DNA from: Methylophilaceae bacterium
GTDB taxonomy: Bacteria; Pseudomonadota; Gammaproteobacteria; Burkholderiales; Methylophilaceae
Direction of reading: 5' to 3'
Assembly (NCBI GenBank): GCA_028351715.1
Contig: JAOMKM010000002.1
Location: 42,515-106,514, forward strand
DNA length: 64,000 nucleotides
Shown in pieces: positions 1 through 64,000 of this stretch. Under the pieces are notes generated by a model. That model was not told the origin of the DNA. It saw only the letters and a program-made list of their open reading frames with translations, and ran no database searches. The first letter of the stretch is position 1, and each line of letters begins with the position of its first letter. The position numbers were made by a program, and so were the translations under genes.

Positions 1-1503
1 TTAATTTTAATTTTAATACCTGTTTTCAATGCACAAGGTACTAATTTAGTTGAAATTATCTCTTTTTCTGTAATAAAAATTTTATTATTATTATTTATTG
101 TTTTTAAAGCAGGTCAGCCTGTAATGAATTTTTGGTTTGGGATTGTTGCAAAAAATAAATCTAGGGAGCTATTTGTTTTAAATGTGTTAATGATTACCCT
201 TATTTTTGCTTATGTAACTAAGCTAGCCGGACTTTCTTATGCATTAGGAGCTTTTTTAGCTGGGATGTTGATTTCCGAAACTCGATATAGGCACCAAGTT
301 GAATCAGATATAACTTCATTTAGAAATATTTTATTAGGACTATTCTTTATTAGTGTCGGGATGATGTTAAATCTTGATATTTTAAGTAATAATTTTTTAT
401 TAATAATAATCTTATTTTTATGCCTCACACTTTTTAAGGTAGCCCTAATAACTCTACTTACTACTTTGTTTAAATATGAATTGGGAGTTGGTATTAGAAC
501 AGGTGTCATTCTTTCTCAGGCCGGCGAGTTTAGCTTTGTGATATTGGCTCTTGGACAAGAGAGTGGAATTATTTCTGGAGATATTTTACAAATTACATTA
601 TCGGTATGCCTTTTATCTATGTTATTTGCTCCTATACTAATTCCATTTAATGGAAGAATAGCTAGATATATTGCTAAGGGGTATTCAAAGAAAACAGAAA
701 CTCTTATGAAGCAATTAGAAGGTTTAGGCCATGATTTTTCTAATCACGTAATTTTATGCGGATATGGAAGAAGTGGACAATACTTGGGGAGGTTCTTAAA
801 GGAAGAAAACATTAATTATATTGCAATAGATATAGATTTAAATCGTGTAAATGATGCTTCTAATGCTGGAGAGAAGGTAATGTATGGAGATGCAAGCAGA
901 AGAATTGTTTTGAAAGCTGCAGGCATTGAAAGGGCTAAAGCTGTTGTGATTGCATATGCAAATGATAGATCTACTGAAAAAGTATTGAATGTTATTAGAG
1001 AAGCATACCCAAAATTACCTGTTATCGTGAGAACAAAAGATGAATCCTCAGTTGAGGCGCTCCAAAAAGCTGGAGCAACAGATGTTGTTCCAGAAGTTCA
1101 AGAAGGGAGTTTAATGCTTGCATCTCATGCATTAGTAATATTAGGAATTCCATTGAGTAATGTTATAAAGAAAATAAGAGTATTTAGAAGTGAGAGATAT
1201 AAGATGTTTAGAGGTTTTTTTGCTGGTGAAACTGACCTTGATCAAGATAATAATTTACAAGAGCGATTTCAACTTCACTCAATTGAAATAGATAAATATT
1301 TCTTTGTGGTAAATAGGCCTATTAAAAGTATTCCATTAAAAGAATTTAATATTGAAATTCAACATTTAAGAAGACCTAATATGCTTGAGAATATTGAACC
1401 ACGTGAGGATATAGTATTATCATCAGGCGATATAATTGTTATTTTAGGCTTGCAGGCAGACTTAAATATTTTTGAAAAATATGTAATAAATGGAAATAAA
1501 TAG
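1..1503 (+). CDS. Kef-type monovalent cation:proton antiporter (CPA2), 5' end cut by window
   Basis: The frame is open from the first base, so the N-terminus lies upstream; 500 codons are visible. The first 230 or so residues are closely spaced hydrophobic helices of a CPA2 exchanger, with the motif SQAGEFSFV near base 515. From about base 740 a nucleotide-binding RCK_N (TrkA-N) domain begins with ILCGYGRSGQ, and a TrkA-C-like tail follows from about base 1250. Proteins of the KefB/KefC/YbaL group exchange K+ or Na+ for H+ across the inner membrane under ligand control through the RCK domain. The ion cannot be told from the sequence. Its stop shares one base with the GTG start of the next gene, so the two are probably co-translated. 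Confidence 0.92.
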   Translation, partial: LILILIPVFNAQGTNLVEIISFSVIKILLLLFIVFKAGQPVMNFWFGIVAKNKSRELFVLNVLMITLIFAYVTKLAGLSYALGAFLAGMLISETRYRHQVESDITSFRNILLGLFFISVGMMLNLDILSNNFLLIIILFLCLTLFKVALITLLTTLFKYELGVGIRTGVILSQAGEFSFVILALGQESGIISGDILQITLSVCLLSMLFAPILIPFNGRIARYIAKGYSKKTETLMKQLEGLGHDFSNHVILCGYGRSGQYLGRFLKEENINYIAIDIDLNRVNDASNAGEKVMYGDASRRIVLKAAGIERAKAVVIAYANDRSTEKVLNVIREAYPKLPVIVRTKDESSVEALQKAGATDVVPEVQEGSLMLASHALVILGIPLSNVIKKIRVFRSERYKMFRGFFAGETDLDQDNNLQERFQLHSIEIDKYFFVVNRPIKSIPLKEFNIEIQHLRRPNMLENIEPREDIVLSSGDIIVILGLQADLNIFEKYVINGNK

Positions 1504-2516
1504 TGTCTTTAAAAGTTGCAGTTATAGGCGCTGGTATCGTTGGATGCCTTACAGCAATTAAGCTTCAAGAGTCAGGTTATGATGTGACTATAATTGATAA
1601 AAATGAAATTGGAAAAGAATCAAGCTGGGCAGGGGCAGGTATTTTATTTCCTTTAATGCCTTGGGAGTATGAACCAAGAGTTTTTGAGCTATGTATCTCC
1701 GCTGCAAATTTCTATAAGAATTTTTCATCAAAATTATTTAAGATTACTGGTATTGATTCAGAATTTATTGAATCTGGTTTGTTATGTATTGATCCTCCAG
1801 ATAAAAAAACTATTTTAAATTGGGCAAAAAATAATAATTTAAATTTTAATGAGTGTTCATTTTTAAATTTACCTTCATATTTATTTCCAGGAGTGACTCA
1901 AATTCGCCCCCCAAGATTGATGGAAGCAATTAAATTATTTATGCAAGAAATTGGAATTAATATTAGAGAAAATACAAATTTAATAAAACTAAAAAAAGAA
2001 GGCTATAAAATTGAGAGTTGGCCTACAACAGAAAATGAACAAATTAAAGCTGATATATTTGTTATTACCTCTGGGGCATGGAGTTCAAATTTAGTTATTG
2101 ATCAAGAGGATATTATCTATCCTGTGAGAGGACAAATGATTCAGTATAAAAAAATAGAAGTTAATATGAAACACATTTTATATTCTGATGATTTTTATAT
2201 ATTACAAAGAAAAGACGGAGTAATATTAGCTGGAAGTACCGTGGAGCATGTAGGTTTTGATAAAAATACTGATGCAACTGCATTAAATGAGCTTATGAAA
2301 AAAACTTCAATATTGGTACCAGAACTGAAAGAGATAATGCCTGAAAATCATTGGGCTGGAATTAGGCCAGGTACCAAAGGAAATATTCCGATTATCAAAA
2401 AATCTGAAAATTACGAAAATATCTTCATTAATTCTGGGCATTACCGATATGGATTAACTATGGCTCCGATGTCTGCAGAAGAAATATATAAACTAATATC
2501 AGAATCAATCGAATGA
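1503..2516 (+). CDS. thiO: FAD-dependent glycine/D-amino-acid oxidase, ThiO-like
   Basis: A 337-residue DAO-fold flavoprotein. The N-terminus carries the FAD dinucleotide motif (VIGAGIVGCLTA), followed by KESSWAGAGIL, typical of ThiO-type oxidases, and the C-terminus has GHYRYGLTMAP, which lines the flavin in this family. ThiO oxidises glycine to iminoglycine for the thiazole ring of thiamine in the cytoplasm. The usual partners thiS and thiG are not adjacent, so the assignment rests on the protein alone; a D-amino-acid dehydrogenase is the alternative. It starts at GTG overlapping the antiporter stop by one base and ends in an ATGA overlap with the ELM1-family gene. Confidence 0.78.
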   Translation: MSLKVAVIGAGIVGCLTAIKLQESGYDVTIIDKNEIGKESSWAGAGILFPLMPWEYEPRVFELCISAANFYKNFSSKLFKITGIDSEFIESGLLCIDPPDKKTILNWAKNNNLNFNECSFLNLPSYLFPGVTQIRPPRLMEAIKLFMQEIGINIRENTNLIKLKKEGYKIESWPTTENEQIKADIFVITSGAWSSNLVIDQEDIIYPVRGQMIQYKKIEVNMKHILYSDDFYILQRKDGVILAGSTVEHVGFDKNTDATALNELMKKTSILVPELKEIMPENHWAGIRPGTKGNIPIIKKSENYENIFINSGHYRYGLTMAPMSAEEIYKLISESIE

Positions 2517-3415
2517 AGAAATCTATTACAATTTGGAGGGTTATAGATGGAATTTATGGGCATGAAAAACAAAGTAAGTCCCTTACATCATCACTATCAA
2601 AAATAATAAATACAAAAATAATTGATTTATCAGTAAAAAATTTATGGGTACTCATAGTTAAAAACTATTTTATTAAAAATAAAATAAATAAACCTAAATT
2701 TATAATAGGCGCAGGTCACAAAACCCATATGATAATATTTTTATGTAAGTTAGTATTTGGAGGAAAAACAATACTCATTATGAAACCATCACTACCAATT
2801 AATTGGTTTGATTTATGTTTTATTCCATATCATGACCATGTAAACAACATTGAGAAAAAAAATATAGTTAAAATTTACGGTGCACTAAATAGCCTTAGAA
2901 ATTTAGGAAAACATAACCCTAAAAGGGGCTTAATATTAATTGGAGGTAATTCAAAATACTTTAATTGGGATAATAATAATATTTCTCTGCAAATAAAAAG
3001 TATATGTAAAACATATCCAGATGTTCAATATTATTTAACGACATCAAGAAGGACACCATCGACATTTCTTAAAAGCCTAGTTTCGATGAATATAAAAAAT
3101 ATAGAAATAACTTCATGGTCCGAAGTAGATAATTTATGGATTGAAAAAAGATTGAATGAATGTAAAAAAGTATCGGTAACAATCGATTCAATTTCAATGA
3201 TTTATGAAGCGATATCAGCCGGTGGACAGGTCTCAATAATTGATCTTATTAAAAAGAAGGAAAATAAGATATCTAGAGAGGTAGAAAGATTAATTTCTAA
3301 GAAAATTCTACGGAAAATAGGAAATAATGAAATGAAAGAGCCTAAAATTATTATTAAGGAGTCTGATCGTTGTGCAGTAATTATAAAAAATAAATTCCTT
3401 AAACCTTCATCGTGA
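2513..3415 (+). CDS. ELM1/COG3660-family putative sugar-nucleotide-binding protein
   Basis: A 300-residue protein with hallmarks of the bacterial ELM1 (DUF1022) family: GIYGHEKQSKSL near the N-terminus, IGAGHKTH near residue 65, LILIGGNSKYF near residue 140, TTSRRTPSTF near residue 180 and a late SISMIYEAISAGG motif. The family has a GT-B-like architecture and is often placed in LPS gene neighbourhoods of Gram-negatives; the name comes from a plant mitochondrial fission protein. The biochemical activity of bacterial members is not settled. Linked by 4-base overlaps to thiO upstream and a GT4 gene downstream, which supports a role in surface glycan assembly. Very Asn/Lys/Ile-rich, as is this whole cluster. 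Confidence 0.8.
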   Translation: MKKSITIWRVIDGIYGHEKQSKSLTSSLSKIINTKIIDLSVKNLWVLIVKNYFIKNKINKPKFIIGAGHKTHMIIFLCKLVFGGKTILIMKPSLPINWFDLCFIPYHDHVNNIEKKNIVKIYGALNSLRNLGKHNPKRGLILIGGNSKYFNWDNNNISLQIKSICKTYPDVQYYLTTSRRTPSTFLKSLVSMNIKNIEITSWSEVDNLWIEKRLNECKKVSVTIDSISMIYEAISAGGQVSIIDLIKKKENKISREVERLISKKILRKIGNNEMKEPKIIIKESDRCAVIIKNKFLKPSS

Positions 3416-4539
3416 AAATAAAATCAAAAAAAATAATTGTAGCTCAAGTTCTACCTGAGATTAATTCTGGAGGTGTAGAAAGAGGCACATTAGAACTTGG
3501 AAAATATCTTGTTAAGCATGGTCATAAATCTATAGTTATTTCTGGCGGAGGCAGATTAAAAAACCAATTAAAAAGTGAGGGAAGCAGCCATATTGATTTA
3601 AATGTTGGAAATAAATCGATCCTAATATTTTTTTTGATACCAAAATTAATTTCTATTATAAAAAAAAATAAAATTAATATTATTCATGCTAGATCAAGGC
3701 TGCCGGCATGGATTTGTTATTTTGCAATAAATTTGATGGTAAAAAGTAAACGACCAATATTAATAACAACTATTCATGGGCCCTATTCAATTAACTTTTA
3801 TAGTTCAATTATGACCAAAGGAGACCGAGTTTTTGTAATTTCAAAAATGATCAAAGAATATGCAATCAAAAACTATAATATAAGTAGAGCTAAATTAGTC
3901 CTTAACTATAGGGGGGTTGATTCAAAGGAATTTGTTTTTGGCTATAAACCAAAATTACTATGGAAAAAAGAATGGTTTATGGACTACCCACAGACAAAAG
4001 ACAAAATTATTTTAACATTGCCTGCCAGAATAACTCGTTGGAAAGGCCAGGAAGATTTTATTAAAATGATTTCAAAACTTACTTCAAAAAATATCAATAT
4101 TCATGGGTTATTAGTTGGAGAAGCTAAGGGTAGAAAAGAGAAATATAAATCGCAATTATTAAAACAGATTAAAAAATTAGGAATTGATGAACATATAACA
4201 TTAACTGGCAATAGAACTGATGTGAAGGAAATTATGGCAATAAGTCATATTGTCTATTCCTTATCTAAAGAACCTGAAGCATTTGGAAGAGTTTCACTTG
4301 AGTCAATTAAATTAGGAGTCCCAATTATTGGTTATGATCATGGTGGAGTTGCTGAACAATTGAGGGAGATATTTCCTGAAGGATTAGTCCCTGTTAATGA
4401 CCACAGGAAATTAGCTGACCTATCAGAGAAATGGATTAAAAATCCTCCATTAGTAAAACCGACAAATAAATTTAGCTTAAAATCAATGCTAGATAAAACA
4501 TTAAAAACTTATTTAGACATATTATTAATAAAAAAATGA
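3412..4539 (+). CDS. GT4-family glycosyltransferase
   Basis: A 375-residue retaining GT-B glycosyltransferase. The N-terminal half has the acceptor-side signature PEINSGGVERGTLEL; the C-terminal half has LPARITRWKGQ around residue 200 and the donor-binding EX7E motif EAFGRVSLE near residue 285, followed by GVPIIGYDHGGVAE. Such enzymes move a sugar from a nucleotide donor onto a growing LPS core or capsule at the inner face of the cytoplasmic membrane. No signal peptide. Starts at GTG overlapping the previous stop (GTGA) and overlaps the next gene by 4 bases. Donor and acceptor cannot be deduced. Confidence 0.88.
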   Translation: MKIKSKKIIVAQVLPEINSGGVERGTLELGKYLVKHGHKSIVISGGGRLKNQLKSEGSSHIDLNVGNKSILIFFLIPKLISIIKKNKINIIHARSRLPAWICYFAINLMVKSKRPILITTIHGPYSINFYSSIMTKGDRVFVISKMIKEYAIKNYNISRAKLVLNYRGVDSKEFVFGYKPKLLWKKEWFMDYPQTKDKIILTLPARITRWKGQEDFIKMISKLTSKNINIHGLLVGEAKGRKEKYKSQLLKQIKKLGIDEHITLTGNRTDVKEIMAISHIVYSLSKEPEAFGRVSLESIKLGVPIIGYDHGGVAEQLREIFPEGLVPVNDHRKLADLSEKWIKNPPLVKPTNKFSLKSMLDKTLKTYLDILLIKK

Positions 4540-5438
4540 TATTCAATAATTATAAAACTGATATTTGGGCAATTGGAGTAGTTAAAATGCCTATTGATAA
4601 ATTTATAAAAACTACTGAAGCTCCAAAAATAAAATGGATTTTTCCTAAGAAAAATTTTACTTTTCTTGCTGACCCTTTTGGTATTTGGAAAGATAATAAG
4701 CTCTATATTTTTTATGAGGGATTTGATTATAGATTTAAAAAAGGAAGAATTGACTGTACAGTTTTAAATAAAAATTTTAAGGAAATTGAGAGTTTTATAG
4801 TTTTAGATGAAAGCTTTCATTTGTCATATCCTTTTATTGTTGAGGATAATAATAGTATTTATATAATTCCGGAATCAAGCAGAGCAGAAAAAACTCTAAT
4901 TTATAAGTTTAAAGAATTTCCTAGAAAGCTTGAGCCAGTAGGGGAGTTGATACCTAACCTTGGTATGGTTGATCCAAGCCTTATTAAATATCAAGGAAAG
5001 TGGTGGTGCTTTTATTCGTTATTTGACAAAAATGACACAGCTAATGGAGATTTACATATTGCATATTCTAAAAATTTACTAGGACCATGGAAAAAGCATC
5101 CTAAAAATCCAGTAATAGTTGACTATGGAAGCTCCAGAATGGGAGGCAAACCTTTTTTATTAAGAGGTGATCTTCATCTGCCAATTCAGGATAGTGAAAC
5201 TACTTATGGGGCAAAATTAAAAATTATAAAAGTTGATTTATTGAATGAGAATAATTTTAAAGGGTCGCTAATAAAAATAATAAATCCTTTTTTCCATAAA
5301 CGCTATAACCAAGGCATTCATACATTATCTGATACAGGATCAGCTACCCTAATCGATTCTAAAAGAATTGATACTTCACCAGTCCGATTTTGGATCAATA
5401 TGCAAAGAAGACTATATAGGGCATTAGGATTAACATGA
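4536..5438 (+). CDS. GINT1 N-domain-like five-bladed beta-propeller protein
   Basis: 300 residues without a signal peptide. Repeated blade-like motifs are visible: FLADPFGIWKDNKLYIFYEG (Asp46), then HLSYPFIVEDNNSIYIIPES, then VDPSLIKYQGKWWCFYS and a late MGGKPFLLRG stretch. This matches the propeller domain found N-terminally in plant glucosamine inositolphosphorylceramide transferase (GINT1) and as stand-alone or formyltransferase-fused proteins in bacterial glycan clusters; the fold resembles GH43-like hydrolases. No GT64-type catalytic domain is attached here. Embedded with 4-base overlaps between a GT4 gene and the GT4-GT9 fusion, so a role in making or trimming a surface glycan is inferred. 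The exact reaction is unknown. Confidence 0.62.
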   Translation: MIFNNYKTDIWAIGVVKMPIDKFIKTTEAPKIKWIFPKKNFTFLADPFGIWKDNKLYIFYEGFDYRFKKGRIDCTVLNKNFKEIESFIVLDESFHLSYPFIVEDNNSIYIIPESSRAEKTLIYKFKEFPRKLEPVGELIPNLGMVDPSLIKYQGKWWCFYSLFDKNDTANGDLHIAYSKNLLGPWKKHPKNPVIVDYGSSRMGGKPFLLRGDLHLPIQDSETTYGAKLKIIKVDLLNENNFKGSLIKIINPFFHKRYNQGIHTLSDTGSATLIDSKRIDTSPVRFWINMQRRLYRALGLT

Positions 5439-7354
5439 AGATTTTACATATTATGGGTGGAGCAAATGATGGGGGCGCTGAAATATTTTTTGCAGATGCA
5501 TTACTAGCATTAAATAATAAAAAAATTGACCAGCAAGCAATAGTTAATAAATGCTATAAAAAGATAAATCAATTAGATAATCTAAGCATTTCAATTCATC
5601 AGGCGTCGTTTAATAAAATATTTAAATGGGGCACAAAAAAAATAATTGAAAAAGTTGTAGCTGATTTTAAGCCTGATATTATTCATTACTGGATGGGGCG
5701 AGCATCTAGCTTTATGATCAAGGGGCCTCACGTTAATATTGGTTGGCATAGTGGTTATCGAGGAGTTGAGAGGTTTAGAGGATGCGACTTTCATCTAGCC
5801 TTAACTAAAGAATTAAAGGCACATTTAGTGAATCATAAGTTACCAGAAAAAAATATTTTCATATTGCCTATCTATGCCCCTTACCTAAAAGCAGAATCAA
5901 TAAAACGTGAAGTCTTTAATACTCCAATAAAAAGTCCATTATTGCTAACTATGGCAAGGCTCCATCCAGTGAAAGGACTAGATATATTATTAGATGCAAT
6001 GGTTGAAATACCCAAGGCTTATTTATGGATTGCAGGTTCGGGAGAGCTTGAATCTCAACTTAAACAACAAGCAAAGAAATTGGGAATAGAAAATAGAATA
6101 AAATTTTTAGGTTGGAGGGACGATAAGGAAGCACTAATGGCGGCAGCTGATCTTTTTGTCTTCCCCTCAAGAAATGATGCTTTTGGTGCAGTTATGCTTG
6201 AGGCATGGGCACACAAAATCCCATTTATAGCCACAAAAGCTCCTGGACCAAAGGCTTATATAAAGAATAAAATTGATGGGGTGTTAGTAGATATTGATAG
6301 TCCAAAAAAATTAAGCAAAGCAATTAAGATGACAATTAATAATATTCCTTTGCAAAAAAAGTTAATCAAAAACGGATATAAAAGATACCAAAAAGAGTTT
6401 ACTGAAAAAGCCTTTGTTTTGAATGTAACTAATATATATAAAGAAATACTAAATCTCCAGAAAATAATGATTAAAAAAATATTAATAATTAAGCATGGAG
6501 CATTAGGAGACATGATTCAGGCTGATGGGATGATGCAAGATATCCGGAGGACTTACCCTAAAGTAAGAATAATTCTCTTAACAACAAAGTCACACGCAGA
6601 ACTTTATAAACATGCACCTTTCATTGATGAAATTATCATTGATGAGAGAAAGCCATTTTGGAAAGTAAAATCGATTATTGATTTAGCTAGTAAGCTTCTA
6701 GATTTAAATATTGATAAGGTTATTGATCTACAGAACTCCAGAAGAACTAGATATTATAAAAAATTTATACTAAATAAAATTCAATGGAATGATACATCAA
6801 ACATAATTGATGAAGATTCTGGATTTGAGACTCAATTAACTCTATTAAGAAATATGGGAGTAAAGATTAAATTCTCGCAATCTCCAAATATACAATGGAC
6901 AACTAAGAATGTATCAAAGTTATTGGGGAATCAGAATATTAGAAGAAAATTTGTTGTTCTAATACCTGGATCGTCAAAAAAAAATCAAGAAAAAAGATGG
7001 CCTCATTTTCCTTTATTAGAAAAACTATTGATTAAAAATAAAATTTCAGTTCTAACTTTGCTTGGGGATGAAGAGAAAAATTTAGAGTCTAGTTTTCAAG
7101 GCCCTGTTTTAAAAAATTTAAGTTGGTTCGAGCTAGCTGGATGCCTTAATGAGTCATCATTTGTTATTGGAAATGATTCTGGACCAACATTTTTAGCTTC
7201 TTATTTAAACAAAAAAGGATTGGCACTTTTTGGTCCAACAACTTCAGCAAAAGCAACTAGCATATTTATAATTGGATCATTTAAAGCTATTGAGGCTGAT
7301 AATTTAGAAAAATTAAAACCTATTGATGTTTATAACAGCTTTAAGAATTTTTAA
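5435..7354 (+). CDS. Fused GT4 + GT9 glycosyltransferase (possible joined gene pair)
   Basis: A single 639-codon frame carrying two complete-looking transferases. Residues 1-344 are GT4: GGANDGGAEIFF at the start, RLHPVKGLDILL near residue 175 and DAFGAVMLE as a variant EX7E motif (Asp in place of the first Glu). Residues 345-639 begin with Met and IIKHGALGDMIQADG, the standard start of an ADP-heptose:LPS heptosyltransferase-like GT9, and end with GNDSGPTFLASYL and LFGPTTS. In most GT9 enzymes the segment after GNDSG contains a His that is Phe here. The junction lies in an A4 run where one base fewer gives two genes overlapping as TAATG. The 3' end overlaps the convergent ligase gene by 14 bases. 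Confidence 0.85.
   Translation: MKILHIMGGANDGGAEIFFADALLALNNKKIDQQAIVNKCYKKINQLDNLSISIHQASFNKIFKWGTKKIIEKVVADFKPDIIHYWMGRASSFMIKGPHVNIGWHSGYRGVERFRGCDFHLALTKELKAHLVNHKLPEKNIFILPIYAPYLKAESIKREVFNTPIKSPLLLTMARLHPVKGLDILLDAMVEIPKAYLWIAGSGELESQLKQQAKKLGIENRIKFLGWRDDKEALMAAADLFVFPSRNDAFGAVMLEAWAHKIPFIATKAPGPKAYIKNKIDGVLVDIDSPKKLSKAIKMTINNIPLQKKLIKNGYKRYQKEFTEKAFVLNVTNIYKEILNLQKIMIKKILIIKHGALGDMIQADGMMQDIRRTYPKVRIILLTTKSHAELYKHAPFIDEIIIDERKPFWKVKSIIDLASKLLDLNIDKVIDLQNSRRTRYYKKFILNKIQWNDTSNIIDEDSGFETQLTLLRNMGVKIKFSQSPNIQWTTKNVSKLLGNQNIRRKFVVLIPGSSKKNQEKRWPHFPLLEKLLIKNKISVLTLLGDEEKNLESSFQGPVLKNLSWFELAGCLNESSFVIGNDSGPTFLASYLNKKGLALFGPTTSAKATSIFIIGSFKAIEADNLEKLKPIDVYNSFKNF
6461..6469 (+). other. Fusion junction: A4 run at the GT4/GT9 boundary
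   Basis: The bases read cagAAAATAATG with the ATG of the GT9 half at 6467 in the same frame as the GT4 half. With three As instead of four the GT4 frame would end at TAA and the GT9 gene would start on the overlapping ATG, an arrangement like the other tight junctions of this operon. The site is therefore either a recent one-base fusion, a slippage site, or a sequence error. The ATG may still serve as an internal start, although no strong Shine-Dalgarno precedes it. Confidence 0.6.
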
Positions 7355-8555
7355 GAGCAAGTACCCAGCCAGAAAATAGCCAGATAGTTGCGGCTATCCA
7401 GTTATTGAAAAGGCTCATGCCACCAATTAATGGGAAAAATGAAATAAAGAGGAGAGTAAAACCAAAAAAGAAATAGAGCCACTTTTTTTGTGAAAGATGT
7501 TCTTTGAGGGCACTAATACCAATAGAAACAATCATTAAGTAGTATAAGAAAAATCCAACAATACCTGTTTCTGAAAGTAATTCAAATGAAATATTATGAG
7601 GGTGTGCACACACAGACACACCTGTATTTTTAAAATCTTGTGCTATACATTCCAATCTATATTGATGAATCCCAACGCCAAAAATGGGTGATTGCATCCA
7701 GACGTTATATGCACTTTGATAAACTATTCCATAGTCTGAGCTATAAAAGTTACTTAACTTATCTAGTATTCCAATTACCTGTCTTTCAAATATCATTGTA
7801 AAGTTAAATGCTAAAACGGCAACAAAACTAAGAAATACAAAGCAACCTAATGAAATAATTCTTCTATAGTTTGGATATTGAAAATATAGAGCCGCCAAAG
7901 AGAGCATTGAACCCGATAGTGCTAATATTAAAGCCATGCGCTCACCAGTAATGAATACTGTCAAAAGCATTGTTGTAGTAATAATAAGAATTAAAAAAAT
8001 TTTCTTTTTAGGATTATTAAATTGTGAAAAAAGAATTCCAATATAAAATAGAATAAAAGTAAGTCTTGCAAGAAAAATACCAGGAACACTATTGTTTTCT
8101 CTAAATGGCCCAGTTAATCTATCGCCTTGTAAAGGCAGATACCCAAAAATATCTACTCGAAAAAAGTACTGCCACCATGTATCAAACGCAATAAAAATTA
8201 AAGTAACTGCCATTACAGCTAATAGTTTTTTTTGATTAATTTGGGATTTCAAAAGCCAATATGAAAGAGCCATAGCAAATAGCGGCCAGCGAATAAAGGC
8301 TAATGAGTACAAGAGACTTCCTTTGGTATTAATGCTCATAGGGGTATTAATAAACAAAAGATAGCCAACAAAAATTAGTGAGCATAAAAACCATTTCTCA
8401 CCAAGCCATTCCCAATCCTGAAGTTTATAGGATCGGTATAAAAAAATAAGGCCAATACTTACTATCGTAATATCTGCAGCTGATCTTGAGAAGATCAATA
8501 GAATAGGCAGTAAAAAAACAATATTTTTTTCAAATAATTTTAAAAACGAAGACAT
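7341..8555 (-). CDS. O-antigen ligase / polymerase-like membrane protein (Wzy_C)
   Basis: A 404-residue polytopic membrane protein with about ten hydrophobic helices and one large loop near residues 270-325 containing FGVGIHQYRLEC and CAHPHNISFELLSETG. The HPHN sequence and the loop placement are typical of Wzy_C proteins (WaaL ligase, Wzy polymerase, PglL-type transferases), which handle undecaprenyl-linked glycans at the periplasmic face. Ligase versus polymerase cannot be separated by reading. It is the only minus-strand gene in the glycan cluster and overlaps the GT4-GT9 gene tail to tail by 14 bases. The 70-base gap upstream (8556-8625) must hold divergent promoters for it and the GT-A-like gene. 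Confidence 0.75.
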   Translation of the reverse strand: MSSFLKLFEKNIVFLLPILLIFSRSAADITIVSIGLIFLYRSYKLQDWEWLGEKWFLCSLIFVGYLLFINTPMSINTKGSLLYSLAFIRWPLFAMALSYWLLKSQINQKKLLAVMAVTLIFIAFDTWWQYFFRVDIFGYLPLQGDRLTGPFRENNSVPGIFLARLTFILFYIGILFSQFNNPKKKIFLILIITTTMLLTVFITGERMALILALSGSMLSLAALYFQYPNYRRIISLGCFVFLSFVAVLAFNFTMIFERQVIGILDKLSNFYSSDYGIVYQSAYNVWMQSPIFGVGIHQYRLECIAQDFKNTGVSVCAHPHNISFELLSETGIVGFFLYYLMIVSIGISALKEHLSQKKWLYFFFGFTLLFISFFPLIGGMSLFNNWIAATIWLFSGWVLALKNS

Positions 8556-8625
8556 GATTATTGGTAGTTTCTTTTAGATTTTGTTTACTATAGATTAATA
8601 TACTACTTTATCCAAAAAAATTATT

Positions 8626-9522
8626 ATGCCAAAAAATATACTACTAGTTTCAGGTGGCGACACAAAATACTTTAATCTTCTTTGCGAGCTATTAAATTCT
8701 ATTAGAAATTTACCTGATGGAGATAGGATAAATTTAGCTTTTCTAGATGGTGGATTAAAAGAAAAAGAAATCAATTTTTTTAAAAAGAATAATGTTAATG
8801 TTGTTGATCCAGGGTGGCGGCATCCAATTGCTGAGAAGAAATGCAAAGGGAGAGATTTTTTAAAAATTAATATTGCAAAATTACATCTAGATAAAATTTT
8901 CCCTGAATATAAAATTATTATTTGGATTGATGGCGATGCCTGGTTACAAAGTACATCTGTAATTAAATTATTTGAATTGGTGGCATTAAAAAAGAAATTG
9001 GCGATAGTTTCGCAAGCAACAAGACTACAAGAAAATCATATTTCTTTCAAAAATGCATTTTTTAATTTTGTAAAGCTAAAAAATATTTTATATAAAAATG
9101 CAGTGCGTTCGGGTCTAAGTAGAAGTATTTGTCTTAATCTCCAAGGTAGACCTACTTTAAATGCAGGTGCTTATGGACTTCATCAATCTTCTGGTCATTG
9201 GGAGAATTTTAGATATTGGCAAGATATCATCCTAAGAAAAGGAAGGCTATTCACCTCCGATCAGCTAGCAATGGGATTAGCTATTTGGCAAGATAATTTA
9301 TCTTATGAGGCATTACCTGATATTTGTAACTACATGGGTCCTTGGCGGTGGTGTAAAAAAAGAAAAATTTTTGTTGATTACTTTGCTCCTTATGATCCAA
9401 TTAGTGTAGTTCACTTGGCGGGCCAAGATAAGATGAGAGCTGACCCAAGTACTAAAATAACAATTATGGATATGAATGATGCCCCAATTCTAAAATCATT
9501 AAGATTTCAAGGGAAATCTTAA
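8626..9522 (+). CDS. GT-A-like putative glycosyltransferase
   Basis: A 298-residue soluble protein without a recognised family name. It contains a DxD-type motif in IIWIDGDAWLQ near residue 105, which in GT-A folds holds the metal and nucleotide sugar, and later LNAGAYGL and TSDQLAMGLAIW, which resemble acceptor and base-contact motifs of GT8-like enzymes. No signal peptide. ATG start at 8626 is the first in frame. It ends one base into the lipid A acyltransferase-like gene, so it heads a three-gene operon with that gene and a GT9. An LPS core sugar transferase is the best guess; donor and acceptor are unknown. Confidence 0.62.
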   Translation: MPKNILLVSGGDTKYFNLLCELLNSIRNLPDGDRINLAFLDGGLKEKEINFFKKNNVNVVDPGWRHPIAEKKCKGRDFLKINIAKLHLDKIFPEYKIIIWIDGDAWLQSTSVIKLFELVALKKKLAIVSQATRLQENHISFKNAFFNFVKLKNILYKNAVRSGLSRSICLNLQGRPTLNAGAYGLHQSSGHWENFRYWQDIILRKGRLFTSDQLAMGLAIWQDNLSYEALPDICNYMGPWRWCKKRKIFVDYFAPYDPISVVHLAGQDKMRADPSTKITIMDMNDAPILKSLRFQGKS

Positions 9523-10388
9523 TGATTCAGAGTATCTTAACTGCTCTTATTAAACTAATCCTTAGAATACTTCCTCTATTTATTATTCAATATCTAGGAA
9601 TCCTATTAGGAAAACTTTTTCATTATTTAAGACCAAATATTAGGGCTATGCTTATTAAAAATATCAAAAGTACTGGAATTTTTAAAACTAGCCATACACT
9701 CAATAATGCTATAAATGAAAATATTAATGAGACAGGCAAGACTATTATTGAGAGTTTGGCTATTTGGGCAAATTCTCAAAATAGAGTATTAAAGTGGATA
9801 AAGAATGTTAAAGGTGAAGGGTATATTGAAAAAGCTAAAAAGGTAGGAAAAGGGATAATTTTTTTGACGCCACATATGGGAGCATATGAAATTACTTCAA
9901 TTTATTATGGCTTAAACAATCCCCTTACTATTCTATATAGGCCGCCAAGAAAGAATTGGTTAGTAAAATTTATGAATGAGGGAAGAAAAAAAGGATTTAT
10001 TAAATTAGCCCCAACCAAAAAAACAGGTATTAAAAAAATATTGCTTGCATTAAGAAAGGGAGAGGCTGTAGGTATTCTACCTGATCAAGTAGCTAAAAAA
10101 GGAGAGGGAGAGTGGGCCCCTTTTTTTAATAGACCTGCTTATACAATGAATTTAGCTAGTCGCTTAGCAAAGAAAACAGGCGCTTCAGTCATCATGGTCT
10201 ATGGCGAAAGATTATCGTTAGGCAAAGGCTTTATAATTCACCTAGAGCCTATTAAATTGAAAGATATTAAGGGGCCGAAGGAATTGAATCAGCAATTAGA
10301 AAAACAAATCCTCAAGAATCCAACGCAATACCTTTGGAATTATGATAAACATAAGGGATGCGAATCCCAATTAGATAATGTTGCATAG
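9522..10388 (+). CDS. LpxL/HtrB-family lipid A (lyso)acyltransferase
   Basis: A 288-residue acyltransferase of the HtrB/MsbB family that adds a secondary acyl chain to Kdo2-lipid A at the inner membrane. The catalytic H-x4-E motif is HMGAYE near residue 118, followed by ILYRPPRKNW and GILPDQVAKKGEGEWAPFF, all typical of LpxL-type enzymes. An N-terminal hydrophobic anchor is present. Lies between the GT-A-like gene (1-base overlap) and a GT9 gene (11-base overlap), tying lipid A acylation to core glycan synthesis. Whether it is the LpxL or LpxM type cannot be decided, so no symbol is given. Confidence 0.86.
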   Translation: MIQSILTALIKLILRILPLFIIQYLGILLGKLFHYLRPNIRAMLIKNIKSTGIFKTSHTLNNAINENINETGKTIIESLAIWANSQNRVLKWIKNVKGEGYIEKAKKVGKGIIFLTPHMGAYEITSIYYGLNNPLTILYRPPRKNWLVKFMNEGRKKGFIKLAPTKKTGIKKILLALRKGEAVGILPDQVAKKGEGEWAPFFNRPAYTMNLASRLAKKTGASVIMVYGERLSLGKGFIIHLEPIKLKDIKGPKELNQQLEKQILKNPTQYLWNYDKHKGCESQLDNVA

Positions 10389-11328
10389 GCTAATGCTTAA
10401 AAAGTCACAGTATTCGCCTGTAAACGTAAAAAAAATTCTTTTTATAACCCTTTCAAATATTGGCGATGCAATTTTAACAACACCTACAATACAAGCGATA
10501 CATCTAAAGTATCCCAATGCTGTTATAGATATTGTCGGGGATGCTCGTTCAAGAATTATATTTCTACATTGTCCCTATATGGGAAAATTTTATGAAAAGA
10601 AAAAACAATCAGGTTGGTTAGGAGTTATTGCTCTCTTGAGAATTCTAAGACGCACAAATTATGATATTGCAATTGATTTAAGATCTGACGGGTTACTTTA
10701 TTTAATTAAAGCCAAATTCAAAATTTTTAAACTTCTAAATAAGTCAACACTATCTATGCATAGTGTAGAAAAGCACTTTTTCTCCTTAAAAGAAATTGTT
10801 AAGCCTACGATTCCTGGTTTAAAAATATGGTTGTCAAAAAAAGAGAAAATGAAAGCAAACAAATTACTTAAAGAATTTAAAAATAAAAAAATATTAGCAC
10901 TTGGACTGGGGGCAAATTATGATGGGAAAATATGGCCTACTTCATCATTTTTAGAACTAGCCAATCAGCTTGAGAAGTATTTTGATTTAATACTATTATT
11001 GGGTAGCAAAGAAGATAATAAGAGATCTTCTGTTTTCATTAAGAACTATTCTGGAGCTGTTATCGATTGTGCAGGCATTTATAGCATACTGGAAACAACA
11101 GCATTATTAGAAAGATCAACTTTTTTTGTTGGTAATGACTCTGGCTTGGGTCATATGGCAAGTGCAGTAAATACACCATCATTTACGGTATTTGGAATTG
11201 GTGAGCCTTGGAGGTATAGACCTTGGGGAAATAAAGCCTTATGGCACCAAGATTCAAATAATAATATTGGAGCTATACCTGGGTCACTTGTGGCTAATGT
11301 AATTATTAAGCAGTTAAAATTAGACTAA
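10378..11328 (+). CDS. GT9-family heptosyltransferase-like protein
   Basis: A 316-residue inverting GT-B enzyme of family GT9 (WaaC/WaaF/WaaQ group), which transfers L,D-heptose or a related sugar to the LPS inner core in the cytoplasm. Visible motifs are FITLSNIGDAILTTPTIQAI at the N-terminus, GLGANYDGKIWP near residue 180 and VGNDSGLGHMASAV with the expected His near residue 258, then VFGIGEPWRYRPWG. The ATG at 10378 overlaps the acyltransferase by 11 bases; a second in-frame ATG at 10393 would remove the overlap and is equally plausible. Last gene of the 8626-11328 operon, ending 10 bases from the convergent moaC stop. Confidence 0.86.
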   Translation: MLHRLMLKKSQYSPVNVKKILFITLSNIGDAILTTPTIQAIHLKYPNAVIDIVGDARSRIIFLHCPYMGKFYEKKKQSGWLGVIALLRILRRTNYDIAIDLRSDGLLYLIKAKFKIFKLLNKSTLSMHSVEKHFFSLKEIVKPTIPGLKIWLSKKEKMKANKLLKEFKNKKILALGLGANYDGKIWPTSSFLELANQLEKYFDLILLLGSKEDNKRSSVFIKNYSGAVIDCAGIYSILETTALLERSTFFVGNDSGLGHMASAVNTPSFTVFGIGEPWRYRPWGNKALWHQDSNNNIGAIPGSLVANVIIKQLKLD

Positions 11329-11338
11329 ATAAGGTTAT

Positions 11339-11812
11339 TTATATACTTTTTTTCCAGTCGCCAGATTTGCCTCCCTTTTTCCTGATTAAGCTAATATTCT
11401 GAATATTCATTCCTCGGTCCATTGCCTTGCACATATCGTAAATAGTCAATAAACCAACGGAAACTGCTGTTAATGACTCCATTTCCACTCCTGTCTGACC
11501 AGCACATATTGTGGTTGCAATACATTCAACCAATAAATCTTTTTCATGAATCTTAAATTCTATATCAATAGATGTTAAAGCAATTGGATGGCACATTGGA
11601 ATTAGGGAGGAAGTATTCTTCGCTGCTTGGATTGCAGCAATTTTCGCAACCGTTAAAACATCACCTTTTTTATGGCCTTGAGATTTTACAAGCACTAGAG
11701 TCTGACTACTCATGGTAATTTTACCAGAGGCAATAGCCAGTCTTTGTGTTATCTCTTTTTTAGAAATATTAACCATTTTTGCATTTCCATTTCCATCTAT
11801 ATGTGTGAGCAT
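11339..11812 (-). CDS. moaC: Cyclic pyranopterin monophosphate synthase MoaC
   Basis: 157 residues, the usual MoaC length. It converts the MoaA product into cyclic pyranopterin monophosphate, the second step of molybdenum cofactor synthesis in the cytoplasm. The family opening LTHIDGNGNAKMVNISKKE is present, followed by LIPMCHPIAL and GVEMESLTAVSVGLLTIYD, with the Lys/Asp block CKAMDRGM near residue 130. No other moa gene is nearby. Its 5' end faces the M48 protease gene, so divergent promoters must sit in the 54 bases between them. Confidence 0.96.
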   Translation of the reverse strand: MLTHIDGNGNAKMVNISKKEITQRLAIASGKITMSSQTLVLVKSQGHKKGDVLTVAKIAAIQAAKNTSSLIPMCHPIALTSIDIEFKIHEKDLLVECIATTICAGQTGVEMESLTAVSVGLLTIYDMCKAMDRGMNIQNISLIRKKGGKSGDWKKSI

Positions 11813-11866
11813 CTAGTTTATCGCTTTATAATAAATACAATTACTATATTAACGACAATTAAAAAA

Positions 11867-13288
11867 ATGAAAAAGCTTTTATTATTGATTTATTTTTTAA
11901 GCCAAAATTTGATGGCTAATGATTTGCCAGATTTAGGTAGTTATACCGATAGTATTGTTAGCGATGTAGAGGAGGATAAAATCGCCAAACAAATTCTATA
12001 TCAGGTTAATCAAAGTCCTATTGTGGTCCGCGACGTTGAAATTGACGACTATCTTACAGGCTTAGGCCGTCGCTTAATGACTGGAACTTCGATTGCTCAT
12101 CGAAATATAGAATTCTTTATTTTAAATGATTCAACTATCAATGCATTTGCTATGTTGGGTGGCGTAATTGGTGTTCATACAGGTTTATTCTTAGCAGCCA
12201 ATACTGAATCTCAATTGGCTAGTGTATTAGGTCACGAGATTGCTCATCTTTCTCAGAAACATTTACCTCGAATTATTGCCAAACAACAGCGTGATAGTTA
12301 CAAATCATATCTTGCATTAGCATTTGCTTTGTTGTTATCCCGCTCAAACCCAGAGCTAGCATCTGCAACTCAGACCATAGCTAGCGCATCTGCAATTCAA
12401 AACACCCTTGATTTTACAAGAAAACATGAAAAAGAGGCAGATAGAGAGGGGCTTAAAATTTTAGATCGCGCAGGCTTTGATGTAAGAGCCTCTATTGAGT
12501 TTTTTAAAACTATGCAAAAAGGTAACCAATTTAGTGGGGGTACTGCCCCTGCATTCTTAAGGACTCATCCGATCACGAGTGATCGTATTAGCGATATTCA
12601 GGATCGATTAAGTGAATATCCATATAAACAAAGAATAGATTCCGATTATTTCTATTATGTTAAGGGAAAGATAAAAGCATTTCTTGAAGAAGAAAAAACT
12701 ATCATAACTATTCTTGAGAGAAATATTAAAAATAAAACATATATTAATGAAGCTGGAGAAAGATTTGGTTTAGCTTATGCATATTTACGTAACAACATGA
12801 TTCTTAAAGCAAGAAGTGAATTAGAGTATATAAAAAAAGAAAAGACACCTAATGCAATGTTGCTTAATTTAGAGGCAATTATTTTGGTTCAGGAGGGCAA
12901 GCAAAAGGAGGCTACTCAGCTTTATAAAAAAGGATTATTAATGTTTCCAAATCATCGAGCTTTTGTTTATGGTTTAGCCGAACACTATATTAGGTCATCC
13001 AAAATAACTATAGCAATAGATTTATTACAGGATTATTTATTAATCTATCCCAAAGACCCTAATCTTTATGAATTAATGGCAAAAGCACAGGCTGTTAAGG
13101 GAAAAGTTTTATTGCAACATGAGAATTTAGCCGAGGCATTTTATTATCGTTACAATATAAGAGAAGCAATTAGCCTTTTAGATCTTGCTGCGCGTGCACA
13201 GGATGGTAACTTTTATGAAAAGTCTCGAGTAGAATCAAGATTAAAAGAGTTAAAAAAAGAGTGGGAACAATTTAGTAAGGGATTATAA
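11867..13288 (+). CDS. bepA: Periplasmic M48 metalloprotease with TPR tail, BepA-like
   Basis: 473 residues from ATG 11867. An in-frame ATG at 11744 would extend into moaC on the other strand and destroy the signal peptide, so 11867 (MKKLLLLIYFLSQNLMA) is preferred. The HExxH zinc motif is HEIAH in VLGHEIAHLSQKH near residue 124, with the third ligand in EKEADREG near residue 190. The second half is built of tetratricopeptide-like helices. BepA (YfgC) clears stalled LptD and BAM intermediates in the periplasm, which suits a region rich in envelope genes. A related M48 protease (LoiP type) is less likely because of the TPR part. Confidence 0.9.
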   Translation: MKKLLLLIYFLSQNLMANDLPDLGSYTDSIVSDVEEDKIAKQILYQVNQSPIVVRDVEIDDYLTGLGRRLMTGTSIAHRNIEFFILNDSTINAFAMLGGVIGVHTGLFLAANTESQLASVLGHEIAHLSQKHLPRIIAKQQRDSYKSYLALAFALLLSRSNPELASATQTIASASAIQNTLDFTRKHEKEADREGLKILDRAGFDVRASIEFFKTMQKGNQFSGGTAPAFLRTHPITSDRISDIQDRLSEYPYKQRIDSDYFYYVKGKIKAFLEEEKTIITILERNIKNKTYINEAGERFGLAYAYLRNNMILKARSELEYIKKEKTPNAMLLNLEAIILVQEGKQKEATQLYKKGLLMFPNHRAFVYGLAEHYIRSSKITIAIDLLQDYLLIYPKDPNLYELMAKAQAVKGKVLLQHENLAEAFYYRYNIREAISLLDLAARAQDGNFYEKSRVESRLKELKKEWEQFSKGL

Positions 13289-13351
13289 TAAGTAAAATAT
13301 ATTATACTAATATCTATAATTAATTATACATATTAAATTTTCCTCCATATA

Positions 13352-13380
13352 CTTATCTTTCTTTTTAAATATTAGATAAG
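13352..13380 (+). promoter_or_regulatory. Hairpin overlapping the ahpC ribosome binding site
   Basis: A perfect 7-base inverted repeat, CTTATCT (13352-13358) and AGATAAG (13374-13380), with a 15-base AT loop. The right arm runs into AAGGA, the probable Shine-Dalgarno of ahpC (start 13390), so folding would partly hide it. In AT-rich DNA a 7-base match can arise by chance, so regulatory meaning is only suggested. Confidence 0.35.
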
Positions 13381-13389
13381 GAATTACTA

Positions 13390-13956
13390 ATGTCTTCATT
13401 AATAAATACGGAAGTTAAGCCATTTTCGGCAACAGCCTTTCATAATGGCAAAGAAGTTGAAGTAACTGAAGCGGACCTAAAGGGTAAATGGTCGGCTGTT
13501 GTTTTTTATCCTGCCGATTTTACATTTGTATGCCCAACAGAGCTTGGTGATATTGCAGATCATTATGACGAGCTTCAAAAAATAGGCGTTGAAGTTTATA
13601 CAGTTTCAACTGACACTCACTTCACTCATAAAGCATGGCATGATGCTTCTGATACGATTAAAAAAATAAAGTTTCCAATGATCGGAGATCCAACAGGAAC
13701 AATGACAAGAAACTTCGATGTAATGATCGAGGAAGCAGGATTAGCTCTTAGAGGTTCATTTATAATTAACCCTGAAGGTATTATAAAGACTGCAGAAGTA
13801 AATGATCTAGGTATTGGTCGATCAGCAACTGATCTTCTTAGAAAAATTCAAGCAGCTCAACACGTAGCAGCAAATCCAAACCAAGCCTGCCCTGCTTCAT
13901 GGAAACCAGGGGAAGAAGCACTTACTCCTTCATTAGACCTAGTTGGAAAAATTTAA
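13390..13956 (+). CDS. ahpC: Alkyl hydroperoxide reductase subunit C (2-Cys peroxiredoxin)
   Basis: 188 residues, the standard AhpC length. It reduces H2O2 and organic peroxides in the cytoplasm and is recycled by AhpF. The peroxidatic Cys is in [14 protein letters not shown] near residue 48 and the resolving Cys in [11 protein letters not shown] near residue 166. Shine-Dalgarno AAGGA lies 8 bases upstream of ATG. The 101-base leader upstream is very AT-rich and probably holds the promoter; no convincing OxyR site was found by eye. Followed by a small ORF and a GC-rich hairpin before ahpF, which may set ahpC above ahpF expression. Confidence 0.97.
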
Positions 13957-13986
13957 ATAATTTATATTTTTTGATAAGAGGTAACG

Positions 13987-14112
13987 ATGAAAATAATTAA
14001 AAAATCCTACATTATTATAATTAATGATGAAGAGAAAAATATGGAAGAAGTTTGTGGTTTAGATAAAAAATGTCAGAAAAGATGGTTGGAAGCTCAATCA
14101 GATTGTATTTGA
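13987..14112 (+). CDS. Small Cys-containing ORF between ahpC and ahpF (41 aa)
   Basis: An ATG at 13987 preceded by a good Shine-Dalgarno (AAGAGG, about 6 bases upstream) opens a 41-codon frame. The predicted peptide has a basic/hydrophobic start (MKIIKKSYIIIIND), an acidic middle and three cysteines near residues 23, 29 and 40, with the last just before the C-terminus. I do not recognise the family. It sits 30 bases after ahpC and just before a GC-rich hairpin, on the same strand as both ahp genes. Cysteines inside a peroxide operon suggest a redox role, but that is inference; a non-coding leader segment is the alternative. Confidence 0.55.
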   Translation: MKIIKKSYIIIINDEEKNMEEVCGLDKKCQKRWLEAQSDCI

Positions 14113-14129
14113 ATTACAACTTAATGATG

Positions 14130-14151
14130 TTGGGCCAGAGCCTTGGCCCAA
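14130..14151 (+). terminator. GC-rich hairpin between ahpC and ahpF
   Basis: A perfect 8-base stem, TTGGGCCA (14130-14137) with TGGCCCAA (14144-14151), and a 6-base loop, standing out in AT-rich surroundings. The tail is TTCCTAATAATT rather than a clean T run, so it is better read as a partial terminator or a 3'-end stabiliser of ahpC mRNA than as a full stop of transcription. It lies 27 bases before the ahpF start. Confidence 0.5.
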
Positions 14152-14178
14152 TTCCTAATAATTATGGATTGATAGTAA

Positions 14179-15729
14179 ATGGCACTTGATACAAAAATAA
14201 AAGAACAATTAAATCAATACCTAACAAAAATTGAATCTGCAGTAGTTATAGACGCGTATGTCAATAAGGAAACTGCATCTACTTCAATGGTAGATTTACT
14301 GAAAGAATTATCAGTCATGTCTGACAAGGTATCATTGAATATTTTTGATGATAGTAATGAGCGAACTCCATCCTTTACAGTAAATAAACCTAATGAATCA
14401 TCTGGTATTCAGTTTGCAGGTATTCCTATGGGTCATGAATTCACATCGCTGGTATTAGCATTATTACAAGTTGGTGGCTATCCAGTGAAGATATCTGATG
14501 AACAGATTGAGCAAATAAAGAATATTGAAGGAGAATTTTTCTTTGAGACATATATTTCTTTAAGTTGCCATAATTGTCCTGACGTAGTTCAGGCACTTAA
14601 TGTTTTATCTTTATTAAATCCTGGGATCAGTCATTGCATGATTGATGGCGCATTATTTCAAGATGAAATAAATACTAAAAAGATTATGTCTGTTCCAACC
14701 ATACATTTAAACGGCAAGGAGTTTGGGCAGGGTCGAATGGACCTTGAGGAAATTATTAATAAAATTGATACAAAAGCTTCAGATAAAGCAGCTAAAAAAC
14801 TTTCAGCTATGAAATCTTTTGATATGCTTATTGTAGGCGGGGGTCCTGCAGGAGCATCAGCTGCTGTGTATGCTGCAAGAAAAGGTATTAGAACAGGTAT
14901 TGTTGCTGAACGCTTTGGTGGGCAGGTTATGGATACCCTTGGCATTGAAAATTTTATTTCAGTTAAGGCTACCGAAGGCCCAAAATTAGTGGCTGCACTA
15001 GAGGAGCATGTTAAAGAATATGAAGTTGATATTATTAACCTCCAGAAGGCTACAAAATTAGTTAAGAATGAGACTTCTCATTATGAAGTTGAACTTGAGA
15101 GCGGAGGAAGGCTTGAAAGCAAATCAATTATTATTGCTACAGGGGCAAGATGGAAAGAGCTGGGAGTTCCAGGCGAAAAAGAATATAAAGGTAAGGGGGT
15201 GGCTTACTGCCCTCATTGTGACGGACCATTATTTAAAGGAAAAAATGTTGCTGTAGTTGGTGGAGGTAATTCAGGAATAGAAGCAGCTATTGATTTGGCT
15301 GGTATAGTTGGTCATGTTACCGTCTTGGAGTTTGCCCCTGAATTGAAAGCTGACCAGGTATTAGTCGATAGATTAGAAACATTAAAAAATATTGATGTCT
15401 TCGTGAATGTTCAGACAAATGAGATATATGGTTCAGATAAAGTTACTCACTTAAGATATATGGAAAGAGCCTCCAAAGAAGAGAAGCAGCTAAATATAGA
15501 GGGAGTATTCATTCAGATTGGTTTAGTGCCGAATACTGATTGGGTAAATGGAACTGTAGATCTAAGTAAATACGGCGAAATTGAGGTTAATAATAATGGA
15601 GCAACATCATTACCAGGAGTATTTGCAGCTGGAGACGTAACTACAGTTCCTTATAAGCAGATTATTATTGCTATGGGAGAAGGTTCAAAAGCTGCGCTTG
15701 GAGCCTTTGATTACTTAATTCGTCATTAG
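14179..15729 (+). CDS. ahpF: Alkyl hydroperoxide reductase subunit F
   Basis: 516 residues. It passes electrons from NADH through FAD and two disulfide centres to AhpC. The N-terminal tandem thioredoxin-fold domain holds [12 protein letters not shown] near residue 132; the FAD domain starts with [14 protein letters not shown] near residue 217; the thioredoxin-reductase-like redox Cys pair is AYCPHCDGP near residue 345; the NAD(P) motif [12 protein letters not shown] follows. The C-terminal [16 protein letters not shown] is the usual FAD-contacting end. Stop overlaps the convergent hda stop by 4 bases. Confidence 0.97.
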
Positions 15730-16322
15730 ATAATCGAATTAATCAATTCCTTAAGTAAAGGAATTGTTATAGGCTTTTTCGTTTTTAAAGACCATTCATC
15801 GAGAGCATCTAATGTAGTAATTAAGGATGGTAAATCACGTTTCAAATGTTTCATACAATAAGTAAGAACATTATGATTAAGTGACATTCCCTTCTCTTTT
15901 GTATGATGTTCGAGAGCTAATAATTTTTCATTATCAGTTAACCCTTTTAATTGGTAAACAAGCCCCCAGCTTAGTCTACTAGAAAGATCCTCTCTTAATC
16001 CCATATAGGATGGAGAATTTGATCCTGTAAGTAACATTTTTTTGAGAGTAGCTTTGTGTTGATTATATAAGTTAAAGGTTTCAATTTGACGATCTTCGTT
16101 AAACTTATCAATGTCTTCAATTATAGTTATATTCTGATTAGAAAGAGCTTCACAAATATGAGATTTTCCACTACCTTCTTCTCCCCATAAATAAATAAAT
16201 TGATTATTATCAGAGTAAATAAAATTATTAATAGCTTCGAGGCATTCATAATTATTTCCGACCACAAAATTTTGTAGTGTTTTTTCTGCTGGAGGATGAA
16301 TATTTAGTAAAAGTTGGTCCAT
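15726..16322 (-). CDS. hda: DnaA regulatory inactivator Hda
   Basis: A 198-residue DnaA-related AAA+ protein without the DNA-binding domain IV, fitting Hda (RIDA), which with the DNA-loaded beta clamp stimulates ATP hydrolysis by DnaA. The N-terminal MDQLLLNI resembles the clamp-binding motif of Hda. Walker A is GEEGSGKSH, Walker B-like IIEDIDKF, and [17 protein letters not shown] carries the Arg finger region. Shorter than E. coli Hda (about 230 aa) but the AAA+ core is complete. Divergent from purM across a 94-base gap. Confidence 0.9.
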
Positions 16323-16416
16323 AAAGAGAGCTCTAAGATGAAAATAACTATTGGCTGTAAATTAAGTTAAAATTCTATTATACGTAATGTAAAAATTTAT
16401 TCAGAGGATAAATAAT

Positions 16417-17466
16417 TTGTCTCAAAAATCCAAAAAATTAAAATCTATTTCATATAAAGATGCAGGTGTCGATATTAAAGCAGGAGACCAGCTAGTTAAA
16501 AATATCAAGCCTTTTGCAAAAATGACTTCTAGAAAAGAAGTAATGGGTGGTTTAGGTGGGTTTGGTTCAATGTTTGAAATTCCTGAAAAATTTAATAGCC
16601 CAATATTGGTTTCAGGAACAGATGGTGTTGGTACAAAGTTAAAATTAGCGGTTGAACTTAACAATCATGAAACAATAGGACAAGATCTTGTCGCAATGTG
16701 TGTAAATGATATTTTAGTTCAAGGAGCAGAGCCTTTATTCTTTTTAGATTACTTTGCATGCGGGAGTTTAAAGGTATCGACAGCAACTACTGTAATTAAA
16801 GGTATAGCTGATGGATGTCTTCTTGCTGGGTGTTCATTAGTTGGAGGAGAAACAGCAGAAATGCCAGGTATGTATGCAGAAGGGGACTATGACTTGGCAG
16901 GGTTTTGTGTTGGAGCTGTTGAGAAAAATAATATTATAGATGGAGCTGATGTCTCACTCGGTGATTTAATTATTGGATTGGCTTCTTCAGGTGCACATTC
17001 AAATGGATATTCACTAATTAGAAAAATTATAGAAAAGGAAGATATTGATATTAATCAGGAATTTGATGGAAAAACATTAGCTGAAGTATTGATGAAGCCT
17101 ACTAAAATTTATGTCAAATCAATCCTGGAGCTTTTGGGTTCAGTGAAAGTTAATGCGATGGCACATATTACTGGTGGAGGTATAACAGAAAATATTCCTC
17201 GCATTCTACCAACTAATCTAAAAGCAATGTTGAATCGAAAGGCATGGGAATTACCGCGACTATTTAAGTGGCTTAAAGAAAATGGGAATCTTAGCGATCG
17301 TGAACTATACAGAACATTTAATTGCGGTATTGGCATGGCAATTGTTATTAATCCTCTGGATCAAGAACAAACATTAAAAATATTAAATGATTGTGGGGAA
17401 AAGCCTTTCTTGATAGGGGTTGTTACAAATCGAATAAGCGATGAGCCACAGACTGAAATTAACTAG
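16417..17466 (+). CDS. purM: Phosphoribosylformylglycinamidine cyclo-ligase PurM
   Basis: 349 residues, normal for PurM (AIR synthetase), fifth step of purine synthesis, ATP-dependent and cytoplasmic. Motifs include [61 protein letters not shown] and [16 protein letters not shown]. The start is TTG at 16417, supported by Shine-Dalgarno AGAGG nine bases upstream and by N-terminal homology. Upstream TTGGCT and TATTAT with a 19-base spacer could be its promoter (16351-16381). The frequent partner purN does not follow; a DUF3108 gene overlaps the 3' end by 26 bases instead. Confidence 0.96.
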
Positions 17467-18154
17467 ATTTTTATTCTTCCTCATTTTTTTCACTAAATTT
17501 ATTAGTGCTGCACAGGATTTTCCAGATCAATTCTATATGGAGTATGAATTAACTCAAGCAAAAAAAAATATTGGAAATATAACTGTTAAATATAAGTATA
17601 AAAATAAAAATTACTCATTAAATGCAATTACTGAAGGACAGGGAATATTAAGATTGCTTGGTAATAGAGAGCTATATAGTGAAGGGATAATCAACAGCAA
17701 AGGCTTTACACCAAAAATATTTATGTTAAAAAATATCAAGAAGCCAAGAAAGAATATTGTTGCAATATTTCAACCTTCTTCTAAAAAAATAGAGATTAAA
17801 TATAAAGATCAAACGTCACTTCTAGATTTAAAGCCTAGAAATTTAGATTTAGCTATTTATTTATATCAATTTAACTTTGAGAAGAGAAATCAGCCAGAAT
17901 ACAACTTCACTGTCTTAGATGGAAAAAAGATTCGTGATTATGGATATACGAAAATAAGAGATGAAATTATTGAAGTTAATGATAAGCCGATAGCTACAGA
18001 ACTTTATGAGGGTAAAATTGTTGCAAAAGAAAATTCAAAACATTATGTATGGATTTCTAAGGGTAAGTATCGAATTCCACTTAAATTAAAATTGATGACA
18101 AATTTTGGTGTAACAATTGAGCAAAGGATGGTTAAGACAAGTCTGCCATTGTAA
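17441..18154 (+). CDS. DUF3108 domain exported protein
   Basis: 237 residues with a signal peptide (hydrophobic core [14 protein letters not shown], cleavage before QDF). The mature part has the DUF3108 pattern of alternating beta strands, with [20 protein letters not shown] at the start and [15 protein letters not shown] at the end. Family members are predicted periplasmic beta proteins common in betaproteobacteria, near purM or rsmB; their function is unknown. The start overlaps purM by 26 bases. Followed five bases later by a second, larger DUF3108-like protein. Confidence 0.8.
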
Positions 18155-18159
18155 AATAA

Positions 18160-19218
18160 ATGAAATACTATTACTTAATTATTGCATTAACAATTTCTCT
18201 TTTAGCCCATTTATTTTTTTTTAGTAATATTCATTTTTCTTTTAATAATATAACATCTGACGAACATCTTTTTATTGAGATGATTCCTATACCAGCAAAT
18301 TCAATAAATAATGATTTAAAAAAAATTCATAAAATAAAAAATAATAAAAAACCAATGGAAAGTCAAAGCAAAGTAGAAGACCCCCCATCTAAAATTAGTG
18401 AAAGCTATTTAAAAGAAGAAATAAATAAAACTGAAATTTGTGAGCTTTGCCAGCCTGTTGAAGAAATAATTATTCCAGAAATAGAGAAAGCATATGGAAA
18501 TGAAATCCAATCAATTATGATGCAATACATAGTATTTCATGAATTGCCTCCGAATAAGGGAAATATTAATAACTTTACGTTATTTGGTGATAGAAAAAAT
18601 AAAAATGCTAATGTTAGCAATAGATCAGAGGTAGGGATTCTTAATATCGAATACGTTATCGATAAAAATAGTTACACCATTAAATATGAGGCAAAAGCCA
18701 ATGGTATTACATCATTGATTTATTCAAAATCATTAATTCAAAGAAGTGAAGGAGTGATTAACGAAGATGGAATACGGCCAAACTATTATCTCTATAAATA
18801 TGGAGATAAGCTGAAAAATGAGGCTTTTTTTGATTGGGATACTAAAAAGCTAAAGATTACTCGTCAAAATAAAGAAAATTTTTTTGATCTATCTAACGGG
18901 ACGCAGGACCAACTGAGCTTTATGTTTCAATTTATGTTTTTAAATCCCTTAGACAAAATGCAAATACCAATTACAAATGCAAAAATTTTTAAAACATATA
19001 ACTATCAATACATAAAAGAAGGGCAAATGAAGAGTAATATAGGAAATATAGATTATATTCACGTAGCAAAATTTAATTATCAGGATCCAGAAAGGATCGA
19101 TCTTTGGCTTGCAAAAGACTATGGGTTTCTTCCCTTTAAAGTATCAATAACCGATGAAGATCTAAGCACTATTACCCAAGATATATTTAAAATTCAAGTG
19201 GAAAAAAATGATGAATAA
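18160..19218 (+). CDS. Second DUF3108-like protein with N-terminal membrane anchor
   Basis: 352 residues. One hydrophobic segment at residues 3-25 acts as a signal anchor, followed by a charged Lys/Glu-rich linker with a CELC pair near residue 92, then a DUF3108-like beta domain (VGILNIEYVIDKNSYTIKYE, later DLWLAKDYGFLPFKVSI). The layout recalls TonB-type anchors with a periplasmic reach, but no TonB domain is visible. Co-directional with the smaller DUF3108 gene and overlapping rsmB by 11 bases, so translationally coupled. No function known. Confidence 0.7.
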   Translation: MKYYYLIIALTISLLAHLFFFSNIHFSFNNITSDEHLFIEMIPIPANSINNDLKKIHKIKNNKKPMESQSKVEDPPSKISESYLKEEINKTEICELCQPVEEIIIPEIEKAYGNEIQSIMMQYIVFHELPPNKGNINNFTLFGDRKNKNANVSNRSEVGILNIEYVIDKNSYTIKYEAKANGITSLIYSKSLIQRSEGVINEDGIRPNYYLYKYGDKLKNEAFFDWDTKKLKITRQNKENFFDLSNGTQDQLSFMFQFMFLNPLDKMQIPITNAKIFKTYNYQYIKEGQMKSNIGNIDYIHVAKFNYQDPERIDLWLAKDYGFLPFKVSITDEDLSTITQDIFKIQVEKNDE

Positions 19219-20476
19219 ATTTGTTATATCAACATGTGCAGATATTTTGAAGGAAGTTTTTATTGGAAAAAATCCATCAGATGTTCATCTAAGTTATTTT
19301 TTTAAAAAAAATAGGAGTCTTGGTAGCCACGATAGATCAAATATTGCGGAAATATTTTATGGAGTTATAAGAAATAAAAGATATTTAGAAGAAATAGTTC
19401 AAGATGAAAACCCTAAAAAAATGATCTTAGTCTATTTAATGTTTATGTTAGGGAAAAGTGTACGTGAATTAACTCCCATACTTAATGATTTTGAAGTTGA
19501 ATGGCTACAAAATAAAAAATCAAATAAACAAATAATAAAAAGCTGGCCAGTTAAGTTAAGTCTTCCAGATTGGTTATGGGAAAAATTTATTAAGCAATTT
19601 TCAGAGAAAGATTTAATCATGTTAGCTCAAAGCTTGCTAGTGCCTGCTCAATTGAATCTTCGTGTTAATACACTAAAAGATATATCAAGAGACGAGGTGA
19701 TTAATGAACTGCAAAAATCATTTCCGGAACACGAGAAATTAATATTACCTACTATATATTCCCCAATAGGTATTTCTTTACCCAGAGGAACGGCTATTAA
19801 TAAGCATACATTATTCTTGGATGGTAATATTGAGGTTCAAGATGAAGGTAGCCAAATTCTCTCTTTCCTATTAAGTCCGCGACGTGGACAGATGGTTGCA
19901 GATTTTTGTGCAGGGGCAGGAGGTAAGTCATTGGCTATATCATCCATAATGAAAAATACAGGGCGTGTTTATGCATTTGATATCTCTGAAAGACGTTTGG
20001 CAAATTTAAAGCAAAGACTTAAGAGGTCTAGTGGATCTAATATTATGATGCAGAGAATAGCTAATGAAAATGATCTTAAGATAAAAAGACTAAAAGGAAA
20101 ATTTGATAGAGTTATGGTGGATGCACCATGCACTGGATTAGGCACCTTAAGAAGAAATCCAGATTTAAAGTGGCGTCAAAATCAAAAGTCACTATCTGAA
20201 CTTATTGTTAAGCAAGGAGCAATTCTTAGTTCTGCCTCAACATTATGTAAGAAAGGTGGTTACTTGGTTTATGCTACATGTAGCTTGCTTAATGATGAAA
20301 ATGAAATGATTGTTGAGAAATTTTTAGGCGAGCATAAAGACTTTGCTTCTATCTCTGCCAAAGCTGCTTTAGAGAAACAAGGTATAAAACTAGATTGTGG
20401 TAATTATTTGAAGCTTTTTCCTAATATACATAAAACAGATGGATTTTTTGGGGCTCTCTTAGAGAGAATTGATTAG
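19208..20476 (+). CDS. rsmB: 16S rRNA (cytosine967-C5)-methyltransferase RsmB
   Basis: 422 residues. An N-terminal NusB-like helical domain is followed by a SAM methyltransferase: VQDEGSQILSFLL, ADFCAGAGGKSLA (SAM loop) near residue 235, DAPCTGLGTLRRNPDLKW (motif IV with TCys) and YATCSLLNDENE (catalytic Cys, motif VI). It methylates C967 of 16S rRNA. Two adjacent ATGs (19208, 19211) could serve as start. The stop directly abuts the ATG of the symporter gene. Confidence 0.95.
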   Translation: MMNKFVISTCADILKEVFIGKNPSDVHLSYFFKKNRSLGSHDRSNIAEIFYGVIRNKRYLEEIVQDENPKKMILVYLMFMLGKSVRELTPILNDFEVEWLQNKKSNKQIIKSWPVKLSLPDWLWEKFIKQFSEKDLIMLAQSLLVPAQLNLRVNTLKDISRDEVINELQKSFPEHEKLILPTIYSPIGISLPRGTAINKHTLFLDGNIEVQDEGSQILSFLLSPRRGQMVADFCAGAGGKSLAISSIMKNTGRVYAFDISERRLANLKQRLKRSSGSNIMMQRIANENDLKIKRLKGKFDRVMVDAPCTGLGTLRRNPDLKWRQNQKSLSELIVKQGAILSSASTLCKKGGYLVYATCSLLNDENEMIVEKFLGEHKDFASISAKAALEKQGIKLDCGNYLKLFPNIHKTDGFFGALLERID

Positions 20477-21697
20477 ATGAAGAATATAAATAAAATGATT
20501 TTTATATCTGCTGCAATGGGAATATTACTAGGCATATTGATTAAATTTTTTCCTAATTTATTTTTTGTTGATTATCTATTAATGGCAACCGACCTAGTCG
20601 GACAAATTTTCATTAAAAGTTTAAAGATGATATTAGTGCCTCTTGTTTTTTTCTCAATTGTCGTTGGTGTTTCAAACCTTGGAGGAGGTGGAAAATCTAG
20701 CCTAATATGGAAGTCAACTTTTTTATATTTTACGATCACTATGTCAATTGCTATTACCTTGGCACTTGTTGTAATGAATATTGTTCAGCCAGGCGTAGGC
20801 CTAAGTATTGATTCATGGCAATCAATTAATAATAACCTTCCATCAACCATGACTATCTCGCAATTCTTTAAACAGTTTTTATTGAGCTTATTTGAAAATC
20901 CTTTTCACTCACTTGCTTCCGGAAAAATCCTACCGTTGATAGTTTTTTCTATTATTATTGGTATGGCATTAAATGATAGAAAAGGAAGTTTTAAGGCAGC
21001 CAAAGACGTTTTCACTAGTCTTTATGAGGTTATGCTTAAAATTGTTCATTGGTTAATGCTATTTGCTCCATTAGGTGTGTTTGCACTTTTAGTGAATATG
21101 GTTGCAAGCCAAGACACTAGCTTATTTTCTCAGTTAGGAATTTTTATTTTCACTGTAATATTTTTAATTCTATTTCATGGCGTAGTAATTTTGCCTGCTA
21201 TTTTATTTCTCTTAACTAAAATAACGCCTATAAATTTATGGGTAGACGGAAGGCCAGCATTTATTACTGCATTCGCGACTAGTTCCAGCGCAGCGACTCT
21301 CCCAATTACCTTAAGTGTAGCCAATAATAATTTTAAGACTTCTAAAGGGATATCTAATTTTGTACTTCCTTTAGGGGCAACTATGAATATGGATGGGACG
21401 GCATTATATGAAGCAGCAGCAGCATTGTTTATTGCAAACTTAGTTGGAATGGATCTAACTTTAGCTCAGCAACTTATTTTATTCTTTACTGCTATGGTTG
21501 CATCAATTGGAGCACCTGGAATTCCTAGTGCTGGGATGGTAACTATGGCAATGGTTTTACAGGTTTTAGGTTTGCCTTTAGAAGCATTGGCTATACTCCT
21601 TCCAATGGATAGGTTAATCGATACATTTAGGACAACAATTAATGTTGAAGGTGACTTAGTAGGGGCATTAATTGTCGATAAAATTACTAAATCTTAA
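20477..21697 (+). CDS. Dicarboxylate/amino acid:cation symporter (DAACS, GltP/DctA type)
   Basis: 406 residues, eight-helix DAACS fold. Diagnostic motifs: AFATSSSAATLPITL (serine-rich re-entrant loop) near residue 272 and LPLGATMNMDGTALYEA near residue 297, then GAPGIPSAGMV and DRLIDTFRTTINVEGD. It imports C4-dicarboxylates or glutamate/aspartate with H+ or Na+. The GAPGIPSAG variant and the Asp near the end fit both GltP and DctA; substrate is not assigned. ATG follows the rsmB stop with no gap; 3' end overlaps the RND gene by 11 bases. Confidence 0.9.
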   Translation: MKNINKMIFISAAMGILLGILIKFFPNLFFVDYLLMATDLVGQIFIKSLKMILVPLVFFSIVVGVSNLGGGGKSSLIWKSTFLYFTITMSIAITLALVVMNIVQPGVGLSIDSWQSINNNLPSTMTISQFFKQFLLSLFENPFHSLASGKILPLIVFSIIIGMALNDRKGSFKAAKDVFTSLYEVMLKIVHWLMLFAPLGVFALLVNMVASQDTSLFSQLGIFIFTVIFLILFHGVVILPAILFLLTKITPINLWVDGRPAFITAFATSSSAATLPITLSVANNNFKTSKGISNFVLPLGATMNMDGTALYEAAAALFIANLVGMDLTLAQQLILFFTAMVASIGAPGIPSAGMVTMAMVLQVLGLPLEALAILLPMDRLIDTFRTTINVEGDLVGALIVDKITKS

Positions 21698-24600
21698 CTT
21701 TCTTCTTCTTCTCAATAAATCCTATAGATAAAGAATAAGCTGAAGGTATTACAATCAAGGTCAGTAATGTAGAAGAAATCATCCCACCAATTACGGCGAT
21801 GGCTAGAGGGCCATTTGATTCAGACCCAGCGCCATAACCCAGGGCGGCCGGCATTAAGGCAAATATCAATGTAAGAGAAGTCATTAGTACGGGTCGAAGG
21901 CGGATGGGACATGCTTCTAATAGTGCTTGATCTGTTTTTTTCCCCATCGCTTTTAACTGATTTGTCATATCCACTAGTAAAATAGAATTTTTTGCAACTA
22001 GCCCAATTAGTAGGACCATACCAATCATCGAATAAATATTGAGACTATTTCCTGTAATCCACAATAAGAATATACCGCCAACTACAGCTAATGGTTGAGC
22101 CAACATAACTATTAATGGCTGAAAAAATGAATTAAATAGGCTTGCCAGGACCATATAAAGTAATATGGTTGCTAGAATAAATACAAAAATTATATTACTC
22201 ATTGTTTTTGCAAATTCCTTAGCTTGACCTTCTAATTGAATTGAATATTCACCTGGAAGTAAATTCTGACTAGTTTGTTTGACTAATGTAACTGCTTCAC
22301 CAAGAGATATTGTTGGATTTGAATAAAAATTTGATGAGTATTGTAAATCTTGTCGCCCCATTACTGCTGGACCAAGTTCCTGATGAAAAGAGGCTATGGT
22401 ATCCAGTCGAACTAATTCTCCAGATTTACTCCTTAAATATATTTTATTTAGATCATTTAATTGTTCAAATGATCCATCTTTTGCTTTTAATCTAATATCA
22501 TACCTTTGGCCATCTCCTGGCTCATCATTAAATCTTGCAACATCTAATCCATTACTTAGAACAGAAATTGCTTCAGCAATATCAGCAGCACTAATTCCAA
22601 AACTAGAAGCTCTATCTCGATCAATATCTAAAATCATTTGAGGAAGATTTAGTTGTAAATTAAGATCAATGCTTCCTAAACCTTCATTTTCTGATAGTTT
22701 TATCAAAAGCTCATCACTTAAGATAGCAACTTTATCAATGCTCGGCCCCGTGATTGAGAATTGTAATTTTTCTGAACGCCTACCGCCGGCAAATGATACG
22801 CCTGAAGGAAAAGCTTTCACTCCAGAGAGTTGATTAAGATCAATTCCCATTTTTTTCATAATGTCAGATTGAGATAGTGAGCGTTTATTTTTTTCTTTTA
22901 ATCTAACGCTAATAAAGCCACTGTTAACTTGTCCTCTACTTCCTAATCCAATCGACGAGAAAACACTGGCAGTGTAGTCATTATATTGATTAATAATTTC
23001 CTCAATCTCTAGTAATTTATTATAGGTATATTCCATATTAGAACCTAAAGGGGTTTTAAATCTAACTGTAAACCGACTCTCATCTTGTTCAGGTACTAAT
23101 GTTTTTTCTACTTTTGAAAAAAGAAGAGTGCTAGCAAGAACTATAATAAGACTAGAAATTAAAACTTTTACTCTATGTGACAGGGACCAAGTTAGAATTT
23201 TCTTGTAATTTCTATCAAGTTTCTCAAAAAAACTATTTAGGCCATTAAGCCAACTAATTTCCCTTTCTTTCATTGCTAAAAATTTTGAGCACAACATTGG
23301 GGTTAATGTTAAAGAAATAATTAATGAGACTAATATCCCAGCTGTAACAACTACTGCAAAGGATTCAAAAAACCGCCCAATGATTCCATCCATAAATATA
23401 ACTGGAGCAAAAATACACACTAATGCTAGTGAGGAGGCTAGAACTGCAAATACCACTTCTTTACTCCCATTGATAGCTGCATTAAAAATATTTTTATCAA
23501 TAGTTTTTTGGTGTCGAAAAATATTTTCAAGGACTACTATTGAGTCATCAACAACTACTCCAATCAAAAGTATCAGAGCAAGTAAGGTCATACTGTTAAA
23601 GGTAAAGCCATAAAAATACATTACTGCAATAGATCCAAGAAGAGAAATTGGGATTGCTATAGCAATAATAAATGTGGATCGAAGAGATTTTAAAAAGAAT
23701 AATACAACTAGAGCTGCTAATAAAGTCCCTTCAAGAATATGGTTCTGTAAAGATTTAACCATAGATTTAATGTAAATTGAATCATCTGTTGATACCTTTA
23801 ACTCTAGACCTGGTGGTAAGCCAGGCCTTATTTGAGTGTCAACCTTTTCTTTAATTTTATTAATAATGTCAACAGTATTAGAATTTGCTACCTTTATAAT
23901 TCCAAGACCAATCGATGGTTTATTATTATGACGAGCCGTCTGTCTGTAATCATCTAAACCATCTTCTACCTCAGCAATATCTTTAATCTTAATTGGCCCA
24001 CCATCCCTATATGTCACAATCATTTCATTTAGATCTTTAATTTTATGGAACTCTAAATCAAGCTTAAACATTTTTTCTGATTGAGCTCTTACAAGAAAAC
24101 CTCCAGGAAGCTGAACATGCTCTTTCTTAAAGGCTAAAATTAAATCGTTAGGAGTTATTTGTAACGCAGACATTTTTTCAGGGAGTAAGTTAATTCTTAT
24201 TGTCCTATCTCTCCTGCCACCTAATGTCACATAGCCAACTCCATCTACAGTTTCTAATTTTTTCTTTAAAATATTATTCGCATATAGATTTAATTGTTGA
24301 ACAGTTCTGTCTCCAGTTAGGCCTAACCACATAATTGCACTTGCATTTGTCTCCACTTTACGTACAACTGGAGGAACAATATCATCAGGTAATCTTCTGG
24401 CTAATCTGCTGACTTTAGATTGAATTTCATTAAATGCAACTTCAATATCCTTATCTAAGTTAAAAGTAATACTTACAACGGAAACACCTGGAGAAGATTC
24501 GGATTTTATAGACTCAATACCTGGAGTTGTGTTGACTGCTTCCTCAATTAGATTTGTAATACTAGCATCAACGATTTCAGGATTAGCCCCTTCTAAGGTA

Positions 24601-24746
24601 GTTGTAACTGTAAGAATTGGAAAATCAATTGTAGGAAACTTATCAATACCAATTTTCTGAAAGCTAATAATTCCCAACAAAACAAATACTGCAGAAATCA
24701 TCCAAGCTAGAACATGTCTTCGAATTGAAATTTCAGGTAATGTCAT
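21687..24746 (-). CDS. RND multidrug efflux permease (HAE-1 / AcrB-like)
   Basis: 1019 residues, typical for an RND pump trimer subunit that exports drugs or lipophilic compounds with the proton motive force. Two repeats of six helices and two large periplasmic loops; TM4 has GVVVDDSIVVLENI with the paired Asp of the proton relay. The ending LPAALGYGAGSESNGPLAIA is conserved in the family. Preceded on the same strand by its lipoprotein adaptor, three bases away. No outer-membrane TolC-type channel gene is in the window, so it must borrow one. Closest in feel to the shorter-loop group often annotated as acriflavine resistance protein. Confidence 0.93.
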   Translation of the reverse strand: MTLPEISIRRHVLAWMISAVFVLLGIISFQKIGIDKFPTIDFPILTVTTTLEGANPEIVDASITNLIEEAVNTTPGIESIKSESSPGVSVVSITFNLDKDIEVAFNEIQSKVSRLARRLPDDIVPPVVRKVETNASAIMWLGLTGDRTVQQLNLYANNILKKKLETVDGVGYVTLGGRRDRTIRINLLPEKMSALQITPNDLILAFKKEHVQLPGGFLVRAQSEKMFKLDLEFHKIKDLNEMIVTYRDGGPIKIKDIAEVEDGLDDYRQTARHNNKPSIGLGIIKVANSNTVDIINKIKEKVDTQIRPGLPPGLELKVSTDDSIYIKSMVKSLQNHILEGTLLAALVVLFFLKSLRSTFIIAIAIPISLLGSIAVMYFYGFTFNSMTLLALILLIGVVVDDSIVVLENIFRHQKTIDKNIFNAAINGSKEVVFAVLASSLALVCIFAPVIFMDGIIGRFFESFAVVVTAGILVSLIISLTLTPMLCSKFLAMKEREISWLNGLNSFFEKLDRNYKKILTWSLSHRVKVLISSLIIVLASTLLFSKVEKTLVPEQDESRFTVRFKTPLGSNMEYTYNKLLEIEEIINQYNDYTASVFSSIGLGSRGQVNSGFISVRLKEKNKRSLSQSDIMKKMGIDLNQLSGVKAFPSGVSFAGGRRSEKLQFSITGPSIDKVAILSDELLIKLSENEGLGSIDLNLQLNLPQMILDIDRDRASSFGISAADIAEAISVLSNGLDVARFNDEPGDGQRYDIRLKAKDGSFEQLNDLNKIYLRSKSGELVRLDTIASFHQELGPAVMGRQDLQYSSNFYSNPTISLGEAVTLVKQTSQNLLPGEYSIQLEGQAKEFAKTMSNIIFVFILATILLYMVLASLFNSFFQPLIVMLAQPLAVVGGIFLLWITGNSLNIYSMIGMVLLIGLVAKNSILLVDMTNQLKAMGKKTDQALLEACPIRLRPVLMTSLTLIFALMPAALGYGAGSESNGPLAIAVIGGMISSTLLTLIVIPSAYSLSIGFIEKKKKVKI

Positions 24747-24749
24747 GCT

Positions 24750-25820
24750 TTATTGGAATGAAATATTAATGGGAGTTTGATCAGTTAAATATGCTGCACC
24801 GTCAAGTGCAACTACTTCATTTTCTTCTAATCCTGCAAGAATTTCAATAACACCATCTTGGCTAATGCCAATTGTGACTTTGCGCTGCTCAACCTTATCT
24901 TTGTTAACTATATAAACAACTTGTCCAGCTGGTCTCAATACAACACTTTGTTCTGGGACGGAAATGCCCTCCCTAGTTGAAAAAATAACAGTTCCTTTTA
25001 CACTGGCCCCTGGTTGCCACTCAGTCTGACCTTTAATATCAGCTATTATATCTATGGATCTACTATCAGACATTAATTGAGGTTTTAATTCAGCAATCTT
25101 GACTGTAATTTCATTGTCTGAGGTTGGTGTCTTAAGCTTTATAGGAATACCTGGTTTTAATTTTTTGGCTAATTTTTCAGGAAATGGTATGTGCGCGCGA
25201 AGCTTTTTATTGCTAATAATCTGAAATACTGGATCTCCTATTTTTAGAAAATCACCAACAGACGGGATTTGTTTCTCAACTACTCCAGAAATAGGGGCAT
25301 AAATTCTAGTTTTCTCAAGATTAGACTGAGCTATATTTTTTTTTGATCGAGAAATTTCTAGCTCTTCGACTGTTTCATTTTTTTGTGTAATTATTGTATC
25401 AAGAGCATTTGCAGAAATAAATTCTTTATCAACTAAAGTTAAATTTCTTTGGTAAATTTTTTCTTGATTGGTTAGTCGAGCATCAAATTTTCTAACCTCA
25501 GCTTTTGCAAGCGACAGCTGATATTGATAATCTTTTTCTTCTATCTCCGCTAGAAGGGCTCCTTTTTTTATAATAGAACCTGTACGAGCATGTAATCTAA
25601 CTACCTTTCCTGAAATTTCTGTAGCAATAGTTGGGTCAATAATTCCTCTAATTGATCCTATTGCAGACTCTTTATCTTCAAATGTTTTTAATGAGGCTTT
25701 AGCTGTTGTTACATAAATTGCTCGTTTAGTTTTTTCTACTGAAACCTCTTTTTCGCCACAGCCAGCAAGAAATATGCTAAATATAGTTAATATAAATAAA
25801 TATTTAATGCTATTTCTCAT
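24750..25820 (-). CDS. RND periplasmic adaptor (membrane fusion protein), lipoprotein
   Basis: 356 residues. Lipobox LAGC places the acylated Cys at residue 21. Mature part shows the MFP order: lipoyl-like half motif GSIIKKGALLAEIEEKDY, a coiled-coil hairpin around residues 85-150, second lipoyl half IYAPISGVVEKQIPSVGDFL, then beta-barrel (VRVSFP-like region HIPFPEKLAKKL) and membrane-proximal domain with SVPEQSVV. It links the RND pump to an outer-membrane channel. Overlaps ampD by 11 bases at the 5' end and the pump follows after three bases: one operon. Confidence 0.92.
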   Translation of the reverse strand: MRNSIKYLFILTIFSIFLAGCGEKEVSVEKTKRAIYVTTAKASLKTFEDKESAIGSIRGIIDPTIATEISGKVVRLHARTGSIIKKGALLAEIEEKDYQYQLSLAKAEVRKFDARLTNQEKIYQRNLTLVDKEFISANALDTIITQKNETVEELEISRSKKNIAQSNLEKTRIYAPISGVVEKQIPSVGDFLKIGDPVFQIISNKKLRAHIPFPEKLAKKLKPGIPIKLKTPTSDNEITVKIAELKPQLMSDSRSIDIIADIKGQTEWQPGASVKGTVIFSTREGISVPEQSVVLRPAGQVVYIVNKDKVEQRKVTIGISQDGVIEILAGLEENEVVALDGAAYLTDQTPINISFQ

Positions 25821-26376
25821 GAATTTTTTCCAAATTAATTAAATTCCAATTAAAAAAGGGTCCTGGGTCAGTTTTTCGTTGTGGTGAAATTTGATTGTGA
25901 CCAACAATATCACTAATTGGGTAGTTTTCACATAGACATTTAATGAGGCTCATAAGTTTCATGTATTGATTATTCTCAAATGGCTCATGGTCGGTCCCCT
26001 CTAATTCAATTCCAATAGAAAAATCATTACAGTTACGCTTATTTTTCCATGATGATTTGCCGGCATGCCAAGCTCGATTATTGCATGAAACGAACTGCAA
26101 AATTTCTCCTGACCTCTTAATTAAGAAATGTGATGAAACTTTAAGATCTTTTATAGTTTCAAAATAAGAATGTTTTGTTAAATCTAATTTATTTTGAAAA
26201 AAATTCTCAATATAAGGACCACCAAACTTGTTGGGTGGTAAGCTGATGCTGTGAATGACTATTAAATCAATCTCCATATTTTTTGGCCTATTATCAAAAT
26301 TCGGGGATTGAACCTTTTTTAAATTTTCTATAAAACCTTGATCATTTATTTTAAATAATTTTGAGCATGAGTTCAT
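25810..26376 (-). CDS. ampD: 1,6-anhydro-N-acetylmuramyl-L-alanine amidase AmpD
   Basis: 188 residues, the usual cytosolic AmpD length with no signal peptide. It cleaves the stem peptide from anhydro-muropeptides in cell-wall recycling. Zinc ligands are visible in IVIHSISLPP (His), NRAWHAGKSSWK and GHNQISPQRKTDPGPFFNW (His and Asp). The FSIGIELEGTDHEPF block is typical. First gene of an operon with the RND adaptor and pump, an unusual partnership. The 93-base gap upstream (26377-26469) separates it from a divergent small membrane gene. Confidence 0.92.
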   Translation of the reverse strand: MNSCSKLFKINDQGFIENLKKVQSPNFDNRPKNMEIDLIVIHSISLPPNKFGGPYIENFFQNKLDLTKHSYFETIKDLKVSSHFLIKRSGEILQFVSCNNRAWHAGKSSWKNKRNCNDFSIGIELEGTDHEPFENNQYMKLMSLIKCLCENYPISDIVGHNQISPQRKTDPGPFFNWNLINLEKIHEK

Positions 26377-26469
26377 ATAGATAGATTATAATTTACTGTT
26401 TTAAATTAGTTCTTATTTTAATCGCTTTTGAAGGCTTAAGCATTAAATTTACTTTATTGGAGAGTTTGA

Positions 26470-26757
26470 ATGGAAAGTGAGATGTTATTTATTGATTATG
26501 TAATATTTGGCATTGTAGATAATGTGGTGATGTTATTGGGCGCTTTTTTTGGTCTCGGATTAGAAAAATACCTACCAAAACGTTTTCAGGTTGGTTTGGG
26601 GGCAGTTATAGGGGCTGGAATAGGAAATGCATTAAGTGATTTTATGGGGGGCATAGCCAGCTTAAATTGGCCATTAGCTTTCGGTACAGGGCTTGGATGT
26701 ATTATTGCATTAGTAATGATACCTGTATTCCACAGAGTTCAAAATTATCGTAAATAA
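26470..26757 (+). CDS. Small glycine-rich membrane protein, family not recognised
   Basis: 95 residues with about three hydrophobic segments (residues 8-30, 40-60, 66-86). Glycine-zipper spacing is clear in VGLGAVIGAGIGNALSDFMG and again in FGTGLGC, which suggests tight helix packing or oligomerisation. Shine-Dalgarno GGAGAG lies 6 bases before ATG. No catalytic motif. It is transcribed away from ampD and followed 21 bases later by an RDD membrane protein gene. Function unknown. Confidence 0.72.
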   Translation: MESEMLFIDYVIFGIVDNVVMLLGAFFGLGLEKYLPKRFQVGLGAVIGAGIGNALSDFMGGIASLNWPLAFGTGLGCIIALVMIPVFHRVQNYRK

Positions 26758-26778
26758 GAAAATTATGGTCTATTTAAA

Positions 26779-27183
26779 TTGAAAATAAATATTATTGGGA
26801 GACTTTATTCGTGTCTGTTTTATGAGGCAATAATTCAAATTGCATTATGGTTTGTTGTTACTTTTTTTGTATTAGCTATACTTAAAGTTGATTTATTTGA
26901 AAGTATGAACTCTCTTCGATTTATTTTATGGACTTCATCAGGGGTATATTTTATTCTTTCATGGTTTTATGGTGGGCAGACATTGGCAATGAAAGCCTGG
27001 AACCTTAAGTTAACCTATCCAGAAGGAAATAGAAATTTTAGTTATTTCTTGTCTCGATATTTTCTTGCATCAATTAGCTTAGCTTTTTTTGGTCTGGGAT
27101 ATCTTTATATTTTTTTTGATAAAAAAAATTGCTATCTACATGATAAGTTTTTAGGCTCTAAAATTATTTATACTCAAATCTAA
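26779..27183 (+). CDS. RDD family membrane protein
   Basis: 134 residues from a TTG start. The RDD pattern is visible: an Arg in the first helix region (GRLYSCLFYEA), three hydrophobic segments, GGQTLAMKAWNLKLTY in the middle and LHDKFLGSKIIY at the end, where family members carry the Asp. RDD proteins are three-helix inner-membrane proteins of unclear role; some are Na+/H+ antiporters. Tail-to-tail overlap of 20 bases with lptG. Probably an operon with the small glycine-rich membrane protein. Confidence 0.84.
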   Translation: MKINIIGRLYSCLFYEAIIQIALWFVVTFFVLAILKVDLFESMNSLRFILWTSSGVYFILSWFYGGQTLAMKAWNLKLTYPEGNRNFSYFLSRYFLASISLAFFGLGYLYIFFDKKNCYLHDKFLGSKIIYTQI

Positions 27184-28231
27184 TTATTAAATATAGACCA
27201 ATTAATAAAAATATTAATGTTGGAATAAATGCACTTAGATAAGGCGGCCAATCATTCAATAGGCCCAAATGTCTAATCATAGTATTAAAAATTTGATATG
27301 CTATGCCAGTTGAAATTCCAATAAAAATCTTTAAAAATTTTCCACCTGATCGTTCTTGAAGAAATCCAAATGGCACAGCAAAAATAAGCATCACTAAAGG
27401 TATTATTGGGTGAATAATTTTTTCCCACAAAGCAACCTCATATCGTGTTGTTTTTTGATTGTTAATCTTTAAATAGTTAATAAACTTAAATAGATTTAAT
27501 GTGTCCATTTTTTCTGGTGAAATAATAAGCACATTCATCATCTCTGGTCTAATTAGGGATTTCCAATTTCCCTTAACAATTGAAGTTGTTTCAACAATGT
27601 TATTGTTAAATAGTGTTTGGGATATAGACTCTAATTTCCATTGACCATCATCAAAAATTCCCTTTTCAGCGTTAGTGATTGTTCGTAAGTTAAAATCTTT
27701 GTCAAACTCATAAATATGAATATCTCTTAAAGAAGCATCTGGCATAACATTTTCAATATTGACAAAATTATTACCATCTTTAATCCAAAAGCCTGATTTA
27801 AATTCTTGACTTACACTTGAGTCAGTGGCGCTAATTTTTAGTTGTTGTGCATTTTTTTCTGAGCCTGGAGCAATCAAATCACCAATAATTAATGTAAAGA
27901 TCGAAAAAAACACCCCTACATAAATCAAAGAGGCTGCTATCTTTATGATTGAGAGGCCACTAGCTCTCATAACAATTAGTTCTGAATTTTGAGAAAGTTG
28001 CCCAATGGCATACATGCTTCCAATGAGAACGGAAAGGGGAATAATTTCATAGATATGCCCAGGAATACTTAAGATGACGTATACGATAATTTGTGGAAGA
28101 CCATATTTACTTTTACCTAAATCATTAATTTCTTGAAGAAAATCAAAAAATGAGAATAATGCAATCAGCCCAAGCATTATCATAAAAATACTAATAAAAA
28201 ATTCTTTATTAAGGTATCTAGTAAGCATCAT
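27164..28231 (-). CDS. lptG: LPS export ABC permease LptG
   Basis: 355 residues, YjgP/YjgQ family: three N-terminal helices, a periplasmic jellyroll domain (about residues 130-260, with FWIKDGNNFVNIENV) and three C-terminal helices. With LptF and the LptB ATPase it extracts LPS from the inner membrane and passes it to LptC. It is assigned LptG because it is the downstream member and has the ALWEKIIHPIIPLVML segment. Begins one base after the lptF stop. Convergent overlap of 20 bases with the RDD gene. Confidence 0.93.
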   Translation of the reverse strand: MMLTRYLNKEFFISIFMIMLGLIALFSFFDFLQEINDLGKSKYGLPQIIVYVILSIPGHIYEIIPLSVLIGSMYAIGQLSQNSELIVMRASGLSIIKIAASLIYVGVFFSIFTLIIGDLIAPGSEKNAQQLKISATDSSVSQEFKSGFWIKDGNNFVNIENVMPDASLRDIHIYEFDKDFNLRTITNAEKGIFDDGQWKLESISQTLFNNNIVETTSIVKGNWKSLIRPEMMNVLIISPEKMDTLNLFKFINYLKINNQKTTRYEVALWEKIIHPIIPLVMLIFAVPFGFLQERSGGKFLKIFIGISTGIAYQIFNTMIRHLGLLNDWPPYLSAFIPTLIFLLIGLYLIIRFEYK

Positions 28232-29356
28232 CTATTTTCTTCGCCTTTTTCTGATTTTTTGCGGAAATAGTGGTAGATTAAATGATCTCCTATATAAGAG
28301 GTAAATACCTAAAAAACCAACTACTAGATGAATGGGCCAGTAACCAAACCATATAGAAATTACTCCAGTAGAAACTAGACTATGAGACACACCAAGTAAG
28401 TTGTTATAAATTACAAAGAGTAATAATGCAATCACAATATTCATAGATCTTCCAGTTCTTGGATTAATAAAGCTTAACGATATCGAGAGCAATATAAGCA
28501 TCGCGGCTGATATTGGTAATGAAAGCCTCCACATTAATTCAGCAATATACGGATTACGGTTATCTTTATTCTGAGTCAGCAGTAACTCCATTGTCGATTT
28601 AGCTTCAAGGATTCCAGCACTTGCCCCTACAGCTATTAAGTCAGGTACATCCTTCTCAATTAGAATTCCATATTCACTAAATTTTGTTGTTGAAAATTCA
28701 TTGCTATCAACTTGCCCTTCATATCTTTTTCCATCTTTCATCACGATATAATTCTCACCATTTTTATTTATTACTCTTTTACCTTTACTTGAAACAATAA
28801 CTCCTAGTTTTCCATTTTGTGTCGACTGAACAAAAATATTATTAACACTACTTCCAAGATCACTAAATCCTTCCACATAAAATATACGGTTATTACTTTT
28901 AGATTCCTTAAATGATCCTGGAGCAATGGTTGCTAATTCATCTCTATTTTTTAAGCCACTTTTAAATTCTTCTGATTTTTGAACTGCCCACGGACTTATG
29001 AAGAAAGATAGGGATCCAATTAATATAATAATTGGCAAGCTAAATATTAGGATAGGTTTTACTAAATTATGTAGGCTCAGTCCTGCACTGAACCAAACAA
29101 TCATCTCGCTGTCTCTGTACCAGCGACTTAGCGTTAAAAGAATAGCAAGAAAAATTGTTAGTGATAAAAGAAGGGGAAGATGTTTTAATAAGTTAAAAAC
29201 TAGGATCGTATCTACAGTATCGTTAGGTATAATACCTTTTGCTGCAAGCCGGAAAATATACACTGCTCTTTGGGCTACTACTATCCCAGACAATATTAGA
29301 ATTGTAGATAGTGCAGTAAAAAATAGCTCTCTAGTCAATGATGATTTAAATAGCAT
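28232..29356 (-). CDS. lptF: LPS export ABC permease LptF
   Basis: 374 residues, same family as its neighbour: N-terminal helices, periplasmic domain with NNRIFYVEGFSD and KDGKRYEG, C-terminal helices with LMWRLSLPISAAMLILL and FINPRTGRSMN, and a basic C-terminal tail. Works with LptG as the heterodimeric membrane part of the Lpt bridge. Divergent from pepA with only 39 bases between starts, the arrangement known from many Gram-negatives (lptFG/pepA). Confidence 0.94.
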   Translation of the reverse strand: MLFKSSLTRELFFTALSTILILSGIVVAQRAVYIFRLAAKGIIPNDTVDTILVFNLLKHLPLLLSLTIFLAILLTLSRWYRDSEMIVWFSAGLSLHNLVKPILIFSLPIIILIGSLSFFISPWAVQKSEEFKSGLKNRDELATIAPGSFKESKSNNRIFYVEGFSDLGSSVNNIFVQSTQNGKLGVIVSSKGKRVINKNGENYIVMKDGKRYEGQVDSNEFSTTKFSEYGILIEKDVPDLIAVGASAGILEAKSTMELLLTQNKDNRNPYIAELMWRLSLPISAAMLILLSISLSFINPRTGRSMNIVIALLLFVIYNNLLGVSHSLVSTGVISIWFGYWPIHLVVGFLGIYLLYRRSFNLPLFPQKIRKRRRK

Positions 29357-29395
29357 GGCTAAACAGTAGCTTCATTAATTTTAAGGACATAATAG

Positions 29396-30871
29396 ATGAA
29401 AGTTAATATTAAAACAGATTCAATCACAAAGATATCAAGCGATGTTATCACATTAGGGGTGGACGATAAAAATCAAATCATTGATTCAGCAAAGCTTGAT
29501 AAGAAAACAGTTAAGTATCTTAATAATATTTTGGCGCTGGGAGATATTTCAGAACAGTTAGGCTCTGCTAGGGTTGTTTATGGTGATCATTTTTACCCTA
29601 AAGTGTTATTGATTAGAATAGGCGACCCAAAAAAATTAACCCCCAATCACTTCTATAGTGCAATTTTATCTGTTGCTAACGAATTAAAATCCCTACAATT
29701 TAAAAGTTTATTGATACCTATTAACCAGTTCATAAATGAGTCTTTAAGTTCACTTAAAGTGTCTGAATATTTAGTAAGAGGGCTAATGGATGCATATTAT
29801 GCCGTTAATTCTCTTAAGACACTAAATACAGTAAAGAAGAAAATATTTCAAACTACTATACATTATAAAGGTAGTGATTTAAACCAAGTCAAAATTGGTA
29901 TTAAGCATGGTGCGGCTGTAATGCAGGGTGGAAATCTAACTAAGGATTTAGGTAATTTACCACCAAATATATGTACTCCTAAATACCTTGCTAACGTAGC
30001 TATAAAATTAGGAAAAGAATATAAATTTAAAGTTAGTGTTCTTGATCAGAAAAAAATTGAAAAACTCAAGATGGGTTCTTTTTTAGCGGTAGCCAAAGGC
30101 AGCCGAGAGGAACCTCGCTTTATAATTATGGAGCATAACAAAGGACCCAAGAATCAGAAGCCAATTGTGCTTGTAGGCAAAGGAATAACATTTGACGCGG
30201 GTGGAATTTCTATTAAGCCATCTGCAGACATGGATGAGATGAAATACGATATGGGTGGCGCTGCCTCAGTAATGGGCGTTATGAAAACAGTAGGCACTTT
30301 AAATTTAAAGTTGAATATCATCGCAATTATTCCATCTTGTGAAAATTTACCCGATGGACTAGCAGTAAAACCAGGTGATATCGTCACAAGTATGTCTGGA
30401 CAAACTATTGAAATTTTAAATACAGATGCTGAAGGTAGATTGATACTTTGCGATGCTCTTACATATGCTGAAAGATATAAGCCTGAGATAGTAATTGATA
30501 TTGCAACACTCACGGGTGCTTGTGTTATTGGGTTAGGACACCACGCGACTGGCTTATTTTCAAACCACGACCCGTTAGCTGCAGAGATAGAAGTCGCAGG
30601 CATTAGGGCATTAGATAAGGCCTGGAAGATGCCATTATGGGAAGAATATCAGCCACAACTTAATAGTAATTTTGCAGATATGGCTAATATTGGTGGAAGA
30701 GCTGGTGGAAGTATAACGGCAGCATGTTTCTTATCTCGGTTTGCCAAAAAGTTTAATTGGGCTCATTTAGATATTGCTGGTACAGCCTGGAAGTCAGGCA
30801 AGGAAAAAGGATCAACTGGAAGACCTGTGCCACTTCTAAGCCAATTTTTAATCAAAAGGGCTGGAAAGTAG
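29396..30871 (+). CDS. pepA: Leucyl aminopeptidase PepA (M17)
   Basis: 491 residues. The C-terminal catalytic domain has the M17 metal and catalytic motifs: VGKGITFDAGGISIKPS near residue 260, YDMGGAASVMG and the signature NTDAEGRLILCDAL near residue 342. It removes N-terminal residues from peptides and in enterobacteria also acts as a DNA-binding protein at cer and carAB. Shine-Dalgarno AAGGA lies 8 bases upstream of ATG. Next gene, holC, starts three bases after the stop, as in many proteobacteria. Confidence 0.97.
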   Translation: MKVNIKTDSITKISSDVITLGVDDKNQIIDSAKLDKKTVKYLNNILALGDISEQLGSARVVYGDHFYPKVLLIRIGDPKKLTPNHFYSAILSVANELKSLQFKSLLIPINQFINESLSSLKVSEYLVRGLMDAYYAVNSLKTLNTVKKKIFQTTIHYKGSDLNQVKIGIKHGAAVMQGGNLTKDLGNLPPNICTPKYLANVAIKLGKEYKFKVSVLDQKKIEKLKMGSFLAVAKGSREEPRFIIMEHNKGPKNQKPIVLVGKGITFDAGGISIKPSADMDEMKYDMGGAASVMGVMKTVGTLNLKLNIIAIIPSCENLPDGLAVKPGDIVTSMSGQTIEILNTDAEGRLILCDALTYAERYKPEIVIDIATLTGACVIGLGHHATGLFSNHDPLAAEIEVAGIRALDKAWKMPLWEEYQPQLNSNFADMANIGGRAGGSITAACFLSRFAKKFNWAHLDIAGTAWKSGKEKGSTGRPVPLLSQFLIKRAGK

Positions 30872-30874
30872 CTT

Positions 30875-31303
30875 TTGACGAATGTTCAATTTATTTTTAA
30901 TGTAAAAGATAAATCTATCCTATTACATAATTTACTTTTACAAAACCTACAAAAGAAGAAAGCAAGTTTAGTTTTTTGTAGAGATAAATATGAACTAGAA
31001 ATATTATCTGAAAATTTATGGACTAGTTCAGTAATAAATTTTCTTCCTCATAAGGTAAACGAACCCTACGATAATGAGTTAATTATTTTATCTGATGATA
31101 GGATTGATTGGTTGGATGATACTTTAATAAACTTTTCTGATTCTATGATCGATGGGTTTAATCGTTACTTAAAATTAATTGAGCTGGTTACAGATAGCGA
31201 AGAAACTAAAGAAAAAGCAAGGGATAGATTTAAATTTTATAAAGACTGTGGGTATAAAATAAATTCAGTTGATGAAAAACAATTAAGTGTTAATTTGTTC
31301 TAG
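30875..31303 (+). CDS. holC: DNA polymerase III chi subunit HolC
   Basis: 142 residues from TTG 30875. Begins with TNVQFIFNVKDK, has KASLVFCRDKYELEILSENLWT and FLPHKVNEPYDNELIILSDD, the usual chi-subunit order. Chi bridges the clamp loader (via psi) and SSB at the replication fork. Placement right after pepA is the standard context. Its 3' end overlaps the convergent gcvH by 21 bases. Confidence 0.88.
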   Translation: MTNVQFIFNVKDKSILLHNLLLQNLQKKKASLVFCRDKYELEILSENLWTSSVINFLPHKVNEPYDNELIILSDDRIDWLDDTLINFSDSMIDGFNRYLKLIELVTDSEETKEKARDRFKFYKDCGYKINSVDEKQLSVNLF

Positions 31304-31660
31304 GTAATCTTTTTTTCTTAAAAAGTTATCCCCATTAAATATATCGTTAATTAATATTTCACATATCCATGTCTCATGAGGCTTATCGTTTATCAGTTCA
31401 GGAGTTTTAGTAAGGTCTTGATTGATTCTTAATATTTGTCCATCGACTGGCGCAATAATATCTGAAGCCGTTTTCACCGATTCAATAATTCCCATTGGTT
31501 GATTGGAAAATATTTTTTCATTTGATTTTATATCAATAAATATAATGTCACCTAATAAATCTTGAGCAAAATTGGTTATACCAAGCTGACATTTTTTATC
31601 ATCAATATATTTCAGCCAAACATGTTCTTTGGTATAAAAAAGTTCTTCTAAGTAATCCAT
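31283..31660 (-). CDS. gcvH: Glycine cleavage system H protein (lipoyl carrier)
   Basis: 125 residues, standard GcvH size. The lipoyl-lysine lies in GIIESVKTASDIIAP near residue 64, and the N-terminus has YTKEHVWLKY. H protein shuttles the aminomethyl group between P, T and L proteins, and in some bacteria also serves in lipoate transfer. No gcvT or gcvP is nearby in the window. Overlaps holC by 21 bases tail to tail; divergent from the PBP7-like gene over 79 bases. Confidence 0.94.
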   Translation of the reverse strand: MDYLEELFYTKEHVWLKYIDDKKCQLGITNFAQDLLGDIIFIDIKSNEKIFSNQPMGIIESVKTASDIIAPVDGQILRINQDLTKTPELINDKPHETWICEILINDIFNGDNFLRKKDYLEQINT

Positions 31661-31739
31661 AATTTTACTAATTTAAAAAGTGACAATGTAATCTTAATTG
31701 TATATCATCATTCAAGTATATTAAACAAAGGATAAATTA

Positions 31740-32615
31740 GTGAGAAGAACATTAAGTACCTTTCTAATTATTTTTTTATTCTGTATTTCCTCCCAAATAT
31801 ACTCAAAAGAAAAGATTAATGACCCTAAGGTTAGATCATTAAGGGCAATCGTTGTTAATCAGCAAAGTGGCGAGATAATTTATAAAAAAAACTCAAAACA
31901 GAAAGCATCAATTGCATCATTAACTAAATTGATGACTGCTATGGTTATATTAGATTCAGGCTTAGATTTATCGGAGGAAGTACGAATCTCAAAAAAAGAT
32001 ATTGATAAAGTAAAGTGGACTAGATCAAGATTGCCTATTGGATCAACCTTAAGCCGACTCGAGCTATTAAAAGTTGCACTTATATCCTCTGATAACCGTG
32101 CTGCATATGCATTAAGTCGAACCTATCCTTCGGGAAGAAAGGCATTTATTCAGGCTATGAATGTCAAAGCAATCCAGTTAGGAATGGAGAATAGTCAATT
32201 TCGTGACCCAACAGGACTTGATAAAAGAAATATATCTACTGCACAGGATTTAGTAAAAATGGCTCAAGCTGCTTATGAATATAAATTAATCCGCCAAATT
32301 ACTACAACTCCTACCGAGGAAGTTACAATCGGAAAAAGAAATGCCCCATTAGGATTTATGAATACAAATAGATTAGTAAGAAGAGGAGTCTGGGATATTG
32401 GGCTATCAAAAACAGGCTTTATAAGAGAGGCAGGAAGGTGTTTAGTAATGCAAACAACAATAAATAATAAGCCTATTATCATGGTATTTCTTAAATCACA
32501 TGGAAAATATACAAGACTTGGAGATGCCAATAGAGTCAAGAAGTGGATAGAAAAAAATAATTACAAGAAAAACCAAATTACACAATCAGATATTAAACTT
32601 AATCCTCCTTCATAA
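31740..32615 (+). CDS. pbpG: D-alanyl-D-alanine endopeptidase, PBP7/8-like (S11)
   Basis: 291 residues with signal peptide (LSTFLIIFLFCISSQIYS). All three penicillin-binding motifs are visible: SxxK in IASLTKLMTAMV near residue 60, SxN in SSDNRAAYAL near residue 117, KTG in LSKTGFIREAG near residue 222. Periplasmic peptidoglycan endopeptidase or carboxypeptidase; the absence of a C-terminal amphipathic anchor favours PBP7 over DacA/DacC. GTG start at 31740 with Shine-Dalgarno-like AAGGA upstream. Confidence 0.88.
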   Translation: MRRTLSTFLIIFLFCISSQIYSKEKINDPKVRSLRAIVVNQQSGEIIYKKNSKQKASIASLTKLMTAMVILDSGLDLSEEVRISKKDIDKVKWTRSRLPIGSTLSRLELLKVALISSDNRAAYALSRTYPSGRKAFIQAMNVKAIQLGMENSQFRDPTGLDKRNISTAQDLVKMAQAAYEYKLIRQITTTPTEEVTIGKRNAPLGFMNTNRLVRRGVWDIGLSKTGFIREAGRCLVMQTTINNKPIIMVFLKSHGKYTRLGDANRVKKWIEKNNYKKNQITQSDIKLNPPS

Positions 32616-32665
32616 AGTTTTCTCAGGAGTTTTAATTATTGTGTTTAGATTTTTAGGATAATTTT

Positions 32666-35158
32666 CTATGGTTTCTTCTTAGCAGGTTTCTTCTTAGCAG
32701 GTTTCTTCTTAGCAGGTTTCTTCTTTGCAGGTTTCTTCTTTGCTTCTTCCTCAGCTTTCTTTATTAAGAGCTTTAAAGCTTTTTCTAATGAAATAGATTC
32801 AATATCAGTATCTTTTGATAGATTAACTTTGGTGCTATCCATTTGAATATAAAATCCAAACCGGCTTTTATATATATCAATCGAACTTTTTGAGTTTGGA
32901 TTTACCCCAATTTTTCTGAGAGGTTTTAATAGATCAACAGCAAAATCATGAGTAATTTCAAAAATATTTTCTGTCTTTGGTATAGATTTAAATTTCCCAT
33001 TATGATTAACATATGGTCCAAAACGACCAATATTGGCTATAATTTTTTCCCCTGTTTCTGGATGAATTCCCAAGTCTCTTGGTAGGGAGATTAATTGCTT
33101 AGCTATACTTTCATTTAAGTCAGCTAGAGCGACTTCAGGAGGAATAGTAACTCTTTTTGGCTTTAATTTATCTCCATCCTTAGGAAGGCCTAATTGTAAG
33201 TATGGCCCATAGGGACCAATTAATAATAATATGTCTTTTTTAGAGGTTTCATCTTGAGCTATTACTTTTGGTTCTTGAGGTAGCTCGCCATTTGTACTTT
33301 TAGTAAAATCGCAATCAGGATAACCAGAACATGCAATAAAATTACCTCTTTTACCTAACTTTGAAAGCAAAGGTTTCTTGCACTTAGGACAATCCTCCCC
33401 AATTTCTTTTTGAGTAATTTTTGTTCTATCTAGGTCGCTTTTTTCCTTAATTCTCGCAATAAATATATCCCAAAAATCTTTAAGCACAACTAAAGATTTT
33501 TTTTTGTCGGCTGCAATATCATCTAGTTGGGATTCAAGGTTAGCTGTAAAATCATAATCAACATAATTTTCAAAATGTTCTGTTAAAAATTCTATTACAA
33601 CCTTTCCAACATCTGTTGGCATAAATCGTTTTTTTTCTAAAAGAGCGTAGTCTCTTTCTTGTAAGGTTGAGATTATGCTTGCATAAGTTGACGGCCTACC
33701 AATACCATATTCTTCTAATGTTTTTACAAGGCTTGCTTCTGTAAATCTTGGTGGAGGCTCAGTAAAATGTTGTACCCCTAAAATTTTATCTACATCAATT
33801 GAATCACCAACTTCAAGAGGAGGAAGCTTAGACTCATTATCCTCATTATTTTTTGAGTCATCTTCATCTTCCAAATAGACAGACATGAACCCTGAAAATT
33901 TCAATGTTTGCCCAGTTGCTCTAAAAATACTCTCTCCTTTGCCCACCTCTAGATCTACACTTACTGCATCAAATATTGCTGGTGACATCTGGCATGCTAA
34001 CGTTCTTTTCCAAATAATTTCATATAGCTTAAATTGCTGGTCTGATAAAAATTTCTTTAGGTTCTGTGGCGATCTTTCAATATTTGTTGGTCGAATAGCT
34101 TCATGAGCTTCTTGTGCATTTTTAGCTTTTGTTTTGTACCCAATTACTTTTTGGGGGAAATATTCATTAGTGTAATTTGATTCTAGATATTTCCTTATTT
34201 GGCCTGTCGCTTCATTAGATAGACTCATTGAGTCTGTTCTCATATATGTTATTAGGCCAACAGTACCTTCTTCAATGCTAATACCTTCATAGAGCTGCTG
34301 AGCAGTAATCATGGTACTACGAGTAGTGAATCCGAGTTTTCTAACAGCTTCCTGTTGTAGTGTAGATGTTGTAAACGGAGCTGTTGGGTTTCTTACTCTT
34401 TGTTTTTTTTCAACCCTCGACACCCTTACTTTGCCAGAACTTTTAAGTAGTAACTCCCCTACTATTTTTTTTTCTTCTTCTTCAGAGGTGATAGTAAATT
34501 GCTCTAATTTTTCATTATTTAAAATAATTAATTTTGAAGCAATTTTAGCTTTATCTTTTAATGCATCAAGGTGGATACTCCAATACTCTAAACTATCAAA
34601 TTTTTCTATTTCTTTCTCACGCTCAACGATTAATCTAAGTGCAGGGCTTTGAACTCTTCCAGCTGATAGTCCATATCTTATTTTTGACCATAATAATGGA
34701 GAAAGATTAAAACCAATAAGATAGTCTAATGCTTGTCGAGCTTGTTGTGCACTAACAAGTGGCTGGGCAATTTCGCGAGGATTATTTAATGCTTCAATAA
34801 TTGCTGACTTAGTTATTTCACCAAAAATAATTCGACTAATTTTTTTATTACCTATTAATTTTTTTGAGGTTAAAACTTCTGCAATATGCCATGCAATTGC
34901 TTCTCCCTCTCTATCTGGATCTGTAGCTAGTAAGATTTCTCCAGATTTTTTTACTGCGTTTGAAATTGCGTCAATATGTTTTTTATTTCTAGAACCGATC
35001 TCATAGTTCATTTTAAAAGTATCAGTATTTATGCCTTGAGACTTTGGTAATAGATTTCTAATATGACCATACGATGCTAGAACTTGATATTCCTTACCAA
35101 GGTAATTTCCAATTGTTTTTGCTTTTGATGGTGACTCAACAATTAATAGTTTTTGCAT
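32666..35158 (-). CDS. topA: DNA topoisomerase I TopA
   Basis: 830 residues. TOPRIM domain starts with LLIVESPSKAKTIGNYLG and has LLATDPDREGEAIAWHI; the catalytic Tyr is in GLITYMRTDSMSLS near residue 305; one clear zinc-ribbon is CPKCKKPLLSK...CSGYPDC near residue 590, followed by topo C-terminal repeats (GRFGPYVNHNGKFKS). The extreme end is a run of KKPA repeats, a basic tail likely to hold DNA. Relaxes negative supercoils. An 89-base gap upstream separates it from ttcA, also on the minus strand. Confidence 0.97.
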   Translation of the reverse strand: MQKLLIVESPSKAKTIGNYLGKEYQVLASYGHIRNLLPKSQGINTDTFKMNYEIGSRNKKHIDAISNAVKKSGEILLATDPDREGEAIAWHIAEVLTSKKLIGNKKISRIIFGEITKSAIIEALNNPREIAQPLVSAQQARQALDYLIGFNLSPLLWSKIRYGLSAGRVQSPALRLIVEREKEIEKFDSLEYWSIHLDALKDKAKIASKLIILNNEKLEQFTITSEEEEKKIVGELLLKSSGKVRVSRVEKKQRVRNPTAPFTTSTLQQEAVRKLGFTTRSTMITAQQLYEGISIEEGTVGLITYMRTDSMSLSNEATGQIRKYLESNYTNEYFPQKVIGYKTKAKNAQEAHEAIRPTNIERSPQNLKKFLSDQQFKLYEIIWKRTLACQMSPAIFDAVSVDLEVGKGESIFRATGQTLKFSGFMSVYLEDEDDSKNNEDNESKLPPLEVGDSIDVDKILGVQHFTEPPPRFTEASLVKTLEEYGIGRPSTYASIISTLQERDYALLEKKRFMPTDVGKVVIEFLTEHFENYVDYDFTANLESQLDDIAADKKKSLVVLKDFWDIFIARIKEKSDLDRTKITQKEIGEDCPKCKKPLLSKLGKRGNFIACSGYPDCDFTKSTNGELPQEPKVIAQDETSKKDILLLIGPYGPYLQLGLPKDGDKLKPKRVTIPPEVALADLNESIAKQLISLPRDLGIHPETGEKIIANIGRFGPYVNHNGKFKSIPKTENIFEITHDFAVDLLKPLRKIGVNPNSKSSIDIYKSRFGFYIQMDSTKVNLSKDTDIESISLEKALKLLIKKAEEEAKKKPAKKKPAKKKPAKKKPAKKKP
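32670..32744 (-). repeat. Five 15-bp tandem repeats encoding the lysine-rich TopA tail
   Basis: On the plus strand the unit GGTTTCTTCTTAGCA is repeated five times from 32670 to 32744, the last two units carrying TTTGCA/TTTGCT instead of TTAGCA. In topA this gives AKKKP per unit. The identity of the first units points to recent expansion by slippage, and copy number is expected to vary between strains. Confidence 0.93.
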
Positions 35159-35247
35159 GTATAGGTTTTTAACTAGGGTTAAAAACTAGGCATGATATGT
35201 AGAAATTGGAAACTATTCAAGCTAAATAGCATATTAGTGGTAATTTT

Positions 35248-36117
35248 TTATACTTTTTGAGACTGATTAATAAAATTAATAATACTAAATGAATCTATAT
35301 CTTTTTTGAGATTATCTGATAATTTGAGAGATTCAAAATCAAATAAGCTTTTATCTGCTAGGTGAGATAGCTCAATATTAGATATTGCCCCAAAAATATT
35401 ATTGACTCTTCCAGGGTTATTTTTTTCCCAAATACTTAGCATTGATTTAATATTTTCCCTTTCTAGATTTTTTTGTGAGCCACATAAGTCACAGGGAATA
35501 ATAGGAAAATTCATAGCATTAGCATAATTTTTTATATCTTTTTCTTCGCAAAATGAAAGGGGTCGGATAATAATATTTTTTTTGTCATCGGATAGAAGCT
35601 TAGGAGGCATCGATTTCAATTTTGATCCATGAAACATATTTAAGAAAAAAGTTTCAACAATGTCATTCTTATGATGGCCTAAAGCAATTTTGGTCGCGCC
35701 TATCCTTTTGGCAGTCTTATATAAAATTCCCCTTCTTAATCTTGAGCACAAAGAGCAAGTAGTTTTACCTTCAGGAATCTTAGATTTTACAATTGAATAA
35801 GTATCTTCCTTTACAATTTCATATGGAATACCATGATCGATAAAATAGTTTGGTAGAATATCTTGGGGAAAGTTTGGTTGTTTTTGGTCTAAATTGACCG
35901 CAATGATATCAAAGTGGATGGGGGCCTTTTTTTTTAATGCTAATAGCATTGTAAGCATTGTATAAGAATCTTTACCGCCACTAATACAAACCATAACCTG
36001 ATCGCCCTCTTCGATCATATTAAAATGCATAATAGCTTTGCCAGTGAGGCCGATTAATTTTTTTCTTAATTTTAGGAAATTACGGGTAGGTTTTGGGGGA
36101 AGAATTTCTAAATTCAT
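35248..36117 (-). CDS. ttcA: tRNA 2-thiocytidine(32) synthetase TtcA
   Basis: 289 residues. PP-loop [11 protein letters not shown] near residue 48 activates C32 of tRNA with ATP; the cysteines [10 protein letters not shown] near residue 122 and CDLCGSQ near residue 210 hold the 4Fe-4S cluster. Adds sulfur to cytidine 32 of several tRNAs. The usual HHxxD-like segment is present as [16 protein letters not shown]. Lies two bases after folM on the same strand, so one operon. Confidence 0.94.
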
Positions 36118-36119
36118 AA

Positions 36120-36884
36120 TTACCTCCCACCTCCGTCAATATTTATAGTTTCACCTGTAACAAAAGGTGCATTTAATAATAAGAACTCTACTGCTTTTGC
36201 AATATCAGCTGGTTCCCCTAACCTTTTTAGTATTGATTGATTGATAACCTCATCCCGATATTTTTTGTCAAATTCTTGACTATGACGTCCATATTGCGAA
36301 TCCATTTCTGGCCAGATTATAGCTCCAGGCGCAACAGCATTTACTCTAATATCTGGACCTAAATCATTAGCTAAAGATTTTGTTAGATTTTCAAGTCCAG
36401 ATTTTGCAATAGAATAAACTGCATAACCTTTTTTTGGATTCGCAATACGGGCATCTGTAATATTAATAATTGCCCCCTTATTTTTTTTAAGATAAGGATA
36501 GGCGAATTGACTAAGGAATAATGGTGCTTTTAGGTTGGTCGAAATTAGATCTTTCCAGTGCTCTGATGAAATATCTCCAACCTTTGTTGGGTAAAAGCTC
36601 GAAGCATTATTAATCAAGAAATCTATGTTACCAAATGAGCTAATCATTTCTTTGATAATGTACTCATAACTTTCGAACTCTAGAAGATTTGCTTGGACTA
36701 TGCAGGCAGAATCCTCACGAATATTATTCAGTTCTTTTTGAAGAGTAATCGCGTCATCTTTAGAATTTCGATAGTGAATCATAATGTCAATACCTGCATT
36801 ATGTAGATTTCGACATATAGCAGCCCCAATTCTTCTTGAGCCACCAGTAACTAAAGCAAATTTTTTAGAGGACGTCATATTCAT
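36120..36884 (-). CDS. folM: Pteridine reductase / dihydromonapterin reductase (SDR), FolM-like
   Basis: 254 residues, short-chain dehydrogenase. The nucleotide-binding loop is [10 protein letters not shown], with Arg instead of the common Gly, a mark of pteridine reductases; HYRNSKDDA follows. Catalytic YSIAKSG (Tyr-x3-Lys) is near residue 158 and the C-terminus shows [12 protein letters not shown]. Reduces dihydropterins with NADPH; in bacteria lacking folA it can supply tetrahydrofolate. Followed by ttcA. Divergent from trmB across 106 bases. Confidence 0.86.
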
Positions 36885-36990
36885 TAGATTATTAAAGTTA
36901 GTCTATTATAATCTACCTCATGAACAAATTACTCATGCAAACTAAAACAGAAGCTCAAATTCATAATAAATTAGTGATAAAGCTAAAATA

Positions 36991-37671
36991 ATGCTAAAAA
37001 ATACTATCAGGCCTATTCGCAGCTATGTTCTTCGACAAGGAAGGCTAACTAAATATCAATCGGCTGCCCTCGATAAATTTTCAAAAGAATTTGTTATCCC
37101 ATTTGAAAATAAAGAAATTAATTTTGATTCCATTTTTAATGTATCTGAAAATAAAATAATTCTTGAGATAGGTTTTGGAATGGGTGATACAACTGCAAAA
37201 ATTGCTGAAAATTTTAGAGATACTAATTTTATAGGTATCGAAGTTCATTCACCTGGGGTAGGCAATCTACTTAATAGAATTAATGAGAAAGAAATTAAAA
37301 ACTTAAGAATTATTCAGCACGATGCTGTTGAAGTATTAGAGTATATGGTTCCAAATTCTTCACTTGATGGAGTTCATATTTTTTTCCCTGATCCTTGGCA
37401 TAAGAAGAAGCATAATAAGAGAAGGTTGATCCAATCTAATTTTATAGAAAAGATTGGGCATAAAATAAAAAAAAATGGCTATATTCATATCTCTACCGAT
37501 TGGGAGGATTATGCATTGTCGATTATCGATGTATTTAAGTTGACGAATACTTTTAGACTTAAAACAGGAGAGTTCTTTATTAAGCCAGATTACAGACCTA
37601 ATACTAAATACGAGAATCGTGGTATTCGATTAGGGCATCAAGTATGGGATATATTATTTGTTAGGCAATAA
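36991..37671 (+). CDS. trmB: tRNA (guanine-N7-)-methyltransferase TrmB
   Basis: 226 residues. SAM-binding ILEIGFGMGDTTAKIAE near residue 54, then NFIGIEVHSPGVGNLL and the family signature VHIFFPDPWHKKKHNKRRL near residue 130; the end NTKYENRGIRLGH is also typical. Makes m7G46 in tRNA. Overlaps convergent engB by 18 bases at the 3' end. Confidence 0.96.
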   Translation: MLKNTIRPIRSYVLRQGRLTKYQSAALDKFSKEFVIPFENKEINFDSIFNVSENKIILEIGFGMGDTTAKIAENFRDTNFIGIEVHSPGVGNLLNRINEKEIKNLRIIQHDAVEVLEYMVPNSSLDGVHIFFPDPWHKKKHNKRRLIQSNFIEKIGHKIKKNGYIHISTDWEDYALSIIDVFKLTNTFRLKTGEFFIKPDYRPNTKYENRGIRLGHQVWDILFVRQ

Positions 37672-38268
37672 CCAGGATTGTATTTTACTGTCCGCTTCCT
37701 CTACTCCCTTTTTCTTGAGGCTAGAGAATAATTGGACGGTACATTCAGTTTGATATAAATCACTCCATTGTTCTTTTGTTTCACTTTGAACGTCAGATAA
37801 AGTTCTTAGAGATTTTTCTCGCGACAATTTATCACTTTTAGTTAAAAGTATATGAATAGGCTTCTGCCGAGGAGCAAACCAGTCTAGCATTCTGATATCT
37901 AGTTCTGTGAGTGGTCTACGGATATCCATAACAATAATTAATCCAACTAAACTCTCTCGTTCCTGAAGATATCGAGGTAATGTTTTTTGCCAATGATCTC
38001 TAATAGCTGAAGGAACCTTGGCATATCCGTACCCTGGAAGATCGACGAGTGATTTATCATCATCAATCTTAAAAAAGTTAATTAATTGAGTTCTGCCTGG
38101 CTGCTTACTAACGTAGGCGAGACGATTTTGATTGCTAAGCGTATTAATGGCACTCGATTTTCCAGCATTTGAACGACCAGCAAATGCTATTTCATAGCCC
38201 CCATCCTCTGGCAATTCATTGAAATGATTGGCTGAGATAACAAATTTAGCATTTTGTAGTAAAGCCAT
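37654..38268 (-). CDS. engB: Ribosome biogenesis GTP-binding protein EngB (YsxC/YihA)
   Basis: 204 residues. G1 is GRSNAGKSSAIN near residue 31, G3 DLPGYGYAKV, G4 LTKSDKL, with PGRTQLINFF as switch I. An essential GTPase in 50S subunit assembly. In betaproteobacteria it is commonly followed across a divergent spacer by a cytochrome c4 gene, as here. Tail-to-tail overlap with trmB. Confidence 0.96.
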   Translation of the reverse strand: MALLQNAKFVISANHFNELPEDGGYEIAFAGRSNAGKSSAINTLSNQNRLAYVSKQPGRTQLINFFKIDDDKSLVDLPGYGYAKVPSAIRDHWQKTLPRYLQERESLVGLIIVMDIRRPLTELDIRMLDWFAPRQKPIHILLTKSDKLSREKSLRTLSDVQSETKEQWSDLYQTECTVQLFSSLKKKGVEEADSKIQSWLLPNK

Positions 38269-38354
38269 TTATAAACCCTTTAAAGAAGTAAATGCTATCA
38301 CGTTGAACCTATTTTAGTTAAAATGTCTGATTTTAAAACACAGTAGGAGTTTAA

Positions 38355-38410
38355 ATGTTAATCAAAAACTATTTTTTATTTTTTTAGGCCTAGCGAGCAT
38401 CAGTTTTTCT
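38355..38410 (+). other. Out-of-frame signal peptide start of the cytochrome c4-like gene
   Basis: ATG 38355 has a good Shine-Dalgarno (AGGAG, 5 bases upstream) and encodes MLIKNYFLFF, then hits TAG at 38385. One extra T in the T7 run 38379-38385 would continue as LGLASISFSLFAEP straight into the cytochrome frame, giving a full secretion signal ending before EPQ. No other start in the cytochrome frame supplies a signal peptide. The site is either a sequencing or assembly error, a slippage-controlled switch, or a disabling mutation. Confidence 0.78.
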
Positions 38411-38980
38411 TTGTTTGCAGAACCACAAAAATACTCAAATCAATATTTGTCAGCAAAAAAAATAGTAAATAATTTATGCATTGCATGTCATGCAATAGAT
38501 GGTAATAGCTCTATTAGTTTGAATCCAAAATTAGCTGGACAACATTCTGCATACATTACAAAGCAACTTATGAATTTTAAAAATGGCTCAAGAGAGAATG
38601 CGGTAATGGCAGGAATGGTAGCAAGCTTAACTGACGATGATATGAAAAATTTAGGCCTCTACTTTTCCCAGCAGAAACCTAAGTTGTCAACGGCGAAAAC
38701 TAATGGAAAGGGATCTTTAGGTGAAAAAATTTATCGCGGTGGTTTATCAGGTAAAGGCGTGCCAGCATGTGCAAGCTGTCATGGCCCTTCTGGGCATGGA
38801 GTTCCTGATATTTACCCTAGACTCAATGGGCAGCATTCGGATTATTCTCTATCACAGTTAAATTTATTTAGATTAGAAAAGCGAGCTAATGATGAAGGGA
38901 TGATGATGAGGACCATTGCTCAAAAGTTAACTGACAAAGAAATGCAGGCAGTATCAGATTATATTCAAGGCTTACAGTAA
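38411..38980 (+). CDS. Dihaem cytochrome c4-like protein, signal peptide out of frame
   Basis: The open frame from TTG 38411 encodes a dihaem c-type cytochrome with haem motifs CIACH near residue 23 and CASCH near residue 117, each followed by a cyt c4-like segment (LAGQHSAYITKQL and LNGQHSDYSLSQL). Cytochrome c4 carries electrons in the periplasm from bc1 to terminal oxidases. As read, it lacks the secretion signal needed for haem attachment: the signal is encoded from 38355 but shifted by a one-base deficit in a T7 run. With the frame restored it would be about 208 residues. It lies upstream of resB and ccsB, which mature such cytochromes. Confidence 0.85.
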   Translation: MFAEPQKYSNQYLSAKKIVNNLCIACHAIDGNSSISLNPKLAGQHSAYITKQLMNFKNGSRENAVMAGMVASLTDDDMKNLGLYFSQQKPKLSTAKTNGKGSLGEKIYRGGLSGKGVPACASCHGPSGHGVPDIYPRLNGQHSDYSLSQLNLFRLEKRANDEGMMMRTIAQKLTDKEMQAVSDYIQGLQ

Positions 38981-39046
38981 ATAGCCTTTAGATTTTCTTA
39001 TAAACATTTACCATTTTATTTAAATTTTTGAAAATATAGGCGACGT

Positions 39047-40999
39047 TTGATAATTAATAACAATAAAAAAATGAGTTTCTCAAAATTGATGAGCTCAATG
39101 AGGTTTGCAATCACAATGTTATCTTTTGTTGGTATTGCTTCGATTATTGGAACAATATTAAAACAAAAACAACCCTATGAAAGTTATATAATTAAGTTTG
39201 GGCAATTTTGGTTTGATATTTTTAGACAACTAGATTTATTTAATGTCTATCAAGCTATATGGTTCTTGATCATCTTAGTCTTTCTGATTGCTTCAACCTC
39301 ATTGTGTGTTATTAGAAATAGTCCTAGCATTCTTAGAGAGTATAAAAAATTTCAGGACCAAATTCGTGAAAAATCTCTTCGCTCCTTTAAGCATTGCTAT
39401 GAAATAAGTGTACCTTCTTTTAATAAATTAGATTTAATCTCTTTATTGGAAAAGAATAATTTTAAAGTTCGTGAGAAAAAAAATAATTCCAGTGATTTGT
39501 TGATCATTGCAAAGAAAGGCAGCTTTCAGAAGCTAGGTTATATATTTACTCATCTTGCTATCATTATAATCAGTGTCGGAGGAATTCTAGACGGTAACTT
39601 AATGTTAAAAACACAGGAATTATTGGGGATTAAGCAAATACAATTGCTAGATTTACCATTATCTGAAATCCCTAGCAAAAGTCGACTAGATTTAAATAAT
39701 TTCTCATATCGGGCTAACGTATTATTATCTGAAGGGGAAAAACAAGATGTTGGAGTCATTCCATCTAAAGATGGTTATTTAATTCAAGAACTACCTTTCT
39801 CTGTTGGACTGAAAGACTTTAATATTGAACATTACTCTTCTGGACAACCAAAATCGTTTGAAAGTGATCTTATTTTGACAAGTAAGTTGACAGGAAAAAT
39901 AAAAGAGCAAAAAATTAGTGTCAATAAGCCAGTTACCTTTGAGGGAGTAACAATCTATCAATCTGACTTTCAAGATGGTGGAACAAAATTAAATATAGTG
40001 ACTACTGACCTTCGGACTAATAATAAATCTCAGCCGATGAAAGCTGAAGTTTTTAAAAGTAACAGTCTGATTTATATGAACCAATCATTTTCTTTTGAAT
40101 TTGAGGACTTTAGACTATTTAATATTTTGGATATTGATAGCTCTCAAAAAAAGAACTCAAAAAACGTAGGGCCAAATTTTACCTATAAAATTAGAAATGA
40201 ATCTGGGCAGGCAAATGAATACCAAACATATCAATTGCCAATGAAGTTGGAGGGAAGATACTTTTTTGTAAGTGGAATGAGGGAAACTCCCCAAGAAGAT
40301 TATAAGTTTCTTAAAATGCCTGCTGATGCTGAGAGAGGTCTTGATGGATTTTTGATTTTTAAGAATTTACTTTTGGATAAAGAAACTATTAAAAGAGCTA
40401 TTAATCAAGTGATCTCGACTTCCAGCTCTAGTAAGAGTGTTAATAGTGGTAACTTAGAGCTAAGCACCTTAAGACTTTTTAAAACTTTCCAGCAGGGAGG
40501 TTATAACGATGTAGCACTCAGTATCGATAAGAATATTCCAATACAAGAGCAAGAATCTGCAGCAAATGCCTATATTAAAATTATTCATTTAGTAACAAAT
40601 CAAGTATTACTTGATTACCAAAAAAATAATACTTCAACTAAATTTTTTGAGCGTGAAGATTTATCATTATTTACTCAGGACGCATTAAATGCCTATAGTG
40701 ATAGTTTTTTTTATGGGACTCCTTTATTTCTTGAATTAAAAGATTTTGAACATGTCCAAGCTAGCGGCTTACAGTTAACAAAATCCCCAGGTAAGTTTTG
40801 GGTTTACTTAGGCTCTATACTGTTAGTAATTGGAATCTTTTGTATGATTTATGTCCAAGAGGTTCGTTTATGGGTTTTAAAAAAGAAAAATAGTAAAAAT
40901 ATTTTATTGACACTAACAACAAATCGTCATCACCTTACTTTCGATAAATATGCAAATGATATAAAAAATAAGATTAATTCATTTAGTAAAAAAGGATAA
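39047..40999 (+). CDS. resB: Cytochrome c biogenesis protein ResB (Ccs1), System II
   Basis: 650 residues. Three N-terminal helices (residues about 15-40, 65-85, 160-185), a large periplasmic domain and a C-terminal helix near residue 600 (FWVYLGSILLVIGIFCMIYV) fit ResB. Together with CcsA/CcsB it delivers and attaches haem to apocytochromes c in the periplasm. TTG 39047 with a weak TAGG upstream is used here; ATG 39071 is an alternative start eight codons in. ccsB begins two bases after its stop. Confidence 0.92.
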   Translation: MIINNNKKMSFSKLMSSMRFAITMLSFVGIASIIGTILKQKQPYESYIIKFGQFWFDIFRQLDLFNVYQAIWFLIILVFLIASTSLCVIRNSPSILREYKKFQDQIREKSLRSFKHCYEISVPSFNKLDLISLLEKNNFKVREKKNNSSDLLIIAKKGSFQKLGYIFTHLAIIIISVGGILDGNLMLKTQELLGIKQIQLLDLPLSEIPSKSRLDLNNFSYRANVLLSEGEKQDVGVIPSKDGYLIQELPFSVGLKDFNIEHYSSGQPKSFESDLILTSKLTGKIKEQKISVNKPVTFEGVTIYQSDFQDGGTKLNIVTTDLRTNNKSQPMKAEVFKSNSLIYMNQSFSFEFEDFRLFNILDIDSSQKKNSKNVGPNFTYKIRNESGQANEYQTYQLPMKLEGRYFFVSGMRETPQEDYKFLKMPADAERGLDGFLIFKNLLLDKETIKRAINQVISTSSSSKSVNSGNLELSTLRLFKTFQQGGYNDVALSIDKNIPIQEQESAANAYIKIIHLVTNQVLLDYQKNNTSTKFFEREDLSLFTQDALNAYSDSFFYGTPLFLELKDFEHVQASGLQLTKSPGKFWVYLGSILLVIGIFCMIYVQEVRLWVLKKKNSKNILLTLTTNRHHLTFDKYANDIKNKINSFSKKG

Positions 41000-41001
41000 G
41001 T

Positions 41002-42111
41002 ATGAAAGACCAAGTGAGTCTTTATAATAAAATTTTTATCGGCGGCCTAACTATTTTAGCCTCCTATGCCCTTCTTCAGTTTCATAATTATATGGATGGC
41101 TATGAGGTTGCTATTTTAATTAGTTCTGTTTTTGCTTTTTCATGGCTAGGATTTTCTTGGCGCAATTTTAAAAGTTACTTCTCAACTATTTTTTTATTAG
41201 CCTTTTTATCAATTTTTCTTTACCAGGGAAATTTATTAATCGTCGAAGAGAATTTCCTCTTAAAATATTTCCTCTCTAGCCAGTCAGCGATTATGTGGAT
41301 GAGTGCGTTGTATCCATTAAGTTTAATTATTTACTGGTTTCATCTTTTTAATTCTCAAGACTTTTCAGGCAAGCTAGCTTCCAGCTTAGTATGGATTGCA
41401 ACGACTCTCGGGACGGCTGGGCTTCTTATTCGCTGGTACGAGTCTTATTTAATTAATATTGATGTCGGACACATTCCAATTAGTAACCTCTATGAAGTGT
41501 TTGTTTTGTTTTGCATTATTACTGCACTAATCTATCTTTACTATGAGGAGAGAATAGGCACAAAAAAGCTCGGTGCCTTTATTTTAATTATTATCAATAT
41601 TGCAGTAGGCTTTTTACTTTGGTATAGCTTTGCAAAAGGCGCGCATGAGATTCAACCTTTAGTTCCTGCGCTGCAGTCATATTGGATGAAGATTCATGTA
41701 CCAGCAAATTTTATTGGTTATGGCGCATTTGCAATTGCGGCGATGGTTTCTGTGGCCTATCTTATTGTAGACAAAGGATGGCTAACTAAATATCTCCCTG
41801 AAAAAGATGTTTTAGATGACTTGACTTACCGTGCGATAGCTATCGGGTTTATATTTTTTACAATTGCGACGATACTCGGTGCAGTATGGGCAGCAGAAGC
41901 ATGGGGCGGTTATTGGTCATGGGACCCTAAAGAAACATGGGCTTTAATAGTATGGTTAAATTATGCAGCTTGGCTTCATTTAAGGCTAATTAAGGGGCTA
42001 AGAGGAAATATACTCGCATGGTGGTCAATTATTGGCCTATTTATTACAGCATTTTGCTTTTTAGGGGTTAATTTATTTTTATCTGGCCTACATTCGTATG
42101 GCGAATTATAA
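41002..42111 (+). CDS. ccsB: Cytochrome c biogenesis protein CcsB (CcsA/ResC type)
   Basis: 369 residues, about eight to ten helices. The haem-handling WWD signature is WGGYWSWDPKETWALIVWL near residue 310, flanked by conserved His in HVPANFIGYG and HLRLIKGLRGN. Partner of ResB in System II haem export and ligation to CxxCH. Second gene of the operon. The 64 bases to mlaF are AT-rich and likely carry the mla promoter; no hairpin terminator seen. Confidence 0.93.
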   Translation: MKDQVSLYNKIFIGGLTILASYALLQFHNYMDGYEVAILISSVFAFSWLGFSWRNFKSYFSTIFLLAFLSIFLYQGNLLIVEENFLLKYFLSSQSAIMWMSALYPLSLIIYWFHLFNSQDFSGKLASSLVWIATTLGTAGLLIRWYESYLINIDVGHIPISNLYEVFVLFCIITALIYLYYEERIGTKKLGAFILIIINIAVGFLLWYSFAKGAHEIQPLVPALQSYWMKIHVPANFIGYGAFAIAAMVSVAYLIVDKGWLTKYLPEKDVLDDLTYRAIAIGFIFFTIATILGAVWAAEAWGGYWSWDPKETWALIVWLNYAAWLHLRLIKGLRGNILAWWSIIGLFITAFCFLGVNLFLSGLHSYGEL

Positions 42112-42175
42112 AAATTTTACTTTTTTAAGTTAGAATTGAGGTTGTGTTAATTATTTTTTAAGATTAAATACAATT

Positions 42176-42970
42176 ATGTCAAACAGTATTATTTCCATCA
42201 AAGATTTAAGTTTTGGTTATGGCGATCGCCTTTTGCACAAAGGAATTGATATGGAATTTCCACGTGGCAAAGTATCAGCCATTATGGGTGGAAGTGGCAG
42301 TGGTAAAACTACTATTCTTAGATTAATAGGTGGACAATTAAAGCCAACTTCCGGTCAGGTCGAGGTTGATGGTACGATCGTTCATAAACAAAATAGAGAT
42401 GGCATTTATCGATTACGTCGAAAAATGGGGATGTTATTTCAGCACGGAGCGCTTTTTAGCGACCTTTCAGTTTTTGAGAATGTCGCATTTCCTATGAGGG
42501 AACATACGAACCTCCCTGAGAATATAATAAAAGATTTAGTTTTATTAAAATTGAATGCTGTAGGTTTGAGGGGAGCGGCATACTTAATGCCCCCTGAATT
42601 ATCAGGAGGTATGGCAAGGCGAGTGGCTTTAGCCAGAGCGATTGCATTGGACCCAGATATTATCATGTACGATGAACCATTCGCTGGCCTTGATCCAATT
42701 TCAATGGCAGTTATATGTGATCTAATTAGATCGTTAAATGATGCGTTAGGAGCTACCTCAATAATAGTAACTCATGATGTCGCGGAAACATTTTCATTTG
42801 CAGACTACATATATTTTGTCGCAGACGGGGTAGTTGCGGCAGAAGGGTCACCAAAACAACTAATGGCATCTAAATTACCTTTTGTTAAGCAATTTATTCA
42901 TGCTGAAAAAGATGGTCCAGTACCCTTTCACTATGATGCCCCAAGTATGAAAGAGGATTTTGCTCTTTGA
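42176..42970 (+). CDS. mlaF: Phospholipid transport ABC ATPase MlaF
   Basis: 264 residues. Walker A GGSGSGKTT near residue 38, Q-loop LFQHGALFSDLSVFENVAFP, signature LSGGMARRVALARA, Walker B DIIMYDEPFAGLDP. The ATPase of the MlaFEDB complex that moves phospholipids between the inner membrane and MlaC to keep the outer leaflet asymmetric. First of mlaFEDCB, with a 4-base overlap into mlaE. Confidence 0.96.
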   Translation: MSNSIISIKDLSFGYGDRLLHKGIDMEFPRGKVSAIMGGSGSGKTTILRLIGGQLKPTSGQVEVDGTIVHKQNRDGIYRLRRKMGMLFQHGALFSDLSVFENVAFPMREHTNLPENIIKDLVLLKLNAVGLRGAAYLMPPELSGGMARRVALARAIALDPDIIMYDEPFAGLDPISMAVICDLIRSLNDALGATSIIVTHDVAETFSFADYIYFVADGVVAAEGSPKQLMASKLPFVKQFIHAEKDGPVPFHYDAPSMKEDFAL

Positions 42971-43767
42971 ATATAAATACGAAAACTTTATTAAAATTTT
43001 TTGAAAAAATAGGACGTTCTTTTTCAGTTAGAGCCCTTAGATTAGGTGCAGCAACTCGACTTTTCTATCTTATATTAATTTATTCTGCCGATAGTTTTAA
43101 AAGAATTCATCTGACTATCCGTGAAATTTATTTCACAGGGGTTATGTCTTTAGTAATTATAATTGTTTCTGCATTTTTCGTTGGAATGGTGCTTGGCTTG
43201 CAGGGCTACTATACACTTCAAAAATATGGGTCATCTGAGGCAATAGGAGTATTAGTTGCATTATCATTGGTAAGAGAATTAGGTCCTGTCGTTACTGCCC
43301 TTTTATTTGCAGGAAGAGCGGGAACATCTATCACTGCTGAAATAGGACTAATGAAAGCGACAGAACAATTATCAGCTATGGAGATGATGGCAGTAAGTCC
43401 CGTTGCAAGAATTATTGCTCCAAGATTCTGGGCTGGTGTAATTGCAATGCCTATTTTGGCTTCAATTTTCTCAATGGTTGGTGTGTTGGGAGGCTATGTT
43501 GTGGCAGTTCCTATAATTGGTGTTGATGAAGGAGCTTTCTGGTCACAAATGCAAGCGAATGTTGATTTTAGATTTGATATTGTTAATGGGTTAATTAAGA
43601 GTGTGGTATTTGGGATAGCATGTACAATTATTGCACTTTTTGAGGGTTTTGATGCACCTCCAACGGCAGAAGGCGTGAGTCGAGCTACAACGAGAACAGT
43701 TGTTACCTCTTCATTGGCTATTCTGGGGTTAGATTTTGTACTTACATCATTTATGATTAGTGGTTAA
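42967..43767 (+). CDS. mlaE: Phospholipid transport permease MlaE
   Basis: 266 residues, five or six helices. Family motifs GMVLGLQGYYTLQKYG, LVRELGPVVTALLFAGRAGT and AEIGLMKATEQLSAMEMM are clear, with the end GATTRTVVTSS-like segment before the last helix (bases ~43680-43760). TTG start overlapping the mlaF stop (TTGA). Inner-membrane core of the Mla complex. Confidence 0.96.
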   Translation: MNINTKTLLKFFEKIGRSFSVRALRLGAATRLFYLILIYSADSFKRIHLTIREIYFTGVMSLVIIIVSAFFVGMVLGLQGYYTLQKYGSSEAIGVLVALSLVRELGPVVTALLFAGRAGTSITAEIGLMKATEQLSAMEMMAVSPVARIIAPRFWAGVIAMPILASIFSMVGVLGGYVVAVPIIGVDEGAFWSQMQANVDFRFDIVNGLIKSVVFGIACTIIALFEGFDAPPTAEGVSRATTRTVVTSSLAILGLDFVLTSFMISG

Positions 43768-43793
43768 AATAAACCAAGGACTAAAGGATTATT

Positions 43794-44255
43794 ATGGATA
43801 AAATTAAACTTGATGCATGGGTAGGAATATTTGTTGCAATTGGAGTTATTTCATTGCTCGGACTTGCCATGAAGGTTGGAAATTTAACCTCTAATGATAT
43901 TAGGGAAACTTATATGGTGACTGCTAATTTTGAAAATATTGGCGGACTAAAGCCTAGAGCGCCAGTAAAGGGGGCAGGGGTTGTTGTTGGGAGAGTTAAT
44001 TCAATTGTATTTGATACAGAAGCTTATCATGCAATTGTGAGCATTGATATTGATAAGAGATATGTATTCCCTAAAGATACATTTGCCAATATATACACAG
44101 CAGGTTTATTGGGGGAGCAATATATAGGTCTTGAGGCTGGGGGTGAAGAGAAAAATTTAGAACAGGGCGATCGAATTATACAAACCCAAGATGCTGTCGT
44201 ACTAGAAAAGCTTATAAGCCAATTCCTATATACTAAAGCATCAGAGGAGGAATAA
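43794..44255 (+). CDS. mlaD: Mla substrate-binding MCE protein MlaD
   Basis: 153 residues. One N-terminal anchor helix (WVGIFVAIGVISLLGLAMKV) then an MCE domain with ENIGGLKPRAPVKGAGVVVG and GLLGEQYIGLEAG. MCE proteins form hexameric rings with a lipid tunnel. Ends one base before mlaC. Confidence 0.95.
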   Translation: MDKIKLDAWVGIFVAIGVISLLGLAMKVGNLTSNDIRETYMVTANFENIGGLKPRAPVKGAGVVVGRVNSIVFDTEAYHAIVSIDIDKRYVFPKDTFANIYTAGLLGEQYIGLEAGGEEKNLEQGDRIIQTQDAVVLEKLISQFLYTKASEEE

Positions 44256-44256
44256 A

Positions 44257-44871
44257 ATGAAATTTATTCCATTAAATAAGTGGATTTTTAGCTTTATAAT
44301 AATCTTATTTTCGACTTTAGTTTTTGCTGGGCTTGCGCCTGATGAATTAGTTAGGAAAACTGCGGATGATGTTATTTCTGCAATAAAGAGTGATAAAGAT
44401 ATTCAGAGTGGAAATAAGCAAAAGATATACCAACTGGCAGAAGAAAAAATATTACCAAGCTTTGACTTTGAAAAAATTTCAAGGTTAGTTTTAGGTAAAG
44501 CATGGCGAAAAGCGACAGACCTACAAAAAAAACAATTTAAAAGTGAATTTAGAAGTCTATTATTAAGAACTTATTCAATAGCTTTATCAAAATACAAAGA
44601 TCAGGGTATTGAAATTAAACCAATGCGTATGAAGCCTACTGACGAGATAGTTACTGTAAAAACAGAAATTGTTCAAGATGGAGCGCAACCAATAAAGGTA
44701 AATTATGCGCTAGCTAAAAATGGAAATACTTGGTTAGTATTTGATATTGTTATTGAGGGGGTAAGTTTGGTAACAAATTACAGAAGCCAATTCTCTAGTG
44801 AAATTAGAAAAGGTGGGATGGATTCACTAAATAAGAAGTTAGCTAAAAAAAATAAGAGTATTAAAGATTGA
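44257..44871 (+). CDS. mlaC: Periplasmic phospholipid carrier MlaC
   Basis: 204 residues with signal peptide (WIFSFIIILFSTLVFA, cleavage before GLAP). Typical MlaC blocks: LPSFDFEKISRLVLGKAWRK near residue 70 and WLVFDIVIEGVSLVTNYRSQ near residue 160. Ferries single phospholipids across the periplasm between MlaA and MlaFEDB. Overlaps mlaB by 4 bases. Confidence 0.94.
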   Translation: MKFIPLNKWIFSFIIILFSTLVFAGLAPDELVRKTADDVISAIKSDKDIQSGNKQKIYQLAEEKILPSFDFEKISRLVLGKAWRKATDLQKKQFKSEFRSLLLRTYSIALSKYKDQGIEIKPMRMKPTDEIVTVKTEIVQDGAQPIKVNYALAKNGNTWLVFDIVIEGVSLVTNYRSQFSSEIRKGGMDSLNKKLAKKNKSIKD

Positions 44872-45161
44872 TAGAATTCACAAAGACTGAAAATAATACT
44901 TGGGTGTTAAGAGGTAATTTAACATTTGAAAATATTTCTAAAGTAATCGAGAAAGCTAAGGACTTTAACTGGCAGCATTCTGTTAATCTTGATTTGAGTG
45001 GAGCGGGAGATGTCGATACCTCTCTCTTGGCTCTTATTTTTCATTGGAAGCGATTAGCTAAAGTAAATAAAAAAAATGTTTTTATTTCCGCTGCTCCGGA
45101 AAATCTTATGAAACTTGCTAGGCTCTACGGCGCTGAAGAATTCATTTTAAGTAAAAACTAA
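44868..45161 (+). CDS. mlaB: STAS-domain protein MlaB
   Basis: 97 residues, single STAS domain. The conserved Asp-Thr-Ser patch is GAGDVDTSLLAL near residue 46; the Thr there is needed for MlaF stimulation in E. coli. TTG start overlapping the mlaC stop (TTGA). Regulatory cap of the Mla ATPase. The 45 bases after it are AT-rich and may hold a promoter for the ABC-2 pair. Confidence 0.86.
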   Translation: MIEFTKTENNTWVLRGNLTFENISKVIEKAKDFNWQHSVNLDLSGAGDVDTSLLALIFHWKRLAKVNKKNVFISAAPENLMKLARLYGAEEFILSKN

Positions 45162-45206
45162 ATACTCCCATTTTATTTTAAAATTTTAATATAAGAAATA
45201 CATAAT

Positions 45207-46118
45207 ATGAAGCCTGCTATTGTCTATAAAAACGTAAAAAAAAATTACGGATCAGTTAAGGCTGTTAATGGAATATCTTTATCTATCCCACAGGGCGAAT
45301 TTTTTGGGCTATTGGGTCCTAATGGAGCTGGTAAATCGACTATGATAAATATGCTCGGGGGATTAGCAACTCCATCATCAGGGAAAATAGATGTTATGGG
45401 GAGAGATGTTCAAAAAGACTATCAAGAAGCAAGGCATTCGGTTGGAATTGTTCCACAGGAATTAGTTTTCGACCCTTTTTTTAACGTTAGGGAAATGTTG
45501 AGATTCCAAGCAGGTTATTTTGGAAAAGGTAAAGAAAATGATAAGTGGGTAGATGAGGTAATAGATCGCCTAGACCTTAGAGATAAGGCAAATACAAATA
45601 TGAGAGCACTTTCAGGTGGTATGAAGAGGCGGGCGTTAATTGCGCAGGCGCTTGTTCACAGACCACCGGTAATTGTTTTAGATGAGCCAACAGCAGGCGT
45701 TGATGTGGAACTAAGGCAGAAGCTATGGAGCTTTATTAAAGATCTAAATAAAGAAGGTCATACAATTGTTTTAACAACTCACTATTTAGAAGAAGCAGAG
45801 GCATTATGTAATTCTGTGGCAATGCTCAGATTAGGAAAAATTGTGGCTCTTGACACTACTAGAAACCTACTTAAGAAGTTTTCAACAAAAAATTTAATGC
45901 TTCGGCTAAATTTTATGGCTAAGAAAGCGCTGCCCCAGTCAGTAAAAAATTTCTCTTATGTTGAATCGGATGGTGCATTTATTTTTCAATTAAAAAAGAT
46001 TACTGATATTGCAGAAATTACTGAAGCGCTAAAAAAATCTAAAATTGAAATAATTGACATGCAAACAGTAGATACTGATCTTGAGAATGTATTTTTAAAG
46101 TTAACAGGAGCTAAATAA
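45207..46118 (+). CDS. ABC-2 type exporter ATPase (YadG-like)
   Basis: 303 residues. Walker A LLGPNGAGKSTMIN near residue 37, signature ALSGGMKRRALIAQAL, Walker B VIVLDEPTAGVDVE, H-loop TTHYLEEAEAL. The C-terminal 80 residues are the usual extension of DrrA/YadG-type ATPases. It must work with the permease encoded three bases downstream. Substrate unknown; drug, lipid or polysaccharide precursors are all possible. It lies between mlaB and ibaG. Confidence 0.92.
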   Translation: MKPAIVYKNVKKNYGSVKAVNGISLSIPQGEFFGLLGPNGAGKSTMINMLGGLATPSSGKIDVMGRDVQKDYQEARHSVGIVPQELVFDPFFNVREMLRFQAGYFGKGKENDKWVDEVIDRLDLRDKANTNMRALSGGMKRRALIAQALVHRPPVIVLDEPTAGVDVELRQKLWSFIKDLNKEGHTIVLTTHYLEEAEALCNSVAMLRLGKIVALDTTRNLLKKFSTKNLMLRLNFMAKKALPQSVKNFSYVESDGAFIFQLKKITDIAEITEALKKSKIEIIDMQTVDTDLENVFLKLTGAK

Positions 46119-46121
46119 AAA

Positions 46122-46898
46122 TTGGTCACTTTAAAAACTCAAATAATAGGAACTTGGACACTTCTTAAGAAAGAATTATTAAGGTTCTGGCGAGTGGCTT
46201 TTCAAACGGTTGCTGCTCCTGTGATTACAGGAATATTATATCTTTTAATATTTTCACATGTTCTTGATAGTCGTCTTGAAGTGTATGAGGGTGTTCCTTA
46301 CGCGGCATTCTTAATTCCTGGATTAATTATGATGTCACTATTACAAAATGCATTCTCGAATAGTTCATCAAGTCTAATTCAAGCAAAAGTAATGGGGAAT
46401 ATTGTTTTTCTTTTATTAACCCCACTAAGTTATCTCCAACTATTTTTTGCATTCTTAGCGGCATCTATTGTTAGAGGTATTTTTGTAGGCTTCTGTATCT
46501 ATTTGATTGCTATTACCTATATTGATTTGCCTATAGAGCATCCTTGGTTTTTATTCTTATTTGCATTGCTTGGAGGTGGACTTATGGGTGCTTTTGGAAT
46601 TATTGCTGGAGTGTGGTGCGATAGATTTGATCAAATGGCAGCATTTGGTAATTTTGTGATTATGCCTTTGTCTATGTTATCTGGAGTTTTTTATTCTATT
46701 CATTCACTACCGGTTTCATGGCAAGGAGTTTCCCAACTAAACCCGTTTTTTTATATGATTGATGGATTTAGGTTTGGTTTCTTTGGGCAATCTGATGTTT
46801 CTCCTTACTTTAGTTTGGGAGTTGTTGCTTTATTTTTTATTGTTTTATCTTTTTTTACTATCAGAATGCTAAAATCTGGCTTTAAATTAAGAAACTAG
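46122..46898 (+). CDS. ABC-2 type exporter permease (YadH-like)
   Basis: 258 residues, six hydrophobic helices. ABC-2 features: LKKELLRFWRVAFQTVAAPV at the start, YAAFLIPGLIMMSLLQNAF, and LSGVFYSIHSLPVSWQGVSQ followed by NPFFYMIDGFRFGFFG near the end. TTG start at 46122; the stop is followed with no gap by ibaG. Forms a homodimeric channel with the upstream ATPase. Confidence 0.92.
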   Translation: MVTLKTQIIGTWTLLKKELLRFWRVAFQTVAAPVITGILYLLIFSHVLDSRLEVYEGVPYAAFLIPGLIMMSLLQNAFSNSSSSLIQAKVMGNIVFLLLTPLSYLQLFFAFLAASIVRGIFVGFCIYLIAITYIDLPIEHPWFLFLFALLGGGLMGAFGIIAGVWCDRFDQMAAFGNFVIMPLSMLSGVFYSIHSLPVSWQGVSQLNPFFYMIDGFRFGFFGQSDVSPYFSLGVVALFFIVLSFFTIRMLKSGFKLRN

Positions 46899-47144
46899 AT
46901 GATGTCCCCTGAAAAAATTAAGAGTATTATTTCTGAAAATCTTGTCTGTGAATTTATAGAGATCAAAGGAGATGATGGAACTCATTTTGAGGCAATTATA
47001 GTCAGCAAAGAATTTGAAAATATTTCTATGTTAAAACAACATCAACTAGTGTATCGATCTTTGGGTGAAATGATGAAAAAAGATATACATGCTTTATCAA
47101 TTAAAACTTACAAAGTGGATGAATGGAATCAACTAACTAAATAA
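46899..47144 (+). CDS. ibaG: BolA-family protein IbaG (YrbA)
   Basis: 81 residues, BolA fold. The conserved segment LKQHQLVYRSLGEMMKKDIHA, with the His that ligates the shared Fe-S cluster, is near residue 45. Helps handle Fe-S clusters and envelope homeostasis in complex with a CGFS glutaredoxin, which is the next gene. In E. coli ibaG also lies between mla genes and murA. Two ATGs in a row at 46899 and 46902. Confidence 0.9.
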   Translation: MMSPEKIKSIISENLVCEFIEIKGDDGTHFEAIIVSKEFENISMLKQHQLVYRSLGEMMKKDIHALSIKTYKVDEWNQLTK

Positions 47145-47162
47145 TAGCGGAGACAAAAAACT

Positions 47163-47471
47163 ATGACAATAAATAATAAAATTAAAGAATTAGTAGATGG
47201 AGATTCAGTAGTTCTCTTTATGAAGGGAAATCCAAAGTTCCCTCAGTGTGGATTTTCCAGCGTGGCCTGCCAAATTCTAGATGCATGTGGGGCAACTTAT
47301 AAAACTGTTGATGTATTACAAGACCCTGAGATCAGAGAAGGTATAAAAGTCTATTCTAATTGGCCAACAATTCCTCAATTATATTTAAATGGTGAATTTA
47401 GTGGAGGAGCTGACATAATGAAGGAAATGTATGAGTCTGGAGAGTTAGCTAAGATTGTTTCGAGTAATTAG
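47163..47471 (+). CDS. grxD: Monothiol CGFS glutaredoxin (Grx4)
   Basis: 102 residues. The active-site CGFS is in [14 protein letters not shown] near residue 30, then [20 protein letters not shown] binds glutathione and the cluster. Forms [2Fe-2S] complexes with BolA proteins; the gene directly follows ibaG here, a telling pair. Shine-Dalgarno-like GCGGAG lies 9 bases upstream. Confidence 0.95.
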
Positions 47472-47473
47472 TC

Positions 47474-48739
47474 TTGGATAGACTTATTGTTCAAGGCCAA
47501 AGAAAATTGTTTGGCGACGTTGTAATTTCAGGCGCAAAAAATGCTGCCTTACCAATCCTTATAAGTTCTTTATTATCTTCGGAGAAATTGGTATTAACTA
47601 ATGTTCCAAAGCTTTTTGATATAAAAACTACAGAAAAGTTACTTCATTTTCTTGGTGTGGAAATAGAAAAAGATAAAAATTCAATAGAATTAAGTGCAAA
47701 AACAATTAATCATATCGATGCTCCATATGATCTAGTAAAAACTATGCGCGCATCAATTCTTGTCCTAGGCCCATTGTTATCTAGATTTAGCAAAGCGCGC
47801 GTTTCACTTCCGGGTGGATGTGCTATAGGCTCTAGGCCGGTGGATATTCATATTCGTGGCTTTGAGGCTATGGGAGCAAAAATTAATATAGATAAAGGCT
47901 ATATTAATGCTAGTACAGAACATTTGCCTGAAGGTAAATTAATTGGGGCTAAGATTAATATGGATCAGGTCACAGTGACAGGAACAGAGAATCTAATGAT
48001 GGCTGCTACTCTAGCCAGAGGAGAAACTATTCTTGAGAATGCAGCGAAAGAACCTGAAGTGATTGATTTAGGTAATTGTTTAATTAAGATGGGAGCTAAG
48101 ATTTTAGGTCTTGGCACAAAAAAAATTACAATCATAGGAGTTGAAAGTTTATTCGGGGCAAATCATAAGGTGATGTTTGATAGGATTGAAGCCGGCACAT
48201 ATTTAGTAGCTGCGGCAATGACTGGAGGAGAAATTTGTTGTCATGGAGTAGAATCAGACAAAATAGAAGCTATTTTGCTAAAGCTCAAGGAAGCTGGTGC
48301 AGAAATAAAGATAGAAGATAAGAAAATTACTATTAAGAGTGACGGCCAATTAAAGGCTGTTAATTTAACAACATCACCATACCCCGGGTTTCCTACTGAT
48401 ATGCAGGCACAGTTTATGGCAATGAATACAGTGGCAAAGGGATCTAGTAAGGTAATAGAAAAAATTTTTGAAAATCGCTTCATGCATGTTCAAGAATTAA
48501 TCAGGATGGGAGCAAATATTGATATAAAAAAAAATACAGCTATTATTAGGGGTGATGATAAATTGAGTGGAGCTAATGTAATGGCAACAGATCTAAGAGC
48601 TTCGGCTTCATTAGTGTTAGCTGCACTCACAGCCAAAGGCGATACAGAAATTGAAAGAATATATCATCTGGATAGAGGATACGAGGGACTTGAAAAAAAG
48701 TTTAATCAAATTGGTGCAAAGATTAAGAGGGTTAAATAG
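47474..48739 (+). CDS. murA: UDP-N-acetylglucosamine 1-carboxyvinyltransferase MurA
   Basis: 421 residues, cytosolic first committed step of peptidoglycan synthesis. [10 protein letters not shown] near residue 20, catalytic Cys in [16 protein letters not shown] near residue 117 (the fosfomycin target), and [11 protein letters not shown] near residue 305. Start is TTG at 47474, three bases after grxD, since the protein begins like other MurA (MDRLIVQG). hisG follows with no gap. Confidence 0.97.
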
Positions 48740-49378
48740 ATGATTACAATCGCTTTGTCGAAAGGAAGAATTTTTACTGAAACAATGCCAATGTTAAATG
48801 CGGCAGGAATTTTTTGTAATGATGATCCAGATAAGTCTAGAAAGTTAGTTTTTGAAACCAATGAAAAGGATATTCGATTAATTATTGTTAGAGCTTCTGA
48901 CGTTCCAACATACGTAGAATGGGGTGGTGCAGATCTTGGGATTGCAGGAAAAGATGTATTAGACGAGTACGAAGGAACGGGTCTATACCAGCCTTTAGAT
49001 TTGAAAATTGGGAAATGTAAGATGATGGTAGCTGCAAAGACAGACTTTAATTATAAAGAGAAAATCTCTGAGCGTGCACATCTGCGCGTTGCAACAAAAT
49101 ATCCTAATGTTGCTAAGGAATTTTTTGGAAAGAAGGGTATTCATATAGACCTTATTAAATTATATGGCTCAATGGAATTAGCACCGATTGTAGGCTTGTC
49201 TGATGTAATTGTAGATTTAGTTAGTACTGGGAAGACATTAGAGGCGAATAATTTGGTTGCTTCAGAGGAAATTAGTGATATTAGTTCAAGGCTAATTGTT
49301 AATAAAGCTTCCTTAAAAATAAACAGAGAAATTCTACAGCCATTGATTGTAAAATTTTCAAATGTTATAACCAAATAA
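48740..49378 (+). CDS. hisG: ATP phosphoribosyltransferase HisG, short form
   Basis: 212 residues. Opens with [18 protein letters not shown] and has [12 protein letters not shown] and the signature block [14 protein letters not shown] near residue 160. First step of histidine synthesis. It lacks the C-terminal regulatory domain of long HisG, and short HisG needs HisZ for activity and feedback; hisZ is not in the window, and in betaproteobacteria usually sits near purA. Heads the his operon. Confidence 0.96.
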
Positions 49379-49382
49379 ACTT

Positions 49383-50684
49383 GTGAATATTAAAAAACTA
49401 AATTCATCTGATGGTAACTTTTATAACGAGTTAAAGTCCTTGTTATTATTTAATGGCGAAGACAATGATGAAATTATTCAAACAACTCAAACTATTTTAA
49501 ATGAAGTCAAAAATTTTGGAGATAAAGCGGTATTAGATTATACAAATAAATATGACCGAGCTGGAGCAAGGAATAATTCAGATTTAGAAATTAACCAAAA
49601 TGAACTAAATGATGCCTTGAATAGAATACCCTCAGAAATTAGATCATGCTTAGAAATTTCTGCAGAAAGAATTAAGGAATATCATCAAAAACAAAAAGCA
49701 GAGTCATGGTCATATAAAGATAAAAAAGGCTCATCATATGGTCAAAAAATATCCCCAATAGACAGATTGGGTCTTTATGTCCCAGGGGGTAAGGCTGCAT
49801 ATCCTTCATCCGTATTAATGAATGCTATCCCAGCAAAAGTTGCAGGGGTTAATGATTTGGTAATGGTGGTACCAACTCCAAATGGGGAAAAAAATGATTT
49901 AGTTCTAGCTGCGGCAAAATTAGCGGGAGTTAATAAAGTTTTTACTATTGGTGGTGCCCAAGCAATTGCAGCATTGGCTTATGGAACGGAAACAATTCCA
50001 AGAGTTGATAAAATTGTTGGACCAGGAAATGCATATGTTTCAGAGGCCAAAAGAATGGTTTTTGGAACGGTTGGTATTGATATGATCGCTGGCCCTTCAG
50101 AAATACTTATTATATGTGATGGTAAGACAGATCCAGATTGGATTGCGATGGATTTATTCTCTCAGGCAGAGCATGACGAGATGGCCCAATCAATTTTAAT
50201 ATCAGCGGATGAGAATTTTTTTGAAAGTGTTTTAAATAGTATGAAAAAATTAATTGAAGAAATGGACCGAAATGATGTAATAGTAACCTCACTAGAAAAT
50301 AGAGGAATATTTATACTTGCAAAAGATTTAGAGGATGCTGCATCTATATCAAATTTCATTGCACCTGAACATTTAGAGTTATCGGTAGATGATCCTGAAA
50401 GTTTACTTTTAAAAATTAAACATGCCGGTGCTATTTTTATGGGTAGGAATACTTGTGAGGCCGTGGGTGATTATTGCGCTGGCCCCAATCATGTATTACC
50501 GACATCTGGAACGGCGAGATTCTCATCTCCATTGGGAGTATATGACTTTCAGAAGAGGTCAAGCTTGATATTCCTATCACCAGAATCAGCAAGTGAACTG
50601 GGAGAAATTGCATCAGTTCTTGCAAATGGTGAAGGGCTTACCGCTCATGCTAGGTCAGCACAATATAGGGTTATAAAAAAATAG
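49383..50684 (+). CDS. hisD: Histidinol dehydrogenase HisD
   Basis: 433 residues, GTG start. Motifs [20 protein letters not shown] near residue 130, [41 protein letters not shown] (zinc and catalytic residues) and [14 protein letters not shown]. Oxidises histidinol to histidine in two NAD steps. Starts five bases after hisG and ends four bases before hisC. Confidence 0.97.
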
Positions 50685-50687
50685 ATA

Positions 50688-51746
50688 ATGAGCAAATATT
50701 GGAGTGAAGTTGTTCATAAATTAACCCCATATATTCCAGGGGAGCAACCTAAAGAAAATATATCACTAAAGCTAAATACAAATGAAAATCCTTATGGACC
50801 TAGCCAAAAGGTTCTCGATTCAATTTCAGCTGCTAGCAATAATCAGTTAAGACTATACCCGGATCCAGAAAGTGATTTATTAAAATCCACCATATCAAAT
50901 TATTACAATATTCCTATGAATTCAATATTTGTAGGCAATGGATCAGATGAGATACTTGCATTTATTTTTCAAGGTTTTTTTAAGAATAATTTACCAATTC
51001 TGTTTCCAGATATTACGTATAGCTTTTATCCAGCTTACTGCAGTCTTTACGACATAAAATACACAAGAATGCCATTAGATGAAAAATTTAATATTGTTTT
51101 AGAAGATTATTTAATTCCTAATGGAGGCATTATTTTTCCAAACCCAAATGCCCCCACTGGAATTCCTAAGAATTTAGTTGATATTAAAAATCTAGTAAAA
51201 ATAAATCAAGATAGTGTGGTTGTCATTGATGAAGCCTACGTAGATTTTGGGACAGAATCAGCAGTTGAATTAGTAAAACAATATAAAAATTTAGTGATAA
51301 CTCAGTCATTCTCAAAATCAAGGTCATTAGCAGGTATGAGGCTAGGATGTGCTTTTGGTAACGAAGATTTAATTGAAGCACTCAATCGCATTAAAAATAG
51401 TTTTAATTCTTACCCAATTGATCGATTAGCTCAGGTAGCAGGTATTGAGGCAATTAAGGATGAAAATTACTTCAGTGAAACGGGACAAAAAATTATTCAA
51501 GCAAGAAAATTTTTAGAAAAAGAATTACTTTTAATGGGTTTTCAAACCCTACCTTCAGGTGCAAATTTTATTTTCACAAAACATAGATCAAAGGATGCAG
51601 CTATGATTTTTAAAAAACTGAGAGAGTCTGGAGTAATAGTCCGTCACTTTAATGTGCCAGAAAGAATTTCTCAGTATTTAAGGATTACTATTGGCACTCA
51701 AGAGGAAATGAGGAAATTTATTTCTATTTTAAAAATGATAATGTAA
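50688..51746 (+). CDS. hisC: Histidinol-phosphate aminotransferase HisC
   Basis: 352 residues, fold-type I PLP enzyme. KLNTNENPYGPS at the N-terminus, FPNPNAPTGIP near residue 150, VVIDEAYVDFG and the PLP-Lys in TQSFSKSRSLAGMRLG near residue 210. Converts imidazole-acetol phosphate to histidinol phosphate using glutamate. The ATG of a 46-codon DUF2256 gene follows the stop immediately. Confidence 0.96.
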   Translation: MSKYWSEVVHKLTPYIPGEQPKENISLKLNTNENPYGPSQKVLDSISAASNNQLRLYPDPESDLLKSTISNYYNIPMNSIFVGNGSDEILAFIFQGFFKNNLPILFPDITYSFYPAYCSLYDIKYTRMPLDEKFNIVLEDYLIPNGGIIFPNPNAPTGIPKNLVDIKNLVKINQDSVVVIDEAYVDFGTESAVELVKQYKNLVITQSFSKSRSLAGMRLGCAFGNEDLIEALNRIKNSFNSYPIDRLAQVAGIEAIKDENYFSETGQKIIQARKFLEKELLLMGFQTLPSGANFIFTKHRSKDAAMIFKKLRESGVIVRHFNVPERISQYLRITIGTQEEMRKFISILKMIM

Positions 51747-51887
51747 ATGAAAAAAAAATATCTCGATTCAAAATTATGCAAAGTATGCAATAGGCCATTC
51801 ACTTGGAGAAAGAAATGGGAAAAAGTCTGGGATGAAGTTAAGTATTGTTCAGAGCGTTGTAGAAAGTCAAATTACTCAAACTCATGA
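51747..51887 (+). CDS. DUF2256 zinc-ribbon-like small protein
   Basis: 46 residues, starting at the base after the hisC stop. The DUF2256 pattern is complete: C-x2-C followed by [20 protein letters not shown] and then C-x3-C, that is four Cys at residues 11, 14, 34 and 38, expected to bind a metal. Proteins of this family are common in bacteria, small, and of unknown role; some are fused to cryptochrome/photolyase-related proteins. Lying inside the his operon between hisC and hisB with no promoter of its own, it is probably co-translated. Too short for usual ORF cut-offs. Confidence 0.9.
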
Positions 51888-51899
51888 TAAAATTAAGGT

Positions 51900-52490
51900 A
51901 TGAAAAGAATAGCCAAAGTTACTAGAAAAACACTCGAAACAAATATCTCAGTTGAGATTAATATTGATGGCTCTGGAAAATCTGATTTAAATTCAGGAAT
52001 TGGTTTCCTAGACCATATGATGGAACAAATTTCACGTCATGGTTTATTTGACCTCACAGTAAAGGCAGAAGGAGATTTGCATATTGATGCTCACCATACT
52101 GTAGAAGATATTGGTATTACGCTAGGACAAGCTTTTTTAAAAGCTATGGGGGATAAATTGGGTATTCGTCGATATGGTCATGCATATGTTCCACTTGATG
52201 AAGCCATGTCAAGAGTTGTACTTGATATCTCAGGAAGACCTGGCCTTGAATTTAATACTGAATTTACAAGAGCAAGAATTGGTGATTTCGATGTTGATCT
52301 TTTCCATGAGTTTTTTCAAGGATTTACTAATCATGCAAATGTAACTCTACATATTGATAATCTCAAGGGTGAAAATTCTCATCATCAGGCAGAAACAATA
52401 TTTAAGGCATTTGGCAGGGCACTAAGAATTGCAGTTGAACATGATGAAAAAATTAAAGGTGAAACCCCATCAACTAAGGGGTCGCTTTAA
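51900..52490 (+). CDS. hisB: Imidazoleglycerol-phosphate dehydratase HisB
   Basis: 196 residues, the monofunctional form without the HisN-type phosphatase domain. Metal-binding histidine clusters are [17 protein letters not shown] near residue 38, [11 protein letters not shown] near residue 63, and [17 protein letters not shown] near residue 160. Dehydrates IGP to imidazole-acetol phosphate. ATG 51900 follows a weak AAGG. Confidence 0.97.
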
Positions 52491-52512
52491 TCTTAATTTA
52501 TTTGATCAATTT

Positions 52513-53124
52513 ATGATTGCAATTATCGACTATGGAATGGGCAACCTCAAATCTGTCCATAATGCATTTAAATTTATAGCCCCACAAATAGAATCTGTTG
52601 TCACAAGTGATCCAATGATTATATCAAAGGCAGAAAGAGTAGTCTTTCCTGGGCAGGGCGCCATGCCCGATTGCATTAGAGAGCTAGATAATAGAGGCCT
52701 TAGAGAAATTGTAATCGAATCAGCAATGAATAAACCTTTTTTGGGGATATGTATTGGGCTTCAGATGTTATTTGATAAAAGTGAAGAGGGTGATGTTAAG
52801 GGTCTAGGAATTCTTGAAGGAAGTGTAAATCGATTTAAGTCATCAAAAAATTTAAAAATTCCACATATGGGATGGAACGAAGTTCATCAAAATGCACCAC
52901 ACCCAGTCTGGAAAAATATTGCCGCCAATGAACGCTTTTATTTTGTTCATAGTTATTATGTTCAAGAACTAGACGCCTCTATAAAAACTGGCTCAGCATA
53001 TTATGGCAACTCATTTACAGCTGCCATTGCATATAAAAATATTTTTGCGGTGCAATTTCATCCTGAAAAAAGTGCTGAATCAGGGTTACAATTATTAAAA
53101 AACTTTATTTCATGGGCATTGTAA
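52513..53124 (+). CDS. hisH: Imidazole glycerol phosphate synthase glutaminase subunit HisH
   Basis: 203 residues from ATG 52513. An in-frame ATG at 52429 lies within hisB and would add 28 non-homologous residues, so it is rejected. Family start IAIIDYGMGNLKSVHNA; nucleophile Cys in FLGICIGLQMLFD near residue 80; His/Glu pair in AVQFHPEKSAESG near residue 183. Supplies ammonia from glutamine to HisF. No clear Shine-Dalgarno. Confidence 0.95.
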   Translation: MIAIIDYGMGNLKSVHNAFKFIAPQIESVVTSDPMIISKAERVVFPGQGAMPDCIRELDNRGLREIVIESAMNKPFLGICIGLQMLFDKSEEGDVKGLGILEGSVNRFKSSKNLKIPHMGWNEVHQNAPHPVWKNIAANERFYFVHSYYVQELDASIKTGSAYYGNSFTAAIAYKNIFAVQFHPEKSAESGLQLLKNFISWAL

Positions 53125-53134
53125 TTTCTAAGTT

Positions 53135-53878
53135 ATGTTAATTATTCCAGCAATAGATCTAAAAGATGGCAAGTGCGTTCGCCTTAAACAAGGTCGGATG
53201 GATGAATCAACTATTTTTTCTGAAAATCCTTCTGAGATATCAAGGCAATGGGTTAATCAGGGTGCCAGAAGATTGCATTTAGTAGACTTAGATGGTGCTT
53301 TTGCAGGTAAACCTGTAAATGACAATGCCATTAAATCTATCGTCAGTGAGCTGGGAGGGGAAATACCTATTCAATTAGGTGGCGGTATTCGTAATCTCGA
53401 TACAGTAGAAAGTTTTTTAAATAGCGGGGTTGATTCAATAATTATTGGCACGGCAGCAGTTACTCAACCTGAATTCTTGCAAGAAGCTTGCTTAGCATTT
53501 CCAGGTCAAATTATTGTAGGCCTTGATGCTAAAGATGGCGACGTTGCTATAAATGGTTGGGCTGAATTAACTGGTCATAATGTAATCGATCTTGCTAAAA
53601 AATTTGAAGAATATGGAGCAGAATCAATTATTTATACTGATATAGGTCGTGATGGAATGTTGGGGGGCGTTAATATTGAGGCGACGGTTAGGCTATCTGA
53701 ATCTTTGATAATCCCAGTTATTGCCAGCGGTGGAGTCTCAAACCTTAAAGACATTCAAGATTTATGTGAAGTTTCAAATACTGGTATTCGCGGAGTAATA
53801 ACAGGACGTGCAATTTACGAAGGTACACTTAATTTTAGGGCTGCACAAGAATTAGCTGACAGGCAGACTAGACCATAA
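53135..53878 (+). CDS. hisA: ProFAR isomerase HisA
   Basis: 247 residues, TIM barrel. [18 protein letters not shown] (catalytic Asp 8), QLGGGIRNL (phosphate loop) near residue 80, and [11 protein letters not shown] (second catalytic Asp) near residue 170. Amadori isomerisation in histidine synthesis. Its stop overlaps the hisF ATG by one base. Confidence 0.97.
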
Positions 53879-54636
53879 TGGGATTAGCAAAAAGAATAAT
53901 TCCATGTTTGGATGTTAATGCTGGAAGAGTTGTCAAAGGAATAAATTTTGTAAGCCTTCAAGATGCTGGAGATCCAGTTGAGATTGCAAGAAGATATGAT
54001 GAAGAAGGTGCTGACGAGCTAACCTTTTTAGATATTACAGCGAGTTCAGACAATCGTGGTTTAATTCTAGATATTATCGAGTCTGTTGCAAAAGAGATAT
54101 TTATACCATTAACGGTTGGTGGAGGAGTTCGATCTCCCGATGATGTTAGACGACTATTAAATGTGGGTGCTGATAAGATTAGTATAAATACTTCAGCAAT
54201 TCTTAATCCAAATCTAGTTGCTGAGGCATCTAGTCGTTTTGGTTCACAATGTATTGTAGTGGCTATTGATGCAAAAAAAGTAGGCAATCATTGGGAGGTA
54301 TTTACTCATGGTGGGAGAAATTCCACTGGTCTAGATGCAGTTGAATGGGCAAAAAAAATGGTCAATCTGGGTGCTGGCGAATTATTATTAACAAGTATGG
54401 ATAGAGATGGTACAAAAATCGGGTTTGATATTGCCTTGACTAAACTAATTTCAGAAGCTGTAGAAGTTCCTATAATTGCTTCTGGGGGAGTTGGAAATCT
54501 CCAACATTTGGTTGATGGCGTATTATTAGGTGGGGCTGATGCTGTATTAGCAGCAAGTATTTTTCACTATGGGGAATTTACTATCCGTGAAGCAAAAGAA
54601 TATATGACTAATAATAACGTGGAAATAAGGCTATGA
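53878..54636 (+). CDS. hisF: Imidazole glycerol phosphate synthase cyclase subunit HisF
   Basis: 252 residues, TIM barrel related to His[20 protein letters not shown] with catalytic Asp 11, [17 protein letters not shown], and [13 protein letters not shown] with Asp near residue 130-180. With HisH it makes IGP and AICAR, linking to purine synthesis. Overlaps hisI by 4 bases. Confidence 0.97.
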
Positions 54637-55037
54637 GTGCATACTTAGGTAGTATTGTTTGGAATAGTGATGGATTAGTGCCAGTGATTGTTCAAGATTT
54701 CCTTACAAATAAGGTCATTATGTTTGCCTGGATGAACAAAGATACATTAAAACAATCCATTAAAGAAAGAAAAGCAATTTATTGGTCGCGTTCAAGAAAA
54801 AAAGTTTGGGTTAAGGGCGAAGAGTCGGGACACACACAATATATACAAGAAATATTATTAGATTGTGATGGCGATGCATTAATTATTAAGGTTAAACAGA
54901 AAGGTGGTATTGCATGTCATACGGGTAGAGAATCTTGTTTTTACAATAAGATTGATATGGAAACTGGTAACTTGACCGAAGTGGAACCAGTAATTAAAGA
55001 CCCAAATGAAATTTATAAGGATAAAAATAATGGATAG
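54633..55037 (+). CDS. hisI: Phosphoribosyl-AMP cyclohydrolase HisI
   Basis: 134 residues. Metal and catalytic motifs [46 protein letters not shown] and [13 protein letters not shown]. Opens the adenine ring of PR-AMP with Zn and Mg. Separate from HisE as usual in betaproteobacteria. Overlaps hisE by 8 bases. Confidence 0.97.
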
Positions 55038-55350
55038 TTACTTGGAGAATCTTTTGGACACAATTAAATCCAAAAAAAATGATGACCCATCAGTTTCTTA
55101 TACAGCTCAACTTCATTCAAAAGGAATTAATGAGATTTTAAAAAAGATTGGTGAGGAATCATCTGAAACAATTATAGCGGCCAAGGGAAATAATAATAAG
55201 GAATTAATTCATGAAATTGCTGACCTCTGGTTTCACTGTTTGGTATTGTTATCAGAAAAGAATTTAACGGTAAAGGATGTCACAAGAGAATTAAAAAGCA
55301 GAGAAGGTACCTCGGGTATTGAGGAAAAAAATAATAGGAAAATTAAATAA
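55030..55350 (+). CDS. hisE: Phosphoribosyl-ATP pyrophosphatase HisE
   Basis: 106 residues from ATG 55030; an in-frame ATG at 55006 deeper inside hisI is less likely because family members start near LENLLDTI. Conserved KKIGEESSETIIAAKG near residue 45 and EIADLWFHCLVLL follow the MazG-like helical fold. Hydrolyses PR-ATP to PR-AMP. Last his gene; hit follows five bases later. Confidence 0.93.
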   Translation: MDSYLENLLDTIKSKKNDDPSVSYTAQLHSKGINEILKKIGEESSETIIAAKGNNNKELIHEIADLWFHCLVLLSEKNLTVKDVTRELKSREGTSGIEEKNNRKIK

Positions 55351-55355
55351 AGACT

Positions 55356-55691
55356 ATGAATGACTGTATTTTCTGCAAAATTATAAATAAAGATATTCCA
55401 GCATCAATTATTTATGAGGATCAAGAGTTTTTAGTTTTTGAAGATATTAAGCCGATTGATAAGGTGCATCTTCTGATTATTCCTAAGATCCATATTGAAA
55501 GTCTTATTGCATGTAATGAAACTAACCAAGAAATGCTCGGAAAAATGTTATTACTTGGAGGTAAGCTTGCAAATCAGTTAGGCTTAAAAGGATATAGAAC
55601 AATGATAAATTCTGGAGCAGAAGGTGGGCAAGAGGTCTTTCATATACATTTTCATGTTTATGGCGGTAGTGATACTTTAGTTAAAATTTAA
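55356..55691 (+). CDS. hinT: HIT-family nucleotide hydrolase (HinT-like)
   Basis: 111 residues. [19 protein letters not shown] at the start (zinc-type Cys pair) and the histidine triad HIHFHVYGG near residue 98. Such proteins hydrolyse purine nucleoside phosphoramidates. In betaproteobacteria hit genes commonly link hisE to tatABC as here. tatA starts 13 bases later behind AAAGGAG. Confidence 0.93.
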
Positions 55692-55704
55692 AAGGAGAAT
55701 AGTT

Positions 55705-55866
55705 ATGCCAGGAATTTGGGAGTTATTGATAATTTTTTTGGTTGTCATAGTTATTTTTGGTTCTGGAAAATTAAGAAATATCGGAAGTGATTTAGGAGGA
55801 GCACTAAGAAGCTTCAAAGAAGGTATGCAAGAAAAAAATAAAAAGAAAGTTTCTAGGAAAAAATAA
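55705..55866 (+). CDS. tatA: Sec-independent translocase protein TatA
   Basis: 53 residues, small but complete: [20 protein letters not shown] gives the short N-terminal membrane helix and hinge, then [20 protein letters not shown] is the amphipathic helix with the FG/LG spacing of TatA, followed by a lysine-rich tail. Strong Shine-Dalgarno (AAAGGAGA) 8 bases upstream. Pore-forming subunit of the Tat system. Too short for common ORF cut-offs; context with tatB and tatC makes it safe. Confidence 0.94.
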
Positions 55867-55870
55867 TTGA

Positions 55871-56092
55871 ATGTTTGATATTTCTTTTTCAGAGTTATTG
55901 ATAGTTATTTTTGCTGCAATACTTATTATCCCGCCAAAAAAGATTCCTATAATAGCAAAGACTTTTGGAAGAACATTAAAAAAATCTAAATCTTTTATGG
56001 CAGATATTAAAGAAGAGATTGAGAGGGAAGGTAAATTTAAGGAGCTAAAAAAAATACAAAAAGAAATAAAAAAGAGATCCATTAAGTCTTGA
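55871..56092 (+). CDS. tatB: Sec-independent translocase protein TatB
   Basis: 73 residues. MFDISFSELLIVIFAAILI is the membrane helix with the polar Glu 8 typical of TatB; PPKKIPIIAKTFGRTLKKSK is the hinge plus amphipathic helix. Shorter than E. coli TatB (171 aa), lacking most of the C-terminal tail. Forms the substrate receptor with TatC. TTGA overlap with tatC. Confidence 0.9.
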   Translation: MFDISFSELLIVIFAAILIIPPKKIPIIAKTFGRTLKKSKSFMADIKEEIEREGKFKELKKIQKEIKKRSIKS

Positions 56093-56805
56093 ATTTCCCT
56101 CAAGCATTTTCTCATAATTTCAAAGAACTTAGATGGACATTAATAAAATCGTTCTTAATTCTTATTGGAATTTTTCTTTTATTATTTCCTTTCTCAAACG
56201 ATATATATTATCTTTTTGCGAAACCATTATTAATACAAATGCAGTCTATCGATGCTTCAATCATAAGTACAAAACTATCCGCAACTTTTATTGTCCCATT
56301 TAAAATTACCCTATTTTGTGCTTTTATAATTTCACTCCCACCTATTTTCTGGCAAATATGGTTATTTGTCTCTCCGGGCTTGTATAGAAAAGAAAAGTTT
56401 TTTATATTTTGGGCGTTACTAATTAGCTACATTCTATTCATTCTAGGGACTTTATTTGTTTATAGTCTTGTATTTCCAATTATATTTAATTTTTTTATTT
56501 CAATGACTCCAAACGAAGTTGATCTTATGGTTGATATATCAAGCTATTTAGAAATGATTGTTGCATTATTTTTGGCATTTGGATTTGCATTTCAAATTCC
56601 TATTATTCTGGTGACATTGGTAAAGTTTAAATGGGTTAAGCTTAAAAGCATCCAAAAAAATAGACCTTTTTTAATTGTTATAGCATTTATCTTTGGGGCA
56701 ATTTTTACTCCGCCAGATGTTATTTCGCAGATACTCCTGGCATTTCCTATGATATTTTTGTTCGAATTAGGACTCTTGTTTGCAAAAAAAATTACAATTG
56801 ATTAG
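56089..56805 (+). CDS. tatC: Sec-independent translocase protein TatC
   Basis: 238 residues, six helices. Typical blocks: FKELRWTLIKSFLI at the N-terminus (signal-peptide recognition region), FWQIWLFVSPGLYRKEKFF near residue 87, and FIFGAIFTPPDVISQILLAF near residue 200. TTG start overlapping tatB. The next gene, the Rieske protein, carries a twin-arginine-like signal and depends on this system. Confidence 0.95.
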   Translation: MNFPQAFSHNFKELRWTLIKSFLILIGIFLLLFPFSNDIYYLFAKPLLIQMQSIDASIISTKLSATFIVPFKITLFCAFIISLPPIFWQIWLFVSPGLYRKEKFFIFWALLISYILFILGTLFVYSLVFPIIFNFFISMTPNEVDLMVDISSYLEMIVALFLAFGFAFQIPIILVTLVKFKWVKLKSIQKNRPFLIVIAFIFGAIFTPPDVISQILLAFPMIFLFELGLLFAKKITID

Positions 56806-56813
56806 TTTAATGC

Positions 56814-56842
56814 TATTAGTTTTGTAACTAATTTTGTATAAT
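56814..56842 (+). promoter_or_regulatory. Probable sigma70-type promoter for petABC
   Basis: A perfect TATAAT box at 56837-56842 lies 67 bases before the petA ATG, in a 103-base gap after tatC. The -35 region at 17-base spacing reads TATTAG, a weak match. Transcription would start near 56849. Assigned on the -10 box and position alone. Confidence 0.5.
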
Positions 56843-56908
56843 GCGGTCTACAAATGCACCTGTAAGTAATATTTTAATTCTACTCTCACTAATTTAAACG
56901 GATTTTTC

Positions 56909-57508
56909 ATGGCTGAAGAGAATAAAAAAATCGATCTTAATAGAAGAAAATTCTTATTGACTGCTACTTCTGTAACTGGGGCAATTGGAGTATCGGCTGC
57001 AGGTATTCCTTTTGTTTCTAGCATGCTTCCCAGTGAAAAAGCAAAAGCAGCTGGAGCAGCAGTAGAGGTAGATATTGCTGGAATTAAGCTCGGCGAAATA
57101 AAAACTTCAGAGTGGCGAGGTCAGCCAGTTTGGATTCTAAATCGCTCAGACGCAATGATAAAAAAATTAGATAACAATGAAGAATTAGCTGATCCAGATT
57201 TGAAAGTAGTTTCTCAGCAGCCCAAATATTGTAAGAATAAAACTCGATCTATTAAATCAAATTTACTTGTTATAGTTGGTATATGCACTCATTTGGGGTG
57301 TGCACCAGCACCAAAACTATTACCAAAAGGTGATATGGGAAGTGAATGGGAGGGAGGATTTTTCTGTCCTTGCCATGGCTCAAAATTTGATTTGGCTGGC
57401 AGAGTTTTTAAAGGCTCTCCTGCACCAACAAATTTAGTTGTTCCACCTCACAAATATATAAATGAGCATACTGTTCTAATTGGTGAAGATCCAGAGGGGG
57501 TTGCTTAA
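56909..57508 (+). CDS. petA: Ubiquinol-cytochrome c reductase Rieske subunit
   Basis: 199 residues. N-terminal Tat-type signal [17 protein letters not shown] followed by an uncleaved anchor, then the Rieske 2Fe-2S ligand motifs CTHLGCAP near residue 128 and CPCHGSKFD near residue 151. Takes electrons from ubiquinol in the bc1 complex on the periplasmic side. First gene of petABC; petB starts right after its stop. Confidence 0.97.
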
Positions 57509-57509
57509 C

Positions 57510-58805
57510 GTGGAAAAAGAGCCAAATACTACCTCAAACGGAATGCTTGGATGGATTGACGAAAGATTTCCTCTGTCATCGTTTATAAAAAATCATTTAA
57601 CTGGATACTACGCCCCAAAGAATTTTAATTTTTGGTATTTTTTTGGAGCGCTAGCATTATTTGTTTTTGTAATGCAGATATTAACTGGTATCTTTTTGAC
57701 GATGCATTACAAACCATCTGCATCAGAAGCATTTGCTTCTGTTGAATATATAATGAGAGATGTTTCGTTTGGTTGGCTTATTCGGTATATGCATTCAACT
57801 GGATCTTCATTATTTTTTGTAGTGATTTATCTACATATGTTTAGAGGTTTGATGTACGGCTCATATCGTAAACCAAGAGAACTCCTATGGTTATTTGGTG
57901 TATTTATTTTTCTTTTATTAATGGCGGAGGCTTTCTTCGGGTATTTATTACCTTGGGGACAAATGTCTTATTGGGGAGCACAGGTTATCGTTAATTTGTT
58001 TACTTCGGTGCCCTTCATCGGTCCAGATTTGGCAGAGTGGGTTCGAGGCGACTATTTAGTATCAGATGCAACTTTAAATCGTTTTTTTGCTTTTCATGTT
58101 ATTGCTCTACCTTTGGCTTTAGCAGGTTTAATTTTTGGCCATTTGATTGCTCTTCATGAGGTAGGTTCTAATAACCCAGATGGAATAGATATTAAAAGTA
58201 CGAAAGACAAAAAAACAGGTATTCCTTTAGATGGCATTCCCTTTCATCCTTATTATACTGTTAAGGACTTAGTGGGCCTTTCAGTTTTTCTTATAGTCTT
58301 TGCATCAATTATATTTTTTGCTCCAGAAATGGGAGGATATTTCCTTGAAGCAAATAATTTTGTTCCTGCAAACCCACTAGTAACTCCAGATCATATTGCT
58401 CCAGTTTGGTATTTCACTCCCTTTTATTCTATTTTAAGAGCGGTGCCCCCATTATTTAATAGTCAATTCCCGGGTGTAGCTGCTATGGGCTTATCTGTTT
58501 TAATTTTCTTCTTTGTCCCTTGGCTTGATAAAAGTAAAGTAAGGTCAATCCGTTATAAAGGTACTCTTTATAAGAAATGGCTTAGTACTTTTGTTATCAG
58601 CTTTATCGTACTAGGTTATCTTGGAACTGTCCCATCAAATGTATGGGGCCAATTTTATAGTGCTATCCCTATTATTGGGGGAAGCGATGTTGCAACAATT
58701 ATTGCAAGAATATTTACGGTAACCTATTTCTTATTTTTCATTTTAATGCCTATTTATAGCAGAAAAGATATTACAAAAACTGTTCCAAAGAGAGTAAGAA
58801 TGTAA
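57510..58805 (+). CDS. petB: Cytochrome b subunit of the bc1 complex
   Basis: 431 residues from GTG 57510, which has a strong GAGGGGG Shine-Dalgarno inside the end of petA; an ATG at 57480 in the same frame would overlap petA by 29 bases and add unrelated residues. Eight helices with haem-b His pairs (RYMHSTGSSLFFVVIYLHMF near residue 90; FAFHVIALPLALAGLIFGH near residue 195) and the Qo PEWY-like motif seen as APVWYFTPFYSILRAVP. Core quinol oxidase. Confidence 0.97.
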   Translation: MEKEPNTTSNGMLGWIDERFPLSSFIKNHLTGYYAPKNFNFWYFFGALALFVFVMQILTGIFLTMHYKPSASEAFASVEYIMRDVSFGWLIRYMHSTGSSLFFVVIYLHMFRGLMYGSYRKPRELLWLFGVFIFLLLMAEAFFGYLLPWGQMSYWGAQVIVNLFTSVPFIGPDLAEWVRGDYLVSDATLNRFFAFHVIALPLALAGLIFGHLIALHEVGSNNPDGIDIKSTKDKKTGIPLDGIPFHPYYTVKDLVGLSVFLIVFASIIFFAPEMGGYFLEANNFVPANPLVTPDHIAPVWYFTPFYSILRAVPPLFNSQFPGVAAMGLSVLIFFFVPWLDKSKVRSIRYKGTLYKKWLSTFVISFIVLGYLGTVPSNVWGQFYSAIPIIGGSDVATIIARIFTVTYFLFFILMPIYSRKDITKTVPKRVRM

Positions 58806-59503
58806 TGAAAAATATAATAATCATTTTTGCAATAATTATTTTACCCTCATTCTCATTTGCATCAGAAAGTGTAAAGCTTCAAAAAGCACCAATTGATCTT
58901 GATGATAAAAAATCTTTGCAAAGGGGAGCTAGAAATTTTGTTAATTATTGTTTAAATTGCCATAGTGCAAGCTATATGAGATACAACCGTTTAACTGATA
59001 TTGGCTTGACTGAAGAACTAATTGAAAATAATTTATTATTTACTTCAGATAAGGTGGGGAATCCAATGGCAATTTCTATGAAGTATAGTGATGCCAAAAA
59101 GTGGTTCGGTGCAGCACCTCCAAATTTATCTGTAACTGCAAGGTCTAGGGGGGCAGATTGGATTTATAGCTATCTTAGAAGTTTTTATAAGGACTCATCA
59201 AGAAGTATGGGTTGGAATAATGTAGTTTACAAAAATTCTGCAATGCCACATATATTATGGGAACTTCAAGGTGAACAACATTTAAATCATGATACAAATG
59301 AGCTTAAATTAGCAGTTCCAGGCAAGCTGTCACCCAAAGAGTACAATCAATTTGTGGGTGATATTACAAATTATATGGTATTTATGTCAGAACCAGGACA
59401 ACAAAAGAGAAGGCAAATAGGGTATTATGTGCTCGCTTTTCTTTTCTTACTTTTAGTCTTGACGATTAATCTCAAAAAGGAATATTGGAAAAATATTAAA
59501 TAA
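58805..59503 (+). CDS. petC: Cytochrome c1 subunit of the bc1 complex
   Basis: 232 residues with signal peptide (IIIFAIIILPSFSFA). Haem motif CLNCHSASYMRYNRL near residue 49; axial Met probably in KNSAMPHILWELQG near residue 145; C-terminal anchor helix YYVLAFLFLLLVLTI. Passes electrons from the Rieske centre to soluble cytochromes such as c4. Overlaps petB by one base. Confidence 0.95.
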   Translation: MKNIIIIFAIIILPSFSFASESVKLQKAPIDLDDKKSLQRGARNFVNYCLNCHSASYMRYNRLTDIGLTEELIENNLLFTSDKVGNPMAISMKYSDAKKWFGAAPPNLSVTARSRGADWIYSYLRSFYKDSSRSMGWNNVVYKNSAMPHILWELQGEQHLNHDTNELKLAVPGKLSPKEYNQFVGDITNYMVFMSEPGQQKRRQIGYYVLAFLFLLLVLTINLKKEYWKNIK

Positions 59504-59506
59504 ATT

Positions 59507-60106
59507 ATGATGAAACTATACTCAAATTCAATCGATCCATTTAGCCATCGTTGCCGCATTGTCCTTTTTGAAAAAGGTATGGATTTTGAAGTCATCGATG
59601 TAGATTTATCAAATAAACCTGAAGATTTATCAATCTTGAGCCCATATTCTGATTCACCAGTTTTAATAGAACGAGATCTAGTTCTTACGGATGCGAATAT
59701 TATTAACGAATATATTGATGAAAGATTTCCTCATCCACAATTAATGCCAGCAGATCCAGTCATGAGAGCGCGCGCTCGATTATTTCTTAAAGACTTTGAA
59801 AATCAATTATTTATTCATATGAAAGCTCTTGAGTCTAATGAAAAATCAAAAAAAGATGCAGCCCGAAAAGTTGTGACCGAAACATTAATTAAGTTGACTC
59901 CAATTATCTCTAAGCAGGAGTATTTATTGCATGAAGAATATTCAATGTTAGATGTTGCAATGGCTCCTCTTCTTTGGCGAATTGATCATTACGAAATTAA
60001 GTTACCGAATTCTTGTTTGCCGTTACTTAAATATGCAGATAAGATATTTGAGAGGCCTTTATTTGATGAGGCGATGTCTCCAGCAGAGAAAGCTATGAGA
60101 ATATAA
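59507..60106 (+). CDS. sspA: Stringent starvation protein A (GST-fold)
   Basis: 199 residues, glutathione-S-transferase fold. SNSIDPFSHRCRIVLFEKG near residue 4 replaces the catalytic motif of true GSTs; YSDSPVLIERDLVLTDANII and DERFPHPQLMPADPV follow as in SspA. RNA polymerase-associated regulator of stress and acid tolerance. Sits directly after petC and before sspB, the normal betaproteobacterial order. Confidence 0.93.
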   Translation: MMKLYSNSIDPFSHRCRIVLFEKGMDFEVIDVDLSNKPEDLSILSPYSDSPVLIERDLVLTDANIINEYIDERFPHPQLMPADPVMRARARLFLKDFENQLFIHMKALESNEKSKKDAARKVVTETLIKLTPIISKQEYLLHEEYSMLDVAMAPLLWRIDHYEIKLPNSCLPLLKYADKIFERPLFDEAMSPAEKAMRI

Positions 60107-60114
60107 AATAGGCT

Positions 60115-60507
60115 ATGTTATCTAATAAGCCATATTTATTAAGGGGTATTTTTGATTGGTGTGTTGATTCTGAATTAACTCCTTATCTTTCTGCAAAAAT
60201 ATTACCTGGAACAAGACCACCAAGGTCTCATAAAAATGCTGAAGAAATTATTTTAAATATTTCCTCGGCAGCAACAACAAAATTAATTATAGATAAAGAT
60301 TTTATTTCTTTTTCTGCCAGGTTTAACGGTATTAATGAAGAGGTTTACATTCCAATGAACTCCATTTCAGGTATTTATGCCAATGAGAATGGAGAGGGCA
60401 TATTTTTTGAAATCAATAAAAAAAAACAAGAATCTTCAAAGAAAAAAGTTTCTTTAGATAAATCAATTAATAAAAATAATCGTTCACACCTAACATTAGT
60501 GAAATAA
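60115..60507 (+). CDS. sspB: ClpXP protease specificity-enhancing factor SspB
   Basis: 130 residues. YLLRGIFDWCVDSELTPYLS opens the SspB fold, LNISSAATTKLIIDKDFISF and FNGINEEVYIPMNSISGIYA follow, then a disordered Lys-rich linker ends in the ClpX-binding tail LTLVK. Delivers ssrA-tagged proteins to ClpXP. Eight bases after sspA. The 50 bases before the tRNAs hold no clear terminator. Confidence 0.93.
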   Translation: MLSNKPYLLRGIFDWCVDSELTPYLSAKILPGTRPPRSHKNAEEIILNISSAATTKLIIDKDFISFSARFNGINEEVYIPMNSISGIYANENGEGIFFEINKKKQESSKKKVSLDKSINKNNRSHLTLVK

Positions 60508-60557
60508 AAAACTAGTTCCATTTAAAAAAAATTGATATAGTTACGTTTTTCAAATAT

Positions 60558-60633
60558 GCCCTCTTAGCTCAGTTGGTAGAGCAACGCACTTGTAATGCGT
60601 AGGTCGTCAGTTCGAATCCGACAGAGGGCACCA
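60558..60633 (+). tRNA. tRNA-Thr(TGT)
   Basis: 76 bases with encoded CCA. Acceptor GCCCTCT pairs with AGAGGGC; D-arm TAGCTCAGTTGGTAGAGC; anticodon loop CTTGTAA with TGT; T-loop TTCGAATC. First of five tRNAs in the order Thr-Tyr-Gly-Thr-Trp. Confidence 0.97.
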
Positions 60634-60661
60634 TTTCATTAGTATTAACTCATTAATTTGT

Positions 60662-60690
60662 TTGACAAATATAGTAAAATACCCCATAAT
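60662..60690 (+). promoter_or_regulatory. Sigma70 promoter before tRNA-Tyr
   Basis: TTGACA at 60662-60667 and CATAAT at 60685-60690 with an exact 17-base spacer; transcription would start near 60697, just before tRNA-Tyr at 60705. The best -35/-10 pair I saw in the window. It sits inside the tRNA row, so the Tyr-Gly-Thr part can be transcribed without reading through from sspB and tRNA-Thr. Confidence 0.82.
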
Positions 60691-60704
60691 TTTGGGTTCG
60701 GTTT

Positions 60705-60789
60705 GGAGGGGTGGCCGAGTGGTTAAAGGCGACGGACTGTAAATCCGTTCTCTCTGAGTACGTAGGTTCGAATCCTACCTCCTCCACCA
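60705..60789 (+). tRNA. tRNA-Tyr(GTA)
   Basis: 85 bases with encoded CCA and the long class II variable arm. Acceptor GGAGGGG pairs with CTCCTCC including one G-U; anticodon loop CTGTAAA with GTA; T-loop TTCGAATC. Confidence 0.97.
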
Positions 60790-60827
60790 AGCTTTACTAC
60801 TTATTTAGAGGGGTTTAGTGTGGATTT

Positions 60828-60903
60828 GCGGGTGTAGCTCAGTTGGTAGAGCATTAGTTTTCCAAACTAAATGTCGCGAGTTCGAACCTCGTCGCCCGCT
60901 CCA
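60828..60903 (+). tRNA. tRNA-Gly(TCC)
   Basis: 76 bases with encoded CCA. Acceptor GCGGGTG pairs with CGCCCGC, allowing a G-U-like step; anticodon loop TTTCCAA with TCC; T-loop TTCGAACC. Confidence 0.97.
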
Positions 60904-60923
60904 GTATCCAGAGATTTGGATTC

Positions 60924-60998
<75 letters not shown>

Positions 60999-61065
60999 GT
61001 ATTGTGCTGATGGATCAGAATTGGGTTAAAGGTGTTGAGTAAAAGATTTATTAAATAAAAGATTT

Positions 61066-61141
61066 AGGCCAGTAGCTCAATTGGTAGAGTATCGGTCTCC
61101 AAAACCGAGGGTTGGGGGTTCGAAGCCCTCCTGGCCTGCCA
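61066..61141 (+). tRNA. tRNA-Trp(CCA)
   Basis: 76 bases with encoded CCA. Acceptor AGGCCAG pairs with CTGGCCT; anticodon stem TCGGT/ACCGA encloses CTCCAAA with CCA. Directly precedes secE, the standard position in proteobacteria. Confidence 0.97.
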
Positions 61142-61161
61142 TATAAAAGGAAGATGTAGAA

Positions 61162-61506
61162 GTGAATATAAATATTAGATTGACATTATCATTTTTGCTC
61201 TTTGTTGCCGGATTATTAGGTTTCTATCTTCTATCTGCCCAACCAACAGTAGTAAGGTTATTAGTATTATTAGTAGCAACAGGTTTTGCTTTTGGAGTTT
61301 TTTCAAAAACTTCTCAAGGTCAGGAAACTATTAGATTTGTCAATAATGCATTAACTGAGGCTAAAAAAGTTGTGTGGCCAACTAGAAAAGAGACTATTCA
61401 GATGACGTCAGTTGTTCTAGTTTTAGTTGCGATAGCGGCAGTTATACTTGGGTTGGTTGATACTGGGTTTTCGTACATTATAAATTTATTATTGGGGCAG
61501 GGTTAA
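61162..61506 (+). CDS. secE: Preprotein translocase subunit SecE
   Basis: 114 residues from GTG. Three helices as in the long proteobacterial form; the conserved cytoplasmic stretch FVNNALTEAKKVVWPTRKET is near residue 60, followed by the last helix. Clamps SecY in the SecYEG channel. Two-base-pair-tight link to nusG. Confidence 0.95.
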   Translation: MNINIRLTLSFLLFVAGLLGFYLLSAQPTVVRLLVLLVATGFAFGVFSKTSQGQETIRFVNNALTEAKKVVWPTRKETIQMTSVVLVLVAIAAVILGLVDTGFSYIINLLLGQG

Positions 61507-61509
61507 TTG

Positions 61510-62046
61510 ATGTCAAAGAAATGGTATGCAGTTCAAGCATTTTCAGGTTATGAAAAAATTGTCCATAGAACTTTATTAGAAAGAATAGAGCAATCTACTA
61601 TTGGCGATTTGTTTGGAGATATCCTAGTCCCAGTTGAAGAGGTGATTGAAATGAAATCTGGACAAAAGACTCTTAGTGAAAGAAGGCTATATCCTGGTTA
61701 TGTTCTGGTACAAATGGATATGAATGATGATAGTTGGCATTTGGTTAGAAGTACGCCAAAAGTTACTGCATTTATAGGTGGGTCAGCTCAAAAACCAACG
61801 CCAATAAAAGATAAAGAAGTAGATATTATTTTACAGCGTATGGACGATAGCAAAGTCAACCCAACGCAAAAAATGACTTTTGAAGTGGGCGAATCAATAA
61901 GAGTGATTGATGGGCCATTTAAGGATTTTGCAGGCATGGTTGAAGAAATTAACTATGAAAAAAGTAAGCTTCGTGTTTCAGTAGTAATTTTTGGTCGGGC
62001 AACGCCTGTTGAATTAGAGTTCGGTCAAATAGAAAAAGAAGTTTAA
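61510..62046 (+). CDS. nusG: Transcription termination/antitermination protein NusG
   Basis: 178 residues from ATG 61510; an in-frame TTG at 61507 immediately precedes it and is a possible alternative. [20 protein letters not shown] opens the NGN domain; [20 protein letters not shown] is its RNA polymerase face; the KOW domain has [20 protein letters not shown] near residue 125. Couples transcription, Rho and ribosomes. Confidence 0.97.
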
Positions 62047-62103
62047 AACAGCTTGGGAGCTTTTGTAAAAAGCGTTTGAACCAAAATTTAGGAGAAATGG
62101 AAA

Positions 62104-62535
62104 ATGGCAAAGAAAATTGAGGGCTATATTAAGCTCCAAATACCAGCAGGGAAAGCAAATCCTAGCCCACCGGTGGGCCCAGCATTAGGGCAACGTGGCT
62201 TAAATATTATGGATTTTTGTAAAGCATTTAATGCTGCCACACAGAGCGTTGAACCTGGCCTACCAATTCCAGTTGTGATTACAGCATTTTCTGATAAGAG
62301 TTTTACTTTTATCATGAAGACTCCTCCAGCATCTATCTTAATTAAGAAGGCCGCAAAGTTAGATAAAGGATCGCCAGTTCCACATACAGATAAAGTTGGA
62401 AAAATTACTCGTGCCCAGGCCGAAGAAATTGCTAAAACAAAAATGCCAGATTTAACAGCGTCAGATATGGATGCCGCAGTCAGAACGATTGCAGGAAGCG
62501 CCAGAAGTATGGGTATTGACGTGGAGGGCGTATAA
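62104..62535 (+). CDS. rplK: 50S ribosomal protein L11
   Basis: 143 residues. [20 protein letters not shown] and [15 protein letters not shown] in the N-domain, [19 protein letters not shown] and the RNA-binding C-domain ending in [10 protein letters not shown]. Shine-Dalgarno TAGGAG 9 bases upstream. Ends directly at the rplA ATG. Confidence 0.98.
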
Positions 62536-63228
62536 ATGGCTGCAAGTAAAAGAATGAAAGCCTTATCTTCTCAAGTAGATCGTGACAAACTTTATCTTGT
62601 TGAGGATGGCTTAAAATTAGTCAAAGAAACTGCAAAGGCAAAATTTGATGAATCAGTTGATGCAGCTATAAATCTTGGAATTGATTCAAAAAAATCTGAT
62701 CAATCAATTAGAGGGGCAATAGTTCTTCCAAGTGGGACAGGAAAAACAACTCGAGTGGCAGTATTTGCTCAAGGAGATGCAGCTGAAGCTGCAAAAAAAG
62801 CAGGCGCTGACATTGTTGGTTTTGAAGACCTAGCTGAACAAATTAAAAAAGGTGTAATGGATTTTGATGTCGTTATTGCGACGCCTGACGCTATGAAAGT
62901 TGTAGGTACATTAGGTCAAGTTTTGGGTCCAAGAGGCTTGATGCCAAATCCAAAAGTTGGAACTGTAACGCCTGACCCTGCTAAAGCTGTAGCAAACGCT
63001 AAAGCTGGACAAGTTCAATATAGGACAGATAAAGCTGGTCTTATTCATTGTACTATTGGTCGAGCCTCATTTACGGTAGATCAATTGAAGGCTAATCTTG
63101 CAGCATTAATGGATGCAGTAAATAAAGCAAAGCCTACCGGAACCAAAGGTATTTATATAAAGAAATTATCTGTATCAAGTTCGATGGGTGTTGGTATTCG
63201 TATTGACCAGGTAAATATAGTTAGTTAG
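62536..63228 (+). CDS. rplA: 50S ribosomal protein L1
   Basis: 230 residues. Motifs [56 protein letters not shown] and the late [17 protein letters not shown]. Binds 23S rRNA at the L1 stalk and, in E. coli, represses its own operon at the rplK leader. ATG follows the rplK stop with no gap. Confidence 0.98.
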
Positions 63229-63241
63229 TTTTTTGAATCTT

Positions 63242-63270
63242 TTGTGAGTAATTTTTATTGTTACTCACAA
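63242..63270 (+). other. Perfect 10-bp hairpin after rplA
   Basis: TTGTGAGTAA (63242-63251) pairs with TTACTCACAA (63261-63270) around a 9-base loop, 14 bases after the rplA stop. No T run follows, so it is not a standard terminator; an RNA 3'-end stabiliser or processing site between rplKA and rplJ is more likely. Confidence 0.55.
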
Positions 63271-63463
63271 TGAAAGAGCTTTGGGTTCATTGATATTTTC
63301 TAAATCAATGAAGTTGTCAAAGACCGTAGGTACGTTAGTTTAATTTAGAAACTTAAGCCTACGCAGATGGCGGGTCCCTAAGGGATAGTATCCTGATAGA
63401 GGTCGCCGTTTTTATGTTGGTATTAGTTTACTAATACCTTTTATTTAACGGAAGGAGAAGACC
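63271..63463 (+). promoter_or_regulatory. L10 leader RNA (rplJ 5' control region)
   Basis: A structured 193-base leader before rplJ. Visible pairings: TCATTGAT/ATCAATGA (63287-63294 / 63304-63311), CGTAGG/CCTACG (63325-63330 / 63358-63363) enclosing AGTTT/AAACT, then GGCG/CGCC (63369-63372 / 63404-63407) with inner TCCC/GGGA, followed by TTTTT. The CAAAGACCGTAGG and GCCTACGCAGATGG segments look like the proteobacterial L10 leader, where the L10-L12 complex binds and represses rplJL translation. Limits are approximate. Confidence 0.7.
63419..63446 (+). terminator. Attenuator-like hairpin just before rplJ
   Basis: GGTATTAG (63419-63426), loop TTTA, CTAATACC (63431-63438), then TTTTATTT. A perfect 8-base stem with U-rich tail, five bases before the rplJ Shine-Dalgarno AAGGAG. 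It could end some transcripts before rplJ or act inside the L10 leader switch. The stem is AU-rich, so termination would be partial. Confidence 0.5.
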
Positions 63464-63985
63464 TTGAGTCTGAATCTTGAAGAAAAAAAAGCAGTAGTTG
63501 CTGAAGTTAGCAAGCAAATTGAAAATGCTCAATCACTAATACTCGCTGAGTACCGTGGTGTTGGCGTTGGAGAAATGACAAATCTAAGAGCTAAAGCCAG
63601 AGAATCTGGTGTTTATCTTAAAGTGCTCAAAAATAGTTTGGTAAAAAGAGCTATTGAGAACACCCCATTCTCTTCTTTATCAGAAGATATGATTGGGCCA
63701 TTAGTTTTTGGTATTTCAGAAGACCCAGTGGCAGCAGCAAAGGTTTTAAGTAATTTTGCTGATGAAAATGATTTGTTTGTTATTAAATCAGGAGCAATGC
63801 CCAATGAAAAGATGGATGTTAGTGCTGTTAAAGCGCTTGCCTCCTTACCAAGTCGAGATGAACTACTTGCAAAATTATTGGGAACAATGCAGGCACCAAT
63901 TGCAAAATTTGTACGCACTCTTAATGAGGTGCCTTCAAAATTTGCTAGAGGTCTTGCTGCAGTTCGTGACCAAAAACCTGCATGA
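63464..63985 (+). CDS. rplJ: 50S ribosomal protein L10
   Basis: 173 residues from TTG 63464, with strong Shine-Dalgarno AAGGAG 7 bases upstream. [39 protein letters not shown] and [16 protein letters not shown] are the rRNA-binding part; the C-terminal helix ([20 protein letters not shown]) carries L7/L12 dimers. TTG as start of a highly expressed ribosomal gene is unusual and may limit its translation. rplL is expected just beyond the window. Confidence 0.96.
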
Positions 63986-64000
63986 TTTCAGAAGCGATTA

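Follow-up and report, generated by a model that had tools for sequence, protein, structure and literature searches.

In E. coli, a hairpin in the spacer between ahpC and ahpF is cut by RNase III, which stabilises the ahpC mRNA (PMC5371410). Among small cysteine-containing ORFs, CruR (DUF2946) has been described as a copper-responsive upstream ORF with a CXXC motif and a C-terminal RAPP arrest motif (PMC9426467). A small Cys-containing ORF and a hairpin occur together in the window, by which we mean the whole stretch of 64,000 nucleotides analysed here: the order on the + strand is ahpC, a 41-codon small ORF (smORF), an 8-bp hairpin and ahpF (Table 1). The source is a small OM43-type Methylophilaceae genome (873 kb, 68% complete), to which HTCC2181 and UBA4017 are the nearest named records. 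Re-reading of the sequence confirmed the coordinates, the 41 codons, the three cysteines and the Shine-Dalgarno sequence of the smORF as given in the initial annotation, its location on the same strand as ahpC and ahpF, and the presence and folding of the G+C-rich 8-bp hairpin inside ahpCF. The cysteines are residues 23, 29 and 40, and the conserved core spans codons 23-40 with C23, D26, C29, R32, D39 and C40. The start of ahpF lies 66 nt downstream of the smORF. A 39-aa ORF that overlaps the smORF (14070-14189) was regarded as an artefact. Beyond the initial annotation, our analysis identifies the smORF as a member of a gene family and the region at its 5' end as the tail of a deleted doxX gene.

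Table 1. Features of the ahpC-ahpF locus (positions refer to the window)
Feature	Position	Strand	Evidence
ahpC, alkyl hydroperoxide reductase peroxiredoxin subunit, 188 aa	13390..13956	+	ORF; Pfam AhpC-TSA 2.7e-35 and 1-cysPrx_C
doxX remnant, last 12 codons (LYFLIRGNDENN) and stop	13962..14000	+	same 3' end as the intact 138-aa doxX of G025/G027
Shine-Dalgarno AAGAGG, 5 nt before the ATG	13976..13981	+	sequence; identical in G025/G027
Three-Cys microprotein gene (smORF), 41 codons and TGA	13987..14112	+	ORF, homologues, conservation
G+C-rich 8-bp hairpin, 27 nt before the ahpF ATG	14130..14151	+	fold; position conserved in OM43 spacers
ahpF, 516 aa	14179..15729	+	ORF; Pfam Pyr_redox_2 5e-48 and Thioredoxin_3

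The three-Cys microprotein family

A search of the genus with the orthologous protein from G025, one of the two nearest relatives, yielded strong matches in the four genomes that carry the gene between ahpC and ahpF, along with numerous weak ones, which were short ORFs with the same terminal motif; the window smORF was recovered by this single-sequence search at 7e-19. Its match to profile A2, which includes the window sequence (G000:C22), had an E-value of 1.5e-14. In profile searches, homologues were found in about 34 of the 187 Methylophilaceae genomes, nearly all of them OM43 or Methylopumilus-type (35 genomes at E <= 0.01, including G086, whose match was marginal and lacked the motif). 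The members are distributed over OM43 (g1), genus g38, which we read as Methylopumilus-type by kinship, and two further genera with one genome each. Outside the Methylophilaceae, no genome matched the profiles in samples of the order, the class (369 genomes) and the phylum (399 genomes), a result that holds at the sensitivity of these profiles and for order and phylum samples that also included a few members of the Methylophilaceae without a reported match. An assignment to a known protein family or solved structure was discarded, as profile searches of Pfam, NCBIfam and PDB gave no credible match for the family, and so was a phage or mobile origin, as searches with two members found no relative in viral contigs and a search of phage records with one member found none either.

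Reading of the gene neighbourhoods resulted in 45 distinct sequences of 32-60 aa, all of which end in the signature C-x(5,6)-C-x2-R-x6-D-C-x-stop, in the window at residues 23-41 (CGLDKKCQKRWLEAQSDCI). In window numbering, C23, C29, R32, D39 and C40 are invariant over all 45 sequences and D26 is nearly invariant, and the N-terminus is unconserved. Exactly three Cys are present in 43 members, and 37 of the 45 have a match resembling a Shine-Dalgarno sequence. By its conservation, the smORF is a genuine protein-coding gene, and sequence comparison showed that it belongs to a previously unnamed, lineage-restricted family of three-Cys microproteins in streamlined planktonic Methylophilaceae. One Methylopumilus-type genome contains four copies within about 36 kb (G113:C1:475817-493038 and a second locus), with genes for azurin, DoxX, fasciclin-like and TerC-like proteins and cytochrome c as neighbours.

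Frameshifts and loss of Cys or of the start codon in close relatives, which the initial annotation had named as evidence against the gene, were absent from the orthologues in G025 and G027, and neither these nor the window gene contained a premature stop. G029 retains the core of the smORF between ahpC and ahpF, with no in-frame ATG visible in a broken assembly, whose contig has frameshifts in both ahpC and ahpF. Alignment of related spacers, proposed earlier as a check, bore out the conservation of the Cys residues in relatives, whereas the expected bias towards synonymous changes was weak in the closest trio, formed by the window gene and the orthologues of G025 and G027: its dN/dS was 0.27-0.41, with P = 0.07-0.15 for the deficit of nonsynonymous changes. 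In four larger orthologous sets, pooled pN/pS amounted to 0.20 (the msrA-linked set of OM43), 0.23, 0.33 and 0.37. These codon comparisons show purifying selection acting family-wide, and the case rests on the family and not on the window trio.

Spacer history: doxX and the hairpin

For comparison, ahpC-ahpF spacers were taken from related loci. In most OM43 genomes, the spacer consists of only 51-91 bp including the hairpin. The spacers of G025 and G027, the two nearest relatives with AhpC proteins 100 and 99% identical to that of the window, measure 631-632 bp and have the order ahpC-doxX-smORF-hairpin-ahpF. The intact doxX in these genomes encodes a protein of 138 aa (Pfam DoxX PF07681, 2e-9), the end of which is overlapped by the smORF by 14 nt, and the window shows exactly the same order, except that 406 bases of doxX are missing, with the remnant still overlapping the start of the smORF by 14 nt. 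Remoter DoxX proteins elsewhere in the genus have a similar ...IRGNK end, which identifies the tail in the window as a remnant, left there by a deletion. Judged by these alignments, the window lineage has lost 406 bp of doxX and retained the final 12 codons; the one other DoxX of the source genome is distant (35%). The smORF probably entered the ahpCF operon together with doxX, to which it would have been translationally coupled, and after the later loss of doxX the small gene appears to have been retained with its own Shine-Dalgarno sequence.

The hairpin (TTGGGCCA-GAGCCT-TGGCCCAA) has a G+C-rich stem but no T-tract, and no intrinsic terminator was called in 13250-16450, so that a function as intrinsic terminator was rejected; known RNA elements were likewise considered for the locus and none matched. 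Within the last 100 nt before ahpF, a hairpin folds in 22 of the 22 OM43 spacers examined, in 21 of them with z <= -2 relative to shuffled sequences; in the window, where the folded stretch contains extra sequence, z was -1.5. The stem sequences differ between the spacers, and the hairpin is also present in OM43 spacers without any smORF. Occurrence in all 22 spacers with different stems indicates that the hairpin is older than the small gene and independent of it. The initial annotation suggested that the hairpin may separate the expression of ahpC and the smORF from that of ahpF. Of this proposal, the conserved spacer element with its parallel in E. coli (PMC5371410) persists, and the connection to the smORF does not. 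This more ancient, independent element may set the ratio at which ahpC and ahpF are expressed.

Gene neighbourhood, proposed function and alternatives

Six members of the family, from six genomes and two lineages, are located in the ahpCF operon: those of G000 (the window), G025, G027 and G029 lie between ahpC and ahpF, with or without doxX, and those of G019 and G026 directly follow ahpF, with stop and start codons touching or overlapping. Since the two placements fall into different clades of the core tree (support 0.94 and 0.95, from short sequences), the gene probably became associated with ahpCF on two occasions. Another 12 members precede msrA by 5-15 bp in 8 OM43 and 4 Methylopumilus-type genomes, i.e. 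in two genera, and OM43 genomes with an ahpCF-linked copy have no msrA-linked copy and vice versa. An alternative oxidase gene is found just upstream in three of the four Methylopumilus-type msrA-linked loci, where the gaps in the order alternative oxidase - microprotein - msrA are 82-83 and 5 bp. The remaining copies stand alone, many of those in Methylopumilus near other genes, and some standalone copies have genes for c-type cytochrome, azurin, ferritin-like, fasciclin-like, DoxX or SOUL proteins nearby; the many standalone Methylopumilus copies imply that the linkage to peroxide defence is not universal. From gene order, we infer that the recurring neighbours reflect a functional linkage to the repair of oxidative damage.

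The MsrA proteins that adjoin the microprotein in OM43 have an N-terminal hydrophobic stretch resembling a signal sequence, which the microprotein lacks, and the remaining MsrA proteins of OM43, mostly 54-62% identical, form a separate group. The idea that the small protein provides a resolving Cys for a deficient MsrA was not supported, because the linked MsrA proteins possess both the catalytic Cys in GCYWG and the C-terminal Cys in GY(S/T)CH.

AlphaFold2 predicted helices at residues 19-23 and 27-38 of the window protein (mean pLDDT 71, pTM 0.42) and was confident only in the core around residues 21-40, with a pLDDT of about 90 for residues 21-30. The model of a Methylopumilus-type member was poor (pTM 0.30) and contained one C-terminal helix, and a Foldseek search of the PDB with the predicted fold gave no match. 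In the family, the N-terminus is variable, lysine-rich and probably disordered, and is followed by a short C-terminal helical element that carries the signature. The protein presumably stays in the cytosol, and the conserved group of Cys, Arg and Asp would be its working part. In the model, Cys29 and Arg32 are one helical turn apart, suggesting a lowered pKa of a reactive thiol, which would leave Cys23 and Cys40 free to form a disulfide; alternatively, the three Cys might constitute a metal site. Made together with AhpC and AhpF or with MsrA, the protein could work during peroxide stress, when it might donate thiols to this machinery, act on it as a redox switch or buffer metals for it. Most likely, it is a cytosolic thiol or thiol-metal microprotein supporting the repair of peroxide damage and methionine sulfoxide. 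The proposal of the initial annotation that the smORF encodes a small redox or regulatory protein is strengthened by the Cys residues invariant in 45 members, the preserved reading frame and the recurrent linkage to ahpCF, which extends to msrA; the function itself retains the status of a candidate.

Short ORFs are common in the window, but the homologues of the smORF, which occur in many genomes and in unrelated contexts and retain five invariant residues, place it beyond chance and leave a chance ORF in an A+T-rich spacer practically no probability. It is also very improbable that the window copy is a non-functional relic of the doxX deletion. The loss of a gene that overlaps the smORF in relatives and the weak selection on the trio would fit such decay, whereas the window copy has suffered neither stop, frameshift nor loss of conserved residues, its Shine-Dalgarno sequence and ATG are intact, and purifying selection is seen across the family.

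For copies just before msrA or ahpF, a role as redox-sensing nascent-chain leader is possible by analogy with CruR (PMC9426467): the C-terminal 18-20 residues would act within the ribosome, in its exit tunnel, and an oxidised Cys or a bound metal would alter translation or termination and thereby the expression of ahpF or msrA. Conservation that is limited to the last residues ahead of the stop codon and leaves the N-terminus free, the short distance to the next gene (5-15 nt for msrA, 66 nt for ahpF), the hairpin between the smORF and ahpF and a same-strand gene within 100 nt in 18 of the 45 members agree with this scenario. As a general explanation we consider it improbable, since the next neighbour is on the opposite strand in 16 of the 45 members, including both that directly follow ahpF, the hairpin also occurs in OM43 genomes without a smORF in the spacer, and no known RNA leader matches. 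Somewhat less remote, yet still unlikely, is a microprotein binding copper, zinc or iron, for which the link to redox genes would reflect metal-driven oxidative stress and not thiol chemistry. A metal site could be built from the three invariant Cys and the Asp, genes for azurin, ferritin-like protein or c-type cytochrome are found near some Methylopumilus copies, and OM43 copies have a gene for a SOUL haem-binding protein nearby. On the other hand, the closest and most repeated linkages are to msrA and ahpCF and not to metal transport, and neither CxxC nor His ligands are conserved. The best explanation overall, to which we give a modest preference, is a real gene of a thiol or thiol-metal microprotein family tied to the repair of peroxide damage and methionine sulfoxide. 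More tentatively, the family may represent a hitherto undescribed class of general thiol redox partners or sensors for peroxide and methionine-sulfoxide repair in the smallest free-living methylotrophs, one that was added independently to different repair operons as the genomes were streamlined.

Genome streamlining in plankton goes along with gene loss, but in these lineages a very small gene without known relatives has been kept, duplicated and moved. Should its product prove to be a thiol or metal microprotein linked to the defence against peroxide, it would be a new component of the oxidative stress response in abundant bacteria of oceans and lakes. With the family signature, such genes, which are easily overlooked for their size, can be located immediately. 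Several members come from culturable isolates, and the OM43 isolate HTCC2181 carries one copy.

Comparison with known systems

Short Cys-containing peptides encoded beside doxX, as in two relatives of the window, resemble RiPP precursors of MNIO enzymes (DUF692, PF05114), which often occur with DoxX. A precursor of this type (bufferin, methanobactin and similar) was nevertheless rejected because PF05114, which has a match in 113 of 187 Methylophilaceae genomes and is often found in other Methylophilaceae genera, gave no match among the OM43 or Methylopumilus-type genomes. With CruR, the smORF shares the small size and the Cys residues; a functional C-terminus would be a further parallel, and a position ahead of a same-strand gene is seen in 18 of the 45 members but not in the 16 with an opposite-strand neighbour. 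It differs in Cys spacing, in that a CXXC plus C-terminal RAPP arrest motif is absent from all 45 members, and in that many copies precede no gene. The hairpin has the same position between ahpC and ahpF as the RNase III substrate of E. coli, and a similar processing role is plausible by analogy. In OM43, its stem sequence differs by lineage, it is recognised by positional conservation, and in G000, G025 and G027 it has an intact small gene between itself and ahpC. An identity as thioredoxin- or glutaredoxin-like protein was rejected: the microproteins comprise 32-60 aa without CxxC in the core, are predicted to form short helices only and no thioredoxin fold, and have no match in Pfam, NCBIfam or PDB. 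What they have in common with thioredoxins and glutaredoxins is that they are small, Cys-based and encoded together with peroxide and repair enzymes, and this likeness suggests a role as thiol partner.
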